DNA of 46,690 nucleotides from Pseudolabrys sp. (lineage in GTDB: Bacteria > Pseudomonadota > Alphaproteobacteria > Rhizobiales > Xanthobacteraceae): positions 1 through 46,690 of the forward strand of contig JALHRB010000028.1 of the NCBI GenBank assembly GCA_022841665.1, read 5' to 3'. A program made the translations under genes and the position numbers. Each line of letters begins with the position of its first letter. The first letter of the stretch is position 1. Below, in pieces: positions 1 through 46,690 of this stretch. The notes beneath the pieces were generated by a model, which did no database searches, had not been told where the DNA came from, and saw only the letters and a program-made list of their open reading frames with translations.

Positions 1-2
1 CG

Positions 3-1184
3 AGGCTCAGCGTGCCGCGCGCCAGCGAGGCCGCGCGCACCGGCGACCATGCGCCGCCGCCGGCGCGGCCGCTCTTGCAGGACGCCGCCATCGTCATCTT
101 CACCTCGGGCTCGACCGGCGAGCCCAAGGGCGTCGTGCTGGGCCACGACCGCTTTGCGCGCAAGCTGATGGAGATCGACAGCGTGCTCGGCTTTTCGCCG
201 GCGACGCGCGCGCTGCCGGTGCTGCAGATCACCTTCGTGTTCGGCATCTGGGTCACGCTGCTGACGCTGCTCAAGGGCGGCCAGACGTTCATGCGGCTGC
301 GCGCCGATCCCTCGACGGTCGCCGACGACATCGCCGCGCACGCCATCACCGACGCCGCCTTCGTGCCGACCATGCTGCGCCGGCTGGTCGCGGCCGGCCG
401 CGCGGCGCTCGCGCCGCAACTGGCGCGCGGCGATCTCAAACGGATTCATACCGGCGGCGAGCCGTTCAGCCCGGCGCTCGGCCAGCGCCTGCGCGAACTG
501 TTTCCGCGCGCCGAGATCATCGACATCTACGGCCTGACCGAAACCGCGAGTTCCGACTTTTTCCTCCGCACCGCGCCGGAGCAGGACTTCGCCGGCGGCA
601 TCGGCCGTATTTCCAAGAGCGAGCGCTTTCGTATTGCCGACGGCGAAGGCCGCGTGCTGCCGGCGGGCGAGGTCGGCGAGCTGCAGATCGCAACGCCCTT
701 CGCCATGAACGGCTATCTCGACCGTCCCGATCTCACGGCGGCCGCCTTTGCCGACGGCTATTTCCGCACCGGCGATCTTGCATTCGTGCGCGCGGACGGG
801 TCGGTCGAACTCGCCGGCCGCGCCAAGGATTTGATCGTCAAAGGCGGCGCCAAGATTTCGCCGCTCGAGCTCGACGGCCTGATCGCGCAGCACCCCGCGG
901 TAGCGGCCGCGCTGACGGTCGGCGTGCCCGACGCCATCGTCGGCGAGCGTATCCACGTCCTCGTGGTGCCGCGCGGCGCCGAGACGGTGGCGGAGGACGA
1001 ACTGCGGCATTGGGTCGCCGAGCGCCTCGAGCGCTACAAGCGGCCGGACGTCTATCACTTCGGCACGGAATTGCCGACCGGGCGGACGGGCAAGGTGGAT
1101 CGCGGCGCGCTGCGCAGCCAGCTTGCCGCGGCGACGCGCGGCGAAGGCGGCGGGGACGCGGGCGAGCGGCTTGGGAATGAATAG
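3..1184 (+). CDS. AMP-dependent acyl-CoA synthetase/ligase, 5'-truncated by window edge
   Basis: C-terminal four fifths of an adenylate-forming enzyme that activates a carboxylic acid as acyl-AMP and passes it to CoA. The frame is open to the first base; a GTG at 12 exists, but the family is about 500 residues and only about 390 are visible, so the true start lies upstream. The AMP-binding loop FTSGSTGEPKG sits about 30 residues in. Further on are the A5-type motif IYGLTETA, the YFRTGD motif with its ribose-binding Asp, and GRAKDLIVKGG of the C-terminal hinge. The catalytic lysine is the K in PTGRTGKVDR near the end. Substrate cannot be read. The gentisate dioxygenase gene 151 bases downstream on the same strand makes an aromatic acid (for example hydroxybenzoate or salicylate) plausible, by inference only. 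Confidence 0.88.
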   Translation, partial: RLSVPRASEAARTGDHAPPPARPLLQDAAIVIFTSGSTGEPKGVVLGHDRFARKLMEIDSVLGFSPATRALPVLQITFVFGIWVTLLTLLKGGQTFMRLRADPSTVADDIAAHAITDAAFVPTMLRRLVAAGRAALAPQLARGDLKRIHTGGEPFSPALGQRLRELFPRAEIIDIYGLTETASSDFFLRTAPEQDFAGGIGRISKSERFRIADGEGRVLPAGEVGELQIATPFAMNGYLDRPDLTAAAFADGYFRTGDLAFVRADGSVELAGRAKDLIVKGGAKISPLELDGLIAQHPAVAAALTVGVPDAIVGERIHVLVVPRGAETVAEDELRHWVAERLERYKRPDVYHFGTELPTGRTGKVDRGALRSQLAAATRGEGGGDAGERLGNE

Positions 1185-1335
1185 CTGCGGCGGCACTCCC
1201 CGGTGGTGGACGGCGGCGCGGTGAACGCCTACCTATTCCCATACCGGCCCTGCGGAATCCGGCATTCCCGCCGGGCCTGCAATCGCGTATAGTGGTTTCA
1301 AATCGAACTATCGCGGCATTTCACGGAGGATACGC

Positions 1336-2400
1336 ATGGCAGTCGCCACGGCTCACGCCGATCCAAAGCACAACATCAAGAATGCGCGGCAGGCCTATTA
1401 CGACAAGATTTCCAAGTACCATCTCGCGCCGCTCTGGGAAGTGCTCAAAGGCCTGGTCACGCCCGAGCCGAAGACGCAGATGATCCCGGCTTTGTGGAAG
1501 TTCCCCGAGGTCGAGAAGCTGATGCTCGAAGCCGGCGACGTCATCACCGCCGAGGAGGCCGAGCGCCGCGTGCTGGTGCTGGAGAACCCGGGCGATCCGG
1601 GCAAGTCCAAGATCACCAATTCGCTGTTCGCCGGCATCCAGCTCATCATGCCGGGCGAGATCGCCGAGGCGCACCAGCACGTCGCCTCCGCCATCCGCTT
1701 CGTGCTCAAGGGCAAGGGCGCCTACACCGCGGTCGAGGGCGAGAAGTCCTCGATGGAGCACGGCGACTTCATCATCACCGCCAACTGGGCGCCGCACGAT
1801 CACGGCAATCCCGGCAAGGAGCCGGTGATGTGGCTGGACGTGCTCGACATGCCGACGGTCAATCACTTCCAGGCGTCGTTCGCCAACCACTTCGACGAGA
1901 AGATGCAGAACGTCAATCACGAGGACGGCGACTCGTTCGAGCGCTACGCCACCGGCGTGCTGCCGGACGGCGCGGCAGCCGACACCTTCATGAAGCGTTC
2001 GCCCGTGATCAACTATCCCTATGCCAAGATGAAGCCGATCCTGGAGCGGTTGAAAAAGACCGGCGACATCGACAAACGTCACGGCGCGCGCGTGCGCTAC
2101 GCCAACCCGGTCAACGGCGGGCCGGTGCTGCCCACGATGGGCGCCAACCTCTCGCTGCTGCCGAAGGGCTTCAAGGGCGAGCCCTACCGCTCGACCGACG
2201 GCACCGTGTTCGCGGTGGCGGAAGGCAAGGGCACGACCGTCATCGACGGCCAGCCGTTTGAATGGGGCGTCAACGACGTTTTCGTGATCCCGCCGTGGAA
2301 GCGCTATCAGCACACCGTCGGCTCCGAAGACGCCGTCCTGTTCTCGATCTCGGACAGACCGGCGCAGGAAGCGCTCGGCATCTGGCGGGAGGGGAACTAG
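1336..2400 (+). CDS. Gentisate 1,2-dioxygenase (bicupin)
   Basis: Ring-cleaving non-haem Fe(II) dioxygenase that opens gentisate to maleylpyruvate (EC 1.13.11.4). The 354-residue length fits the family. The first cupin carries the metal-binding histidines in EAHQHVASAIRF (H113, H115) and a later PHDHG (H154, H156); the second cupin lies around residues 275-340 and is the more degenerate one, as usual in this family. The ATG is preceded by GGAGGA at 1325-1330. It follows an acyl-CoA ligase gene on the same strand and ends at a clear rho-independent terminator (2531-2561). No maleylpyruvate isomerase or fumarylpyruvate hydrolase gene is in view, so the rest of the pathway must be elsewhere. A paralogous bicupin dioxygenase with another hydroxybenzoate substrate is the alternative. 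Confidence 0.85.
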   Translation: MAVATAHADPKHNIKNARQAYYDKISKYHLAPLWEVLKGLVTPEPKTQMIPALWKFPEVEKLMLEAGDVITAEEAERRVLVLENPGDPGKSKITNSLFAGIQLIMPGEIAEAHQHVASAIRFVLKGKGAYTAVEGEKSSMEHGDFIITANWAPHDHGNPGKEPVMWLDVLDMPTVNHFQASFANHFDEKMQNVNHEDGDSFERYATGVLPDGAAADTFMKRSPVINYPYAKMKPILERLKKTGDIDKRHGARVRYANPVNGGPVLPTMGANLSLLPKGFKGEPYRSTDGTVFAVAEGKGTTVIDGQPFEWGVNDVFVIPPWKRYQHTVGSEDAVLFSISDRPAQEALGIWREGN

Positions 2401-2474
2401 CACACCAAGCGCCCCGTCACCTTGAGGAGGCCTTGCGCGGCGCGGCCCTCGAGGGGCGGCGGCCAAGATCTTGC

Positions 2475-2519
2475 CCGTCATCCTTCGAGGCTCGCTAAGC
2501 TCGCACCTCATGATGACGG
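2475..2519. repeat. REP-like imperfect palindrome
   Basis: Arms CCGTCATC (2475-2482) and GATGACGG (2512-2519), with inner CTTCGAGG pairing imperfectly to ACCTCA. The CGTCATCCTTCGAG type is, from memory, a common extragenic palindrome in Bradyrhizobium-like genomes. It lies between the dioxygenase stop and its terminator, so it would be part of the mRNA 3' end. Confidence 0.7.
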
Positions 2520-2530
2520 ATCGACATTTA

Positions 2531-2561
2531 CGGCCCCGCGGTTTGCGGGGCTGTTTTTTTT
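2531..2561 (+). terminator. Rho-independent terminator of the gentisate dioxygenase gene
   Basis: Seven-bp GC stem, GCCCCGC (2533-2539) and GCGGGGC (2545-2551), five-base loop, then TGTTTTTTTT. The T tract is on the + strand, matching the upstream gene. Confidence 0.9.
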
Positions 2562-2663
2562 CCGGAACTTGCCGCCGATCGCACCGCGACCGCCAGGGCA
2601 ACGCTGAACCGATCCATCATTTGGGTGCCGGGAACGGATATGCCGGAGTTCTTTGGCCTTACG

Positions 2664-3320
2664 CTAAGCAACCGACATGCTTTGAGGGCGGGCCACGGTC
2701 GAGATGGAATTGATGTAGAAATCGAGCATCGCCGTGAGCGACGTCGGATCGCGCCGCAGGCGGCTACGCAGGGCCGCGCCTTCCCAGCAGTTCACCAAAA
2801 GGTTGGCCATCGCTTGCACGTCGCACACGGCCGGAACGTCGCCTTTCTGCTGCGCTTCGCTCAGGCACGTCGCCATCCGCTCGGCGATGGAAGATAGGCA
2901 CCAGTCTATCTTGCGCCGGAAGACCTCGCTCACCCCGGACAATTCCTGTCCGAGCCCGCCCATGAGACAGCCGAGATAGCCCTCCTGCCGATACTTTTCC
3001 TGCGTCATTTCGAAAAAGCGCCGGATGCGTGCGAATGGGGGCAGCATCTGATCGAGCAGACACGCATCGAGGCCTGCGTGGACTTCGGTCATGTAGGCAT
3101 CGATCACCTGAAGGGCGAAGTCCTCCTTATCCCTGAAGTGATGGTAGAAGGAGCCCTTCGGCGTGTGGGTCGCGTCCAGCAATGCTTGAATGCCAAGGCT
3201 ATTATAGCCCTGCTCCAAGAGCATGCGCAGGCCGGCATCGATCAGGCGCTGTTTGGTTGCATGTATCAAATCAGCAGACCCAGCATTAGCGAGAACGCGC
3301 GACTGCGGCGCCCGGACCAA
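2664..3320 (-). CDS. TetR/AcrR-family transcriptional repressor
   Basis: 218-residue one-component regulator. The N-terminal helix-turn-helix spans roughly residues 20-65, with LIDAGLRMLLEQGYNSLGIQ followed by the recognition region TPKGSFYHHFRDKEDF. The ligand domain contains GCLMGGLGQELS, resembling the NemR/AcuR branch of the family. The start is a TTG at 3318-3320; a stop lies in frame just upstream, and another TTG at codon 18 is the only alternative before the HTH. No strong ribosome binding site is seen, so translation may be coupled to the cupin gene ending 43 bases upstream on the same strand. The paired TAGACC/GGTCTA palindromes ahead of that cupin gene are the obvious operator, making this an autoregulated cupin-tetR operon. 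Confidence 0.9.
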   Translation of the reverse strand: MVRAPQSRVLANAGSADLIHATKQRLIDAGLRMLLEQGYNSLGIQALLDATHTPKGSFYHHFRDKEDFALQVIDAYMTEVHAGLDACLLDQMLPPFARIRRFFEMTQEKYRQEGYLGCLMGGLGQELSGVSEVFRRKIDWCLSSIAERMATCLSEAQQKGDVPAVCDVQAMANLLVNCWEGAALRSRLRRDPTSLTAMLDFYINSISTVARPQSMSVA

Positions 3321-3363
3321 ATCCGGCCCAGACGCCGCGAGCGAATGGGGAGTTCATTTTCGA

Positions 3364-3756
3364 TCAGGCGTAGCCGTTCACCTTGTCGATCATGTGGTTA
3401 ATCACCCGGGTGTGTTCGTGTTGCGGGCTGAACATGATGATTTCTGCATCGGCATCGACCTTCACATTGTGTCCGGGCGGCCAATAGAACAGGTCGTTCG
3501 CGGCGACGGTTTCCTTGTTTCCGGAGGCGTCGGAGGTGGTGATCCGTCCTCGTAATACAAAGCCCCAATGCGGACACTGGCAGGCATTGCCGTGCAAGCC
3601 TTGGAAGAGCTGAGTTGTGTCGGTGCCAGCGGCGAGGGTGAAGTACTCGCCGCTGATTTTGCCATATCCCGTGATGTCTCCGAACTCGGTACGCTGACGA
3701 ATGACCGCGCCGGGAAGCTCCAGTTTTTTGTCGACCTCGTCCTTGGCAATGCGCAT
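3364..3756 (-). CDS. Small single-domain cupin protein
   Basis: 130-residue protein folding as one cupin barrel: the stretch from CPHWGFVLRGRI through NDLFYWPPGHN has the usual spacing of two cupin motifs, though histidines are sparse (H63 and H95 region). No enzyme family is recognised. The ATG at 3754-3756 has GGAGG (3764-3768, complement) in good position. It is the first gene of a two-gene operon with a TetR repressor, and tandem operators lie 30-60 bases ahead of its start, so it is probably induced by the ligand of that repressor. A detoxification or electrophile-response role is possible by analogy with NemR/AcuR regulons, but that is inference. Confidence 0.8.
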   Translation of the reverse strand: MRIAKDEVDKKLELPGAVIRQRTEFGDITGYGKISGEYFTLAAGTDTTQLFQGLHGNACQCPHWGFVLRGRITTSDASGNKETVAANDLFYWPPGHNVKVDADAEIIMFSPQHEHTRVINHMIDKVNGYA

Positions 3757-3785
3757 GGCCTTTCCTCCGTTGGCTCGCCCCCGTC

Positions 3786-3815
3786 TAGACCATTCAGTCT
3801 AGACCATTCGGTCTA
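3786..3815. promoter_or_regulatory. Two interlocked TetR-type operators
   Basis: TAGACCATTCAGTCTA (3786-3801) and TAGACCATTCGGTCTA (3800-3815) are 16-bp palindromes sharing the two bases TA. The second is an exact TAGACC-N4-GGTCTA dyad; the first has one mismatch (AGTCTA). This matches my memory of the NemR/AcuR operator form. They lie just upstream of the cupin-tetR operon read on the minus strand. Confidence 0.85.
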
Positions 3816-3971
3816 GCGGTCAAGCCGCCACCGTAAACGCCGCTTTGCGGACGCAGGTTGAATCTCAAGCCTCTGAGTTTAAAAGGTTATTTCGGTACTC
3901 AGTCCGCGGCCGAGGTGTGGATTGCGCACTACGCGAGGACTGCAAGTGACCGCTGCCGCCTTACCGACTTT
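3816..3971 (+). other. Intergenic stretch ahead of an orphan + strand terminator
   Basis: No convincing protein gene. It holds a CTGAGT/ACTCAG inverted repeat (3873-3878 and 3897-3902) and ends at a strong terminator oriented for + transcripts, although both flanking genes are on the minus strand. A small RNA is possible; TTGAAT (3858-3863) and TAAAAG (3880-3885) are a weak promoter candidate, but using it would leave the inverted repeat outside the RNA. Confidence 0.3.
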
Positions 3972-5927
3972 TCACGGCCCCGCCACCCGCGGGGCCGTTT
4001 GTTTTGCGGACCTGCTCTGCACGTAGTTGACCGCAAGCAGGGTCACCGCCCCGCCGAGCCCGATCCAGTCGAGCATCCCGGCACCGGGGAAGGCGTGCGG
4101 CGGCAACAGGATCGCTAGCGCCGCGGCGCCGAAAGCGATCCGCAGTGGCGTCGTCAGCACACCGAAGGCGAAGCCGACGATACCGGCGGTGCCGATGAAG
4201 ATGCCGAGGATATTGCGCGTGAGGTCCCACGCGATCGCCGGCCATGTGTCGTTCATCAGCATGCTCGGCTCGGTGACGAACAGGAAGGGGATGAAGAACG
4301 TGCTCCAGCCGACCACCACCGCGGTCCAGCCGGCGTTCCAGCCTGGCACCCGCGCGATGTTAGCCGCCGCATAGGCCGCGATCGCCACCGGCGGCGTGAT
4401 CATCGACAACATGCCGAAATACATCACGTACATGTGCGCCGCCATCGGCGACACGCCGAGCTTGACGATCGAGGGCGCCAGCAGCGAGGCGGTGAGCACG
4501 TAGACGCTCACGGTCGGCATGCCCATGCCGAGGATGATGCTGATGATCGCCGTGAGCAGCAGCAGCACGAACAGGTTCTCGCCGCTGATCGCGATCAGCT
4601 GCAGCGTCAGGCCGAACGAAATGCCCGAGATGTTGAGCGCGCCGACGACCATGCCGGCGGCCGCTCCGATCAGGACGATGTCGAGCGCCGCGCGCCCGGT
4701 GTCGAGGACCGCGCGCAGCATCTGGCGTGGAGTCACGCGCGTGCCGCGGTAGCCGAACACGAGGCTCAGCACGATCAGGATGGCGGTCGAATAGATCGCC
4801 GCGCGCTCGATGGGGATCTGGAAGAATTCCGGCCAGACCAGCGTCGAGATCAGGAAGACGATCGGGATCGGGAAATGCCAGCCGGAGCGGAGCACCTCGC
4901 CGACCGGCGGCATGCTCTCGACCTGCGCCGCGCCGATCTTGTGCTTGGCAGCTTCCAGATCGACGTGGATGAACAACGCCGCGTAGTACAGCAAGGCCGG
5001 GATGGCGGCAGCGATGCACACCGCCCCGTAGGACACCTGCAGAAACTCCGCCATGATGAAGGCGGCGGCGCCCATCACCGGCGGCATCAATTGCCCCCCG
5101 GTCGAGCCGACGGCCTCAATCGCGGCAGCACGCGTGCGCGAGAAGCCGGAGCGCGACATGAGCGGGATCGTAACGATGCCGACCGCGACGACGTTGCTCA
5201 CGGCGGCGCCCGAGATCATCCCGAACAGGCCCGAGCCGAACACCGCGATCTTGGCCGCGCCGCCGCGGAAGCGGCCCATCGACGACATCGCCAGATCGGC
5301 GAAATAGGCGGCGCCGCCGGTGCGGCCGAGGACCTGTCCCATCAGCGTGAACGGCACAACGATCAGCACCGCCACCGCCAGGATCGTGCCGATCATGCCG
5401 TTGGTGTCGAGGCCGAGATAGACCAGCAGCCGCTCCGGCGACACCTCGCGCGTGGCGAAGTCGCCCGGCATGTAGGGACCGATGAACACGTAGGCGGAGA
5501 TGACCAGGATGATGGCGACCAATACGCCGCCGGCCGAGCGCCGCGTCGCCTCCAGCACCAGGAGAATAAGGACGGCGCTGCCGATAATGCCTTCGACCGG
5601 CGCCAACGCAAGCTCCGTGCTCAAGGCCTCGTAGCGCAGCGTTATGTAGCCGCAGATTCCGAGCGAAAGTGCCGCGCCCACCGCGCCGATCCAGCGCAGG
5701 GAGAATTTCGCGCTGACGAACGAAATCGCCAGGCTTAGGCCGAGGCACACCGACAGCAATTGCTCCGTATAGAGCGACAGGCCGAGCAGGCGGCGCGGCA
5801 CGTCGAGCACCCAGCCGACCACGCAAATCAGCAGCAGGGCCTGAAAGATGTCGACCCAGAGTTTGATGGAGCGGGAACCGGCGGAGGATGTCTCCGCCGG
5901 CTCCGGCGTCGCATTCATCTCGCTCAC
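3972..5927 (-). CDS. TRAP transporter fused permease (4TM/12TM, DctQM fusion)
   Basis: 651-residue integral membrane protein with a small N-terminal four-helix DctQ-like part (to about residue 150) fused to a large DctM-like part. Typical DctM features are GLFGMISGAAVSNVVAVGIV and the glycine/proline-rich ILGMGMPTVSVYVLTA segments. TRAP permeases move organic acids across the inner membrane with a sodium or proton gradient and a periplasmic receptor. The fusion form goes with TAXI-type receptors, and indeed the receptor gene is directly upstream, overlapping by four bases (5924-5927, ATGA). Substrate is unknown; the neighbouring gentisate dioxygenase and CoA ligase hint at an aromatic or other organic acid. 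Confidence 0.93.
   Translation of the reverse strand: MSEMNATPEPAETSSAGSRSIKLWVDIFQALLLICVVGWVLDVPRRLLGLSLYTEQLLSVCLGLSLAISFVSAKFSLRWIGAVGAALSLGICGYITLRYEALSTELALAPVEGIIGSAVLILLVLEATRRSAGGVLVAIILVISAYVFIGPYMPGDFATREVSPERLLVYLGLDTNGMIGTILAVAVLIVVPFTLMGQVLGRTGGAAYFADLAMSSMGRFRGGAAKIAVFGSGLFGMISGAAVSNVVAVGIVTIPLMSRSGFSRTRAAAIEAVGSTGGQLMPPVMGAAAFIMAEFLQVSYGAVCIAAAIPALLYYAALFIHVDLEAAKHKIGAAQVESMPPVGEVLRSGWHFPIPIVFLISTLVWPEFFQIPIERAAIYSTAILIVLSLVFGYRGTRVTPRQMLRAVLDTGRAALDIVLIGAAAGMVVGALNISGISFGLTLQLIAISGENLFVLLLLTAIISIILGMGMPTVSVYVLTASLLAPSIVKLGVSPMAAHMYVMYFGMLSMITPPVAIAAYAAANIARVPGWNAGWTAVVVGWSTFFIPFLFVTEPSMLMNDTWPAIAWDLTRNILGIFIGTAGIVGFAFGVLTTPLRIAFGAAALAILLPPHAFPGAGMLDWIGLGGAVTLLAVNYVQSRSAKQTAPRVAGP
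3974..4005 (+). terminator. Strong hairpin with + strand T tract, no gene assigned
   Basis: Ten-bp perfect stem ACGGCCCCGC (3974-3983) and GCGGGGCCGT (3989-3998), five-base loop, then TTTGTTTT. It overlaps the last bases of the TRAP permease gene, which runs the other way; on the minus strand no T run follows the stem, so it does not suit that gene. Confidence 0.75.
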
Positions 5928-6889
5928 TGGGCGGCCTTGGCCTCGATATTGTGGTCCTTGAAGTATTTCAAGGCGCCCGGATGATAGGGAATGTCGTACT
6001 TCTTGTACAAATTCGCCGCGCTGAAATCACGCAGCGCAGGCTGCACCGCCACCAGGTCGGCTTTGTTCTTTTCCAGCGTCTCGATCATCTTGTAGACGAC
6101 CTCGTCTTTCACCTTGGCATTGGTGAAGATCATGTTGTCCCAGGTGTAGACGCCCATCGGCTTCTCGACGCCGACGAAGAACGGGTTCGGCGCGGCCGGC
6201 GAGAGATAGCCCTCCGGCAAGATCTTCTTGGCGGCCGGCATGCCGCTGACGGGGATTTCCAGCGCGCGGATGCCGCCGACGGTGGCGTCAACCTCGCGCA
6301 CCTTGGGCGCGCCGAAGGCGAAGAAGAACATGTCGGAGGCGCCCGAGGCGAAGTCTTCGGCGCCGCGCACCACGTTCGGCACCAGCACCGGCTGCACGTC
6401 TTTCTCGGTCAGGCCGCCGCTTGCGAGAATCGCCTTGATCATCGGGTCGATGGTGCGCATGGCGGAGAAGCCGAGCACGACCTTCTTGCCCTTGAGGTCG
6501 GCGATGGTCTTCATCGGCGTATCCTTGCGCACCCAAAAGGCGCCGCGCAGCGGGTGCAGCGAGCCGATCAGGCGCATGTTCGGGCTGCCAGCCTTGGCGA
6601 GCTCCACCTCGAAGATGTTGGCGATGCCGAGATCGGATTCGCCGCGGGAAACCAGCGGGATGAGTGTCGATTCGCCGCCGGTCGGCTGCACCAGCACGTT
6701 CATGCCGCCCTTTTCCTTGAGGACCTTGGCGATCGCCGAGGCGCTGGTGTGGCTGAGCGTGCCCGGCTGCATGGTGGCGATGCCGTAGGTCTGGGCCGCG
6801 GCCAGGCCCGTGCCGAGGGCGAGCGCCGCAAGGCTGGCGAGGGCGGCCGCCGCCGCCCGGTGAAAATACGTGCGCAGTTTCGTAGGCAT
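5924..6889 (-). CDS. TAXI-family TRAP transporter solute-binding protein
   Basis: 321-residue periplasmic receptor. The first 32 residues are a Sec signal peptide (basic start, Ala/Leu core, cleavage probably after GLAAAQ). The mature part opens with TYGIATMQPGTLSHTSASAI, the TAXI-family form of the first beta-alpha unit, and contains the family-like stretch ADLKGKKVVLGF. It delivers substrate to the fused permease encoded next. GGGGAGGATG lies just before the ATG at 6887-6889. The two genes form a two-gene transport operon starting in the 215-base region shared with the divergent hydrolase gene. Confidence 0.93.
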   Translation of the reverse strand: MPTKLRTYFHRAAAAALASLAALALGTGLAAAQTYGIATMQPGTLSHTSASAIAKVLKEKGGMNVLVQPTGGESTLIPLVSRGESDLGIANIFEVELAKAGSPNMRLIGSLHPLRGAFWVRKDTPMKTIADLKGKKVVLGFSAMRTIDPMIKAILASGGLTEKDVQPVLVPNVVRGAEDFASGASDMFFFAFGAPKVREVDATVGGIRALEIPVSGMPAAKKILPEGYLSPAAPNPFFVGVEKPMGVYTWDNMIFTNAKVKDEVVYKMIETLEKNKADLVAVQPALRDFSAANLYKKYDIPYHPGALKYFKDHNIEAKAAQ

Positions 6890-7104
6890 GGAATCATCCT
6901 CCCCTGGTAAGGGCTCGTCCGGCGCGACGCTGCGGCTTCACGCCCCGCGCCGGCCGGCCGGTGTCCCTGTTATTTTGGGGAATTTTCGCACAGGATGGAA
7001 AGCAAGGCGAGGCTGTGCGTTGTAATTTGCGCCCGTCCGGGGGGCTGCTGCCCACCTGGATTTTATTGGCGGCGCAGGGAATAAAGGGCAGGGGAGGCAT
7101 TCGG

Positions 7105-7893
7105 ATGCAGATGGAAGAACTGACCGCCGGCCACGGCGCGCTGACCGCGGTGCGCACCGGCAAAGGCGGCGACATCGTCGTGCTGCATTCGCTGCTTGCC
7201 GACCGCCATGCCTTCGACCCGGTGCTGCCGGCGCTTGCCGCCCGCCACCGCGTCACGCTGTTCAACCTGCCGGGCTTCCACGGCTCGCAGCCGCCGCTGC
7301 TGGCCCTGATGGACGCCTATGTCGCGGCCATCGAGGACGGCTTCCAGGAATTCGGCATCGCGCGCGACTCCGTGCTGATCGGCAACGGCTTCGGCGGCAC
7401 GGTGGCGCTCGCCTTCGCGCTCGCCCATCCCGAGCGCATCTCCAAGTTGATCGTCAGCGATGCCGCCGCCTGCTTCCCCGAGGAAGGACGCAAGCAGTTC
7501 GCGGGCATGGCTGCGAAAGTGGCGGAAGGCGGGCTCGGCTCCATCGCCGAGATCGCCGCCAAGCGCGTGTTCTCGCCGGCCTATCTCGCCGCCCATCCGG
7601 AGAAGATCGAGGAGCGCAAGAAGGTGCTGCTCGCCATCGACCCGAAGGCGTTCCAGGCCGCCTGCAAGATCCTGCAGGAAACGGATCTGACGCCGCTGCT
7701 GCATCACTTGCGCGTGCGCACTTTGGTGGTGTGCGGCGAATTCGACCAGGCGACGCCGCCGGCGCTCAACAAGCAGATCGCCGACAAGGTCGCCGGCGCG
7801 CGCTACGTCGAGTTGCCCGGCTGCGGCCATTGCCCGCCGCTCGAGCAGCCCGACAAGTTCGTCGCCGCGATCAAGGATTTCGCGGGACTGTAG
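7105..7893 (+). CDS. Alpha/beta-hydrolase-fold protein without nucleophile serine
   Basis: 262 residues, closest in look to 3-oxoadipate enol-lactonase/PcaD-type hydrolases. The ATG at 7105 is preferred over the longer open frame because GGGGAGG (7091-7097) sits eight bases before it. The fold is plain, and the acid (D214 in CGEFDQATPP) and histidine (H242 in GCGHCPPLEQP) are present. The nucleophile elbow, normally G-x-S-x-G, reads IGNGFGGTV (93-98), so residue 95 is Gly. Either the protein is not a serine hydrolase or it uses an unusual mechanism. It is divergent from the TRAP operon and may share its regulation. Confidence 0.85.
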   Translation: MQMEELTAGHGALTAVRTGKGGDIVVLHSLLADRHAFDPVLPALAARHRVTLFNLPGFHGSQPPLLALMDAYVAAIEDGFQEFGIARDSVLIGNGFGGTVALAFALAHPERISKLIVSDAAACFPEEGRKQFAGMAAKVAEGGLGSIAEIAAKRVFSPAYLAAHPEKIEERKKVLLAIDPKAFQAACKILQETDLTPLLHHLRVRTLVVCGEFDQATPPALNKQIADKVAGARYVELPGCGHCPPLEQPDKFVAAIKDFAGL

Positions 7894-8238
7894 CCCATTC
7901 GGCTGTGCTTCCGGACCGCACCGGAGGCGCGAACTCGGAATCCACGGACACGCACGCGCAGCTGGCTTGTTGAACGAATTGTCTATGACCAACTAACTCG
8001 CCGTAATATCATGGCTGACAGGCTCGATTGAGCCCGCATCGGCTGAGCGGCACGGACCAAGCCGATCGGCGAATTAGCGCGTTCTTGATGAAACCTCTTC
8101 TGGCTAATATTCAAAACCGTCCTTCATTGGGGGCGCATGAGACGGTGAGTTCATTGTCGCCGATACCGCAACCTAGACTATTTTATCCGGGCCCCTGGGA
8201 AGACGAAGCCCTAACCTGAATCCGACTGGTGATTGCAC
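7894..8238. other. Intergenic region without a supported gene
   Basis: 345 bases in which base composition falls from GC-rich to markedly AT-richer. A 63-codon open frame (8028-8219) has no ribosome binding site or recognisable features. No tRNA-like, integrase or terminator structure was found. It probably holds the promoter of the membrane protein gene that follows and one edge of an acquired segment. Confidence 0.5.
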
Positions 8239-9963
8239 ATGCGGCTGGACAAGCTCGCGTCGATCTACGCCCCTCGAGAAAACGACAATATTTGGATCGC
8301 AACGTTAGCAACCTTCTTGGTTGTTTGCGCTTCGTGGACAGTGATTCTTTTCAATTGGATAACGGCAAAGTCCGTTAACAGCGCGCTCGCCGGTTTCTTC
8401 CCTCTGTGGGATGCGTCCGCCTATTACCAGTGCGGAAATCTCTTGATCGACCTCGGACGGTTCCACGGAGGCTTGTGCGACAATCGTCCGATTTATCCGA
8501 GCCTTCTGGCCTCACTCATGATTGTCAGCGGCCGCAACTTGCATGCGCTGTTGCTTCTTCAAGGGGCGCTGGTGAGCGTCGCGATGGTTATGTTTGCGCG
8601 TGAGTTGGCTCGAATAGCCGGATCGATCGGCGCGCTTGTTGGAATTATTTTGCTTGGCGCATTCGCGAGCCGGTACGCATTTGGCAATGTCATGACAGAA
8701 AACGCCGGGCTGGCGCTTGGCTGTATTGCGTTCATGCTGTTGCTGCGTGGCGCCGAGACTTCGACGCCCTGGGTTTCTTATTTTGGCATTGCCGTTCTTT
8801 CCATTGCCCTTAACGCGCGGGCCGGTGCATTTTTTACTCTTCCGGCGGCGGTGCTCTGGGCTTGCTATGATGCACACAGAAACGGACGCGGCGTATTCTG
8901 GGCCTTTTTACTTGCCTCGTGCATGGCTGGGGCTGGCTTCTTTCTAACGTTTGCGCTTCTTAGCTTGAATGGCGTTGCGCCTTCGGGAGCGCATTCAAAT
9001 TTTTCTTGGTATCTATATGGATTTGCAGTTGGCGGAAAAGGTTGGGCTCAGGCCCTGATCGATTATCCGAACCTGAGTCCGGCGGAGCTCTATAAAGTAT
9101 CCCTCAAACTTATCATGGAGCATCCCAGCCTTATCCTCGGGGGACTCGGGCGTAATCTGGTCGAGGTTCTGAGGAATGGCGTGGGACTGTATGGCGGCTA
9201 CGTCCGGGGGTTCGAATCCGTCTTTTGGGGCTTGTGGCTTGCAGGCGTGATCGCCATCGGAGTGCGCTTCAGGGGTTCCAGATATGCGCTTATTGGATTT
9301 CTTGAGGTTGGAAATGTCGTTTCGGGCCCATTCATCTCGCAAGACAACGGAGCGCGTGTCTACGCAGCAACATTGCCGTTGGACGTCGCCGTCGTAGTGG
9401 CCGGATTGCGGCTGATCTTCGATCTCGTATTGAGAAGATCGAGTCGGCTTGGCGCAACGATGCAGACTCTATCGGCCCGGCGTATCCATTTTTTGTTCGC
9501 CGCGGCGCTCATTGCGGCAGTCATCGTTCCCTTCACCCCTGTCCGCAAAGTCGTTTCTTTTGCGAAACTTGACGGGCCACGATGCGCTGACGGTGACAGA
9601 ACGCTGATTACGCAACTGGATCCTGGAAGCGTCGCTATCACGGTTACGGATGGGGTTGCAGCAATATACCCTCCGCGCGCACCGTTGAGTGCCTTATTGA
9701 AATGGAAAGAAAATGACCGGGCAATCGTCGATTCGTTGACGCAGATAAAGCCGCCGTATTCATTTATTCTCGCCTACCAGCGTTCAGCTTTTGGCACTGA
9801 ATACGGTCGCATATTCCCAATGACATGGTCGGGGGATTTGTCAGGGTTTTACGGACAGGTCGTTCAAATATGCTTTCGGGATGCTGACAAGGTGCGAAAT
9901 GATTTGCTGTGGGGTATCAGCTACATTCCGCGTTCGATTTCGCTGATTTCTAAACAGCATTAG
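8239..9963 (+). CDS. Polytopic membrane protein, GT-C-type glycosyltransferase-like
   Basis: 574 residues with about ten to eleven hydrophobic helices and a soluble C-terminal tail of about 130 residues. The layout recalls GT-C glycosyltransferases of the ArnT/PMT type: an acidic residue after the first helix (PLWDASAYYQ), an RPIYPS loop, a TEN motif (VMTENAGLAL) and NARAG before the next helix. Such enzymes use polyprenyl-phosphate sugars in the periplasm. No exact family is claimed. ATG 8239 is preferred over the TTG two codons upstream; the ribosome binding site is weak. Hand counts on sample lines give about 50% GC, far below neighbours, and codon use is relaxed, which suggests acquisition. 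No sugar-pathway genes accompany it. Confidence 0.7.
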   Translation: MRLDKLASIYAPRENDNIWIATLATFLVVCASWTVILFNWITAKSVNSALAGFFPLWDASAYYQCGNLLIDLGRFHGGLCDNRPIYPSLLASLMIVSGRNLHALLLLQGALVSVAMVMFARELARIAGSIGALVGIILLGAFASRYAFGNVMTENAGLALGCIAFMLLLRGAETSTPWVSYFGIAVLSIALNARAGAFFTLPAAVLWACYDAHRNGRGVFWAFLLASCMAGAGFFLTFALLSLNGVAPSGAHSNFSWYLYGFAVGGKGWAQALIDYPNLSPAELYKVSLKLIMEHPSLILGGLGRNLVEVLRNGVGLYGGYVRGFESVFWGLWLAGVIAIGVRFRGSRYALIGFLEVGNVVSGPFISQDNGARVYAATLPLDVAVVVAGLRLIFDLVLRRSSRLGATMQTLSARRIHFLFAAALIAAVIVPFTPVRKVVSFAKLDGPRCADGDRTLITQLDPGSVAITVTDGVAAIYPPRAPLSALLKWKENDRAIVDSLTQIKPPYSFILAYQRSAFGTEYGRIFPMTWSGDLSGFYGQVVQICFRDADKVRNDLLWGISYIPRSISLISKQH

Positions 9964-9997
9964 ATCGGATGTTGCCGCTGCCGGCGTGCTTACACTC

Positions 9998-11083
9998 TCA
10001 CCCGAGCGCCTTCATCACCGCGCCGGCGATCGCCGCGGTGCCGTCCTTGCCGCCGTATTCCATCGGCTTGATGCCGGACGCGTAGGCCTTGTCGACCGCG
10101 CGTTCGATGCGCAAGGCCGCCTCCGCCGCGGGCGCGTGATCGTGCTTGTCGGCGAGCCAGTCGAGCATCATCGCCGCGGACAGGATCATCGCGGTCGGGT
10201 TGGCCTTGCCTTGGCCCATGATGTCGGGCGCGGTGCCGTGGCAGGGCTGGAACACCGCATGCGTGTCGCCGATGTCGGCCGAGGGCGCGATGCCGAGGCC
10301 CCCGATCAGGCCGGCCGCAAGATCGGACAGGATGTCGCCGAACATGTTCTCCATCACCATGACGTCGAAGTCCCACGGCTTCCTCACCATCATGGCGGCG
10401 CAGGCGTCGACATAGAGCATGTCGGTCGGCACGTTCGGATATTTCTTCTTGCGTTCGGCGAAGATCTCGCGCTGCCAGTTGAACGCCTTGAACACGTTGG
10501 CCTTGTCGACCAGCGTGAGGCGCCCCGGGCGCCCGCGCTTCTTGCGCCGCTCGGCCAGCCGCAGCGAGAAGTCGAACAGCCGCTCGGTGGTCTTGCGCGT
10601 GACGACCAGGGTCTCGCGCGCCTCGTCATGCGTCGTGACGCCCTTGCCCATGGAGGCGAACAGGCCTTCGGTCGATTCCCGGATCAGCACCAGGTCGATG
10701 CCGTGCTTATCGGCGCCGACGATCGGGCTCGGCACGCCGGGGATCAGCCGGGCCGGGCGCACGCCGGCATAGAGGTCATAGATGAAGCGCAATTCCACCT
10801 GCGGCATGATCTCGGTGCCGTCGGGATAGCGCACGCTCGGCAGGCCGCAGGCGCCGAGAAAGATGGCGTCGGCCTCGCCGCACAGCTTGATGGTCGCCTC
10901 CGACATTGACTTGCCGGTGGCGCGATATTCCTCCGCGCCGGCCGGCGCCTCGCTGAAGCGGAAGCTCAGGTTCTCCGTCGTCGCCTCGATGCGGCGCAGC
11001 ACGTCCAGCGCCGGGGCCGTGACCTCGTGTCCGATGCCGTCGCCCGGCAGCACGGCAATGTGAAATGCGGAATTGGCGGACAT
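9998..11083 (-). CDS. Isocitrate/isopropylmalate dehydrogenase family oxidoreductase
   Basis: 361-residue beta-decarboxylating dehydrogenase acting on a 2-hydroxy acid with NAD(P) and a divalent metal. The start VLPGDGIGHEV and the family signature MENMFGDILSDLAAGLIGG are clear, as are the RESTEGLF substrate loop and the GTAPDIMGQGKANP stretch. It differs from canonical LeuB in its substrate loop, and resembles the tartrate/D-malate dehydrogenase-type paralogues, so the true substrate may be tartrate, D-malate or another C4 acid. AAGAAGG precedes the ATG. It is divergent from a hydroxypyruvate/2-oxo-tetronate isomerase-like gene, with only 91 bases between them, which supports a role in small sugar-acid use. 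Confidence 0.88.
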   Translation of the reverse strand: MSANSAFHIAVLPGDGIGHEVTAPALDVLRRIEATTENLSFRFSEAPAGAEEYRATGKSMSEATIKLCGEADAIFLGACGLPSVRYPDGTEIMPQVELRFIYDLYAGVRPARLIPGVPSPIVGADKHGIDLVLIRESTEGLFASMGKGVTTHDEARETLVVTRKTTERLFDFSLRLAERRKKRGRPGRLTLVDKANVFKAFNWQREIFAERKKKYPNVPTDMLYVDACAAMMVRKPWDFDVMVMENMFGDILSDLAAGLIGGLGIAPSADIGDTHAVFQPCHGTAPDIMGQGKANPTAMILSAAMMLDWLADKHDHAPAAEAALRIERAVDKAYASGIKPMEYGGKDGTAAIAGAVMKALG

Positions 11084-11174
11084 TGGGGCCTTCTTTGAGC
11101 TTGTTTCGGCGGCGTGGGCCGCTAATCAATACGCCGGCGCGCTCGCGCGCAAGACATCATCGGGGGTGCCTGCC

Positions 11175-11960
11175 ATGCCGCGCTTTGCCGCCAATCTCGG
11201 CTATCTCTACACCGACCGGCCGCTGCTCGAGCGCATCGACGCGGCCGCGGCCAGCGGCTTCAAGGCGATCGAACTGCAATTCCCCTATGACGTGCCGGCC
11301 GCCGCCGTGAAGGCCGCGGTCGAGAAGAACAGGCTCATCGTGCTCGGCGTCAACACGCCGCCGGGCGATCGCCAGGGCGAGTTCGGGCTTGCCGCCGTGC
11401 CGGGGCGCGAGAAGGATTTCGACGCGTTGTTCGCCAAGGCGCTCGACTACATCACCGCCATCGGCGGCAGCGCCATTCATTGCCTGGCCGGCAAGGTCGA
11501 GCCCGAGCAGCGCCCGGCCGCCGAGCGCGCCTATATCGAGAACCTGGCGCGCGCCGCCGGTCTCGCCGCGGCCAAAAACATCGTGCTGCTGATCGAGCCG
11601 ATCAACCCGCGCGACCGGCCCAATTATTTCCTCAACACCGTCGAGCACGCCGCCGACATCATCGCCCAGGTCGGCAAGCCGAACGTGAAGATGCAGTTCG
11701 ATTTCTACCACGCGCAGATCGTGGGCGGCGATCTCATCACCCGATTCGCGAAGTTCCTGCCCGTCATCGGCCATCTGCAATGCGGCGCGGTGCCCTCGCG
11801 CCACGAGCCGGACGAGGGCGAGATCAACTACCCGGCCGTGTTCGAGGCGGTGGATAAGGCCGGCTACAAAGGCTGGATCGGCTGCGAATACCGGCCCCGC
11901 GCGCGCACCGAAGCGGGGCTCAGCTGGGGCAGGCCGTATGGCCTTAACCCCGGCCATTAA
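11175..11960 (+). CDS. Hydroxypyruvate isomerase / 2-oxo-tetronate isomerase-like TIM barrel
   Basis: 261 residues, the usual length for Hyi/OtnI, which interconvert hydroxypyruvate and tartronate semialdehyde or isomerise 2-oxo-tetronates. Features: RFAANLGYLYTDRP at the N-terminus, EAP endonuclease-2-type barrel strands IEPINPRD and MQFDFYHAQ with metal-binding Glu, Asp and His, and a final GCEYRPR. The open frame begins at 11073, inside the divergent gene's upstream region, but ATG 11175 (after GGGGGTG) aligns with the family start; GTG 11166 is a minor alternative. The divergent dehydrogenase gene suggests a short sugar-acid route; no kinase or glycerate-forming partner is seen. Confidence 0.88.
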   Translation: MPRFAANLGYLYTDRPLLERIDAAAASGFKAIELQFPYDVPAAAVKAAVEKNRLIVLGVNTPPGDRQGEFGLAAVPGREKDFDALFAKALDYITAIGGSAIHCLAGKVEPEQRPAAERAYIENLARAAGLAAAKNIVLLIEPINPRDRPNYFLNTVEHAADIIAQVGKPNVKMQFDFYHAQIVGGDLITRFAKFLPVIGHLQCGAVPSRHEPDEGEINYPAVFEAVDKAGYKGWIGCEYRPRARTEAGLSWGRPYGLNPGH

Positions 11961-12029
11961 CCAATAAAGGCCTTGAAAAGCCTCAATTTTCGCCTTTCCC
12001 GGCGGTCGAGAGCTTGCTAAATTTAACGA

Positions 12030-12590
12030 ATGTCAGGACCGGGCAAGAAAGCCGAGGCTGAGGCGGCCACGCCGCTCAAGGACGCCGTGCGCGAGGCGCG
12101 CATCGAGGCGGCCGAGCGCTCCGCCGTCGTCGTCGATCTGCGTGACGCGGAGGCCGCGCGCCTCGAACTGCTCAACGAGGCGCTCGATCCGCTGTTCAAG
12201 GATATTCCGGACGAGGTCGAATTGTTCGACCGCGGCATCTCGCGCGGCGACGTGCCGCGGCTGTGGGTGGACGTCGTCGCCCATGTCGAGATGGGCCACG
12301 ACAAGCGGCAGTACCGCTTCGTGCAGGACACGCGCTACGGCCGCGCCGTGCTGGAGGAAAGCTACGAGGTGCCGGCGATGGTGCAGGCGGTCACGCGCTA
12401 CGTGGCGCGCCGCCTGGTCGAGCGCGAGCGCGCGCTGGCCGACGATGCCGGCGGATCGGTCGCGCAGGGCGTGCTGCGCAGCGCGCGCCGCCGCCGCCGC
12501 TGGCAGGCCATCCGCGCTTTCGTCTACGGCTTGATCGTCGGCATCGGCGCGCTGTTCGCGCTCGCGCTGCTCAACAACCCGGCGCCTTAA
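12030..12590 (+). CDS. Conserved hypothetical protein with C-terminal membrane anchor
   Basis: 186 residues of unknown function. The first 40 residues are charged and probably helical; the middle has a compact region around RLWVDVVAHVEMGHDKRQYR that looks like a folded domain; after an Arg-rich patch (RSARRRRRW) comes a single hydrophobic helix (about residues 163-180) at the very C-terminus, so the protein is probably tail-anchored with the bulk in the cytoplasm. It stands alone between an isomerase gene and a repeat-flanked metallophosphoesterase gene of opposite strand. Base composition matches the chromosome. I recognise it as a rhizobial-type orphan but no named family. Confidence 0.75.
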   Translation: MSGPGKKAEAEAATPLKDAVREARIEAAERSAVVVDLRDAEAARLELLNEALDPLFKDIPDEVELFDRGISRGDVPRLWVDVVAHVEMGHDKRQYRFVQDTRYGRAVLEESYEVPAMVQAVTRYVARRLVERERALADDAGGSVAQGVLRSARRRRRWQAIRAFVYGLIVGIGALFALALLNNPAP

Positions 12591-12624
12591 CTCCTTAACT
12601 GGCAATTGGCAGCCGCAATTTCAG

Positions 12625-12738
12625 CGTCATGCGCGGGCTTGACCCGCGCATCCATGAGGCGCCGCCGTCAGGCGCTTCCTTACAAAAATATGCGAGCGGC
12701 ATGTCATCATGGATTGCCGGGTCAAGCCCGGCAATGAC
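12625..12738. repeat. REP doublet, CGTCAT...ATGAC type
   Basis: Two palindromic units in inverted order: CGTCATGCGCGGGCTTGACC with its partner near 12640-12655, and ATTGCCGGGTCAAGCCCGGCAATGAC at its right end (about 12713-12738). It fills the gap between convergent genes and resembles the block at 13658-13747. Confidence 0.75.
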
Positions 12739-12758
12739 AGCGGAGAGGCGACGTCCAG

Positions 12759-13649
12759 CTACTCGCTCCCCACCAGCATCTCGCGTCCGGTTTCCACCAC
12801 CGTGCCGTCGGCGGTAATGCCGCGCGAGATCATCTCGCAGCGCCAGGCACCGTGCGTGCCCTCGATCTTGTAGAGATTGTAGCCGGCCGCTTCCTTCGCC
12901 ACGCCCGGCCTGGCTGAAGCCGACGGCACGCCCACCGCCGGGATGCGCGTGTCGTTCGGGCCCCACAGCCAATTGATCATGTTCATGTGGTCGTGGCCGT
13001 GCAGGATCAGGTCGGCGCCATACGCCGCGATCAACTGCCGGAAGAGCTGCGCGTCGAGCAATTGCTTGTGCCGCGCGGCGTCGGTCTTCGGCGGGTGGTG
13101 GATGAGCAAGATGCGGAAAAGGTTTTCCTTCTTGAGCTGGTTCAGCACCACCACCAGCTCGGCGAGCTGCTTGGCGCCGAGCCAGCCGGTGGCCAGGAAC
13201 GGCGCGGTCGGCACGCCGCTCGACAGCGCGATCAACGCCACCGGCCCGCGCCGCCGCACGAAGGGAAAGCCGGCGAGCCCCTCGTCGTCGCACATATGCG
13301 GGCCGAACAGCCGCTCCACGTAGGGCGCGGCCTCGCGCACATAGATATCGTGATTGCCGGGCACGAAGGTGACGTCGGCGGGCTTGCCGAGGCTTTCGAG
13401 CCAGGCGCGCCCGGGCGGAAACTCCTCCGGCAGGCCGATATTGGCGATGTCGCCGGTGACCGCGATGTGGTTCGGCGCCTGCGCCTGCATGTCGGCGACG
13501 ATGCGCGCCAGCACGTCCATGTCGTGCACGAAGCGCCGCTTGCGCCGCCAGTTGACGTAGCCGGTGATGCGCTTGCCGATCAGGTCTCGCCAGCCGGGCG
13601 TCGGCAGCGGCCCCAGATGCGGATCGGACAGGTGGGCGAGGGTGAACAT
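12759..13649 (-). CDS. Calcineurin-like metallophosphoesterase
   Basis: 296-residue binuclear metal phosphoesterase of the cyclic-nucleotide phosphodiesterase/Icc-like type. All five blocks are seen: AHLSDPHLG (D-x-H) at the N-terminus, AVTGDIAN (GD), VPGNHDIY (GNHD), LLIHHPP (H) and LHGHDHMN (GHxH). The open frame extends to 13733 into a repeat, but the ATG at 13647-13649 directly starts MFTLAHLSDPHLG and has GGAAGAA before it. Both sides are bounded by REP palindromes, so it is probably monocistronic. Substrate is unknown; cAMP breakdown is only one possibility. Confidence 0.9.
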   Translation of the reverse strand: MFTLAHLSDPHLGPLPTPGWRDLIGKRITGYVNWRRKRRFVHDMDVLARIVADMQAQAPNHIAVTGDIANIGLPEEFPPGRAWLESLGKPADVTFVPGNHDIYVREAAPYVERLFGPHMCDDEGLAGFPFVRRRGPVALIALSSGVPTAPFLATGWLGAKQLAELVVVLNQLKKENLFRILLIHHPPKTDAARHKQLLDAQLFRQLIAAYGADLILHGHDHMNMINWLWGPNDTRIPAVGVPSASARPGVAKEAAGYNLYKIEGTHGAWRCEMISRGITADGTVVETGREMLVGSE

Positions 13650-13657
13650 TATTCTTC

Positions 13658-13747
13658 CGTCATGCCCGGCCTTGTGCCGGGCATCCACGTCTTTCTTCGC
13701 GCTGGAAACTAAAGACGTGGATGGCCGGGACAAGCCCGGCCATGACG
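13658..13747. repeat. REP doublet with long inverted arms
   Basis: CGTCATGCCCGGCCTTGTGC at the left pairs with GGCCGGGACAAGCCCGGCCATGACG at the right, and ACGTCTTT (13688-13695) pairs with AAAGACGT (about 13711-13718). A large stem-loop of about 90 bases results. Same family as 12625-12738 and 41360-41456. Confidence 0.85.
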
Positions 13748-13773
13748 AATGTTGTGCACATGGCAGCCGATAG

Positions 13774-14733
13774 TCACGAATTCCCGATCAATATCCCGGC
13801 GATGAAAACCAGCGTGCCGCCGACCACCACCTGGAACGCCGCCTGCAGGAACGGCGTGTCCATGTAGCGGAAGCGGATCCACGAGATGACCGCGAGCTCG
13901 ATCGCCACCACGATGATGGAGACGATGGTCGCCACCCAGAAATCGGGGATGAGGTAAGGCAGCGTGTGGCCGAGCCCGCCGATCGTCGTCATCAGGCCGG
14001 ACACGGTGCCGCGCAGCCAGGGTGTGCCGCGCCCGGTGAGCGAGCCGTCGTCGGACAGGGCCTCGGCAAAGCCCATCGAGATGCCGGCGCCCACCGACGC
14101 CGCCATGCCGACCAGGAAAGTCTCCCAGGTGCTGTGGGTGGCAAAGGCCGCCGCGAACAGCGGCGCCAGCGTCGACACCGAGCCGTCCATCAGCCCGACC
14201 AGCCCCGGCTGCACATATTGCAGCAGGAACATGCGGCGCGCGGTCTCGTCCTCTTTCTCGCGCGCGCTCGGGGTGAGGATGCTTTCCGAAAGCTTGTGCG
14301 CCAGGTTTTCGTGGCCGGCTTCGGCCTCCGCCAGCTCGATCAGCAACTGCCGTACCGAGGCGTCGCGCGCCGCTTCCGCCGCCCGCCGGTAGAAGCGCTC
14401 GGCTTCGAACTCCATGTTCTCGGCGAACTTGCGTACGTCCTCGAGGCCGAGCGGGCGCGTCAGCCAGAGCGGCTGCTTGGGATGCAGGAAGCCCTTCACG
14501 TCCTGGCGGCGGATCAGCGGCAGGTATTCGCCGAACTTCTGCCGGTAGAGGTCGTAGAGCCGCGTGCGGTGGACGACCTCTTCCTCCGCCATTTCGTCGA
14601 ACACCTTGGCGGAGGAGGGGAACTGCTCGCGCAGGCCTTCGGCGAAGCCGCGGTAGATGCGGCTGTCCTCTTCCTCATTGGTGATGGCGAGCGCCAGCAC
14701 TTCCTGTTCGGTCAGGTCGGCAAAACGTTTCAC
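13774..14733 (-). CDS. mbfA: MbfA: ferritin-like/VIT1-type membrane iron exporter
   Basis: 319 residues in two domains. Residues 1-150 form a ferritin/rubrerythrin-like four-helix part with E-x-x-H metal motifs (EEEVVH at 50-55, EAGHENL at 138-144). From about residue 165 comes a CCC1/VIT1-type membrane domain with GLMDGSVSTLAPLFAAAF and GMAASVGAGISMGFAEALS. This architecture is that of MbfA, shown in Bradyrhizobium and Agrobacterium to export iron and protect from iron and peroxide stress. Start is GTG at 14731-14733 with GGAAGG nearby; the sequence MKRFADLTEQE fits the family start. A perfect iron control element 33 bases upstream indicates repression by Irr when iron is scarce. Confidence 0.93.
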   Translation of the reverse strand: MKRFADLTEQEVLALAITNEEEDSRIYRGFAEGLREQFPSSAKVFDEMAEEEVVHRTRLYDLYRQKFGEYLPLIRRQDVKGFLHPKQPLWLTRPLGLEDVRKFAENMEFEAERFYRRAAEAARDASVRQLLIELAEAEAGHENLAHKLSESILTPSAREKEDETARRMFLLQYVQPGLVGLMDGSVSTLAPLFAAAFATHSTWETFLVGMAASVGAGISMGFAEALSDDGSLTGRGTPWLRGTVSGLMTTIGGLGHTLPYLIPDFWVATIVSIIVVAIELAVISWIRFRYMDTPFLQAAFQVVVGGTLVFIAGILIGNS

Positions 14734-14765
14734 AAAACGGCCCTTCCAGTAGTCGGTTAGCCAGT

Positions 14766-14782
14766 TTTAGAATATTTCTAAA
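14766..14782. promoter_or_regulatory. Irr box / iron control element (ICE)
   Basis: TTTAGAATATTTCTAAA, a perfect 7-3-7 palindrome and an exact match to the TTTAGAA-N3-TTCTAAA form recalled for Irr sites in Rhizobiales. It lies 33 bases ahead of the mbfA start codon, a position suited to repression. Confidence 0.9.
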
Positions 14783-14852
14783 CTAAAAAGTACCTGCTTT
14801 TGCACGAATTTCTGCGATCTCGCGGTAGCCCATTCGTCGGACTCGCGGTCGA

Positions 14853-14858
14853 TATAAT
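14853..14858 (+). promoter_or_regulatory. Possible -10 box of the NUDIX gene
   Basis: Exact TATAAT ending eight bases before the first ATG (14867). A clear -35 is not seen. If used, transcription would begin at or next to the ATG. Confidence 0.4.
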
Positions 14859-14866
14859 ATTCCGTT

Positions 14867-15403
14867 ATGGGAACCGGTATGACAACCGGGAGTTCCGCCT
14901 TGCAGCCTTCGACGCGCCCGCCATGGAGCGCCCAGACCCTACGCCGCGCCGTCGAGCCATTCCTCCGGCGTGTCATGCACTTCTACTGGCGTTTTGCTCG
15001 CGGCGCGACGCTTGGCGCGCGTGGCATGGTGATCGACGCGGCCGGCCGCGTCTTTCTGGTCAAGCACTCCTACGTCGCCGGCTGGCATCTGCCCGGCGGC
15101 GGCGTGGAGACGGGCGAGACCATGCTGAGCGCGCTCACGCGCGAACTGGCCGAGGAAGGCAGCATCACCATCACCGGCCGGCCGGAACTGCATGGCATCT
15201 TCTTCAACGTCCGCAGCTCGCGGCGCGACCATGTCGCGCTCTACATCGTGCGCGACTTCCGGCAGGATACGCCCAAGCGCAACCGTGAGATCGTCGATCA
15301 CGGATTTTTTGCGCCTGACGCTCTGCCGCCCGACACAGGCCGCGCCACCCGCGCGCGCATCGACGAGGTCTTCCGCGGCGCCGCGATCGGCGACCACTGG
15401 TGA
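14867..15403 (+). CDS. NUDIX hydrolase
   Basis: 178-residue pyrophosphohydrolase acting on nucleoside diphosphates linked to another group; substrate not predictable. NUDIX box at residues 78-100: G78, E84, R92, E93, E96, E97 and I100 follow G-x5-E-x7-RE-U-x-EE-x-G-U, but the conserved Gly after EE-x is Ser99 (RELAEEGSI). The N-terminal 35 residues look unstructured. Starts at ATG 14867 or 14879 are both possible; there is no clear ribosome binding site, and a TATAAT box lies immediately before. It is divergent from mbfA and is followed after 41 bases by the Crp/Fnr regulator gene. Confidence 0.87.
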   Translation: MGTGMTTGSSALQPSTRPPWSAQTLRRAVEPFLRRVMHFYWRFARGATLGARGMVIDAAGRVFLVKHSYVAGWHLPGGGVETGETMLSALTRELAEEGSITITGRPELHGIFFNVRSSRRDHVALYIVRDFRQDTPKRNREIVDHGFFAPDALPPDTGRATRARIDEVFRGAAIGDHW

Positions 15404-15444
15404 ATGCGCTATAGTCGCGCCTTCGTTCGCCAGCGAGACGACGA

Positions 15445-16059
15445 ATGCCCAGCCAAAGCCGGATCGACGATTGGCTTCCCGCCGCCGTCCGCGCCGCTGC
15501 GTCCGAGCGCCGGCTGAAAGCGGGCGAGGCGCTGTTCCGCCTCGGCGACAAGACCGCCGGATTTTACGAAGTGATCGCCGGCCGCGTGCGGCTCGCGCGC
15601 GTCGATGCCGCCGGCCATGAGGTGGTTCTGCATGTCGCCCGCCCCGGCGACGTGATCGCCGAGGCGTCGCTGTTTTCGCCGCACTATCATTGCGACGCCA
15701 TCGCCGGCAGCGAGGCGACCGTGCGCCTGTTTCCCAAGCGCGACGTGCTCGCCGCTTTCGACCGGGATCCGCAGGCTGCGCAGGCTTTCACCGCCATGCT
15801 GGCGCGGCAGGTGATGAGCCTGCGGGCCCGCATCGAGCAGCGCAACATCCGCTCCGCGCGCGAGCGCCTGCGTCATTGGCTCGCGCTCAACGCCGGCGGC
15901 GACGGCCGCACGGTCGCGCTGCCCGGGCCGCTCAAGGAGCTGGCGGCCGAACTCGGCCTCACCCATGAGGCGCTCTACCGCACGCTCGCCGCGCTCGAAC
16001 GGTCAGGGGAGATTGAGCGGCTGGAAGGCAAGATCGTGATCGTCCAGGGGCGCCGCTGA
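15445..16059 (+). CDS. Crp/Fnr-family transcriptional regulator
   Basis: 204 residues. The cyclic-nucleotide-type beta-barrel covers about residues 15-110 (GDKTAGFYEVIAGRVRLAR, RPGDVIAEASLF), then the dimer helix and a winged helix with GPLKELAAELGLTHEALYR as HTH. The recognition helix keeps the Glu and Arg at E-x3-R (HEALYR), as in FNR's E-T-V-S-R that reads TTGA half sites. There is no N-terminal cysteine cluster, so it is not an oxygen-sensing FNR; a haem-less DNR-like or ligand-free member is possible. A perfect TTGAC-N4-ATCAA site lies 3.8 kb away before the SHOCT gene (19855-19868), a candidate target by inference. Confidence 0.9.
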   Translation: MPSQSRIDDWLPAAVRAAASERRLKAGEALFRLGDKTAGFYEVIAGRVRLARVDAAGHEVVLHVARPGDVIAEASLFSPHYHCDAIAGSEATVRLFPKRDVLAAFDRDPQAAQAFTAMLARQVMSLRARIEQRNIRSARERLRHWLALNAGGDGRTVALPGPLKELAAELGLTHEALYRTLAALERSGEIERLEGKIVIVQGRR

Positions 16060-16070
16060 AGCCGTGCGTA

Positions 16071-16340
16071 TCACGAATAGTGATAGCGGCACGCGACGGT
16101 CTCCAACGTCTGGCCGTCGCCTTTGCCGGAAACGCGATACACCAGCCGGTGCTCGCCCGTTATGCGTCGCGACCACCAGCCCTTGAGCCCGTATCTGAGC
16201 GGTTCCGGTTTTCCGAGCCCCTTAAACGGAGTGCTCTTGGCGTCGTTGATGAGATCATTGATGGCGCGGAAAACTTTAACGTCGGTGGCCCGCCAGTACT
16301 GGTAGTCGTCCCAGGCCTGGGCGGTCCAAACCAGCTTCAT
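16071..16340 (-). CDS. yoeB: YoeB/Txe-family mRNA interferase toxin
   Basis: 89 residues, the exact size of the family. It begins MKLVWTAQAWDDYQYW and ends ETVACRYHYS; the C-terminal RYHY with its catalytic His-Tyr, and the basic patch GWWSRRITGEHRLVYRV, are the hallmarks of YoeB, a ribosome-dependent ribonuclease of the RelE fold. The gene overlaps the antitoxin gene by four bases (ATGA, 16337-16340), so the two are translationally coupled. It converges with the Crp/Fnr gene, leaving only 11 bases. Confidence 0.94.
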   Translation of the reverse strand: MKLVWTAQAWDDYQYWRATDVKVFRAINDLINDAKSTPFKGLGKPEPLRYGLKGWWSRRITGEHRLVYRVSGKGDGQTLETVACRYHYS

Positions 16341-16606
16341 TTGGCGTCGTGCGGCTCTTCAAGCAAATCGCGCTCGACGACCTTTCCCTTGTCGGCATCT
16401 TCGATCGAGCGCAGGAGCCGCGCCGCATTGGCCGGACTCCGGAGAAGGTGCAGTGTCTCCATCATGCCTTCGTATTCGTCTTCCGACACGAGCACGACAC
16501 TGCGCGCGTTTTGCCGTGTGACGTGCAAGGGCGCACGGCTGTCGCACACTTCGTCCATGTATTTCGCGAGATTGGCGCGTAGCTCGGTATAGGAAATATG
16601 GCTCAT
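16337..16606 (-). CDS. yefM: YefM/Phd-family antitoxin
   Basis: 89 residues: an N-terminal Phd/YefM DNA-binding fold (MSHISYTELRANLAKYMDEV, then APLHVTRQNARSVVLVSEDEY) and an acidic C-terminal tail from about residue 60 that would wrap the toxin. It neutralises the YoeB toxin encoded immediately downstream and autoregulates the operon through the TGTAC palindromes starting 17 bases upstream. The IS1595 element lies just beyond the operator, so the module's upstream context has been cut. Confidence 0.94.
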   Translation of the reverse strand: MSHISYTELRANLAKYMDEVCDSRAPLHVTRQNARSVVLVSEDEYEGMMETLHLLRSPANAARLLRSIEDADKGKVVERDLLEEPHDAK

Positions 16607-16622
16607 GAGGACACCTGCCTTA

Positions 16623-16646
16623 TGTACAATTATATGTACGTGTACG
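16623..16646. promoter_or_regulatory. YefM-YoeB operator
   Basis: TGTACA (16623-16628), TGTACG (16635-16640) and TGTACG (16641-16646). The first two form a palindrome read on the minus strand as CGTACA-N6-TGTACA, like the short and long TGTACA repeats known for the E. coli yefM operator. Confidence 0.8.
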
Positions 16647-16669
16647 GAACATTGTCAAGAACTTGATAT

Positions 16670-16679
16670 GACCTGGATC
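16670..16679. repeat. Left copy of the target-site direct repeat
   Basis: GACCTGGATC, directly abutting the left inverted repeat; the same ten bases abut the right inverted repeat at 19070-19079. IS1595 members usually make 8-bp duplications; the extra two bases are explained by the ends (TC/GA) being ambiguous. Confidence 0.85.
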
Positions 16680-16701
16680 GCATTTATATACTTGACAAAA
16701 G
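16680..16701. repeat. Left terminal inverted repeat of the IS1595 element
   Basis: Starts GCATTTATATACTTGACAAA and matches 19048-19069 in reverse complement over all 22 bases. It contains a consensus TTGACA (16692-16697) that may serve as the -35 of the transposase promoter, with a poor -10 (TAGGTT, 16715-16720). Confidence 0.93.
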
Positions 16702-16741
16702 TTAGCCCTTAGAGTAGGTTTCTGGTCATAGGGAGCTGCCC

Positions 16742-17665
16742 ATGACCGCCGTGTTCCAAGATCCCATCTTTCAGGATGAAACCAAGGCCCGCGAAGCTCT
16801 AGAGGCGGCGCGCTGGCCCAACGGGGTCGTTTGCCCTCATTGCGGCGGAGTGGACAAGATCGCCAAGGTGGAAGGCAAGAAACAGTCTCACCGTCCCGGC
16901 CTGTTCTACTGCGGTATGTGCTCCAGCCAATTCACTGTGACGGTTGGGACCGTTTTCGAGCGCTCGAAGGTCCCTCTCACTAAATGGTGGATGGCCGCGC
17001 ACCTGTTCAATCAGGGAAAGAATGGCGTTTCGGCCCACGAAATTCACCGCACGATTGGCGTCACCTACAAGACCGCTTGGTTCATGATGCACCGCTTGCG
17101 TGAAGCAATGGGCAGTGCCGAAGGGTTAGAGCCTATGGGCGGCGCGGGCCACACCGTGCAAGCGGACGAAACCTACTACGGCAATTCGTCTAAGCGCGCG
17201 AAACACTACCGTAAAGGTCACTCCCACAAGTCAGGCGTGATCGCACTAGTCAATCCTAAGACTGGCGAAGCTCGCGCTTTTGCCGTCAACAAGGCAACTA
17301 GCAAAGTCGTGACCGAAATTCTCCGCAAGAACGTTGATCGCAAGACGACGCTTGTTACGGACGAAAGCCCTCTCTATCGGAAAGCTGGCTACAAGAAGCA
17401 TCAGAAGGTTTTTCACACCATCAAGGAATATGTGAACAAAGAAGGCTTCACGACTAACAACGTCGAAAACTTTTTCGGAAATTTCAAGCGCGGCATGAAG
17501 GGCACCTACCGCTTTTGCGGAGAGCAACACTTGCAGCGCTATCTCAACGAGTTCGCGTTCCGATACAACAACAGGTCTGGCCTCGGAATTACCGATGGGG
17601 AACGGACGGCGCTTGCGATGAAGGGCATCGAGGGTAAGCGCCTGACGTACCGGCCGACTAACTGA
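16742..17665 (+). CDS. IS1595-family (ISXO2-like) transposase
   Basis: 307 residues, full length. N-terminal zinc ribbon with CPHC (C31, C34) and CGMC (C57, C60), a small helical region (VSAHEIHRTIGVTYKTAW), then an RNase-H-like catalytic domain: D142 (VQADETYYG), D207 (LVTDESPLY), and TTNNVENFFGNFKRGMKG with N240/E242 and K249, the family's DDN(E)K pattern. GGGAGC precedes the ATG. No frameshift or stop is present, so the element may still be mobile. It moves the surrounding 16680-19069 unit. Confidence 0.95.
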   Translation: MTAVFQDPIFQDETKAREALEAARWPNGVVCPHCGGVDKIAKVEGKKQSHRPGLFYCGMCSSQFTVTVGTVFERSKVPLTKWWMAAHLFNQGKNGVSAHEIHRTIGVTYKTAWFMMHRLREAMGSAEGLEPMGGAGHTVQADETYYGNSSKRAKHYRKGHSHKSGVIALVNPKTGEARAFAVNKATSKVVTEILRKNVDRKTTLVTDESPLYRKAGYKKHQKVFHTIKEYVNKEGFTTNNVENFFGNFKRGMKGTYRFCGEQHLQRYLNEFAFRYNNRSGLGITDGERTALAMKGIEGKRLTYRPTN

Positions 17666-17694
17666 ACAAAAGCCCAGATTTATCAAACATACTG

Positions 17695-17856
17695 TTAGGC
17701 GGTTTTTGGCTTGGCGGAAGCGCGCTTTGGCGCGGGACTCCTAGTCTTTTTCCCTCTAGGATCGCCTAACTTCATTTTCTCGTGCGGCTTGGGCTTCATG
17801 CGCACGAGTGCGCCCATTAGGCGCTTGGTTTGATCAATGTCCGGCAGCTTACCCAT
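17695..17856 (-). CDS. Small basic protein in the IS1595 element
   Basis: 53 residues from the ATG at 17854-17856; the open frame reaches 17916 but this start gives a cleaner protein. It is rich in Lys, Pro and Arg, with a central MKPKPHEKMKLGDPRGKK and a tail of SPAPKRASAKPK type, so likely disordered or nucleic-acid binding. It lies on the strand opposite to the transposase, fills the gap between transposase and HEPN gene, and its start overlaps the start of the HEPN gene head to head. A GGAG lies about 14 bases upstream. It could be spurious; the biased composition and fitted position argue for a gene. Confidence 0.4.
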   Translation of the reverse strand: MGKLPDIDQTKRLMGALVRMKPKPHEKMKLGDPRGKKTRSPAPKRASAKPKTA

Positions 17857-18874
17857 GATAAAGGCTTCATCTCCTAATTTACATTGGCAGGAACTTGTCA
17901 GGTTTGCCATCGACAATTTACCAGTTCCAAAATTGAAATGCGACCAACTGAACGAGGTTGCGGGCTACTTTTTTGGCAATATCAGACGTTTAAATCTGAT
18001 GATTCTTACGCCTAGCTTCGTGGGCGATCTTACAATCCAAATCCAACGTTGCTTCGACTACGCTGAGTTCGCAACCACGAAAACATTACAGACAGGAACG
18101 TTCGATTTTCAGGATCATCCACAGCGGCAAAAGATCGGTGAGTTAGCACAACACATTTTCCACCATGACCATCGTGAAAAGCTGCAAGCCGTTGGTTCGC
18201 CTGAGTGGGATGCTTTTGTTCTCAAAAGTATTGAATATGGAACGCAGCCCGTCCAAATGCTGGCGGACTCCCCCTCACGTCCTGGGCTGGAAGCTATCTT
18301 ATCATCGTGTCTAACCGGAACATGGACAGCATTTGAAACGATGGCGGCTGACTTATGGGAGAGCGCGATCAACGTCCACCCTAGCACGCTAGCAGAACTC
18401 AAAGGCGCAAAGACACGAATTACCAAAGGCTCACCATCAAATGACATCGACGAAGACCTCGACGAGGACACCAAGACGGCACAATCGATTCCGCTTAGCG
18501 AAGTAACTCGACATCAATACAAAATTGAAAACCTGATGGGGACGGTGCTTAAGACCCGCCGCCGTTTTGATAGCTTGGGTGGAATTCGAGAAGCATATTC
18601 CAGAGCATTCTCAAAAAAGTCGGACGCTATTGACGGCGCTCTACGCGACCCAATCCTCTATCAGTTGTCAGCCATTCGAAATTTAATCGTTCACCGCGCC
18701 GGGAAGGTTGATACAGCTTACAAAAGTAAATCTGGAAATTTCGAGATTCCCATTGCGGTTATAAACGATCATATCGCCCCAGACGGGATTGCGGTTGCTG
18801 AGATCATAACGCGCACCGTCAAATGCGCGATGAACCTCTCCAGAGCCGTTGACATCTGGATCGAGGAAAACTGA
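17837..18874 (+). CDS. HEPN-motif passenger protein of the IS1595 element
   Basis: 345 residues (339 if ATG 17855 is used). No family assigned. The C-terminal part has LYQLSAIRNLIVHRAGKVD with R281-N-L-I-V-H286, the R-x4-H signature of HEPN nucleases and HEPN-like folds. The N-terminal half is helical and carries TWTAFETMAADLWE, which recalls HEPN/RiboL-PSP-type helices; the middle has an acidic linker (NDIDEDLDEDTK). HEPN proteins are often RNases in toxin-antitoxin, abortive infection or CRISPR systems, but many are inactive. The gene is AT-richer than host genes and lies between transposase and right inverted repeat, so it travels with the element. Neither start has a good ribosome binding site. 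Confidence 0.72.
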   Translation: MSGSLPMIKASSPNLHWQELVRFAIDNLPVPKLKCDQLNEVAGYFFGNIRRLNLMILTPSFVGDLTIQIQRCFDYAEFATTKTLQTGTFDFQDHPQRQKIGELAQHIFHHDHREKLQAVGSPEWDAFVLKSIEYGTQPVQMLADSPSRPGLEAILSSCLTGTWTAFETMAADLWESAINVHPSTLAELKGAKTRITKGSPSNDIDEDLDEDTKTAQSIPLSEVTRHQYKIENLMGTVLKTRRRFDSLGGIREAYSRAFSKKSDAIDGALRDPILYQLSAIRNLIVHRAGKVDTAYKSKSGNFEIPIAVINDHIAPDGIAVAEIITRTVKCAMNLSRAVDIWIEEN

Positions 18875-19047
18875 TCTACTTCCACCACCAATAACATCGT
18901 CTTGCATTTTCGTTTCACCACGACGGCGGTGAAACGCATTTCCCCTCTCGGGTTCGAGAACCTAGGCCATCCCGTCATTCCATGACCTAGATCGCATCGT
19001 TCGTACCTGACGCTGCCCTGTCTGGGGCATTTAGGACTTATGTCCGT
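18875..19047. other. Non-coding right end of the IS1595 element
   Basis: Holds a CGTTTCACC/GGTGAAACG hairpin (18911-18919, 18928-18936) soon after the HEPN stop, possibly its terminator though no T tract follows; a GGTTCGAGAACC palindrome (18951-18962); and a 16-base near-copy of the left junction (18982-18997, 15 of 16 identical to 16668-16683). Confidence 0.6.
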
Positions 19048-19069
19048 CTTTTGTCAAGTATATAAATGC
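19048..19069. repeat. Right terminal inverted repeat of the IS1595 element
   Basis: CTTTTGTCAAGTATATAAAT plus GC, the exact reverse complement of 16680-16701. Confidence 0.93.
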
Positions 19070-19079
19070 GACCTGGATC
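19070..19079. repeat. Right copy of the target-site direct repeat
   Basis: GACCTGGATC, identical to 16670-16679. Joining the flanks restores ATGACCTGGATCAT, a TGAC-N4-ATCA dyad of Crp/Fnr-like form. Confidence 0.85.
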
Positions 19080-19142
19080 ATATGACGCTTCCCGGCGCCG
19101 GGCTACCAAGCCAGCAGGGGCACTACCCGAAAGAGCCATCCG

Positions 19143-19832
19143 ATGAAGACCTTTCCCTGGAAGACCGCGATTGCCGGCACCGCGCTTCTCGCCGGCACGA
19201 TCTATGTGTTCGCCGCCCAGCTCACGCCCGGCGCGCCCGGCATGCATGGCGGCATGGGCATGCACGGCCAGATGCCGCAAGGCGATATGGCGAAGATGCA
19301 CCAGCAGATGATGCAAGGCGGCGGCATGCAGGGCGGCATGGGCCAAGGCGGCATGCATGGCGGGCACGGCATGATGCAGCAGCGCTCCGGCGTCCCGGCC
19401 ATGCCGGGGCAGGACGCCTTCGGCACCATCCAGGAAATCATGCAGATGCTGGAAGCCGATCCGGCTACCGACTGGGCCAAGGTCGATATCGCCGCGCTGC
19501 GCGAGCACCTGATCGACATGAACGAGGTTACGCTGCGCGCCGCCGCCGCCCAGCGCGTCACCGGCGACGGCATCGAGATCGCGGTCACCGGCGAGAGCCG
19601 CACGCTCGCCGCCATCAAGCGCATGGTGCCGGCGCACATAAAGGAACTGGCGCAGAACGGCTGGAAGGCCTCCACCGAAGACCTGCCGAACGGCGTGAAG
19701 GTCACCGTCAGCGCCACCGAGGCGCAGCCGCTCGCCAAACTCAAGGGCCTCGGCTTCATGGGCCTGATGGTGCAGGGCGGCCACCACCAGCCGCATCATC
19801 TGATGATGGCCAAAGGCGAGCCGATGCACTGA
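19143..19832 (+). CDS. Exported Met/His/Gly-rich protein, probable copper binder
   Basis: 229 residues. Residues 1-25 are a signal peptide or anchor (MKTFPWKTAIAG then an Ala/Leu core). Residues 30-85 are a low-complexity tract of M, H, G and Q (GMHGGMGMHGQMPQGDM and so on), a composition typical of periplasmic Cu(I)-binding regions. From about residue 88 a compact domain follows (AFGTIQEIMQMLEADPATDW ... GIEIAVTG), and the end is again His/Met-rich (GGHHQPHHLMM). GAAAGAG lies before the ATG. It is followed on the same strand by the SHOCT protein gene, itself rich in MGGWGYGYGYG. The metal role is inferred from composition only. The IS element ends 73 bases upstream and may have altered its promoter. 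Confidence 0.82.
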   Translation: MKTFPWKTAIAGTALLAGTIYVFAAQLTPGAPGMHGGMGMHGQMPQGDMAKMHQQMMQGGGMQGGMGQGGMHGGHGMMQQRSGVPAMPGQDAFGTIQEIMQMLEADPATDWAKVDIAALREHLIDMNEVTLRAAAAQRVTGDGIEIAVTGESRTLAAIKRMVPAHIKELAQNGWKASTEDLPNGVKVTVSATEAQPLAKLKGLGFMGLMVQGGHHQPHHLMMAKGEPMH

Positions 19833-19854
19833 GCGCGCAAGCGCGGGCGGCCGT

Positions 19855-19868
19855 TTGACCGCGATCAA
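19855..19868. promoter_or_regulatory. Crp/Fnr-type (FNR/FixK/DNR-like) box
   Basis: TTGACCGCGATCAA, a perfect TTGAC-N4-ATCAA dyad. Its centre is 41-42 bases upstream of the start point predicted from the TATATT at 19890-19895, the class II activator position. Confidence 0.82.
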
Positions 19869-19889
19869 TGCGGCGCGGTCCGGACCAGC

Positions 19890-19895
19890 TATATT
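19890..19895 (+). promoter_or_regulatory. -10 box of the SHOCT gene promoter
   Basis: TATATT; start point would be near 19902-19903, giving a leader of about 37 bases before the ATG at 19940. No -35 is needed if the Crp/Fnr box at -41.5 is used. Confidence 0.6.
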
Positions 19896-19939
19896 TCATC
19901 AAGTGGTTCTTTGGGGGCGACAAACCGAGGAACGAAACC

Positions 19940-20272
19940 ATGAATGCATCTCGTCGTATGACACTTGCTGCGGCCAGTGCCGCCGCATCGATCGCCGCCG
20001 CCGCTCCGGCGCTGGCGCAACCTTATGGCCCCGGCATGATGGGAGGCTGGGGCTATGGTTACGGCTACGGCCCGATCCACTTGGTCGTCTGGGCGGTGAT
20101 CCTGATCGCCGTCATTGCCGGCGTGGTCTGGCTGGTGCGGAGCCGCTCAGACGCCGCGGCCGGCAACACGGCGCGCCGCTCGCCCGGCCTCGACGTGCTC
20201 GAGGAGCGCTACGCGCGCGGCGAGATCAACCGCGACGAATATCTCGCGAAGAAGAAAGATATTCTCGGCTAG
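19940..20272 (+). CDS. SHOCT-domain small membrane protein
   Basis: 110 residues from the ATG with GAGGAA before it; the open frame begins at 19868, but that would run through the regulatory box. Residues 1-27 are a signal sequence (Ala-rich, ending APALAQ), then PYGPGMMGGWGYGYGYG, one transmembrane helix (about 46-67), and a C-terminal SHOCT motif LDVLEERYARGEINRDEYLA. SHOCT modules are short oligomerisation or interaction helices. The glycine-tyrosine stretch and the neighbouring Met-rich protein suggest an envelope metal or stress function. A class II Crp/Fnr promoter upstream predicts induction under low oxygen or nitric oxide. The stop overlaps that of the convergent yqjG gene. Confidence 0.85.
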   Translation: MNASRRMTLAAASAAASIAAAAPALAQPYGPGMMGGWGYGYGYGPIHLVVWAVILIAVIAGVVWLVRSRSDAAAGNTARRSPGLDVLEERYARGEINRDEYLAKKKDILG

Positions 20273-21243
20273 CCGAGCCGCGCGCGGTCGTGCGGCGCGG
20301 CGAAGTCGAGCTGCGGTCCGACCGGCACGATGCCGGTCGGGTTCACTTGCCGCTGGCTGCCGTAATAATGACGCTTGATCTGTTCGAGGCTGACCGTCTC
20401 GGCCACGCCCGGCTGCTGATAGAGGTCGCGCACATAGCCCGACAAGTTCGGGTATTCGTAAATGTGCCGCCAGTTACACTTGAAGTGCGAATAATACACC
20501 GCGTCGAAGCGGATCAGCGTGCAGAACAGCCGCCAGTCGGCTTCGGTGATGACGTTGCCGACCAGATAGCGCTTCTGTCCCAGGATCTGCTCGATCTCGT
20601 CGAGCGCGTCGAACACGTTGCGGAAGGCCTGCTCGTAGGCACCTTGCGAGGTGGCGAAGCCGGCGCGATAGACGCCGTTGTTGATGTTCGGGTAGATCAG
20701 GTCGTTGAGCCGGTCGATCTCGCCGCGCAACGCTTCGGGATAATAATCGGTGCGCACGTTGGTGAAGGCGTCGAAGGCCGAATTCAACATGCGGATGATC
20801 TCGGGCGACTCGTTGTTGACGATCGTCTTGCGCTTCTTGTCCCACAGCACCGGCACGCTGACACGGCCGGTGTATTTCGGGTCGGCCAGCACGTAGATCT
20901 CCGACAGCTTGCTCTTGCCGTTGACCGCGTCGCCGCTCGATCCCTCCTCGACATTGAAGGTCCAGCCGTCCCGGAGCATGTCCGGCGAGACCGTGGACAT
21001 CGAGACGACGTTCTCCAGCCCCTTGAGCTTGCGAAAGATGATGGTGCGGTGCGCCCACGGGCAGGAGAGGGCGACATAGAGGTGGTAGCGGCCGGGCTCG
21101 GCGGCAAAGCCGCCCTCGCCGGAGGGGCCGGGGCTGCCGTCCGGCGTCACCCAGTTGCGGAAGCGCGTCGCCGGCCGGATGAACTGGCCGTTTTGGGTGC
21201 GCACCCCGTCTTCCTGCCAGACGCCGTCAACCAGTTGTCCCAT
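20269..21243 (-). CDS. yqjG: Glutathionyl-hydroquinone reductase (YqjG/ECM4-type GST)
   Basis: 324 residues, typical for the Xi-class glutathione transferases that reduce glutathionyl-hydroquinones in the cytoplasm. It begins MGQLVDGVWQEDGV as family members do; the catalytic cysteine is in VALSCPWAHRT; downstream are NNESPEIIRMLNSAF and the C-terminal GST helices with FDAVYYSHFKCN. The longer open frame to 21324 runs through a palindrome; the ATG at 21241-21243 with GGAGAG is the proper start. It converges on the SHOCT gene with overlapping stop codons. Confidence 0.93.
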   Translation of the reverse strand: MGQLVDGVWQEDGVRTQNGQFIRPATRFRNWVTPDGSPGPSGEGGFAAEPGRYHLYVALSCPWAHRTIIFRKLKGLENVVSMSTVSPDMLRDGWTFNVEEGSSGDAVNGKSKLSEIYVLADPKYTGRVSVPVLWDKKRKTIVNNESPEIIRMLNSAFDAFTNVRTDYYPEALRGEIDRLNDLIYPNINNGVYRAGFATSQGAYEQAFRNVFDALDEIEQILGQKRYLVGNVITEADWRLFCTLIRFDAVYYSHFKCNWRHIYEYPNLSGYVRDLYQQPGVAETVSLEQIKRHYYGSQRQVNPTGIVPVGPQLDFAAPHDRARLG

Positions 21244-21272
21244 GCGATCTCTCCATGCACTGCGGCACGGCC

Positions 21273-21311
21273 TTCTTTCCCTCTCCCCGCAATGCGGGGA
21301 GAGGGAAAGAA
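21273..21311. repeat. Perfect 39-base palindrome, CTCTCCCCGC family
   Basis: 19-bp arms either side of one central base (21292), core CCCTCTCCCCGCA/TGCGGGGAGAGGG. It lies between the divergent yqjG and GNAT genes. Related cores occur at 34195-34384 and 42036-42191. Confidence 0.85.
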
Positions 21312-21443
21312 AGCGAGCCCTCATTTAGGCTGTTCGCAGGCATTACGCCAAGGGCGGCCAAGGGCGATGGACCAGAATCGACAAAAGGTGCTAATCGGCT
21401 GCGGCATCCATCGGGGACCGTCGGGGCGGTCCATTCGAGGCTC

Positions 21444-21953
21444 ATGAGCGACCTTGCGCTGACGATCCTGCCCGAGACCGCCGACGACGCGCTCGCCGTC
21501 GAGCGCCTGCACGAGCGCACCTTCGGCCCCGGCCGCTATGCGCGCAGCGCCTTTCGCATCCGCGAGGGCAGGGGACATGTGCTCGACCTGTCCTTCACCG
21601 CGCGCATCGGCTCGCTGCTGGTCGGCTCGCTCCGGCTGACGCCGATCTGCATCGGCGAGACGCCGGCGCTGCTGCTCGGGCCGCTGACGGTGGAGCCGCC
21701 CTTCCGCTCGCGCGGCATCGGCCGCGGCCTGATCGAGCGCGCGCTGGAAATCGCCAAGACCAAGGGTCACAAGCTCGTCGTGCTGGTCGGCGACGAGCCG
21801 TTCTACGGCAAGCTCGGCTTCAAGAAGATTCCGAAAGGCCGGGTGAAGATGCCGGGCCCGGTCGATCCCGCCCGCCTGCTGGTCGCGGAATTGCAGCCCG
21901 GCGCCTTCGATGGCGCGTCGGGATTGATCAGGCCGGATTGGGAATTGACCTAA
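21444..21953 (+). CDS. GNAT-family N-acetyltransferase (YhbS-like)
   Basis: 169 residues from ATG 21444 (after CGAGG); the frame is open to 21255 but the upstream part is repeat sequence. The GNAT fold is clear: LLLGPLTVEPPFRSRGIGRG is motif A with the acetyl-CoA pyrophosphate loop (R-x-x-G-I-G), then ALEIAKTKGHKLVVLVGD and FYGKLGFKKIP, the motif B region. The acceptor is unknown. It stands alone between two repeats, divergent from yqjG. Confidence 0.9.
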   Translation: MSDLALTILPETADDALAVERLHERTFGPGRYARSAFRIREGRGHVLDLSFTARIGSLLVGSLRLTPICIGETPALLLGPLTVEPPFRSRGIGRGLIERALEIAKTKGHKLVVLVGDEPFYGKLGFKKIPKGRVKMPGPVDPARLLVAELQPGAFDGASGLIRPDWELT

Positions 21954-21956
21954 GCC

Positions 21957-22100
21957 CTGTCCCGGGCGCAGCGCAGCGTGAAGCGAAGCGAAACGGTGCG
22001 CTGCAGAACCGGGACCTTCACGAATTCAGAACTTGGGACGGCCCCGGATCAGCGGTGCATCACTCCGCTTCGCTTCGTGCTGCGCCGCGTCCGGGGCGCG
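21957..22100. repeat. Long imperfect inverted repeat, CCCGGGCGCAGC family
   Basis: About 144 bases with CCCGG-GCGCAGCGCAGCG near the left and GCTGCGCCGCGTCCGGGG at the right, plus inner GGTGCGCTGCAG and GATCAGCGGTGCATCACT. It fills the space between convergent genes. A second member is at 43348-43464. Confidence 0.75.
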
Positions 22101-22101
22101 A

Positions 22102-24168
22102 TTACCGCCCTTCGCGCGCCCAGGTCGCCGCCAGCGCGCCGATCAGCAGCAACAGCCCGATCAGCCCGGCGAAGATCGGCAGCACGCCGATGCCGCGCAC
22201 CACGCTGGCGTCGCGCATCTTCACGCCGATCCAGTCCTCGCCCTTGAGCGTCGTGCTCGAGCGCACCGGCACCACGCGCGGCACGATGAGCTTGTCGCCG
22301 TCCATCAGCCGGCGCGCATCGCCGCCGGTGGCGGCGGCGAGCTTGACGAGGCCTTCGGTGGTCGAGGTCACCTCCTGGAATTCGCGCGGATTGGCCGGCC
22401 CAACATTGGCCAACGCCGTGAGCTTGCCGTCATTGGCGCGCCACAGGCCGAGTTCGTCGGCGGCGACGGTTGCGCGCCAAACGCCCGGCTCCTCGGCCTT
22501 CAGTTGAAGCGTGCGCGCCTTGCCGGTAGGTGAGGTGAGCGTGACGTCGCTCACGCCGTCGGCCATGGTCTGGCGCTGCACGGTGATGTCGCGGCCGCGC
22601 ACCAAAATGCGCAGCGCTTCCTCTTCGAGGTCGGGCTGCTTCATCAGCCAGTGCGACAGCCGCCGCAGCAGATCGAGATGCGGGCCGCCGCCCTCGTAGC
22701 CGCGCGCCCACAGCCAGATGTGATCGGACAGGAGCAGCGCGACGCGGCCCTTCTCCTCGCGCGCCAGCACCAGCAGTGGCTTGCCGTCCGGGCCCTGCAT
22801 GACGTTGGTGCCGGTGATGCGCTTGGTGTTGACCAGGCGGAACCAGCGGCTCCAGTGCGGCGGCTCGGTCTCCGAGCCTTCCAGCGCGCGCGTTACCGGA
22901 TGGCGGCGCCCCGCGTCTGTGAGCTGGGCGAAGAACGGCCGTTCGGTAATGTCGCCGGACGGCTCCGCCGGCAGGATGACGTCGAGCGGCGTGCGCCAGA
23001 TCGAGGTCGGGCTGGCATAGTCGGGGCCGGCCGCGATCAGCACGGCGCCGCCCTCGCGCACGTAGCGCGCGATGTTGTCGAAATAGATCATCGGCAGCAC
23101 GCCCTGGCGGGCGTAGCGGTCGAAGATGATGAGCTGGAATTCCGAGATCTTCTGCTGGAACAGCTCGCGCGTCGGGAAGGCGATCAGCGACAGTTCGTTG
23201 ATCGGCGTGCCGTCCTGCTTCTCCGGCGGGCGCAAAATGGTGAAGTGCACGAGATCGACCGAGGCGTCGGATTTCAGCAGGTTGCGCCAGGTGCGCTCGC
23301 CGGCATGCGGCTCGCCCGACACCAGCAGCACGCGCAGCTTGTCGCGCACGCCGTCGACGGAGACGACCGCGCGGTTGTTGATGGTGGTGAGCTCGCCCTC
23401 GACCGCCGCTGCCTCGATCTCGACGATGTTCTGCCCCGCATGCGGGATGCGCACGGATACGCGCACCTCGCTCTGCACCGCGACGGTGCGCGTCTCCAGC
23501 ACCTCGCCGTCGTGGCGGATCGTCACCTGCGCCGTGCCGGCGCGCAGGCCATGGTCCTCGACGCGGAAGCCGACGACCTGCGACTGGCCGACGATGCCGA
23601 AGCGCGGGGTCTGCGTCAGCACCACGCGGCGGTCGATCTCGTCCTTCTTGCCGGTGATCAGCGCGTGCAGCGGCGCGGCAAAGCCCAAGGCGGCGGCGTC
23701 GGCGGGAATGTCGTGCACGCGCCCGTCGGTGATCAGGACGGCGCCGGCGACGCGGTCGGGCGGCACGTCGGCGAGCGCGGACGACAGCGCCGAGAACAGG
23801 CGCGTGCCGTCGTTCTCGCCGTCGGCCTTGCCGGCCTCGGCCACGCGTACCTCCAGGCCCGGGATGCGGTTGAGCCGCTCGGCGATTGCCGCGCGCGCCT
23901 CCTCGGTCTGCTTGTCGCGGCCGTCGAATTCCTGGCTCGGGCTCTTGTCGACGACGACGGCCACGACCGAGGGGATCGGGTCGCGGTCTTCGCGCGTCAG
24001 CGAAGGGTTGGCGAGCGCCAGCACCAGCAGGCCGAGCGCGACCGCGCGCAGCAGCGCGCCGCGGCTGCGCGCGACCAGCAGCAGCGCCGAAATCAGCACG
24101 GCCACGCCAAAGGCCGCCCACACCGCGTATTCGGGCACCAGAGGAGCGAATGAGACGCCGAGGTTCAT
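22102..24168 (-). CDS. Large membrane protein with VWA-like and amidotransferase-like regions
   Basis: 688 residues. Two transmembrane helices open the protein (about 10-60), a vWFA-like segment follows (VVAVVVDKSPSQEF, then AGAVLITDGRVHD with Asp), then beta-rich repeats, a glutamine-amidotransferase-like region (LLVSGEPHAGE ... YVREGGAVLIAAGPDY), and a final helix near the C-terminus. This is the fourth member usually found after MoxR, DUF58 and DUF4159 proteins; the set is thought to act on envelope or metallo-protein maturation. It now follows the PIN toxin with only two bases between the toxin's TGA and this ATG, and has no ribosome binding site of its own. TTG at 24177 is the alternative start. 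Confidence 0.85.
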   Translation of the reverse strand: MNLGVSFAPLVPEYAVWAAFGVAVLISALLLVARSRGALLRAVALGLLVLALANPSLTREDRDPIPSVVAVVVDKSPSQEFDGRDKQTEEARAAIAERLNRIPGLEVRVAEAGKADGENDGTRLFSALSSALADVPPDRVAGAVLITDGRVHDIPADAAALGFAAPLHALITGKKDEIDRRVVLTQTPRFGIVGQSQVVGFRVEDHGLRAGTAQVTIRHDGEVLETRTVAVQSEVRVSVRIPHAGQNIVEIEAAAVEGELTTINNRAVVSVDGVRDKLRVLLVSGEPHAGERTWRNLLKSDASVDLVHFTILRPPEKQDGTPINELSLIAFPTRELFQQKISEFQLIIFDRYARQGVLPMIYFDNIARYVREGGAVLIAAGPDYASPTSIWRTPLDVILPAEPSGDITERPFFAQLTDAGRRHPVTRALEGSETEPPHWSRWFRLVNTKRITGTNVMQGPDGKPLLVLAREEKGRVALLLSDHIWLWARGYEGGGPHLDLLRRLSHWLMKQPDLEEEALRILVRGRDITVQRQTMADGVSDVTLTSPTGKARTLQLKAEEPGVWRATVAADELGLWRANDGKLTALANVGPANPREFQEVTSTTEGLVKLAAATGGDARRLMDGDKLIVPRVVPVRSSTTLKGEDWIGVKMRDASVVRGIGVLPIFAGLIGLLLLIGALAATWAREGR

Positions 24169-24170
24169 GG

Positions 24171-24569
24171 TCAACAAGCCATCGCGCGAACGTGTCCGGC
24201 GCGCGAATATTCCAGGATTGCCCGATCCCGAGTGACAACGGTCATGTCGATCTCACGTGCTGTCGCGATGATGATCCGGTCGGCCGGATCGTCCGGTGGT
24301 GAGCCGGGGAGGGCACAGGAGTTCGCAAGAATCTCAACGGACAACTGCGGTGTCGACGCGGCCATCTTGCCGGTGGCTTGGTGGAACCAAGTGGCCACCG
24401 GCAAGGTGAACGCAATCCGGCTCTTGCGCACCAGATTGGCGATTTCCCATACGCTGATCGGGGACACATGCAGATTGCGGCTCGCGACCGCATGCCGCGA
24501 CTCTTTGTTCATCTCGGCGCCATTGGCCAGCCAGAGGAGCGCACAGGTGTCCAGCAGGAGGTCATTCAT
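24171..24569 (-). CDS. vapC: PIN-domain ribonuclease toxin (VapC-type)
   Basis: 132 residues. PIN acidic residues are present: D7 (LLLDTCALLWL), E42 (SPISVWEIANLV), D97 (DDPADRIIIATA) and D115 (VVTRDRAIL), so the toxin should cleave RNA. The ATG at 24567-24569 overlaps the antitoxin stop by eight bases; longer starts are not needed. A 40-base hairpin lies inside the gene (24366-24405). Its stop codon sits two bases before the next gene's ATG, placing the toxin in the middle of the MoxR operon. Confidence 0.93.
   Translation of the reverse strand: MNDLLLDTCALLWLANGAEMNKESRHAVASRNLHVSPISVWEIANLVRKSRIAFTLPVATWFHQATGKMAASTPQLSVEILANSCALPGSPPDDPADRIIIATAREIDMTVVTRDRAILEYSRAGHVRAMAC
24366..24405. 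repeat. Long hairpin inside the PIN toxin gene
   Basis: CTTGCCGGTGGC (24366-24377) pairs perfectly with GCCACCGGCAAG (24394-24405), and TTGGT (24378-24382) with ACCAA (24386-24390), leaving a three-base loop and a three-base bulge: 17 base pairs in all. Confidence 0.85.
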
Positions 24570-24948
24570 TGAGCAACCTCCCTTCTTCCGCATTCCATTT
24601 TTCTCCGATCGGCGCTGTCAGGTCCACGCCGGGCATGACCGTGATAGTCCCGGCCATGCATCCCCACGGATCGCGGGCTCGTGCAGGTACAGGCTCTGAC
24701 GAAGTGGCTGCGCGTTGGAAGGTGACCTTGCGTGCCGCAAGGTCCACCCCTTCGGTACGCCACCCGGAATTCAGCCAAGCGCGTGCGTGAGAGTGACCGG
24801 TCGCATTGTTGCTCCACCACGCTTCGTGCTCGTAGGCGCTCTTGGGCAGCTTAAAGCCCAAAATCCGCTCGATTTCGGAAAACTTCATGCGGTGGGCGCT
24901 CCCGCCCACCGATGTCAAAAATTGCGGCAAAGGTTCATATTTGCTCAT
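24562..24948 (-). CDS. Antitoxin with DUF7662-like N-terminus
   Basis: 128 residues. Residues 1-80 resemble the DUF7662 family as I recall it (SKYEPLPQFLTSVGG, FSEIERILGFKLPKSAY, HSHARAWLNSGWRTEGVDL). The C-terminal part RDPWGCMAGTITVMPGVDLT then APIGEKWNAE looks like the tail of VapB/Phd antitoxins that binds PIN toxins. The gene precedes and overlaps the PIN toxin gene, the standard antitoxin-first order. GATAGGAGT lies just before the ATG. The 8-bp-arm palindrome at 24957-24976 is a likely autoregulatory site. The fusion is inferred by eye. Confidence 0.78.
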   Translation of the reverse strand: MSKYEPLPQFLTSVGGSAHRMKFSEIERILGFKLPKSAYEHEAWWSNNATGHSHARAWLNSGWRTEGVDLAARKVTFQRAATSSEPVPARARDPWGCMAGTITVMPGVDLTAPIGEKWNAEEGRLLNE

Positions 24949-24956
24949 GGCGACTC

Positions 24957-24976
24957 CTATCGCTTATCAGCGATAG
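24957..24976. promoter_or_regulatory. Palindrome upstream of the antitoxin gene, probable operator
   Basis: CTATCGCT-TATC-AGCGATAG, perfect 8-bp arms. It adjoins the ribosome binding site of the antitoxin gene. Confidence 0.65.
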
Positions 24977-24994
24977 TAACTTAAAATATGAAAA

Positions 24995-25011
24995 TACTAT
25001 TTTCAATAGTA
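24995..25011. promoter_or_regulatory. Second palindrome upstream of the antitoxin gene
   Basis: TACTATT-TTC-AATAGTA, perfect 7-bp arms in the AT-rich 67-base gap between DUF4159 stop and antitoxin start; a second operator or part of the promoter. Confidence 0.5.
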
Positions 25012-25015
25012 ACTC

Positions 25016-27877
25016 CTATTGCCCCAGCCGCTCGAGCAGCGCCGGGATGTGCACCTGGTCGGCCTTGTAGTTGCCGGTGAGCGCGTACATCACGATGTTG
25101 ACGCCGGCGCGGAAGGCGAATTCGCGCTGGCGCGGCTCGCCCGGCACCAGCGGCAGCATCGGCTGGCCGTCCGGCCGCAGCGCCCAGGCGCCGGCGAGAT
25201 CGTTGGAGGTGATGATGATCGACGACACGCCGTCGCCGGCGCGCGCCGGGCGGCCGCTCTCGTCCTCGTCGGGATCGGCCGGCTGCGCCTCGACCCAGAG
25301 CTGGCCGTTGTTGAAGCGGCCGGGAAACTCCGGCAGCAGGAAGAAGGTCTTGGTCAGCACGTGGTCGCGCGGCACCGGCTCGAGCTCGGGGATGTCGAGC
25401 GAGGACAAAATCGCGCGCAGCGCGATCATGCCGGGCCCGCGCATCTCGCCGCCGGGGCCGGGCGGGGCGTCGACCGCGTCGCGCGTGTCGAACACCACCG
25501 TGCCGCCGCGCTTCATGTAGGTGTCGATCTTCTCCAGCGCCGCCTGCGGCGGCTTCTGCGCATTGGCCAGCACCGGCCAGTAGATGAGCGGGAAGAAGGC
25601 CAATTCGTCGCGCGCCGGATCGAGCCCGATCGGCTCGCCGGCTTCTAGCGCGGTGCGCTGGGCGAGGAATAGCGTGAGGCCTTGCAGGCCGGCCTTGCTC
25701 ACCTCGTCGACGGCGGCGTCGCCGGTGACGATGTAAGCGAGTCGCGTCTGCAACGCGGTCTTGAGCGCGAAGTCCTGCTGCTGCGCCGACAGCGGCGGCG
25801 CCTGGCGCGGCGCGGGCGTTTGCGGCTGCTGCGCCTGCGCGTCGTGCCAGCCGAAGCCCGCCAGTGCGCCCGCGATCAGCAGCGATGCCGCGACGCGGCG
25901 CTGCCGGCGCAGACCGAGCCCACCGGACAGCATGATCACCACCAGCGCGTCGATCAAAAGCAGCGCCAGCGCGGTCAAGAAGATCGGCCCGCGCAGGTCC
26001 ACCGGCTCGCCCTGGCGGTAGACGTCGAGCCGCGCGTTGAGCGCGGCGAAATCGAGCGGCAGCGGCCGGTCGGCCGGCGCCAGCGTATTGACCGCGACCA
26101 GCCCTTCCGGCGGGCCGTAGAAGCCGGGCGGATGGTCGGCGCCGGCGCGCGCGGTGTAATTGGTCGGGATCGGCCGCGCCGTCGGCGGTGGCGGCGTGAA
26201 GGCGCCGAAGCCGTCGAGCACGCGCGTCGGCGGCACCACCGGCACGTTGCGCGCGCTCGCGCTCGTCGCCGTGCCGGCGGCGTTGTCGGTGGCGGTGAAC
26301 GAGCCGGCGAGGGCCACCAGCCGCCGCAGCATGTCGACGAAGGCGCCCGACAGCGGCAGGTTCGACCAGCGCGGGTCGGCGGTCACGTGGAAGAGAACGA
26401 TCAGGCCCTTGCCGCGCCGTTGCGCGGTGACGAGCGGCGTGCCGTCGGCAAGCGTCGCCCAGGTGCGGTCGGTGAGCGTCGCGTCCGGCTCCGCCAGCAC
26501 CTGCCGGGTCACGACGACGTCGCCCGGCACCGGCATGTTGCTGAACGGGCTCTCGCGCGAGAAGGCCGTGAGTTGCTGCGGCTTTTCCCAGCTCAGGCTG
26601 CCGCCGAGGATGCGGCCGCCGCGCCGCAGCTTCACCGGCACCAGATTGTCCTCGCTGCGCGCCAGATGCGGGCCGGCGAAGCGCACCAGCACGCCGCCAT
26701 TGTCGACCCACTTGTTGAGCGGCTCGATCGCCTCGGCGACGTTGCCGACGTCGGCGAGGATCAGCATCGGCAGGTTCTGCCCGAGAAAGCGCGTCACCGC
26801 TTCGCCCGGCCCGACGCCTTCGGCCAGCCGCACGTCGGCAAAGGGATTGAGCGCGCGCGACAGGTAGTAGCTCGCGCCGAGCAGCGGCTGCGAGCGGTCG
26901 GCCGACGAGCCCGAGATGATGCCGACCGTGCGCCGCCGCCAGCGCTTGTCGAGCAGTTGCACGGCGCCGGCCGAGCGCTCGCCGACGATCTCCAGCCGCG
27001 CCACGTCGTTGCGAATTTCCACCGGCAAGTTGATCGAGGCCTCGGTCTCGCGGTCATTGCTTTTGAAGCTGAACGGCGCCTCGCCGAGCGGCAGGCCCTT
27101 GAGGTCGATGGCGCTGACGATGCCGTTCTCGGCCGCGCCGGTCTGCGCGCGCAGCACCTTCACCGTCAGCGCGCCGGCGGCGTTGTCGGCGGCGGCGAGC
27201 GCATGCGGGATGGCGATGCCGCCGGAGACGATCGTGAGCGGATGCGTGCCGATCGCAGCCTTAAGGCCGTCGACGAAGGTGGCGCCCTTGCCGAGATCGA
27301 CGCCGTCCGACAGCCAGACCACCTCGACGCTGGGCGCCGCTTTCAGGAAGCGCTCGATCACCGGCAAAGCCTCGGCGCGGTCGACCGCGTGCGGCTTCGG
27401 CTTGATCTGGCGGATCTGCACGCGCGCGGCGCCGGCGATCTGCAGCGAGATGTCGCGCGCGGTTTCCGACAGCGGCAGCAGCGCCACGCCGCGGCCGTCG
27501 GCCTCGGCGCGCGCGATCAGTTCGTCGGCGGTGCGCAGGCGCGCGTCCCAGGCCGCCGCCGCCGACCAGCCGTCGTCGAGCAGGATCAGGAGCGGCGCGC
27601 CGCGGTCGGTCGAGGCGATCGGCGGATTCCACAAGGGCCCGGCGGCGGCGATGATGATGAGCGCGGCGAGCAGCAGCCGCAGCAGCGTGAGCCACCACGG
27701 CGTGCGCGACGGCGTCTCTTCCTTGGGCGCGATCTCGAACAAAAGCCGCGTCGGCGGAAAATCGATGCGCTGCGGGCGCGGCGGCACCAGCCGCAGCAGC
27801 CACCACAGGATCGGCAGGCTCAACAGGCCGAGCAGCACCAGCGGCTGCGCGAAGGCGAGGGGGATCGACGGGATCAT
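25016..27877 (-). CDS. BatA-domain/DUF4159 membrane protein
   Basis: 953 residues. The N-terminal part is the aerotolerance-regulator (BatA) type: two transmembrane helices around residues 5-25 and 58-76 with PPRPQRIDFPPTRLLFEI between them. A degenerate vWFA-like region follows (LLILLDDGWSAAAAWDARLR), then amidotransferase-like folds. A helix near residues 680-700 and another by 720 precede the DUF4159 domain (from about 750: LKTALQTRLAYIVTGD ... RGGTVVFDTRDAVD ... GVNIVMYALTGNYK). The ATG at 27875-27877 overlaps the DUF58 stop (ATGA); the longer frame to 28027 is DUF58 shadow. Its TAG stop is followed at once by GGAGT, which looks like the original ribosome binding site for the next operon gene. 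Confidence 0.93.
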   Translation of the reverse strand: MIPSIPLAFAQPLVLLGLLSLPILWWLLRLVPPRPQRIDFPPTRLLFEIAPKEETPSRTPWWLTLLRLLLAALIIIAAAGPLWNPPIASTDRGAPLLILLDDGWSAAAAWDARLRTADELIARAEADGRGVALLPLSETARDISLQIAGAARVQIRQIKPKPHAVDRAEALPVIERFLKAAPSVEVVWLSDGVDLGKGATFVDGLKAAIGTHPLTIVSGGIAIPHALAAADNAAGALTVKVLRAQTGAAENGIVSAIDLKGLPLGEAPFSFKSNDRETEASINLPVEIRNDVARLEIVGERSAGAVQLLDKRWRRRTVGIISGSSADRSQPLLGASYYLSRALNPFADVRLAEGVGPGEAVTRFLGQNLPMLILADVGNVAEAIEPLNKWVDNGGVLVRFAGPHLARSEDNLVPVKLRRGGRILGGSLSWEKPQQLTAFSRESPFSNMPVPGDVVVTRQVLAEPDATLTDRTWATLADGTPLVTAQRRGKGLIVLFHVTADPRWSNLPLSGAFVDMLRRLVALAGSFTATDNAAGTATSASARNVPVVPPTRVLDGFGAFTPPPPTARPIPTNYTARAGADHPPGFYGPPEGLVAVNTLAPADRPLPLDFAALNARLDVYRQGEPVDLRGPIFLTALALLLIDALVVIMLSGGLGLRRQRRVAASLLIAGALAGFGWHDAQAQQPQTPAPRQAPPLSAQQQDFALKTALQTRLAYIVTGDAAVDEVSKAGLQGLTLFLAQRTALEAGEPIGLDPARDELAFFPLIYWPVLANAQKPPQAALEKIDTYMKRGGTVVFDTRDAVDAPPGPGGEMRGPGMIALRAILSSLDIPELEPVPRDHVLTKTFFLLPEFPGRFNNGQLWVEAQPADPDEDESGRPARAGDGVSSIIITSNDLAGAWALRPDGQPMLPLVPGEPRQREFAFRAGVNIVMYALTGNYKADQVHIPALLERLGQ

Positions 27878-28827
27878 GCGGGGGCTTCCGCGCCGGTGCG
27901 CGCCGGCTGGCGGCTCTTGACGGTCGTGTGCGCGCCCGCGCCCATGCGCGCGTGGATCGCGAACAAGAGCTCGGTCGGCCCGCGGTCGGTGCGGTGCACG
28001 GTGAAGCTCCAGCCGAACTGCTCGCACTCCGCGCGCAAGGCGGCGCGGTGGTTGGCGACCAGCTTCTGGTAATCGCTGCGCCAGGCTTCGGCGCGGCCGG
28101 CGGTCACGCTGCCGAGGCCTTCGGATTCGACGAACTCGACGCGCCCCATATAGGGGAAGCTTTCTTCCGCCGGATCGACCACCTGGACGACATGGCCGCG
28201 CGCGCCGTTGGCCGCCAACTGGCCGATGATGCGGCGGAAATCGGCGACCGGCGACCAGAAGTCGGACAAGAGCAGCACTTCCGAGAACGGCGCCGGCGCG
28301 AAATTCGGCGGCAGGCTCGGCCGTTCGCCGGTGTCATGCACGATCGTCTGCGCCATCTTCTCGATGATGTTGCGGTTCGCCGTCGGCCGCATGACGTCGG
28401 GGATGCCGACGCGCTCGCCGCCCTGCACCAGCACTTCGGCCAGCGCGAAGGACACGACCAGCGCGCGGTCGAGCTTGCTCCACTCGGTCAAATGCGAGTT
28501 GAAGTCCATGGAAGGCGAACGGTCGGCCCAGAGCCAGATCGTGTGCGAGGCCTCCCATTCGCGCTCGCGCACGTAGAGATGGTCGTCGCGCGCCGAGCGC
28601 CGCCAGTCGACGTTGGCCGACGGCTCGCCGCTGACGAAACGGCGGTACTGCCAGAAATTCTCGCCCGGCCCTGCGCGGCGGCGGCCGTGCAGGCCGTGGA
28701 TGACGGTGGAGGCGACGCGGCGCGCTTCCAGGATGAGGCGCGGCACGCGCGCGGCGAGCTTGCGGCTCTTGCCGACCGCCGCCCGTACCGCTTCGCTTTC
28801 GGTCTCGCTGGTCTGCAGCTCGGCCAT
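27874..28827 (-). CDS. DUF58 family protein
   Basis: 317 residues, soluble. The DUF58 core is seen in GRRRAGPGENFWQYRRFVSG followed by VDWRRSARDDHLYVREREWE, and a vWFA-like second half with LWADRSPSMDF (D-x-S-x-S type metal site) and LLLSDFWSP. DUF58 proteins partner MoxR ATPases in substrate maturation. Start ATG at 28825-28827, three bases after the moxR stop; its own stop overlaps the DUF4159 start. Confidence 0.94.
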   Translation of the reverse strand: MAELQTSETESEAVRAAVGKSRKLAARVPRLILEARRVASTVIHGLHGRRRAGPGENFWQYRRFVSGEPSANVDWRRSARDDHLYVREREWEASHTIWLWADRSPSMDFNSHLTEWSKLDRALVVSFALAEVLVQGGERVGIPDVMRPTANRNIIEKMAQTIVHDTGERPSLPPNFAPAPFSEVLLLSDFWSPVADFRRIIGQLAANGARGHVVQVVDPAEESFPYMGRVEFVESEGLGSVTAGRAEAWRSDYQKLVANHRAALRAECEQFGWSFTVHRTDRGPTELLFAIHARMGAGAHTTVKSRQPARTGAEAPA

Positions 28828-28830
28828 TCT

Positions 28831-29841
28831 TTATCCGATGCGCGCCTTGAGCTGCGCAATGACGTTGCCGATGGTCTCGCCTTCGGCGCGGGCGGCGAAG
28901 GTGAGCGCCATGCGGTGCTTGAGCACGGGCTCGGCCAGTTCGAGCACGTCGTCGACCGACGGCGCAAAGCGCCCGTCGAGCAGCGCGCGGGCGCGCACGG
29001 CCAGCATCAGCGCCTGGCTGGCGCGCGGGCCGGGGCCCCAGGAGATCAGCTTGCCGAGTTCGCCGGCCTCGGGGCCGGGACGCGCCGAGCGCACGAGCTT
29101 GAGGATCGCTTCCACCACGCTCTCGCCGACCGGCAGCCGGCGCACCAGCCGTTGCGCCGCGATCAGGTCGTCGCCGGTCATCGCCGCCTTGGCGCGCGAA
29201 TCTTCCGCGCCGGTGGTGTCGAACAAGATTTTGCGCTCCGCCTGAAGATCGGGATAGTCGACGTCGATCTCCATCAGGAAGCGGTCGAGCTGCGCTTCCG
29301 GCAGCGGGTAAGTCCCTTCCTGCTCGAGCGGGTTCTGCGTCGCCAGCACGTGGAAAGGCTTGGGCAGGTCGTGGCGCGCGCCGGCCACCGTCACGTGCTG
29401 CTCCTGCATCGCCTGCAAGAGCGCCGACTGCGTGCGCGGGCTGGCGCGGTTGATCTCGTCCGCCATCAAAAGCTGGGCGAAGACCGGCCCGGGCAGGAAG
29501 CGGAACGAGCGCTTGCCGCCCTGGCCTTCCTCCAGCACCTCGCTGCCGAGGATGTCGGAGGGCATCAGGTCGGGGGTGAACTGGACGCGGCGGGCGTCGA
29601 GCCCGAGCGCGATACCCATGGTCTCGACCAGCTTGGTCTTGGCGAGGCCGGGCACGCCGACCAAGAGCGCGTGGCCGCCGGAGAGGACGGTGACGAGCGC
29701 GCGTTCGACCACGAGGTCCTGGCCGAAAATGACGGTGCCGATGGCTTCCTTCGCCGCCCGCACATGGGCGGACGTGGATTCCGCCATCCGCACGATCATA
29801 TCTTCCAGTTTTTCGAGGTTTTCACCGCCTGCCGACGCCAT
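28831..29841 (-). CDS. moxR: MoxR-family AAA+ ATPase
   Basis: 336 residues. Walker A is GVPGLAKTK (62-70), Walker B LLMADEINRA (about 124-133), followed by sensor 1 ATQNPLEQEGTYPLPEAQLD. These ATPases act as chaperones that insert cofactors or activate vWFA partner proteins. It heads the operon moxR, DUF58, DUF4159, (antitoxin, toxin), 22102-24168. AAAGGACC lies upstream of the ATG. The 239-base gap to the divergent DUF1285 gene would hold both promoters; no recognisable box was seen there. Confidence 0.95.
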   Translation of the reverse strand: MASAGGENLEKLEDMIVRMAESTSAHVRAAKEAIGTVIFGQDLVVERALVTVLSGGHALLVGVPGLAKTKLVETMGIALGLDARRVQFTPDLMPSDILGSEVLEEGQGGKRSFRFLPGPVFAQLLMADEINRASPRTQSALLQAMQEQHVTVAGARHDLPKPFHVLATQNPLEQEGTYPLPEAQLDRFLMEIDVDYPDLQAERKILFDTTGAEDSRAKAAMTGDDLIAAQRLVRRLPVGESVVEAILKLVRSARPGPEAGELGKLISWGPGPRASQALMLAVRARALLDGRFAPSVDDVLELAEPVLKHRMALTFAARAEGETIGNVIAQLKARIG

Positions 29842-30080
29842 GACCTTTGGTCCTTTCAGTCAGCGCCATTCGCCGCGTCAGCGGCGGGGCCAAGGCGCGC
29901 AACGGGCCCCGTTCGACCTGCATTCGGCTATGCAACAAACACACCAGAGCCGATTTAGATGCGTGACAGCGGTCGAATCTGCCTCATTCTGTTGGCAAGC
30001 TTACGCTATCTTTTGCCGCCTGGCCGGGTCTTCACGAAGATGCGAACAGGCGAATGAGGACGCAAAATTCAAGGAAAACA

Positions 30081-30665
30081 ATGGCGAAGGCAGGGCAGGG
30101 CGGACTGGAAGCGATCACAGCATCGCTGCCGCGCGAAAACAGGGGGCCTCCGCCTGTCGAGCGCTGGAATCCGCCGTTTTGCGGCGACATCGACATGCGC
30201 ATCGCCGCCGATGGTACGTGGTTCTACCAGAAGACCCCGATCGGAAGGCCCGCTTTGGTCAAGCTTTTCGCCTCTATCCTCAAGCGCGAGGGCGACAAGT
30301 ACTTCCTGGTCACGCCGGTCGAGAAGGTCGGGTTAATCGTCGAAGAAGTGCCTTTCCTCGCCGTCGAGCTGGCCGTTGATCGCGACCCTCGCCAAATGCT
30401 CACCTTCCGCACCAATGTCGACGACACGGTCGAAGCCGGCCCCGGCCACGCCCTGCGCTTCGAGCCGGAGCCTGCGACCGGCGGGCTCAAGCCATACCTG
30501 CATGTGCGCCGCGACCTGTGGGCCAAGGTGACGCGCGCGCTGTTCTACGACCTGGTCGAGCTGGGCGAGGAGCGCGACGTCGGCGGCAAGGCGATGTTCG
30601 GCGTCAGCTCGAGAGGCGAATTCTTCCCGATGGCGGAAGCCAGCGCCGTGCGGGAGTTTGCGTAA
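30081..30665 (+). CDS. DUF1285 domain protein
   Basis: 194 residues from ATG 30081 with AAGGAA in front; upstream ATG-like starts are unneeded. The domain covers most of the protein: RWNPPFCGDIDMRIAADGTW, FYQKTPIGRPALVKLFASIL, then KVGLIVEEVPFLAVEL, LRRD-like YLHVRRDLWAKVTRALFYDL. Function is unknown. The stop is one base before the CoA pyrophosphatase ATG, so the two are cotranscribed, as is common in alphaproteobacteria. Confidence 0.9.
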   Translation: MAKAGQGGLEAITASLPRENRGPPPVERWNPPFCGDIDMRIAADGTWFYQKTPIGRPALVKLFASILKREGDKYFLVTPVEKVGLIVEEVPFLAVELAVDRDPRQMLTFRTNVDDTVEAGPGHALRFEPEPATGGLKPYLHVRRDLWAKVTRALFYDLVELGEERDVGGKAMFGVSSRGEFFPMAEASAVREFA

Positions 30666-30666
30666 T

Positions 30667-31323
30667 ATGCAGGAGACCGTGGCGACCCATCTCATCTCGG
30701 CGGAATTCTTCGCGCGCGTGCGCGAGCGGCTGACGCTCGACGTGCCGGAAGGCCTGAACGATCCGAACGTGACGCCCCAGCGCGGCGACCACGACGCCGA
30801 TCCCGTCATGGCCAAGATCGCGCAGGTGCGCCCCATCCGTCCTGCCGCCGTCTTGGTCGGGATCGTCGAGCATGCGGAGCCGACGGTGCTGTTGACGCAG
30901 CGGGCGCAGCATCTGCCCGACCATCCGGGGCAGATATCGTTTCCTGGCGGCAAGATCGACAAGAGCGACAATACGCCGCTCGACTCCGCGCTGCGCGAGG
31001 CGGAGGAGGAGATCGGGCTCGACCGCGCGCATGTCGAGCCGCTCGGCTATCTCGATCTCTACATGACGACGCTCGGCTACCGCATCGTGCCGGTGGTCGC
31101 CCGGGTGAAGCCCGGGTTCTCGCTCACCCTCAACCTCAGCGAGGTCGACAACGCGTTCGAGGTGCCGCTGTCCTTCGTGATGGATATCGCCAACCACCAG
31201 CGCCATTCGCGCGACTGGCAGGGCATGACGCGGCATTATTACGCAATCACCTTCGGCGAGCGTTACATTTGGGGCGTCACCGCTGGTATCCTGCGCAATC
31301 TTTACGATCGGATTTATCGATGA
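30667..31323 (+). CDS. NUDIX CoA pyrophosphatase (NudL-like)
   Basis: 218 residues. The UPF0035-type motif LLTQRAQHLPDHPGQISFPG directly precedes the NUDIX box GGKIDKSDNTPLDSALREAE then EEIGL, a combination specific to CoA/acyl-CoA pyrophosphatases that yield 3',5'-ADP and phosphopantetheine. ATG 30667 follows the DUF1285 stop by one base; GGGAG lies upstream. In this genome type the gene is usually followed by the CCA-adding enzyme gene, as here after a small membrane protein gene. Confidence 0.93.
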   Translation: MQETVATHLISAEFFARVRERLTLDVPEGLNDPNVTPQRGDHDADPVMAKIAQVRPIRPAAVLVGIVEHAEPTVLLTQRAQHLPDHPGQISFPGGKIDKSDNTPLDSALREAEEEIGLDRAHVEPLGYLDLYMTTLGYRIVPVVARVKPGFSLTLNLSEVDNAFEVPLSFVMDIANHQRHSRDWQGMTRHYYAITFGERYIWGVTAGILRNLYDRIYR

Positions 31324-31349
31324 TGGCTGGGCGCGATCACTTTACTAAT

Positions 31350-31467
31350 CCCTCCCCCGCAGGGGGAGGGTGGTCGGCGAAGCCGACCGGGTGGGGGATG
31401 CGATGCAACCTTGACCCCACCCGGCCGCTCGCTCCGCTCGCGTCGACCCTCCCCTTGCAGGGGAGGG
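31350..31467. repeat. Repeat pair, CCCTCCCCC family
   Basis: Hairpin CCCTCCCCCGCAGGGGGAGG at the left (31350-31370) and CCCTCCCCTTGCAGGGGAGG at the right (31447-31467), with GGTCGGCGAAGCCGACCGGG and GACCCCACCCGG between. Near twin of 33547-33667. It supplies the purine-rich tract ahead of the DUF6111 gene. Confidence 0.85.
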
Positions 31468-31480
31468 ATGGAGCTAGACG

Positions 31481-31747
31481 ATGATCCGCCCCGTCCTCAC
31501 CGAGTTGCTGCTCTTCGTCACGCCCTTCGCGCTCTACGTGGTGTTCCTGTGGGCGACCAAGGCGGGCATCATGGATGCGGAATCCTGGCCGATCTCGCGC
31601 ATCGCCTGGCTCACCATCGCGGCGCTGCTGCTGGTGGTCGGCAGTTTCGTCTACTTCGCGCATTTCTCCGGCGCGCCGCCGGGCGCGCGCTACGTGCCGG
31701 CGCATATCGATGAGAGCGGGAAATTCGTGCCGGGGACGACCCGGTGA
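31481..31747 (+). CDS. DUF6111-like small membrane protein
   Basis: 88 residues with two transmembrane helices (about 5-27 and 43-62) and a short soluble tail (PPGARYVPAHIDESGKFVPG). MIRPVLTELLLFVTPFALYV is characteristic of DUF6111, a family of unknown function in Rhizobiales. GGAG precedes the ATG, partly provided by the adjoining repeat. It lies between the CoA pyrophosphatase and CCA-adding enzyme genes on the same strand and is probably cotranscribed. Confidence 0.82.
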   Translation: MIRPVLTELLLFVTPFALYVVFLWATKAGIMDAESWPISRIAWLTIAALLLVVGSFVYFAHFSGAPPGARYVPAHIDESGKFVPGTTR

Positions 31748-31773
31748 TGGTCGCGATATGTGAAGCCGTTATT

Positions 31774-31903
31774 CCCCTCCCCACACGCGCTCTTGCGCGT
31801 GGCGGGGAGGGGTTAGGGGTGGGGGGCGCTGCTTGTCCACAAAGAATTCCCCCCACCCCCGACCCCTCCCCACCGCTCCGCTTCGCTTCGCGGGGGGAGG
31901 GGA
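31774..31903. repeat. Repeat pair, CCCCTCCCC family, abutting cca
   Basis: CCCCTCCCCACACGCGCTCT pairs with GCGTGGCGGGGAGGGG at the left; at the right CCCCTCCCCACCGCTCCGCT ends in CGGGGGGAGGGGAG. The right purine tract (31891-31903) ends 13 bases before the cca start codon. Confidence 0.8.
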
Positions 31904-31916
31904 GTATCGGTGCCGC

Positions 31917-33164
31917 ATGACCTCCAAGGGCCGCACCGACCGCAGGCTCGACGCCGCCTGGCTCACCGCCGGTCCGTTGCCGCGCCTGCTCGGCGTGCTC
32001 GACCGCGACGACGAGGAAGCGCGCGTGGTCGGCGGCGCGGTGCGCAACGCGCTGATCGGCGCGCCCATCCACGAGATCGACGTCGCCACCACCGCCGTGC
32101 CGGACGAAGTCGTGCGGCGCGTGACGGCGGCCGGCTTCAAGCCGGTGCCGACCGGCATCGCGCACGGCACGATCACCGTGGTGATCGACAAGCACCCGTT
32201 TGAGGTGACGACCTTGCGCCTCGACGTCGAGACCTACGGCCGTCACGCCAAGGTCGCCTTCGGCCGCGACTGGGAAGGCGACGCGCACCGGCGCGACTTC
32301 ACCATCAACGCGTTGTCGGCAACGCGCGACGGCGCGGTCTACGATTACGCTGGCGGATTAGCCGACCTCGAAGCGCGGCGCGTGCGCTTCATCGGCGACG
32401 CGCAGGCGCGCATCGCCGAGGACTACCTGCGCATTTTGCGTTTCTTCCGCTTCCACGCGGCTTATGGCCACGACGCCCCCGATCCGGCCGGGCTTGCCGC
32501 CTGCATCGCCGGCCGCGGCGGGCTCGACCAGCTCTCGCGCGAGCGCGTGCGCATGGAGCTCATGAAGCTGTTGCTGGCGCCGCGCGCAGCGCCGACGCTC
32601 GTCGTAATGGCCGACGCCGGCCTGCTCACGCGCGTGCTCGCCGGCGTGCCTTATCTCGCCGCCTTCGAAGCCATGACGAAAGTCGAGGCGGCCGCCGGCA
32701 CCGCCCCCGACGCGACGCAGCGCCTCGCCGCGCTTGCCGTCGCCATCCCCGAGGACGCGGAGCGGCTGTGGGAGAAGCTGCGCCTGACCAATGCCGAGCA
32801 CGCGCGGCTTGCCGCCATGGGCGAGCATTGGCGGCACGTGTCGCCGGCCACGGGCGAGGCGGCGGCGCGCGCGCTGCTCTATCGCCTCAAGCCCGAGGCC
32901 TTCACCGACTGCGTGCTGCTGGCCTGGGCGCGTTCGCGCGCTTCCGATCGCGACGAGCGCTGGCGCGCGCTGGCGGCGCTGCCTTCGCGCTGGAGCGTGC
33001 CGGCCTTCCCGCTCAAGGCGGCCGACTTCATCGCGCGCGGAATTGCGAAAGGGCCGGCGCTCGGCGAAGCCCTTCGGGCGGCGGAAGAAGCCTGGATCGC
33101 GGCGGATTTTCCGGGCGATGCGGCTTCGCTCAAGCGGATCGCCGATAAGGCGGCCGCAAGCTGA
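31917..33164 (+). CDS. cca: CCA-adding tRNA nucleotidyltransferase / poly(A) polymerase family
   Basis: 415 residues. Nucleotidyltransferase head: VVGGAVRNALIG (38-49), then HEIDVATTA, where the catalytic pair is E53-x-D55 rather than the usual D-x-D, and RRDFTINAL (125-133). The neck/body includes FIGDAQARIAEDYLRILRFF, which binds the tRNA acceptor arm. The enzyme adds or repairs the 3' CCA of tRNA. ATG 31917 gives the normal start; the longer open frame from 31833 is repeat DNA. The E-x-D variant is, as far as I recall, not rare in Rhizobiales. Confidence 0.93.
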   Translation: MTSKGRTDRRLDAAWLTAGPLPRLLGVLDRDDEEARVVGGAVRNALIGAPIHEIDVATTAVPDEVVRRVTAAGFKPVPTGIAHGTITVVIDKHPFEVTTLRLDVETYGRHAKVAFGRDWEGDAHRRDFTINALSATRDGAVYDYAGGLADLEARRVRFIGDAQARIAEDYLRILRFFRFHAAYGHDAPDPAGLAACIAGRGGLDQLSRERVRMELMKLLLAPRAAPTLVVMADAGLLTRVLAGVPYLAAFEAMTKVEAAAGTAPDATQRLAALAVAIPEDAERLWEKLRLTNAEHARLAAMGEHWRHVSPATGEAAARALLYRLKPEAFTDCVLLAWARSRASDRDERWRALAALPSRWSVPAFPLKAADFIARGIAKGPALGEALRAAEEAWIAADFPGDAASLKRIADKAAAS

Positions 33165-33289
33165 AAGCCGCGCGCCGGCTTTGCATAAATGCTCTTTTTA
33201 GTTGTAAAGTGACGCAGCGCGCGCTTGTAACCGGCTTGCAATCGGCGCCGGTCGTCCAGATTTCAAGCTTGCTAACTAAAAGGGTTGCG

Positions 33290-33538
33290 ATGCCACGCAC
33301 CGACCGCCCGCAGGATCTCGCCCGCCGCCTCCGGCAGGGGAGCTACCGCCGCAAGCTCGCGCGCGACGCCTTCCGGCGCGAGACCTTCGCGCTGCCGCGC
33401 GCCGCCGCGCGCGAAAAGGCGCGCGAGTTCTTCCGCCGCTTTCCGAAGGCCGCTTACATGACCGAGATCGAGAGCTGGCGCGAATTGCCCGGCGACGAAA
33501 TCGAGTTCACCATGCGCCGGCTGCCGACGGCGGACTGA
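33290..33538 (+). CDS. Conserved small hypothetical protein
   Basis: 82 residues, very rich in Arg and aromatic residues (QGSYRRKLARDAFRRETFAL, EKAREFFRRFPKAAYMTEIE). It ends in a short beta-like segment (GDEIEFTMRRLP). No family recognised. ATG 33290 follows AAAGGG. It is flanked by the cca gene and a repeat pair, on the same strand as its neighbours. Composition fits the chromosome, and the absence of rare codons supports a real gene. Confidence 0.7.
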   Translation: MPRTDRPQDLARRLRQGSYRRKLARDAFRRETFALPRAAAREKAREFFRRFPKAAYMTEIESWRELPGDEIEFTMRRLPTAD

Positions 33539-33546
33539 TTTGATTT

Positions 33547-33667
33547 CCCTCCCCCTGAAAGGGGGAGGGTCAGGGAGCGGCTCCATAACGTGCGAACACG
33601 ATTGCCTGACGCAGTTGACCCCCACCCGATCCGCTTCGCGGATCGACCTCCCCCTTGCAGGGGAAGG
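33547..33667. repeat. Repeat pair, CCCTCCCCC family
   Basis: CCCTCCCCCTGAAAGGGGGA at the left, GATCCGC-TTC-GCGGATC (33628-33644) in the middle, CCTCCCCCTTGCAGGGGAAG at the right. Same order of parts as 31350-31467. The right end provides AAGGTAAAGGA before the DM13 gene. Confidence 0.85.
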
Positions 33668-33682
33668 TAAAGGAAACGACCG

Positions 33683-34177
33683 ATGCGGAGCTTCTGGCGC
33701 GGTCTGGCGATCTTCCTGCTCGGCGGGCTTCTCGGCACCGGCTTCGGCGTCGCGCTCGGCTTCTTTCTGTTTCCCTACGTGTTCCCGCCGCCGCCCGCGG
33801 CCGAGCAACTGAGCGAAGCCGACCGCTCGGCCCTGCACGCCACCGGCACCTTCATCCACGCCAATCCGTCCGACCCGATCCATTGGGGGCGTGGCAAGGT
33901 GAGCGTCTACGAGCGCACGGTGTTCCTCGAGCCCGACTTCGAAGTCGGGCCGGGGCCGAAATATCACGTCTACCTCGTGCCGGCGGCGAGCATCCGCAAC
34001 GAGGCGGCGGTGAAGGACGCGATGTTCGTCGACCTTGGCCGCCTGCGCGCCTTCAAGGGCAGCCAGCGCTACGCGATCCCCGCCGGCCTCGACCTGTCGA
34101 AATATCCGAGCGTGGTGATCTGGTGCGAGCAGTTCTCGGTGCTGATCTCGCCGGCCGATCTGACGGCGGCGCGCTAA
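33683..34177 (+). CDS. DM13-domain membrane-anchored protein
   Basis: 164 residues: one N-terminal transmembrane helix (about 7-34, Gly/Leu/Phe-rich), then a DM13 domain from about residue 50 (GTFIHANPSDPIHWGRGKVS, YHVYLVPAAS, FVDLGRLRAFKGSQRYAIPA) ending with VVIWCEQFSVLIS, where the single Cys is the family's conserved one. DM13 is proposed to be an electron-transfer or haem/flavin-linked domain; in bacteria it faces the periplasm. AAGGAAACG lies before the ATG. Confidence 0.87.
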   Translation: MRSFWRGLAIFLLGGLLGTGFGVALGFFLFPYVFPPPPAAEQLSEADRSALHATGTFIHANPSDPIHWGRGKVSVYERTVFLEPDFEVGPGPKYHVYLVPAASIRNEAAVKDAMFVDLGRLRAFKGSQRYAIPAGLDLSKYPSVVIWCEQFSVLISPADLTAAR

Positions 34178-34194
34178 TCGGGGCGACGCGTTTC

Positions 34195-34384
34195 ACCTCT
34201 CCCCGCGTGCGGGGAGAGGTCGCCCGCCGAAGCATTAGCGAAGGCGGGCGGGTGAGGGGGCTTCACCGCGTTCCGGGCGTAGAAGAAAGCCCCTCACCCG
34301 GCTCGCGCCATAGCACGGAGTAGACGCGCGTCAACGCGCTTATGCGGCGCTCGCCACCCTCTCCCCGTAAGAACGGGGAGAGGG
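34195..34384. repeat. Composite repeat, CCTCTCCCCGC family
   Basis: ACCTCTCCCCGC/GCGGGGAGAGGT hairpin (34195-34220), CGCCCGCC...GGCGGGCG, GGTGAGGGG and CCCCTCACC, and a second hairpin CCCTCTCCCCG/CGGGGAGAGGG (34357-34384). It fills the gap between convergent DM13 and hemF genes and may act as a bidirectional terminator-like barrier. Confidence 0.8.
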
Positions 34385-34391
34385 AAAAAGA

Positions 34392-35279
34392 TCACGGCCA
34401 CTTCACCACCGGCGGCATCGAGGACAGGATCGACTCGACGTTGCCGCCGGTGCGCAGGCCGAAAATCGTGCCGCGGTCGTAGAGCAGATTGAACTCGACA
34501 TAGCGGCCGCGCCGGACCAATTGCTCCTCGCGCTCGGCCTCGCCCCAGGCTTTCGCGAAATTGCGCCGCACCAGCTCGGGATAGACTTTCAGGAAGGCGC
34601 GGCCGACGTCCTGCGTGAAGGCGAAGGCCTTGTCCCAGTCCGCCTCCAGATAGTCGTAGAAGATGCCGCCGATGCCGCGCATCTCGTTGCGGTGCTTGAG
34701 GAAGAAATAGTCGTCGCACCATTTCTTGTATTTGTCGTAGGGCGCGACCGCGTCATGCGCGTCGCAGGCGGCCTTCATCGCGGCGTGGAAGGCGAGCGTG
34801 TCGGAGTCGTCTTGGCGGCGGCGCGCGTCGAGCACCGGCGTCAGGTCGGCGCCGCCGCCGAACCAGGCTTTGGAGGTGACGACGAAGCGGGTATTCATGT
34901 GTACCGCCGGCACGTGCGGATTGTGCAAATGCGCGATCAGCGAGATGCCGGAGGCCCAGAAGCGCGGATCGTCGGCCGCTCCGGGAATCTCCTTGCGGAA
35001 TTCCGGCGCGAACTCGCCGTGCACGGTCGAGCAATGAACGCCGACCTTCTCGAACACGCGCCCGCGCATCATCGACATCACGCCGCCGCCGCCGGGAGAG
35101 CCGGTATGGTCGGTGCGCGCCCATGGCGTGCGCGCAAAGCGCCCCGGCGCGCGCTCGCCGAGCGGCGCGGACGCGGGCAGGGCGTCTTCCACCTGTTCGA
35201 AGGCCGCGCAGATGTCGTCGCGCAAGGTTTCGAACCAGGCGCGCGCTTTCTCTTTACGGCTGTCGAGATCGCTCATCAT
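34392..35279 (-). CDS. hemF: Oxygen-dependent coproporphyrinogen III oxidase
   Basis: 295 residues. HemF decarboxylates coproporphyrinogen III to protoporphyrinogen IX with O2 in the cytoplasm, in haem synthesis. Diagnostic stretches: [20 protein letters not shown], the [20 protein letters not shown] region, [21 protein letters not shown], and the C-terminal [19 protein letters not shown] at 35277-35279 or 35274-35276 is the likely start ([11 protein letters not shown]); the longer open frame adds unrelated residues. Haem and iron genes (mbfA) in the window are not adjacent to it. The brnTA module lies 64 bases upstream. Confidence 0.95.
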
Positions 35280-35343
35280 TTGATTCCGGGCCTGGATAAA
35301 TCGGCAACGCGGCGGCGACCATGAAAGCTGTTCGGCCAACGGC

Positions 35344-35610
35344 TCATTCGGCTTTCAACTTTTCTTCCAGCCAGGACTTGATGAGCGACTGGTAGGGCAT
35401 GTCGCGCTTGTTGGCGGCCACCTTGATGCGGTCGAGCGTTCCTTGCGGCAGGCGCAGCGAGATTGCCGTCGTGCTGAGCTTGAGATTGGGAAAGCGCGCA
35501 CGCTTCGCCTTGCTCCAATCGACATAGTCGGTGGAGTCGTGCGTTTCCCAGAATTTCCGTTCCGCCGCTTCGCTGCGGAATTTCGGAATCGGCTTAAGGG
35601 GCTTGTTCAT
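35344..35610 (-). CDS. brnA: BrnA-type antitoxin
   Basis: 88 residues. The N-terminal half wraps the toxin ([36 protein letters not shown]) and the C-terminal half is a ribbon-helix-helix DNA-binding part ([33 protein letters not shown]). This arrangement matches BrnA and related CopG-like antitoxins. The start overlaps the toxin gene by 17 bases; the order is toxin first, usual for brnTA. Confidence 0.9.
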
Positions 35611-35893
35611 AGAGTGCCTTTTCCTTCCGGTTCATGTCGCGCGCGGAAATGATCCGCACCTTCCTGTTGCGGTCGCGCAGCGTGAACGTCACGTGCAGCA
35701 GCCGGCCTTCGGCCGTGGACCCGAGCGCCTGGAACCTCGGCTCGTCCTGACTGTGCTTGACGTCATCCGCGATCAAAGGGTCGCTGAAGAAGACCTGCTC
35801 GGCTTCGATTTGGCTGACGTCGTGCTTGTCGAGGTTCTTGCGGGCATTGCCGTCGTCCCAGTCGAAACCTTCGATGGCGCCGAGGTCGATCAT
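35594..35893 (-). CDS. brnT: BrnT-type ribonuclease toxin
   Basis: 99 residues. BrnT features: FDWDDGNARKNLDKHDVSQI near the N-terminus with the conserved His, EAEQVFFSDPLI, then VTFTLRDRNRKVRIISARDM, the RelE-like strand with catalytic Arg and Ser/Asp. It inhibits translation by RNA cleavage until bound by BrnA. The ATG at 35891-35893 lies two bases from a perfect palindromic operator. Confidence 0.93.
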   Translation of the reverse strand: MIDLGAIEGFDWDDGNARKNLDKHDVSQIEAEQVFFSDPLIADDVKHSQDEPRFQALGSTAEGRLLHVTFTLRDRNRKVRIISARDMNRKEKALYEQAP

Positions 35894-35895
35894 TG

Positions 35896-35918
35896 TTGTA
35901 TATTATGATAATATACAA
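35896..35918. promoter_or_regulatory. brnTA operator
   Basis: TTGTATATTAT-G-ATAATATACAA: perfect 11-bp arms around one base, immediately before brnT. It holds -10-like TATTAT/TATAAT-type sequence, so BrnTA binding would occlude the promoter. Confidence 0.85.
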
Positions 35919-35939
35919 GCGGTCGCAAGGTCCCCGCGC

Positions 35940-36398
35940 TCACCGCCCAAACCCGCCCGTCTGCCGCAGCGCCTCGCCCGCCGCCATGGCGGCCGCCATG
36001 GCGATGTTGAGCGAGCGCAGGCCTTGCCGGATCGGGATGCGCAGCCGCACGTCGGCCGCCTTGTGCACCGCCTCCGGCACGCCGGCGCTCTCGCGCCCGA
36101 GCATCAGCACGTCCTGCGCGCCATAGGCGTGATCGAGGTAGGAACTCTCCGCCGCGGTGGTCAGCAGCACCAGCCGCAGGCGCTCGCGCCGCCGCCAGTC
36201 CTCGAAGGCGGCGAAGGAGGCGTGGCGGACGATTGCGACCCGGTCGAGGTAGTCCATGCCCGCCCGGCGGAAGGCGCGGTCGGTGATCGGGAAGCCGGCC
36301 GGCTCCACAATATGGGCCTCGATTCCGAGGCAGGCGCAGAGCCGCAGAATCGTGCCGGTATTCTGGGGAATATCCGGCTCGTAAAGCGCGATCCGCAT
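35940..36398 (-). CDS. trmL: tRNA (cytidine/uridine-2'-O)-methyltransferase TrmL
   Basis: 152 residues, the length of TrmL, a SPOUT methyltransferase that modifies the wobble base of tRNA-Leu. Knot motifs are complete: LYEPDIPQNTGTILRLCACL, VLMLGRESAGVPEAV and LRIPIRQGLRSLNIAMAAAM. ATG at 36396-36398 gives the standard MRIALYEP start; the frame to 36437 is extra. It is divergent from petA, as in many alphaproteobacteria. Confidence 0.95.
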   Translation of the reverse strand: MRIALYEPDIPQNTGTILRLCACLGIEAHIVEPAGFPITDRAFRRAGMDYLDRVAIVRHASFAAFEDWRRRERLRLVLLTTAAESSYLDHAYGAQDVLMLGRESAGVPEAVHKAADVRLRIPIRQGLRSLNIAMAAAMAAGEALRQTGGFGR

Positions 36399-36659
36399 GG
36401 CCTGTTTCGCCGGCAAGAAGGGGCCGCCTCCAGCCAAAACCGCTCCAGACGAACGATTTGTGCACCGTGCGGGCTGCGGCGCGATAGCGGGCTTGCGCTA
36501 TTACCGCAAGGGTGCCAATAGAACGCCACCAAAGTAGCGCGACCTGCCTTTACCAGGATTGCCGCGAAAAGGTGCGCCCCGCCGCCCTTCGGACCCTGGT
36601 CCTGGGCATCAAGCCGCGGGCGGATGGAATAAAGCCAGCCGGAGGAGAGGGCTCTAGAC

Positions 36660-37187
36660 GTGACGACCGTGTCTTCGGCGGAGCACACGCGCCGCGATTT
36701 CCTTTACATCGCCACCGGCGCCGTCGGCGCGGTGGGCGCCGCGGCGGCCCTGGTGCCGCTGATCGCGCAGATGAACCCCGACGCCTCGACCGTTGCCGCG
36801 GGCGCGCCCATCGAAGTCGATCTCGCCCCGATCGCGGAAGGCCAGATCGTCAAGGTGTTCTGGCGCTCGAAGCCGATCTTCATCTCCCACCGCTCGAAGA
36901 AGGAGATCGAGGAGGCGCAGAAGGTCAATGTCGGCACCCTGCCGGACCCCGAGCCCGACTCGGCGCGCGTCAAGCAGGGCCATGACCCGTGGCTGGTCGT
37001 GATCGGCATCTGCACCCATCTCGGCTGCATCCCGCTCGCCCACCAGGGCGAGTACAACGGCTTCTTCTGCCCCTGCCACGGCTCGGCCTACGACACGTCG
37101 GGCCGCATCCGCAAAGGTCCGGCGCCGAAGAATCTCCCGCTGCCGCCCTATCAATTCGTCTCCGACACCAAGATCCGGATCGGTTGA
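36660..37187 (+). CDS. petA: Ubiquinol-cytochrome c reductase iron-sulfur (Rieske) subunit
   Basis: 175 residues. [11 protein letters not shown] is a twin-arginine export signal preceding the single membrane helix (about 20-38). The 2Fe-2S ligands are in CTHLGC (C118, H120, C123) and CPCHGS (C137, C139, H140). GTG start at 36660 with GGAGGAGAGG (36641-36650) nine bases upstream. First gene of the bc1 operon; petB follows after 32 bases. Confidence 0.97.
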
Positions 37188-37219
37188 TCCGCGGCGTCGT
37201 TTTTCTTGAAGGTTCGAAC

Positions 37220-38452
37220 ATGAGCGGACACTCGACCTACCAGCCGCAGAACAAGTTTCTGCAATGGTTCGAGAAGCGGTTGCCGATCGGCGGCCTCATT
37301 CATTCTTCTTTCGTCGCCTATCCGACGCCGCGCAACCTGAACTACTGGTGGACCTTCGGCGGCATCCTCTCGTTCATGCTCGGCGTGCAGATCATCACCG
37401 GCATCGTGCTGGCGATGCACTACACCCCGCACGTCGACTTCGCCTTCAAGTCGGTCGAGGCCATCATGCGCGACGTCAACTACGGTTGGCTGTTGCGCTA
37501 CCTGCACGCCAACGGCGCGTCGATGTTCTTCTTCGCCGTCTACATCCACATGTTCCGCGGCATCTATTACGGGTCCTACAAGGAGCCGCGCGAGGTGCTG
37601 TGGATTCTCGGCGTCATCATCTACCTGCTGATGATGGCCACCGGCTTCATGGGCTACGTGCTGGTCTGGGGCCAGATGAGCTTCTGGGCGGCCACCGTCA
37701 TCACCAATCTGTTCTCGGCCATTCCCGGCATCGGCGACCCGATCGTCACCTGGCTGTGGGGCGGCTACGCCGTCGGCAACCCGACGCTGAACCGCTTCTA
37801 CTCGCTGCACTACCTGTTGCCCTTCGCGATCGCGGGCGTCGTCATCCTGCACGTCTGGGCGCTGCACGTGGTCGGCCAGAACAACCCGACCGGCATCGAG
37901 CCGAAGTCCGACAAGGACACCGTGCCGTTCACGCCCTACGCCACCGTGAAGGACGGCTTCTTCATGGTCGTGTTCATGATCCTGTTGGCCTGGTTCGTGT
38001 TCTACCTGCCGAACTTCATGGGCCATGCCGACAACTACATCCCGGCCAACCCGGCGGTGACGCCCGCGCACATCGTGCCGGAGTGGTACTACCTGCCGTT
38101 CTACGCGATCCTGCGCGCCATTCCCGACAAGCTGATGGGCGTGGTGGCGCTGTTCGCCTCGATCCTGATCCTGGCCTTCCTGCCCTGGCTCGACACCTCG
38201 CGCGTGCGTTCGGCGCGCTACCGGCCGCTGTTCAAGCAGTTCTTCTGGCTCTGGGTGGTGGTGTGCATCGGGCTCGGCTGGCTCGGCGCCAAGCCCGCGG
38301 AAGGCATCTACGTGATCCTCTCGCGCATCTTAACCGTCTACTACTTCGCGTTCTTCATCGTCGTGCTGCCGCTGCTCGGCATCTTCGAGAAGACCAAGCC
38401 GGTGCCGAATTCGATTTCGGACGCGGTTCTGGACGGAAAAGCGAAAGCGTGA
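37220..38452 (+). CDS. petB: Cytochrome b of the bc1 complex
   Basis: 410 residues, full length, with eight transmembrane helices. Haem-ligating histidines lie in [20 protein letters not shown] and [20 protein letters not shown]; the Qo-site PEWY is in [14 protein letters not shown]. It ends at 38452, 14 bases before the cytochrome c1 ATG, so b and c1 are separate proteins here. The start codon follows TTGAAGG. Oxidises ubiquinol within the inner membrane. Confidence 0.97.
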
Positions 38453-38466
38453 GCGGGGGAAACGTC

Positions 38467-39357
38467 ATGACGATGCAACGCACCATCCTCGCTCTCACGC
38501 TTGCCGGCAGCCTGGCCGCCGCCGTTGCGGCGCCCGCCTTCGCGCAGGAGCATAGCCACGAGACCCCGCAGCCGCCGGGCAACAAGTGGTCCTTCGCCGG
38601 CCCGTTCGGCAAGTACGACGAGGCGCAGCTCCAGCGCGGCTTCAAGGTCTACAAGGAAGTCTGCGCGTCCTGCCACTCGCTGAGCATGGTGGCGTTCCGC
38701 AACCTCGCCGATCCGGGCGGCCCCGGCTATTCGCCGGCGCAGGCGGCCGCGGTGGCGGCCGAATACAAGATCAAGGATCTCGACGACAAGGGCGAGCCGA
38801 TCGAGCGCGACGGCCGCGCGGCCGACTATTTCCCGCCGCCGTTCCCGAACGACAGGGCCGCGGCGGCCGCCAACGGCGGTGTCGCGCCGCCCGACCTCTC
38901 GACCATCGCCAAGGCGCGCACCTACGAGCGCGGCTTCCCATGGTTCGTGTTCGACATATTCACGCAGTACCAGGAGCAGGGCCCGGACTACCTCGTGGCG
39001 CTGCTCAAGGGCTACGAGGACCCGCCGCAGGGCTTCCAGCTGCCGCCGGGCGGCAACTACAACAAGTACTTCCCCGGCCACGCCATCGCCATGCCGAAGC
39101 CGCTGCAGGACGGCCAGGTGACCTACGACGACGGCGCGCCGCAGACGCTCGACCAATACGCCAAGGACGTTTCCGCCTTCCTGATGTGGGCGGCCGAGCC
39201 GCACTTGGTGGCGCGCAAGCGCTTGGGCTTCCAGGTCATGATCTTCCTGATCGTGCTGGCCGGCCTCATGTACTTCACCAAGAAGAAGGTGTGGCACGAG
39301 GTCGAGAAGCCGCGCGAGATCGCGGCCGGGCAGGACCCGTCCAAGACGACGCTCTGA
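38467..39357 (+). CDS. petC: Cytochrome c1 of the bc1 complex
   Basis: 296 residues: signal peptide of about 26 residues (ending APAFAQ), haem c attachment CASCH (C66, C69, H70), the acidic/Ala-rich interdomain region, the axial methionine region PGHAIAMPKPL, and a C-terminal membrane anchor (RLGFQVMIFLIVLAGLMYF) followed by a basic tail. GGGGGAAA lies before the ATG. Last gene of petABC, closed by the terminator at 39376-39405. Confidence 0.97.
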   Translation: MTMQRTILALTLAGSLAAAVAAPAFAQEHSHETPQPPGNKWSFAGPFGKYDEAQLQRGFKVYKEVCASCHSLSMVAFRNLADPGGPGYSPAQAAAVAAEYKIKDLDDKGEPIERDGRAADYFPPPFPNDRAAAAANGGVAPPDLSTIAKARTYERGFPWFVFDIFTQYQEQGPDYLVALLKGYEDPPQGFQLPPGGNYNKYFPGHAIAMPKPLQDGQVTYDDGAPQTLDQYAKDVSAFLMWAAEPHLVARKRLGFQVMIFLIVLAGLMYFTKKKVWHEVEKPREIAAGQDPSKTTL

Positions 39358-39375
39358 TCGTCGCGCAGATGTCGC

Positions 39376-39405
39376 AAAGGGCCCCCACGCGGGGCCCTTT
39401 GTTTT
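39376..39405 (+). terminator. Rho-independent terminator of petABC
   Basis: Ten-bp stem AAAGGGCCCC (39376-39385) and GGGGCCCTTT (39391-39400), five-base loop, then GTTTT. It can also serve the convergent DUF429 gene weakly. Confidence 0.92.
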
Positions 39406-39447
39406 AGAGCATTATCGCGCGTGCGGCGGCGATATTCGTGGGCTGAG

Positions 39448-40350
39448 CTATAAATTGCGGGAGGTGCTTTCGTCGGCTGGCGAATTCCACTCGGATAGGG
39501 TGGCGCCTACAGCCGAAAGATACTCGTCTGGCCTTTGCGCGCTCTTGCGTTGTTTTGGTACCCAGATCGCTGCGTAGCCGTCGCCATAAGGCTCTACCTC
39601 GTTACTGAGGAATAGCGCGCCGACATAGGCAGAAATAATTGCGTCAAGCGCATCCTCATAAGGTTTGAGTTCGCTTAGATGGCGCATTTCCTCCGGCCGG
39701 GGCGGCTTGAAACAATCCATCGATATCCACCGCATGAGATTATTTTCGATGCTCGTCCATTCGGTGAGCAACCTAGCTATTCTCTCTTTCTTCTTCGAAG
39801 CTAATTCCGGCCAATAACGTGCGCTTCGCGAAACCTTATATGGCGGCCGTACGTCGAGATTCAGAAGGCGAACCAGGGCGGCTAACGGATAGACCTCAAT
39901 CAGCGCGGGCTTTGCTCGCCGATTTTCCGTAGTTGCAAGCAAGAATCCAGCATCGGTGAAGCTTTTCGCAAGTTGATATCCAAACTCTCCCGGCCGCCCG
40001 GGGGTGGGGCTATGTGCGCTCGCCCAAGCGCCCGCAAACGCCTTTGAGATATCCTGATCGGCTGCTCGGCGCCCAGAGATGCGTGTCCGAGCGATCGGCA
40101 TGTCAATCGCGACAACGTCTATTGGAGCGTTTCCAATAGTCACAGCGGCTTGTAGTAGGGCGGTCACGTCAGGGAGACCGCCTGCAGGCGCTCGCCAATC
40201 AATAGGTTTGCCTTTTGAGCGGTCGATAAAGCTCGCATAGGACGGGGCGCACGCAACAATGCGTCGGGATGTCCCAGCATATTCCAGGAGAGCGACACCG
40301 CTTGATCCCGTCGCGGTCCACGCTGCGTCGATACCGAGGATTAATCCCAT
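39448..40350 (-). CDS. DUF429 domain protein
   Basis: 300 residues. DUF429 has an RNase H-like fold: GLILGIDAAWTATGSSGVAL opens with the first strand and Asp, VVAIDMPIA is the second acidic strand, and YEDALDAIISAYVGALFLS near the end holds the third acidic pair, so the acidic set is intact. Biochemical role is unknown. Base composition and codon use are AT-richer than all neighbours, suggesting lateral arrival. It sits between the petABC terminator and mtnP, convergent with the former. Confidence 0.85.
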   Translation of the reverse strand: MGLILGIDAAWTATGSSGVALLEYAGTSRRIVACAPSYASFIDRSKGKPIDWRAPAGGLPDVTALLQAAVTIGNAPIDVVAIDMPIARTRISGRRAADQDISKAFAGAWASAHSPTPGRPGEFGYQLAKSFTDAGFLLATTENRRAKPALIEVYPLAALVRLLNLDVRPPYKVSRSARYWPELASKKKERIARLLTEWTSIENNLMRWISMDCFKPPRPEEMRHLSELKPYEDALDAIISAYVGALFLSNEVEPYGDGYAAIWVPKQRKSAQRPDEYLSAVGATLSEWNSPADESTSRNL

Positions 40351-40453
40351 AAATTCAGTTTACCCGAAAAAGTTGTATGTGTCTCTTAGGGTGCGAACTA
40401 GGTTATGAAATAGAACGAGATCAATAGCTCCAGTAGTTATTCTAAAGGACCCC

Positions 40454-41332
40454 ATGACCAAATCCGTTCTCGGCATCATCGGCGGCTCGGGCATCTATGA
40501 CCTGCCGGGCCTTTCGAACGTGCGCGAGGAGCGCATCCAGAGCCCCTGGGGCGAGCCCTCCGGGGCGCTGCGCATCGGCGAGATCGAGGGTCTGCCGGTC
40601 GTGTTCCTGCCGCGCCACGACAAGGGCCACCGGCTGTCGCCCTCCGACATCAACTACCGGGCCAACATCGACGTCCTCAAACGCGCCGGCGTCACCGACC
40701 TGGTGTCGCTGTCGGCCTGCGGCTCGTTCAAGGAGGAGTTGCCGCCCGGCACCTTCGTGCTGATCGACCAGTTCGTCGACCGCACCTACAAGCGCGACAA
40801 CTCGTTCTTCGGCAAAGGCTGCGTCGCGCACGTGTCGATGGCGCACCCGGTGTCGCCGCGGCTCAAGCTGCGCATCGACGAGGCCTCCGGCGAGGAGGGC
40901 ATCCCGGTGGTGCGTGGCGGCACCTATGTCTGCATCGAGGGCCCGCAGTTCTCCACTTACGCCGAGAGCATCACCTACAAGACGCTCGGCTATTCGGTGA
41001 TCGGCATGACCAACATGCCGGAGGCCAAGCTCGCCCGCGAGGCGGAGATTTGTTACGCCACCGTCGCCATGGTCACCGACTTCGACTGCTGGCATCCCGA
41101 GCACGACGCCGTAACCGTACAGCAGATCATCCACGTGCTGATGGACAACGCCGAGCGCGCCAAGCGCCTGGTGGCGCGGCTGGCGAAAGATTTCCCGCGC
41201 GAGCACGAGCCGTGTCCCATCGGCTCCGACCGCGCGCTCGACACCGCGCTGATCACCCATCCCGACGCGCGCGATCCCGTCCTGCTGGCGAAGCTCGACG
41301 CGGTGGCGGGCAGGGTGCTGGGCGGGCGCTAA
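40454..41332 (+). CDS. mtnP: S-methyl-5'-thioadenosine phosphorylase
   Basis: 292 residues. Converts methylthioadenosine and phosphate to adenine and methylthioribose-1-phosphate. Phosphorylase family 2 marks: GIIGGSGIYDLPG, FLPRHDKGHRLSPSDINYRA (phosphate site), LSACGSFKEELPPG, GGTYVCIEGPQFSTYAES and VIGMTNMPEAKLAREAEIC. AAAGGA precedes the ATG. Followed by apt on the same strand, which converts the released adenine to AMP. Confidence 0.96.
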   Translation: MTKSVLGIIGGSGIYDLPGLSNVREERIQSPWGEPSGALRIGEIEGLPVVFLPRHDKGHRLSPSDINYRANIDVLKRAGVTDLVSLSACGSFKEELPPGTFVLIDQFVDRTYKRDNSFFGKGCVAHVSMAHPVSPRLKLRIDEASGEEGIPVVRGGTYVCIEGPQFSTYAESITYKTLGYSVIGMTNMPEAKLAREAEICYATVAMVTDFDCWHPEHDAVTVQQIIHVLMDNAERAKRLVARLAKDFPREHEPCPIGSDRALDTALITHPDARDPVLLAKLDAVAGRVLGGR

Positions 41333-41359
41333 GGCGTGGCGCAGCCGCATAGTCTTGTG

Positions 41360-41456
41360 TCATCATCCGCGAAGGCGGATGATCCGGTAATCTCAGGCGT
41401 TTGTGATTTCCCCCGAAACTGCGGCGTACTGGATGCCCGCCTGCGCGGGCATGACA
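41360..41456. repeat. REP doublet between mtnP and apt
   Basis: TCATCATCCGCGAAGGCGGA to the left (with GATGATCC completing the arm) and GGATGCCCGCCTGCGCGGGC with ATGAC to the right, in opposite orientation. Same general form as 12625-12738 and 13658-13747. It may be transcribed within the mtnP-apt message. Confidence 0.8.
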
Positions 41457-41481
41457 GGCGCGACGTGAAGAGACCAGCCGT

Positions 41482-42030
41482 ATGAACACCGCGAGCCTCG
41501 ACAACGACCTGCGCGACGCGATCCGTTCGATCCCGGACTATCCCAAGGCCGGCATCGTCTTCCGCGACATCACGACGTTGCTCGGCAACGCGCGCGCTTT
41601 CCGCCGCGCGGTCGACGAGCTGGTGCAACCCTGGGCCGGCGGCAAGATCGACAAGGTCGCCGGCATCGAGGCGCGCGGCTTCATCCTCGGCGGCGCGGTG
41701 GCGCACCAGGTGTCGGCCGGCTTCGTGCCGATCCGCAAGAAGGGCAAGCTGCCGCACAAGACTGTGAGCGTGGCCTATGCGCTGGAATACGGCGAGGACA
41801 TCGTCGAGATGCACGCCGACGCGCTGGTGCAGGGCGAGCGCGTGGTGCTGGTCGACGACCTCATCGCCACCGGCGGCACGGCGGAAGCCGCGGTGAAGCT
41901 CCTGCGCCAGCTCGGCGCCGAGGTGCTGGCCGCCTGCTTCGTCATCGACCTGCCCGACTTGGGCGGCGCCGAGCGCCTGCGCAAGCTCGGCGTGCCGGTG
42001 CGCACGCTGATCGGCTTCGAGGGGCATTAG
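41482..42030 (+). CDS. apt: Adenine phosphoribosyltransferase
   Basis: 182 residues. Joins adenine and PRPP to AMP. The type I PRTase motif is [17 protein letters not shown], with the N-terminal [20 protein letters not shown] and [15 protein letters not shown] typical of APRT. GAAGAGA precedes the ATG. Together with mtnP upstream it forms the methylthioadenosine-adenine salvage pair. Confidence 0.96.
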
Positions 42031-42035
42031 GGTCT

Positions 42036-42191
42036 TCCCTCGCCCCGCTTGCGGGGAGAGGGTGGCGAGCGGCTTTAGCCACGAGCCGGGTGAGGGGGCG
42101 CTAAATTACCGCTCAGACTCGCCCGCCGCCCCCTCACCCGACTTCCTCGCTATTGCTCGGAAGTCGACCTCTCCCCGCGAGCGGGGAGAGG
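42036..42191. repeat. Composite repeat, CCTCTCCCCGC family
   Basis: Left CCCTCGCCCCGC/GCGGGGAGAGGG hairpin, GGGTGAGGGG and CCCCTCACCC inside, right ACCTCTCCCCGCGAGCGGGG then AGAGGT. It fills the gap between convergent apt and the M48 protease gene, like 34195-34384 between DM13 and hemF. Confidence 0.82.
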
Positions 42192-42200
42192 TGAAGGGCG

Positions 42201-43334
42201 CTACCGCTTCCCCCACGGCCCGCGCCAGCGCCGCGGCGCCGCCGGCGGCTCCTCCGGCAAAAACGGCTTGCCGCCCTCGGGCGCGGGATCGGCCCACGGC
42301 CCGCCGGCCGCGTTCTCGATCGCCGCCTGGTCGGCCGGCGCTGCCACCGCCAGCGGCCCGGGATCGTGGCCGCCGGCATATTGCGTCAACGCCTGCACCC
42401 GCGCGTCGATCGAGGGGTGGGTGGCGAAGATGTCGGCGAAGCCCTGGCGCGGATTGTCCACGCACATCTCCATCACCGCCGAGTTGGCGGCGGCGAGCTC
42501 GCCACGGTTCTCGATCTTGCGCAACGCCGCGATCATGGCGTCCGGGTTCTTGGTCAGCTCCACCGCGCCGGCGTCGGCGAGGAATTCGCGCCGGCGCGAG
42601 AGCGCAAAGCGGATGACGATCGACAGCAGCCAGGCCACCACGATCAGCGCGACGGCGATGAGGATGGCGATGCCGGCGCCGCCGCCCTTCTTGTCGCCGC
42701 TGCCGGACGAGCGCGAGCCGCGGTAGAACGCCCTCTGGAAGAACAGCCGGAACACCATCTCGCCGAAGAACGAGATCACGCCGGCGATCACCACCGCGAT
42801 CACCATCATGCGCACGTCGCCGTTGCGGATGTGGGTGAGCTCGTGCCCGAGCACGGCTTCCATTTCGGCGTCGTTGAGCGCCCCGATCAGCCCGCGCGTC
42901 ACCGTGATGGAATACTGCTTCTCGTTTAAGCCCGTCGCGAAGGCGTTGAGCGCCGCGTCCTCGGCGATCTTGAGCTTGGGCATCGGGATGCCGCGCGAGA
43001 TGCAGAGGTTCTCCAGCAGATTGTAAAGCCGCGGTTCCTCCTGCCGGGTGACGTCGTGCCCGCCAGTCACCGCGTCGATCATCTTCTGGTGAAACTTGTA
43101 GGCGATCAGCACCCACAGGATCGTGCCGGCGGTGGCAAAGGGCGCCGCCTTGATGAAATCGTAGGCCGCCGCGCGCAGCAGAAAATCGAGCGGCGCGTCG
43201 CCGTAGATCGTCACCTCCGCCACCAGCGCGCCGGCATAGACCAGCACGTAGACCAGGATGAACAGCCCGATCAGCAGCGCGATCGAGCGCCGCCGGTTGG
43301 CCTGGATGTGGGTGTAGAGACCGTAGGCGGACAT
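42201..43334 (-). CDS. M48-family membrane zinc metalloprotease (HtpX-like)
   Basis: 377 residues. Two N-terminal helices (about 17-40 and 62-80), catalytic HELTH zinc motif in AVLGHELTHIRNGDVR, two further helices, and the third ligand region RRREFLADAGAVEL. A proline-rich tail of about 50 residues (from ADQAAIENAAGG) is disordered. It degrades membrane or misfolded proteins at the cytoplasmic face. The LemA gene upstream on the same strand is its usual partner, here separated by a 117-base repeat. Confidence 0.94.
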   Translation of the reverse strand: MSAYGLYTHIQANRRRSIALLIGLFILVYVLVYAGALVAEVTIYGDAPLDFLLRAAAYDFIKAAPFATAGTILWVLIAYKFHQKMIDAVTGGHDVTRQEEPRLYNLLENLCISRGIPMPKLKIAEDAALNAFATGLNEKQYSITVTRGLIGALNDAEMEAVLGHELTHIRNGDVRMMVIAVVIAGVISFFGEMVFRLFFQRAFYRGSRSSGSGDKKGGGAGIAILIAVALIVVAWLLSIVIRFALSRRREFLADAGAVELTKNPDAMIAALRKIENRGELAAANSAVMEMCVDNPRQGFADIFATHPSIDARVQALTQYAGGHDPGPLAVAAPADQAAIENAAGGPWADPAPEGGKPFLPEEPPAAPRRWRGPWGKR

Positions 43335-43347
43335 TTCACTTCCACTT

Positions 43348-43464
43348 GTCCCGGACGCGGCGCAGCGCGTTTGCGGTGCGCCGCAGATCCGGGACCGTTA
43401 TGGAAACGGTACTTGGCGATCCCGGGTCTGCAGCGCATCACTTCGTGCTGCGCTGCGTCCGGGA
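43348..43464. repeat. Long imperfect inverted repeat, TCCCGGACGCGGCGCAGC family
   Basis: GTCCCGGACGCGGCGCAGCG at the left pairs with CGCTGCGTCCGGGA at the right; GCAGATCCGGGACCG and CGATCCCGGGTCTGCAG pair inside, as do CCGTT and AACGG. Second member of the family at 21957-22100. It lies between lemA and the M48 gene. Confidence 0.8.
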
Positions 43465-43473
43465 AACGCGGGG

Positions 43474-44037
43474 CTAAAACTTCACGCTCGGCGCCTGGTC
43501 GAGCTGCGCCCGCTGCTCGCCGAGGTCGAAGAACTGCTGCTGATGGAAGCCGAAGGTGCTGGCGAACAGCGCGGCCGGGAACTGCTGGATGCCGGTGTTG
43601 TATTCCTGCACCGCGTTGTTGAAGAAGCGCCGCGCCGCGGCCAGCTTGTTCTCGATGTCGGCGAGCTCGGACTGGAGCTGCTGGAAGTTCGTGTTGGCCT
43701 TGAGGTCCGGATAGGACTCGGCGAGCGCGAACAATTGTCGCAGGGCGCCGGTCAGCATGTTCTCGGCCGCCACCTTCTGCTCGACGCCGGGCGCCGCCAT
43801 GGCGGCGTTGCGCGCTTTCACCACCGCCTCCAGGGTTCCGCGCTCATGCGTGGCGTAACCCTTTACGGTCTCGACCAGATTGGGGATCAGGTCGTGGCGC
43901 TGCTTGAGCTGGACGTCGACGTCGGCGAAGGACTGGTTCACCCGCTGCCGCATGGCGACCAGCCGGTTGTAGATGCTGATCGCCCAGACAATGAGCACGA
44001 CGACGAGGCCGAGGACGACCCAGGCGGTGGTGGACAT
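43474..44037 (-). CDS. lemA: LemA family protein
   Basis: 187 residues: one N-terminal transmembrane helix (about 5-22), then the long helical LemA domain with YNRLVAMRQRVNQSFADVDV, QLKQRHDLIPNLVETVKGYA and LQSELADIENKLAAARRFFN, YNTGIQQFPAALFA. Function is not settled; LemA usually accompanies M48 proteases, as here. Start at ATG 44035-44037. Confidence 0.95.
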   Translation of the reverse strand: MSTTAWVVLGLVVVLIVWAISIYNRLVAMRQRVNQSFADVDVQLKQRHDLIPNLVETVKGYATHERGTLEAVVKARNAAMAAPGVEQKVAAENMLTGALRQLFALAESYPDLKANTNFQQLQSELADIENKLAAARRFFNNAVQEYNTGIQQFPAALFASTFGFHQQQFFDLGEQRAQLDQAPSVKF

Positions 44038-44395
44038 GGACGGACTCCCAAAATCGCGACGGAACCGAGCCTAACCCAGATTGGCGACGCCCCGCTAACG
44101 GCGTCAGGCTCTATCGTGTGGACGCCCGCCCGCTGACGCTTAAGCCGTTGGCAAGAAAAGAAAAAAGGTCCCGAACCGAAGCTCGGGACCTTTTCGCCAG
44201 ACGGCTATTCGGGGGGTAAGGGGGGAGCCGCCCGACTGAAACATACGGGCGAATAACGCGGGGGTAGGGGGTTCGTTCCCGGCGGGTCCGCAGAAATCCG
44301 AATTATTTTTAGCCGTGCGGTCCCCGGCTTATCCGGGTTGTTTCCCCGGTCCAGGACCGGCAAGGTGGCCGCCGCAAGGGTTCGGGGGGCGTCGC
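44038..44395. other. Divergent intergenic region with a central terminator
   Basis: 358 bases between lemA and the desaturase gene. Apart from the two promoters expected, it contains a bidirectional terminator hairpin at 44163-44194, which fits neither gene. The right half is G-rich (GGGGGGTAAGGGGGGAG, 44214-44230). No protein gene is supported. A small RNA on either strand is possible. Confidence 0.5.
44163..44194. terminator. Bidirectional terminator hairpin between divergent genes
   Basis: Twelve-bp perfect stem AAAAGGTCCCGA (44163-44174) and TCGGGACCTTTT (44183-44194), eight-base loop. On the minus strand the stem is followed by TTTTTTCTTTTCTT, on the plus strand by TTTT within the arm. 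Neither flanking gene runs towards it. Confidence 0.85.
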
Positions 44396-45358
44396 ATGCC
44401 GTCGCGTATGTCTGCAGCGGCGGCCAAGGCCGGCCGCTTGCCGCTGCCTGCCGGCGTCAAGCCCTATCGCGTGGCCAAGGGCCACCTGATGGTCATCGTG
44501 GTGGTCCACCTCCTGGCCTTGCTCGCCTTCGTCCCCTGGTTTTTCAGCTGGGCCGGTGTCGTGGCCTGCTTCGCCGGGCTCTATGTCTTCGGCGTGCTCG
44601 GCATCAACGTCTGTTACCACCGCCTGCTGACGCACCGCGGCTTCACCTGCCCGAAATGGTTCGAATATTTCCTCGCCGTGCTCGGCTGCTGCAACGTGCA
44701 GGACAGCCCCCTGCGCTGGGTGGCGGCGCATCGCCAGCATCATCAGCACGCCGACGAGGAACGCGACCCGCACAGTCCGCTGGTCAATTTTCTGTGGGGC
44801 CACATGGGCTGGCTGCTGGTGAAGAACGGCGAGCTGTGGCGCAAGGGCAATAGCGAACGCTTCGCCCGGGACCTGCTGCGCGATCCGTTCTACGTCACGC
44901 TCGACCGCTACCAGTACGCGCCGATCCTGGCGACCTGGATTTTATTCTTCGCCGGCGGCCTCGCAGCGGGGCTGATCGGCGGCGGCACGCTTGCCGACGC
45001 CCTGCAGTTCGGCGCCAGCCTGCTGGTCTGGGGCGTCTTCGTGCGCATCGTGCTGGTGTGGCACGTCACCTGGTCGGTGAACTCGCTGACGCACATGTGG
45101 GGCTACCGCCTCTACAACACCAACGACGACAGCCGGAACAATGTTCTGGTGGGCTTGGCGGCGTTCGGCGAGGGCTGGCACAACAACCATCACGCCGATC
45201 CAACATCGGCCAGGCACGGCCACAAGTGGTGGGAGATCGATCTCACTTATGTGACGATTGCCGTGCTCGCCCGGCTCGGCCTTGCGCGCAACGTCATGCT
45301 GCCAAACCCGCGCATCCTTGCGCTGCGCGCGGCGCAGCCGGCGGCGGCAAAAAACTGA
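44396..45358 (+). CDS. Fatty acid (acyl-CoA/acyl-lipid delta-9) desaturase
   Basis: 320 residues. Four helices in two hairpins and the three histidine boxes of membrane di-iron desaturases: YHRLLTHRGF, HRQHHQHADEERDPHSP and GWHNNHHADPTSARHGHKWW. It puts a double bond in acyl chains at the membrane, for fluidity control. The ATG at 44396 follows GGGGGG; ATG 44408 is an alternative, and the longer frame from 44315 is unlikely. No operon partner on the same strand. Confidence 0.93.
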   Translation: MPSRMSAAAAKAGRLPLPAGVKPYRVAKGHLMVIVVVHLLALLAFVPWFFSWAGVVACFAGLYVFGVLGINVCYHRLLTHRGFTCPKWFEYFLAVLGCCNVQDSPLRWVAAHRQHHQHADEERDPHSPLVNFLWGHMGWLLVKNGELWRKGNSERFARDLLRDPFYVTLDRYQYAPILATWILFFAGGLAAGLIGGGTLADALQFGASLLVWGVFVRIVLVWHVTWSVNSLTHMWGYRLYNTNDDSRNNVLVGLAAFGEGWHNNHHADPTSARHGHKWWEIDLTYVTIAVLARLGLARNVMLPNPRILALRAAQPAAAKN

Positions 45359-45368
45359 CGGCAATGGC

Positions 45369-45494
45369 CGTAGGGTGGGCAAAGGCGCGCTGTGGCGCGC
45401 CGTGCCCACCAACGGCGTCTGCAAATTGACGTCCGCAAATTGTCGAGATGTGGTTGGTGGGCTCGGCGGCTATGCCGCCTTAGCCCACCCTACG
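45369..45494. repeat. REPIN-like element with perfect 12-bp ends
   Basis: 126 bases bounded by CGTAGGGTGGGC and GCCCACCCTACG. Inside are two hairpins, GGTGGGC...GCGCGCTGTGGCGCGCC...GCCCACC at the left and GGTGGGC...GGCGGCTATGCCGCC...GCCCACC at the right. It separates the convergent desaturase and smc genes. No transposase of its own. Confidence 0.85.
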
Positions 45495-45502
45495 ACGCTA
45501 GC

Positions 45503-46690
45503 TCAGCCCGCTTCCCTGAACCGCACCGCGGCTTCCAGGTCCACCGACACCAGTTGCGACACGCCGCGCTCGGCCATGGTCACGCCGTAGAGCCGGTTCA
45601 TCCGCGCCATGGTGATCGGATTGTGCGTGATGATCACGAAGCGCGTGTCGGTCGAGGCGATCATCTCGTCGAGCAGGTCGCAGAAGCGCTCCACGTTGTG
45701 GTCGTCGAGCGGCGCGTCCACCTCGTCCAGCACGCAGATCGGCGCCGGATTGGTGAGGAACACGGCAAAGATCAGCGCCATCGCGGTGAGCGCCTGCTCG
45801 CCGCCCGACAACAGCGACAGCGTCGCCGGCTTCTTGCCCGGGGGCTTGGCGAGGATTTCCAGGCCCGCTTCCAGCGGGTCTTCGCTCTCGATCAGCTGAA
45901 GCTCGGCGGTGCCGCCGCCGAACAGCTGCGTGAACAGATGCTGGAAGTGCTTGTTCACCTGCTCGAACGACGCCAGCAGCCGCTCGCGCGCCTCGCGGTT
46001 GAGGCTCTGGATGCCCTGGCGCAGCTTGCCGATCGCCTGCACCAGGTCGTCGCGCTCGGTGGTGAGCTTGGTGTGCTGCGCCTCGACTTCCTGCAATTCC
46101 TCGTCGGCGCGCAAATTGACCGCGCCGAGGCGCTCGCGCTCGCGGCGCAGCCGCTCCAAGGTGGCCTCGGTCTCGGTCAGGTCGGGCAGGGCGGCATTCG
46201 GCTCGATCTCGGCCAGCGCGGCGACGGCGGCCGGCTCGACCTCGAGCATGTCGTGGATCTCGCGCGCGATGTCGGTCAGGCGCCGCTTGGCGCCTTCGAA
46301 GCGCTCCTCGGCGCGCGCCAGTTCCTCGCGCGCGTGGCTGGCGGCCTCGAGCGCGGCGCGGGCGTCGCGGTCGGCGGCGGCGAGCGCGTTCTCGGCTTCC
46401 TGCAGGCGGTCGGCGCAGGCGCGCCGGTCGGCTTCCGCGAGCTGCACCTCGCTGATCAGCGCCTCGCGCTTCTCGGCGAAGACCTGCGGCGCGTTTTCGA
46501 GTTCGGCGCGCGCGCTTTGCGCTTCCGCGATGCGCTGCTCCAAAGTGGCGATCTGGTTGCGGGCGCCGTCGCGGCGCTGCTCGGCGCCGCTGCGGTCGGC
46601 GGCAAGCGCCGTCAGGCGGCGGTCGGCGAGTTCCGCCTCGCGCACGATCGCCTGCTGCTCGGCGCGCACCTCGGCAAGCGCGGCGCGCTT
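45503..46690 (-). CDS. smc: Chromosome segregation ATPase SMC, C-terminal part (cut by window end)
   Basis: About 395 visible residues; the frame has no stop up to the last base, so the N-terminus lies outside. The visible part contains the end of the coiled coil (heptad-rich Ala/Glu/Arg sequence), a hinge-distal stretch with [20 protein letters not shown], and the C-terminal ATPase head: the signature [19 protein letters not shown] and Walker [23 protein letters not shown] with ScpAB compacts and separates chromosomes. Confidence 0.96.

What the first reader, a model, noticed from the sequence alone, without database searches (positions are those of the whole stretch)
16670..19079. Intact IS1595-family element carrying an uncharacterised HEPN-motif passenger
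Perfect 22-bp inverted repeats, a 10-bp flanking direct repeat, an uninterrupted transposase and a 345-residue passenger gene define a 2.39-kb unit. IS1595 elements with passengers are known, but I do not recall one with an R-x4-H HEPN protein. A mobile transposase that carries a possible RNase might act as a selfish stabiliser or a defence cargo.
Basis: partly seen in the sequence, partly recalled or inferred. Interest (0 to 1): 0.75.

Follow-up and report, generated by a model that had tools for sequence, protein, structure and literature searches.

The report
Small transposon carrying predicted RNA-cutting enzyme
A small, apparently intact bacterial transposon carries a gene that looks like an RNA-cutting toxin or defence enzyme, and its relatives usually carry a different gene in the same slot, often another possible RNA-cutter or a DNA-restriction gene, which suggests that this group of jumping genes may act as a vehicle for defence or toxin genes.

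Summary
The unit is a 2,392-bp IS1595-family transporter IS at 16679-19070, with perfect 23-bp inverted repeats and an 8-bp target duplication, ACCTGGAT (the reported 10-bp repeat is this plus one matching base on each side). Five same-genus loci lack the element. The passenger's R281 and H286 (RNLIVH) are invariant in eight remote homologues, so a HEPN-type RNase is the best prediction; no fold or Pfam test confirmed it.

Beyond the finding: all 46 delimited elements of this transposase group carry extra DNA, 45 with an ORF of at least 150 aa. Near-identical transposases can carry unrelated cargo. RNxxxH (HEPN-type) cargo occurs in 20 of 46 elements; other cargo includes PIN, GmrSD, RelA/SpoT and methylase genes. 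In 17 new elements RNxxxH was rarer (3) and not significant. Most elements (42 of 46) also carry one of two unnamed small genes, A or B, whatever the cargo; the window's is at 17695-17856.

I read the group as compact cargo-swapping transposons, often of defence or toxin genes. The function is inferred, not shown. New variant of a known kind.

The parts
16671..16678 (.). target-site duplication, left copy (ACCTGGAT)
   Evidence: identical to 19071-19078
16679..16701 (+). left terminal inverted repeat, 23 bp
   Evidence: resembles the tips of related elements
16742..17665 (+). IS1595-family transposase, 307 aa; D142, D207, E242 and zinc-ribbon cysteines C31, C34, C57, C60 conserved
17695..17856 (-). 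small accessory gene, family A, 53 aa, basic, with KPKPH motif; convergent to the transposase, divergent from the passenger
   Evidence: leave-one-out E 0.0018
17837..18874 (+). passenger ORF, 345 aa as listed (339 aa from the ATG at 17855); predicted HEPN-type RNase
18677..18694 (+). codons of the RNLIVH motif (residues 281-286)
   Evidence: R and H invariant in homologues
19048..19070 (-). right terminal inverted repeat, 23 bp, perfect match to the left one
19071..19078 (.). target-site duplication, right copy (ACCTGGAT)

Best explanation
The unit is a compact IS1595-family transporter IS with three genes between its ends: a DDE transposase, a small basic accessory protein, and one cargo gene. 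The cargo is a predicted HEPN-type metal-independent endoribonuclease. The transposase acts on the 23-bp ends and left an 8-bp duplication in a palindromic, operator-like site upstream of the Met-rich gene (insertion shown by the empty sites in relatives). In this group the cargo slot is nearly always filled and its content is often exchanged between elements, while the transposase and mostly a small gene are kept (shown by comparison). Much of the cargo looks like genes used in conflicts: RNxxxH proteins, PIN, restriction and methylase genes, RelA/SpoT (shown for motif or domain only). I infer that the HEPN protein is a stress- or phage-triggered RNase that harms or halts an infected cell, and that carrying it benefits the element through host defence. 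Probability of the defence reading about 0.5; addiction about 0.25.
For: Anatomy. Empty sites. All 46 delimited elements (window included) are 1.8-4.3 kb, and 45 of 46 hold an ORF of at least 150 aa outside the transposase; 17 elements of a second sample, 16 of them credible, are 2.1-4.1 kb. RNxxxH in 20 of 61 cargo ORFs of 150-600 aa against 8 of 205 flanking ORFs (Fisher p 7.7e-9); shuffled cargo gives a mean of 1.06 and a maximum of 5 in 1000. Cargo type does not follow the transposase tree: 17 changes needed, shuffled mean 15.1. Transposases 81-85% identical (L067, L068, L069, L074; L043 and L043b) carry cargo without blastp similarity at E 0.01, and DNA similarity ends 0-170 bp past the transposase, returning only in short patches. 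Pfam domains above cut-off in other cargo: HEPN_MAE_28990 and GmrSD_N (L065), HEPN (L072), GmrSD_N with HNH (L051), methylase with Mrr (L058), RelA_SpoT (L068), PIN types (L054, L063, L153), SocA_Panacea (L081), NYN (L144), methylases (L146, L155). HEPN prediction: W163, E167, R281 and H286 invariant; 3 of 9 family members hit HEPN_RiboL-PSP, best E 1.3e-4; the motif lies at the end of a helix in the models.
Against: No test of function was possible. The window passenger has no Pfam or NCBIfam match and only a chance-level PADLOC one. The HEPN_RiboL-PSP hits of its relatives are below the curated cut-off. Foldseek found no solved structure at E 0.001 for either model, and profile searches of PDB sequences found no HEPN. 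Of the 20 RNxxxH elements only two (L065, L072) reach a curated HEPN cut-off. In the second sample RNxxxH was 3 of 26 cargo ORFs against 3 of 66 outside, not significant (p 0.35). Cargo is not always exchanged: L036 and L058, and L066, L072, L075 and L078, carry related proteins, and L051 and L065 share a GmrSD_N domain. Sixteen of 46 elements have cargo, or extra DNA, with no recognised domain (four of them not scanned). Only one copy of the element exists in its genome, so recent activity is not shown, and the window transposase differs at five positions nearly invariant in 46.
Confidence: 0.55

Rival explanations
1. Addiction: the HEPN protein is a toxin that stabilises the element, with the small basic protein (or an RNA) as antitoxin.
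For: The small gene is adjacent to and divergent from the passenger; some relatives carry PIN or Panacea (SocA-like antitoxin) genes; toxin-antitoxin pairs are known as passengers of Tn3-family transposons (PMC7157771, passages).
Against: Family A accompanies HEPN and quite different cargo alike, and of 20 HEPN elements 12 have A, 7 have B and 1 has neither. An antitoxin would be expected to match its toxin.
Confidence: 0.25
2. Neutral hitch-hiking: the element captured whatever lay beside it, and the HEPN gene has no role for the element.
For: Cargo is very diverse, and 16 of 46 elements show no recognised domain in it. Passenger relatives occur as standalone genes without an IS1595 transposase nearby. 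In the second sample RNxxxH was not enriched.
Against: RNxxxH enrichment over flanking ORFs in the first sample and combined (23 of 87 against 11 of 271, p 1.9e-8); 45 of 46 elements keep an ORF of at least 150 aa; conserved small genes show an organised element.
Confidence: 0.15
3. The passenger is not HEPN: the RNLIVH motif is coincidental in a helical protein of another fold.
For: No fold match and no Pfam match above cut-off.
Against: R, L, V and H of the motif and an upstream W and E are invariant over homologues of about 20% identity to the window protein, with the polar residue after R that is typical of HEPN (PMC3710099, passages), and three of nine family members hit a HEPN family.
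Confidence: 0.12

Closest known systems
IS1595-family transporter IS (tIS; Siguier, Gagnevin and Chandler 2009, as cited in PMC8496243 and PMC3129680; the paper itself not seen)
   Same: IS1595 transposase, terminal inverted repeats, 8-bp duplication (family value recalled), passenger genes between the ends
   Different: The example seen here, tISCpe8, carries lincomycin resistance (title in PMC5704250's reference list). Here the cargo is a HEPN-type gene, all 46 delimited elements carry extra DNA, and the two small gene families are not described in anything I read, though I ran no literature search for them
Tn7-like transposons with defence cargo (PMC8649781, start of abstract and one passage)
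   Same: Cargo rich in defence and toxin genes, with HEPN (37) and RelA-SpoT (70) in their table
   Different: Those elements have several transposition genes and larger cargo (recalled); here one transposase, one small gene and about 1 kb of cargo
Tn3-family transposons with toxin-antitoxin passengers (PMC7157771, passages)
   Same: RNase toxins (PIN, one HEPN-MNT) as passengers, acquired repeatedly
   Different: Those are paired toxin-antitoxin modules; here no cargo-specific antitoxin was recognised and the transposase family differs
HEPN superfamily RNases, RiboL-PSP-HEPN and MAE_28990 types (PMC3710099, passages)
   Same: Rx4H motif with polar residue after R at the end of a helix
   Different: The passenger is not matched above any curated cut-off; the passages seen mention integron-borne HEPN genes but no insertion sequence as carrier

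Membership tests
IS1595-family insertion sequence | IS1595 transposase domain and zinc ribbon | tested here: met
   PF12762 E 8e-30 and PF12760 E 2.4e-11, both above cut-off
IS1595-family insertion sequence | intact DDE residues | tested here: met
   D142 (46 of 46), D207 (45 of 46), E242 (45 of 46) conserved, all present in the window
IS1595-family insertion sequence | terminal inverted repeats and 8-bp target duplication (8 bp recalled for the family) | tested here: met
   37 of 42 script-delimited elements have 8 of 8 matching bases, but the script selected for 7 or more; empty sites
IS1595-family insertion sequence | placement in an ISfinder subgroup | not testable with these tools
   ISfinder is not held
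Transporter IS (tIS) | passenger gene unrelated to transposition between the ends | tested here: met
   passenger inside the IRs and TSD; empty site without it
HEPN RNase | Rx4-6H motif with polar residue after R | tested here: met
   RNLIVH; R and H invariant in 9 of 9 rows, next residue N or H
HEPN RNase | match to a curated HEPN family | tested here: inconclusive
   window: none; 3 of 9 members hit HEPN_RiboL-PSP below its cut-off
HEPN RNase | four-helix HEPN fold with the motif at the end of helix 3 | tested here: inconclusive
   almost all-helical models with the motif at a helix end, but no Foldseek match at E 0.001
HEPN RNase | RNase activity depending on R and H | not testable with these tools
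   needs a bench assay
Type II toxin-antitoxin module | cargo-specific antitoxin gene next to the toxin | tested here: inconclusive
   a small gene is adjacent but is not specific to HEPN cargo

The most novel reading that the evidence does not exclude
This IS1595 group is a dedicated, minimal vehicle for exchanging defence genes. A two-gene core (transposase plus a small protein of family A or B) moves an interchangeable cargo slot that is refilled again and again, from unrelated sources, with HEPN, PIN and restriction-type genes. The small protein, which for family A is found almost only beside these transposases, helps capture or tolerate that cargo.
Probability: 0.35. Interest if true: 0.85.

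Novelty: new variant of a known kind. Interest (0 to 1): 0.7.

Why it matters
If right, each member of this transposon group (37 of 385 sampled genomes of the class have one or more) points at a cargo gene bounded exactly by terminal repeats. That gives a simple way to list new candidate defence and toxin genes, many of which match no family today. It would also add very small insertion sequences to the known carriers of bacterial immunity, and it raises a clean question: what do the two conserved small proteins do, and how is the cargo swapped?

Tried and rejected
Rejected: the 10-bp duplication (8 bp fits the tips of relatives); the small gene as a HEPN-specific antitoxin (it also accompanies unrelated cargo); HEPN cargo as the mark of one branch of the transposase tree (17 changes against a shuffled mean of 15.1).

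Led nowhere: passenger searches with the single sequence in genome contigs, plasmids and viral contigs and with a profile in viral contigs; family genomes (1 of 296, itself); NCBIfam; PDB sequence searches; Foldseek on both models; a profile comparison with the L065 HEPN protein; Pfam for the small genes. I did not identify the host species. Family B was not searched genome-wide.

Dropped before counts: of 56 places in the first sample (48, 7 plasmid loci chosen from the 210 matching records, the window), 10 are not in the 46: L041, L048, L059, L060, L070, L082 and L085 had at most 1.6 kb left downstream; L038 and L045 had room but no acceptable end pair; L035 was dropped because its chosen repeat did not fit the family. 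The last three could be counterexamples. Five of the 46 (L046, L057, L064, L076, L084) failed the strict script and were added by their ends. L037 has no cargo ORF of 100 aa. The transposase of L032 is in two pieces and has a very long branch in the tree. Of 19 places in the second sample, judged by a similar but not identical rule, L137 and L152 were not delimited; L153 passed by its ends with 3 of 8 duplicated bases; L154 passed with a poor repeat and is included in the counts. The small families were discovered on the first sample; of the 16 credible second-sample elements 11 have one (4 A, 7 B), and the flanks there gave one B hit, beside L149. L154 hits both models with one segment.
Full report
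1. What is there. The window holds a 2,392-bp element at 16679-19070. Its ends are a perfect 23-bp inverted repeat (16679-16701 and 19048-19070), flanked by the 8-bp direct repeat ACCTGGAT (16671-16678 and 19071-19078). The transposase (16742-17665) matches the IS1595 transposase domain and zinc ribbon and keeps D142, D207 and E242.

2. The insertion is real. Right-flank DNA was sought in 43 genomes of the genus, the own included; 40 have some match, many of them short. In the five loci whose junction I read (L103, L104, L105, L094, L106) the two flanks are joined without the element, around a palindrome such as ATATGATCTCGATCATAT. The window target, read without the element, is ATATG-ACCTGGAT-CATATG. 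So the element split an operator-like site upstream of the Met-rich protein gene at 19143. In the draft genome the 23-bp end has no other copy at up to 3 mismatches and the passenger is single-copy.

3. A third gene. On the minus strand, 17695-17856 encodes a 53-aa basic protein with a KPKPH motif. I found it because relatives share short DNA patches between transposase and cargo. These turned out to be mostly small genes: family A (RDxxLxRLLxTPPKPH) in 24 of 46 elements, always on the strand opposite the transposase, and family B (RFIExARELGxDE) in 18 others, on the transposase strand in 17 of 18. None has both and four have neither; one assignment in each family (L040, L062) rests on E of about 0.01. 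In the flanks of the same loci there was one hit, which is the neighbouring element. In 115 whole genomes family A gave 15 hits in 10 genomes; 12 of the 15 have an IS1595 transposase, one of them only as an edge fragment, within the fetched flank. Left out of its own model, the window copy still scores E 0.0018; of the 17 family A seeds 13 score 1e-8 or better and one (L044) fails at 2.4. No Pfam family matched convincingly in 10 A and 8 B proteins scanned. The small genes thus appear to belong to the elements, not to one cargo type.

4. Cargo is nearly universal and often exchanged. I collected 56 places (48 beside the window from the 37 of 385 class genomes with a match; 7 plasmid loci; the window) and delimited 46 elements. 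They are 1,833-4,306 bp long, and 45 of 46 hold an ORF of at least 150 aa beside the transposase; the ORFs are mechanical. Cargo differs even between transposases that are 81-85% identical: L067 has an RNKYVH protein, L068 a RelA/SpoT protein, L069 and L074 others. DNA similarity ends between 0 and about 170 bp past the transposase stop, about 57 bp in the L067 group. On the transposase tree the HEPN label needs 17 changes against a shuffled mean of 15.1. Exchange is not the whole story: L036 and L058, and L066, L072, L075 and L078, carry related proteins.

5. What the cargo is. RNxxxH occurs in 20 of 61 cargo ORFs of 150-600 aa (20 of 46 elements) against 8 of 205 flanking ORFs (p 7.7e-9). 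Shuffled cargo gives a mean of 1.06, and the reversed pattern gives 0 of 61 against 5 of 205; the loose R-x4-H is common everywhere, 41 of 61 against 114 of 205. Two of the 20 reach a curated HEPN cut-off (L065, L072). Other cargo includes GmrSD with HNH, methylase with Mrr, RelA/SpoT, PIN types and Panacea. Counting bare RNxxxH, these domains and two PIN or VapC annotations (L033, L036), 28 of 46 elements carry nuclease-, toxin- or restriction-like cargo; two more have DUF1828 or DUF3800, and 16 have nothing recognised, of which L037, L044, L073 and L076 were not scanned. A second sample of 19 new places in 378 phylum genomes gave 17 elements by a similar rule, one of them poor (L154). All have an ORF of at least 100 aa, but RNxxxH is in only 3 of 26 ORFs against 3 of 66 outside (p 0.35). 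Among 10 of their ORFs scanned, Pfam named PIN, NYN, two DNA methylases, DUF3800, Beta protein and a trypsin-like domain. Together the two samples give 23 of 87 against 11 of 271 (p 1.9e-8), but that figure is carried by the first sample. HEPN is a frequent cargo, not a fixed one.

6. The window passenger. By itself it finds no relative in 296 family genomes but itself. A class search gave weak hits (4 of 385 including itself). A profile from two of them found 7 of 385, itself included, and a larger one 5 named loci: Seohaeicola, Roseicyclus, a Gallionellaceae bacterium, a Rhizobiaceae bacterium and Rhodoferax. None of the 11 homologue loci examined has an IS1595 transposase in the fetched DNA, so the family exists as standalone genes and the element's copy was probably captured. 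Over nine rows W163, E167, R281, L283, V285 and H286 are invariant. [quoted passage not shown] the passenger family fits this. Three of nine members hit HEPN_RiboL-PSP below its cut-off. The window model is poor in much of its N-terminal half (mean pLDDT 58.6). A C-terminal model led by the relative L120 is good (pLDDT 88.2, pTM 0.79), but Foldseek gave no match at E 0.001 for either. So HEPN is a prediction from motif and weak profile evidence. The passenger is low in G+C: 48%, against 55% for the transposase and 65% for the window.

7. How it most likely works. Shown: mobile ends, insertion, near-universal cargo, cargo exchange, a conserved small gene in most elements. Inferred: the HEPN protein cleaves RNA in infected or stressed cells, which protects kin and so the element. 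Addiction with the small gene as antitoxin is the main rival, weakened because the small gene is shared by elements with unrelated cargo.

8. Known and new. Passenger-carrying IS1595 elements are known as transporter ISs (PMC3129680 and PMC8496243, passages). Tn7-like and Tn3 transposons are known to carry defence or toxin genes, HEPN among them (PMC8649781 one passage; PMC7157771 passages). I found no paper that joins IS1595 with HEPN or defence cargo in searches. For both papers I read passages, and HEPN and IS1595 occur there in unrelated places. Of the 4, 3 and 3 papers I saw listings, plus passages of PMC5704250, PMC8496243, PMC7371123 and PMC12457778. The 2009 IS1595 paper was not seen, and the library holds open-licence papers only. 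Hence: new variant of a known kind.

Noticed in passing
window 16071-16606, minus strand: Two adjacent small genes resembling a RelE/YoeB-type toxin (16071-16340) and a Phd/YefM-type antitoxin (16337-16606) (labels recalled, no family search run), with a perfect sigma-70-like promoter at 16658-16629. They lie directly left of the element and are absent from the five same-genus junctions read.
   Followed up: partly
window 18982-18997: Inside the element, ATGACCTAGATCGCAT matches the left junction (target plus first bases of the end, 16668-16683) at 15 of 16 bases. Unexplained: chance, or a trace of an earlier insertion event.
   Followed up: no
L078 (G000:C52): The same genome holds a second IS1595 element (2,541 bp), with an RNKTMH cargo protein on the opposite strand, without blastp similarity to the window passenger at E 0.01, and a family B small gene.
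   Followed up: partly
L043 (G374:C85): Two elements lie side by side, divergently oriented, transposases 85% identical, each with its own different cargo.
   Followed up: partly
56 delimited insertion sites: Joined flanks show a modest palindromic preference around the duplication (z up to 4.1 at half-position 5); the window site is among the most palindromic (10 of 15).
   Followed up: partly
window transposase residues 92, 94, 100, 140, 172: Five residues differ from what 44 or 45 of 46 related transposases have there, and its end branch is long; activity may be altered.
   Followed up: no
L117-L121, L101, L102, L113-L116: A family of standalone proteins of about 310-430 aa with an R[NH]xxxH motif, mostly followed by G, D and Y at fixed spacing, without a Pfam match above cut-off in the members scanned; hosts include Alpha- and Betaproteobacteria (classes recalled).
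   Followed up: partly
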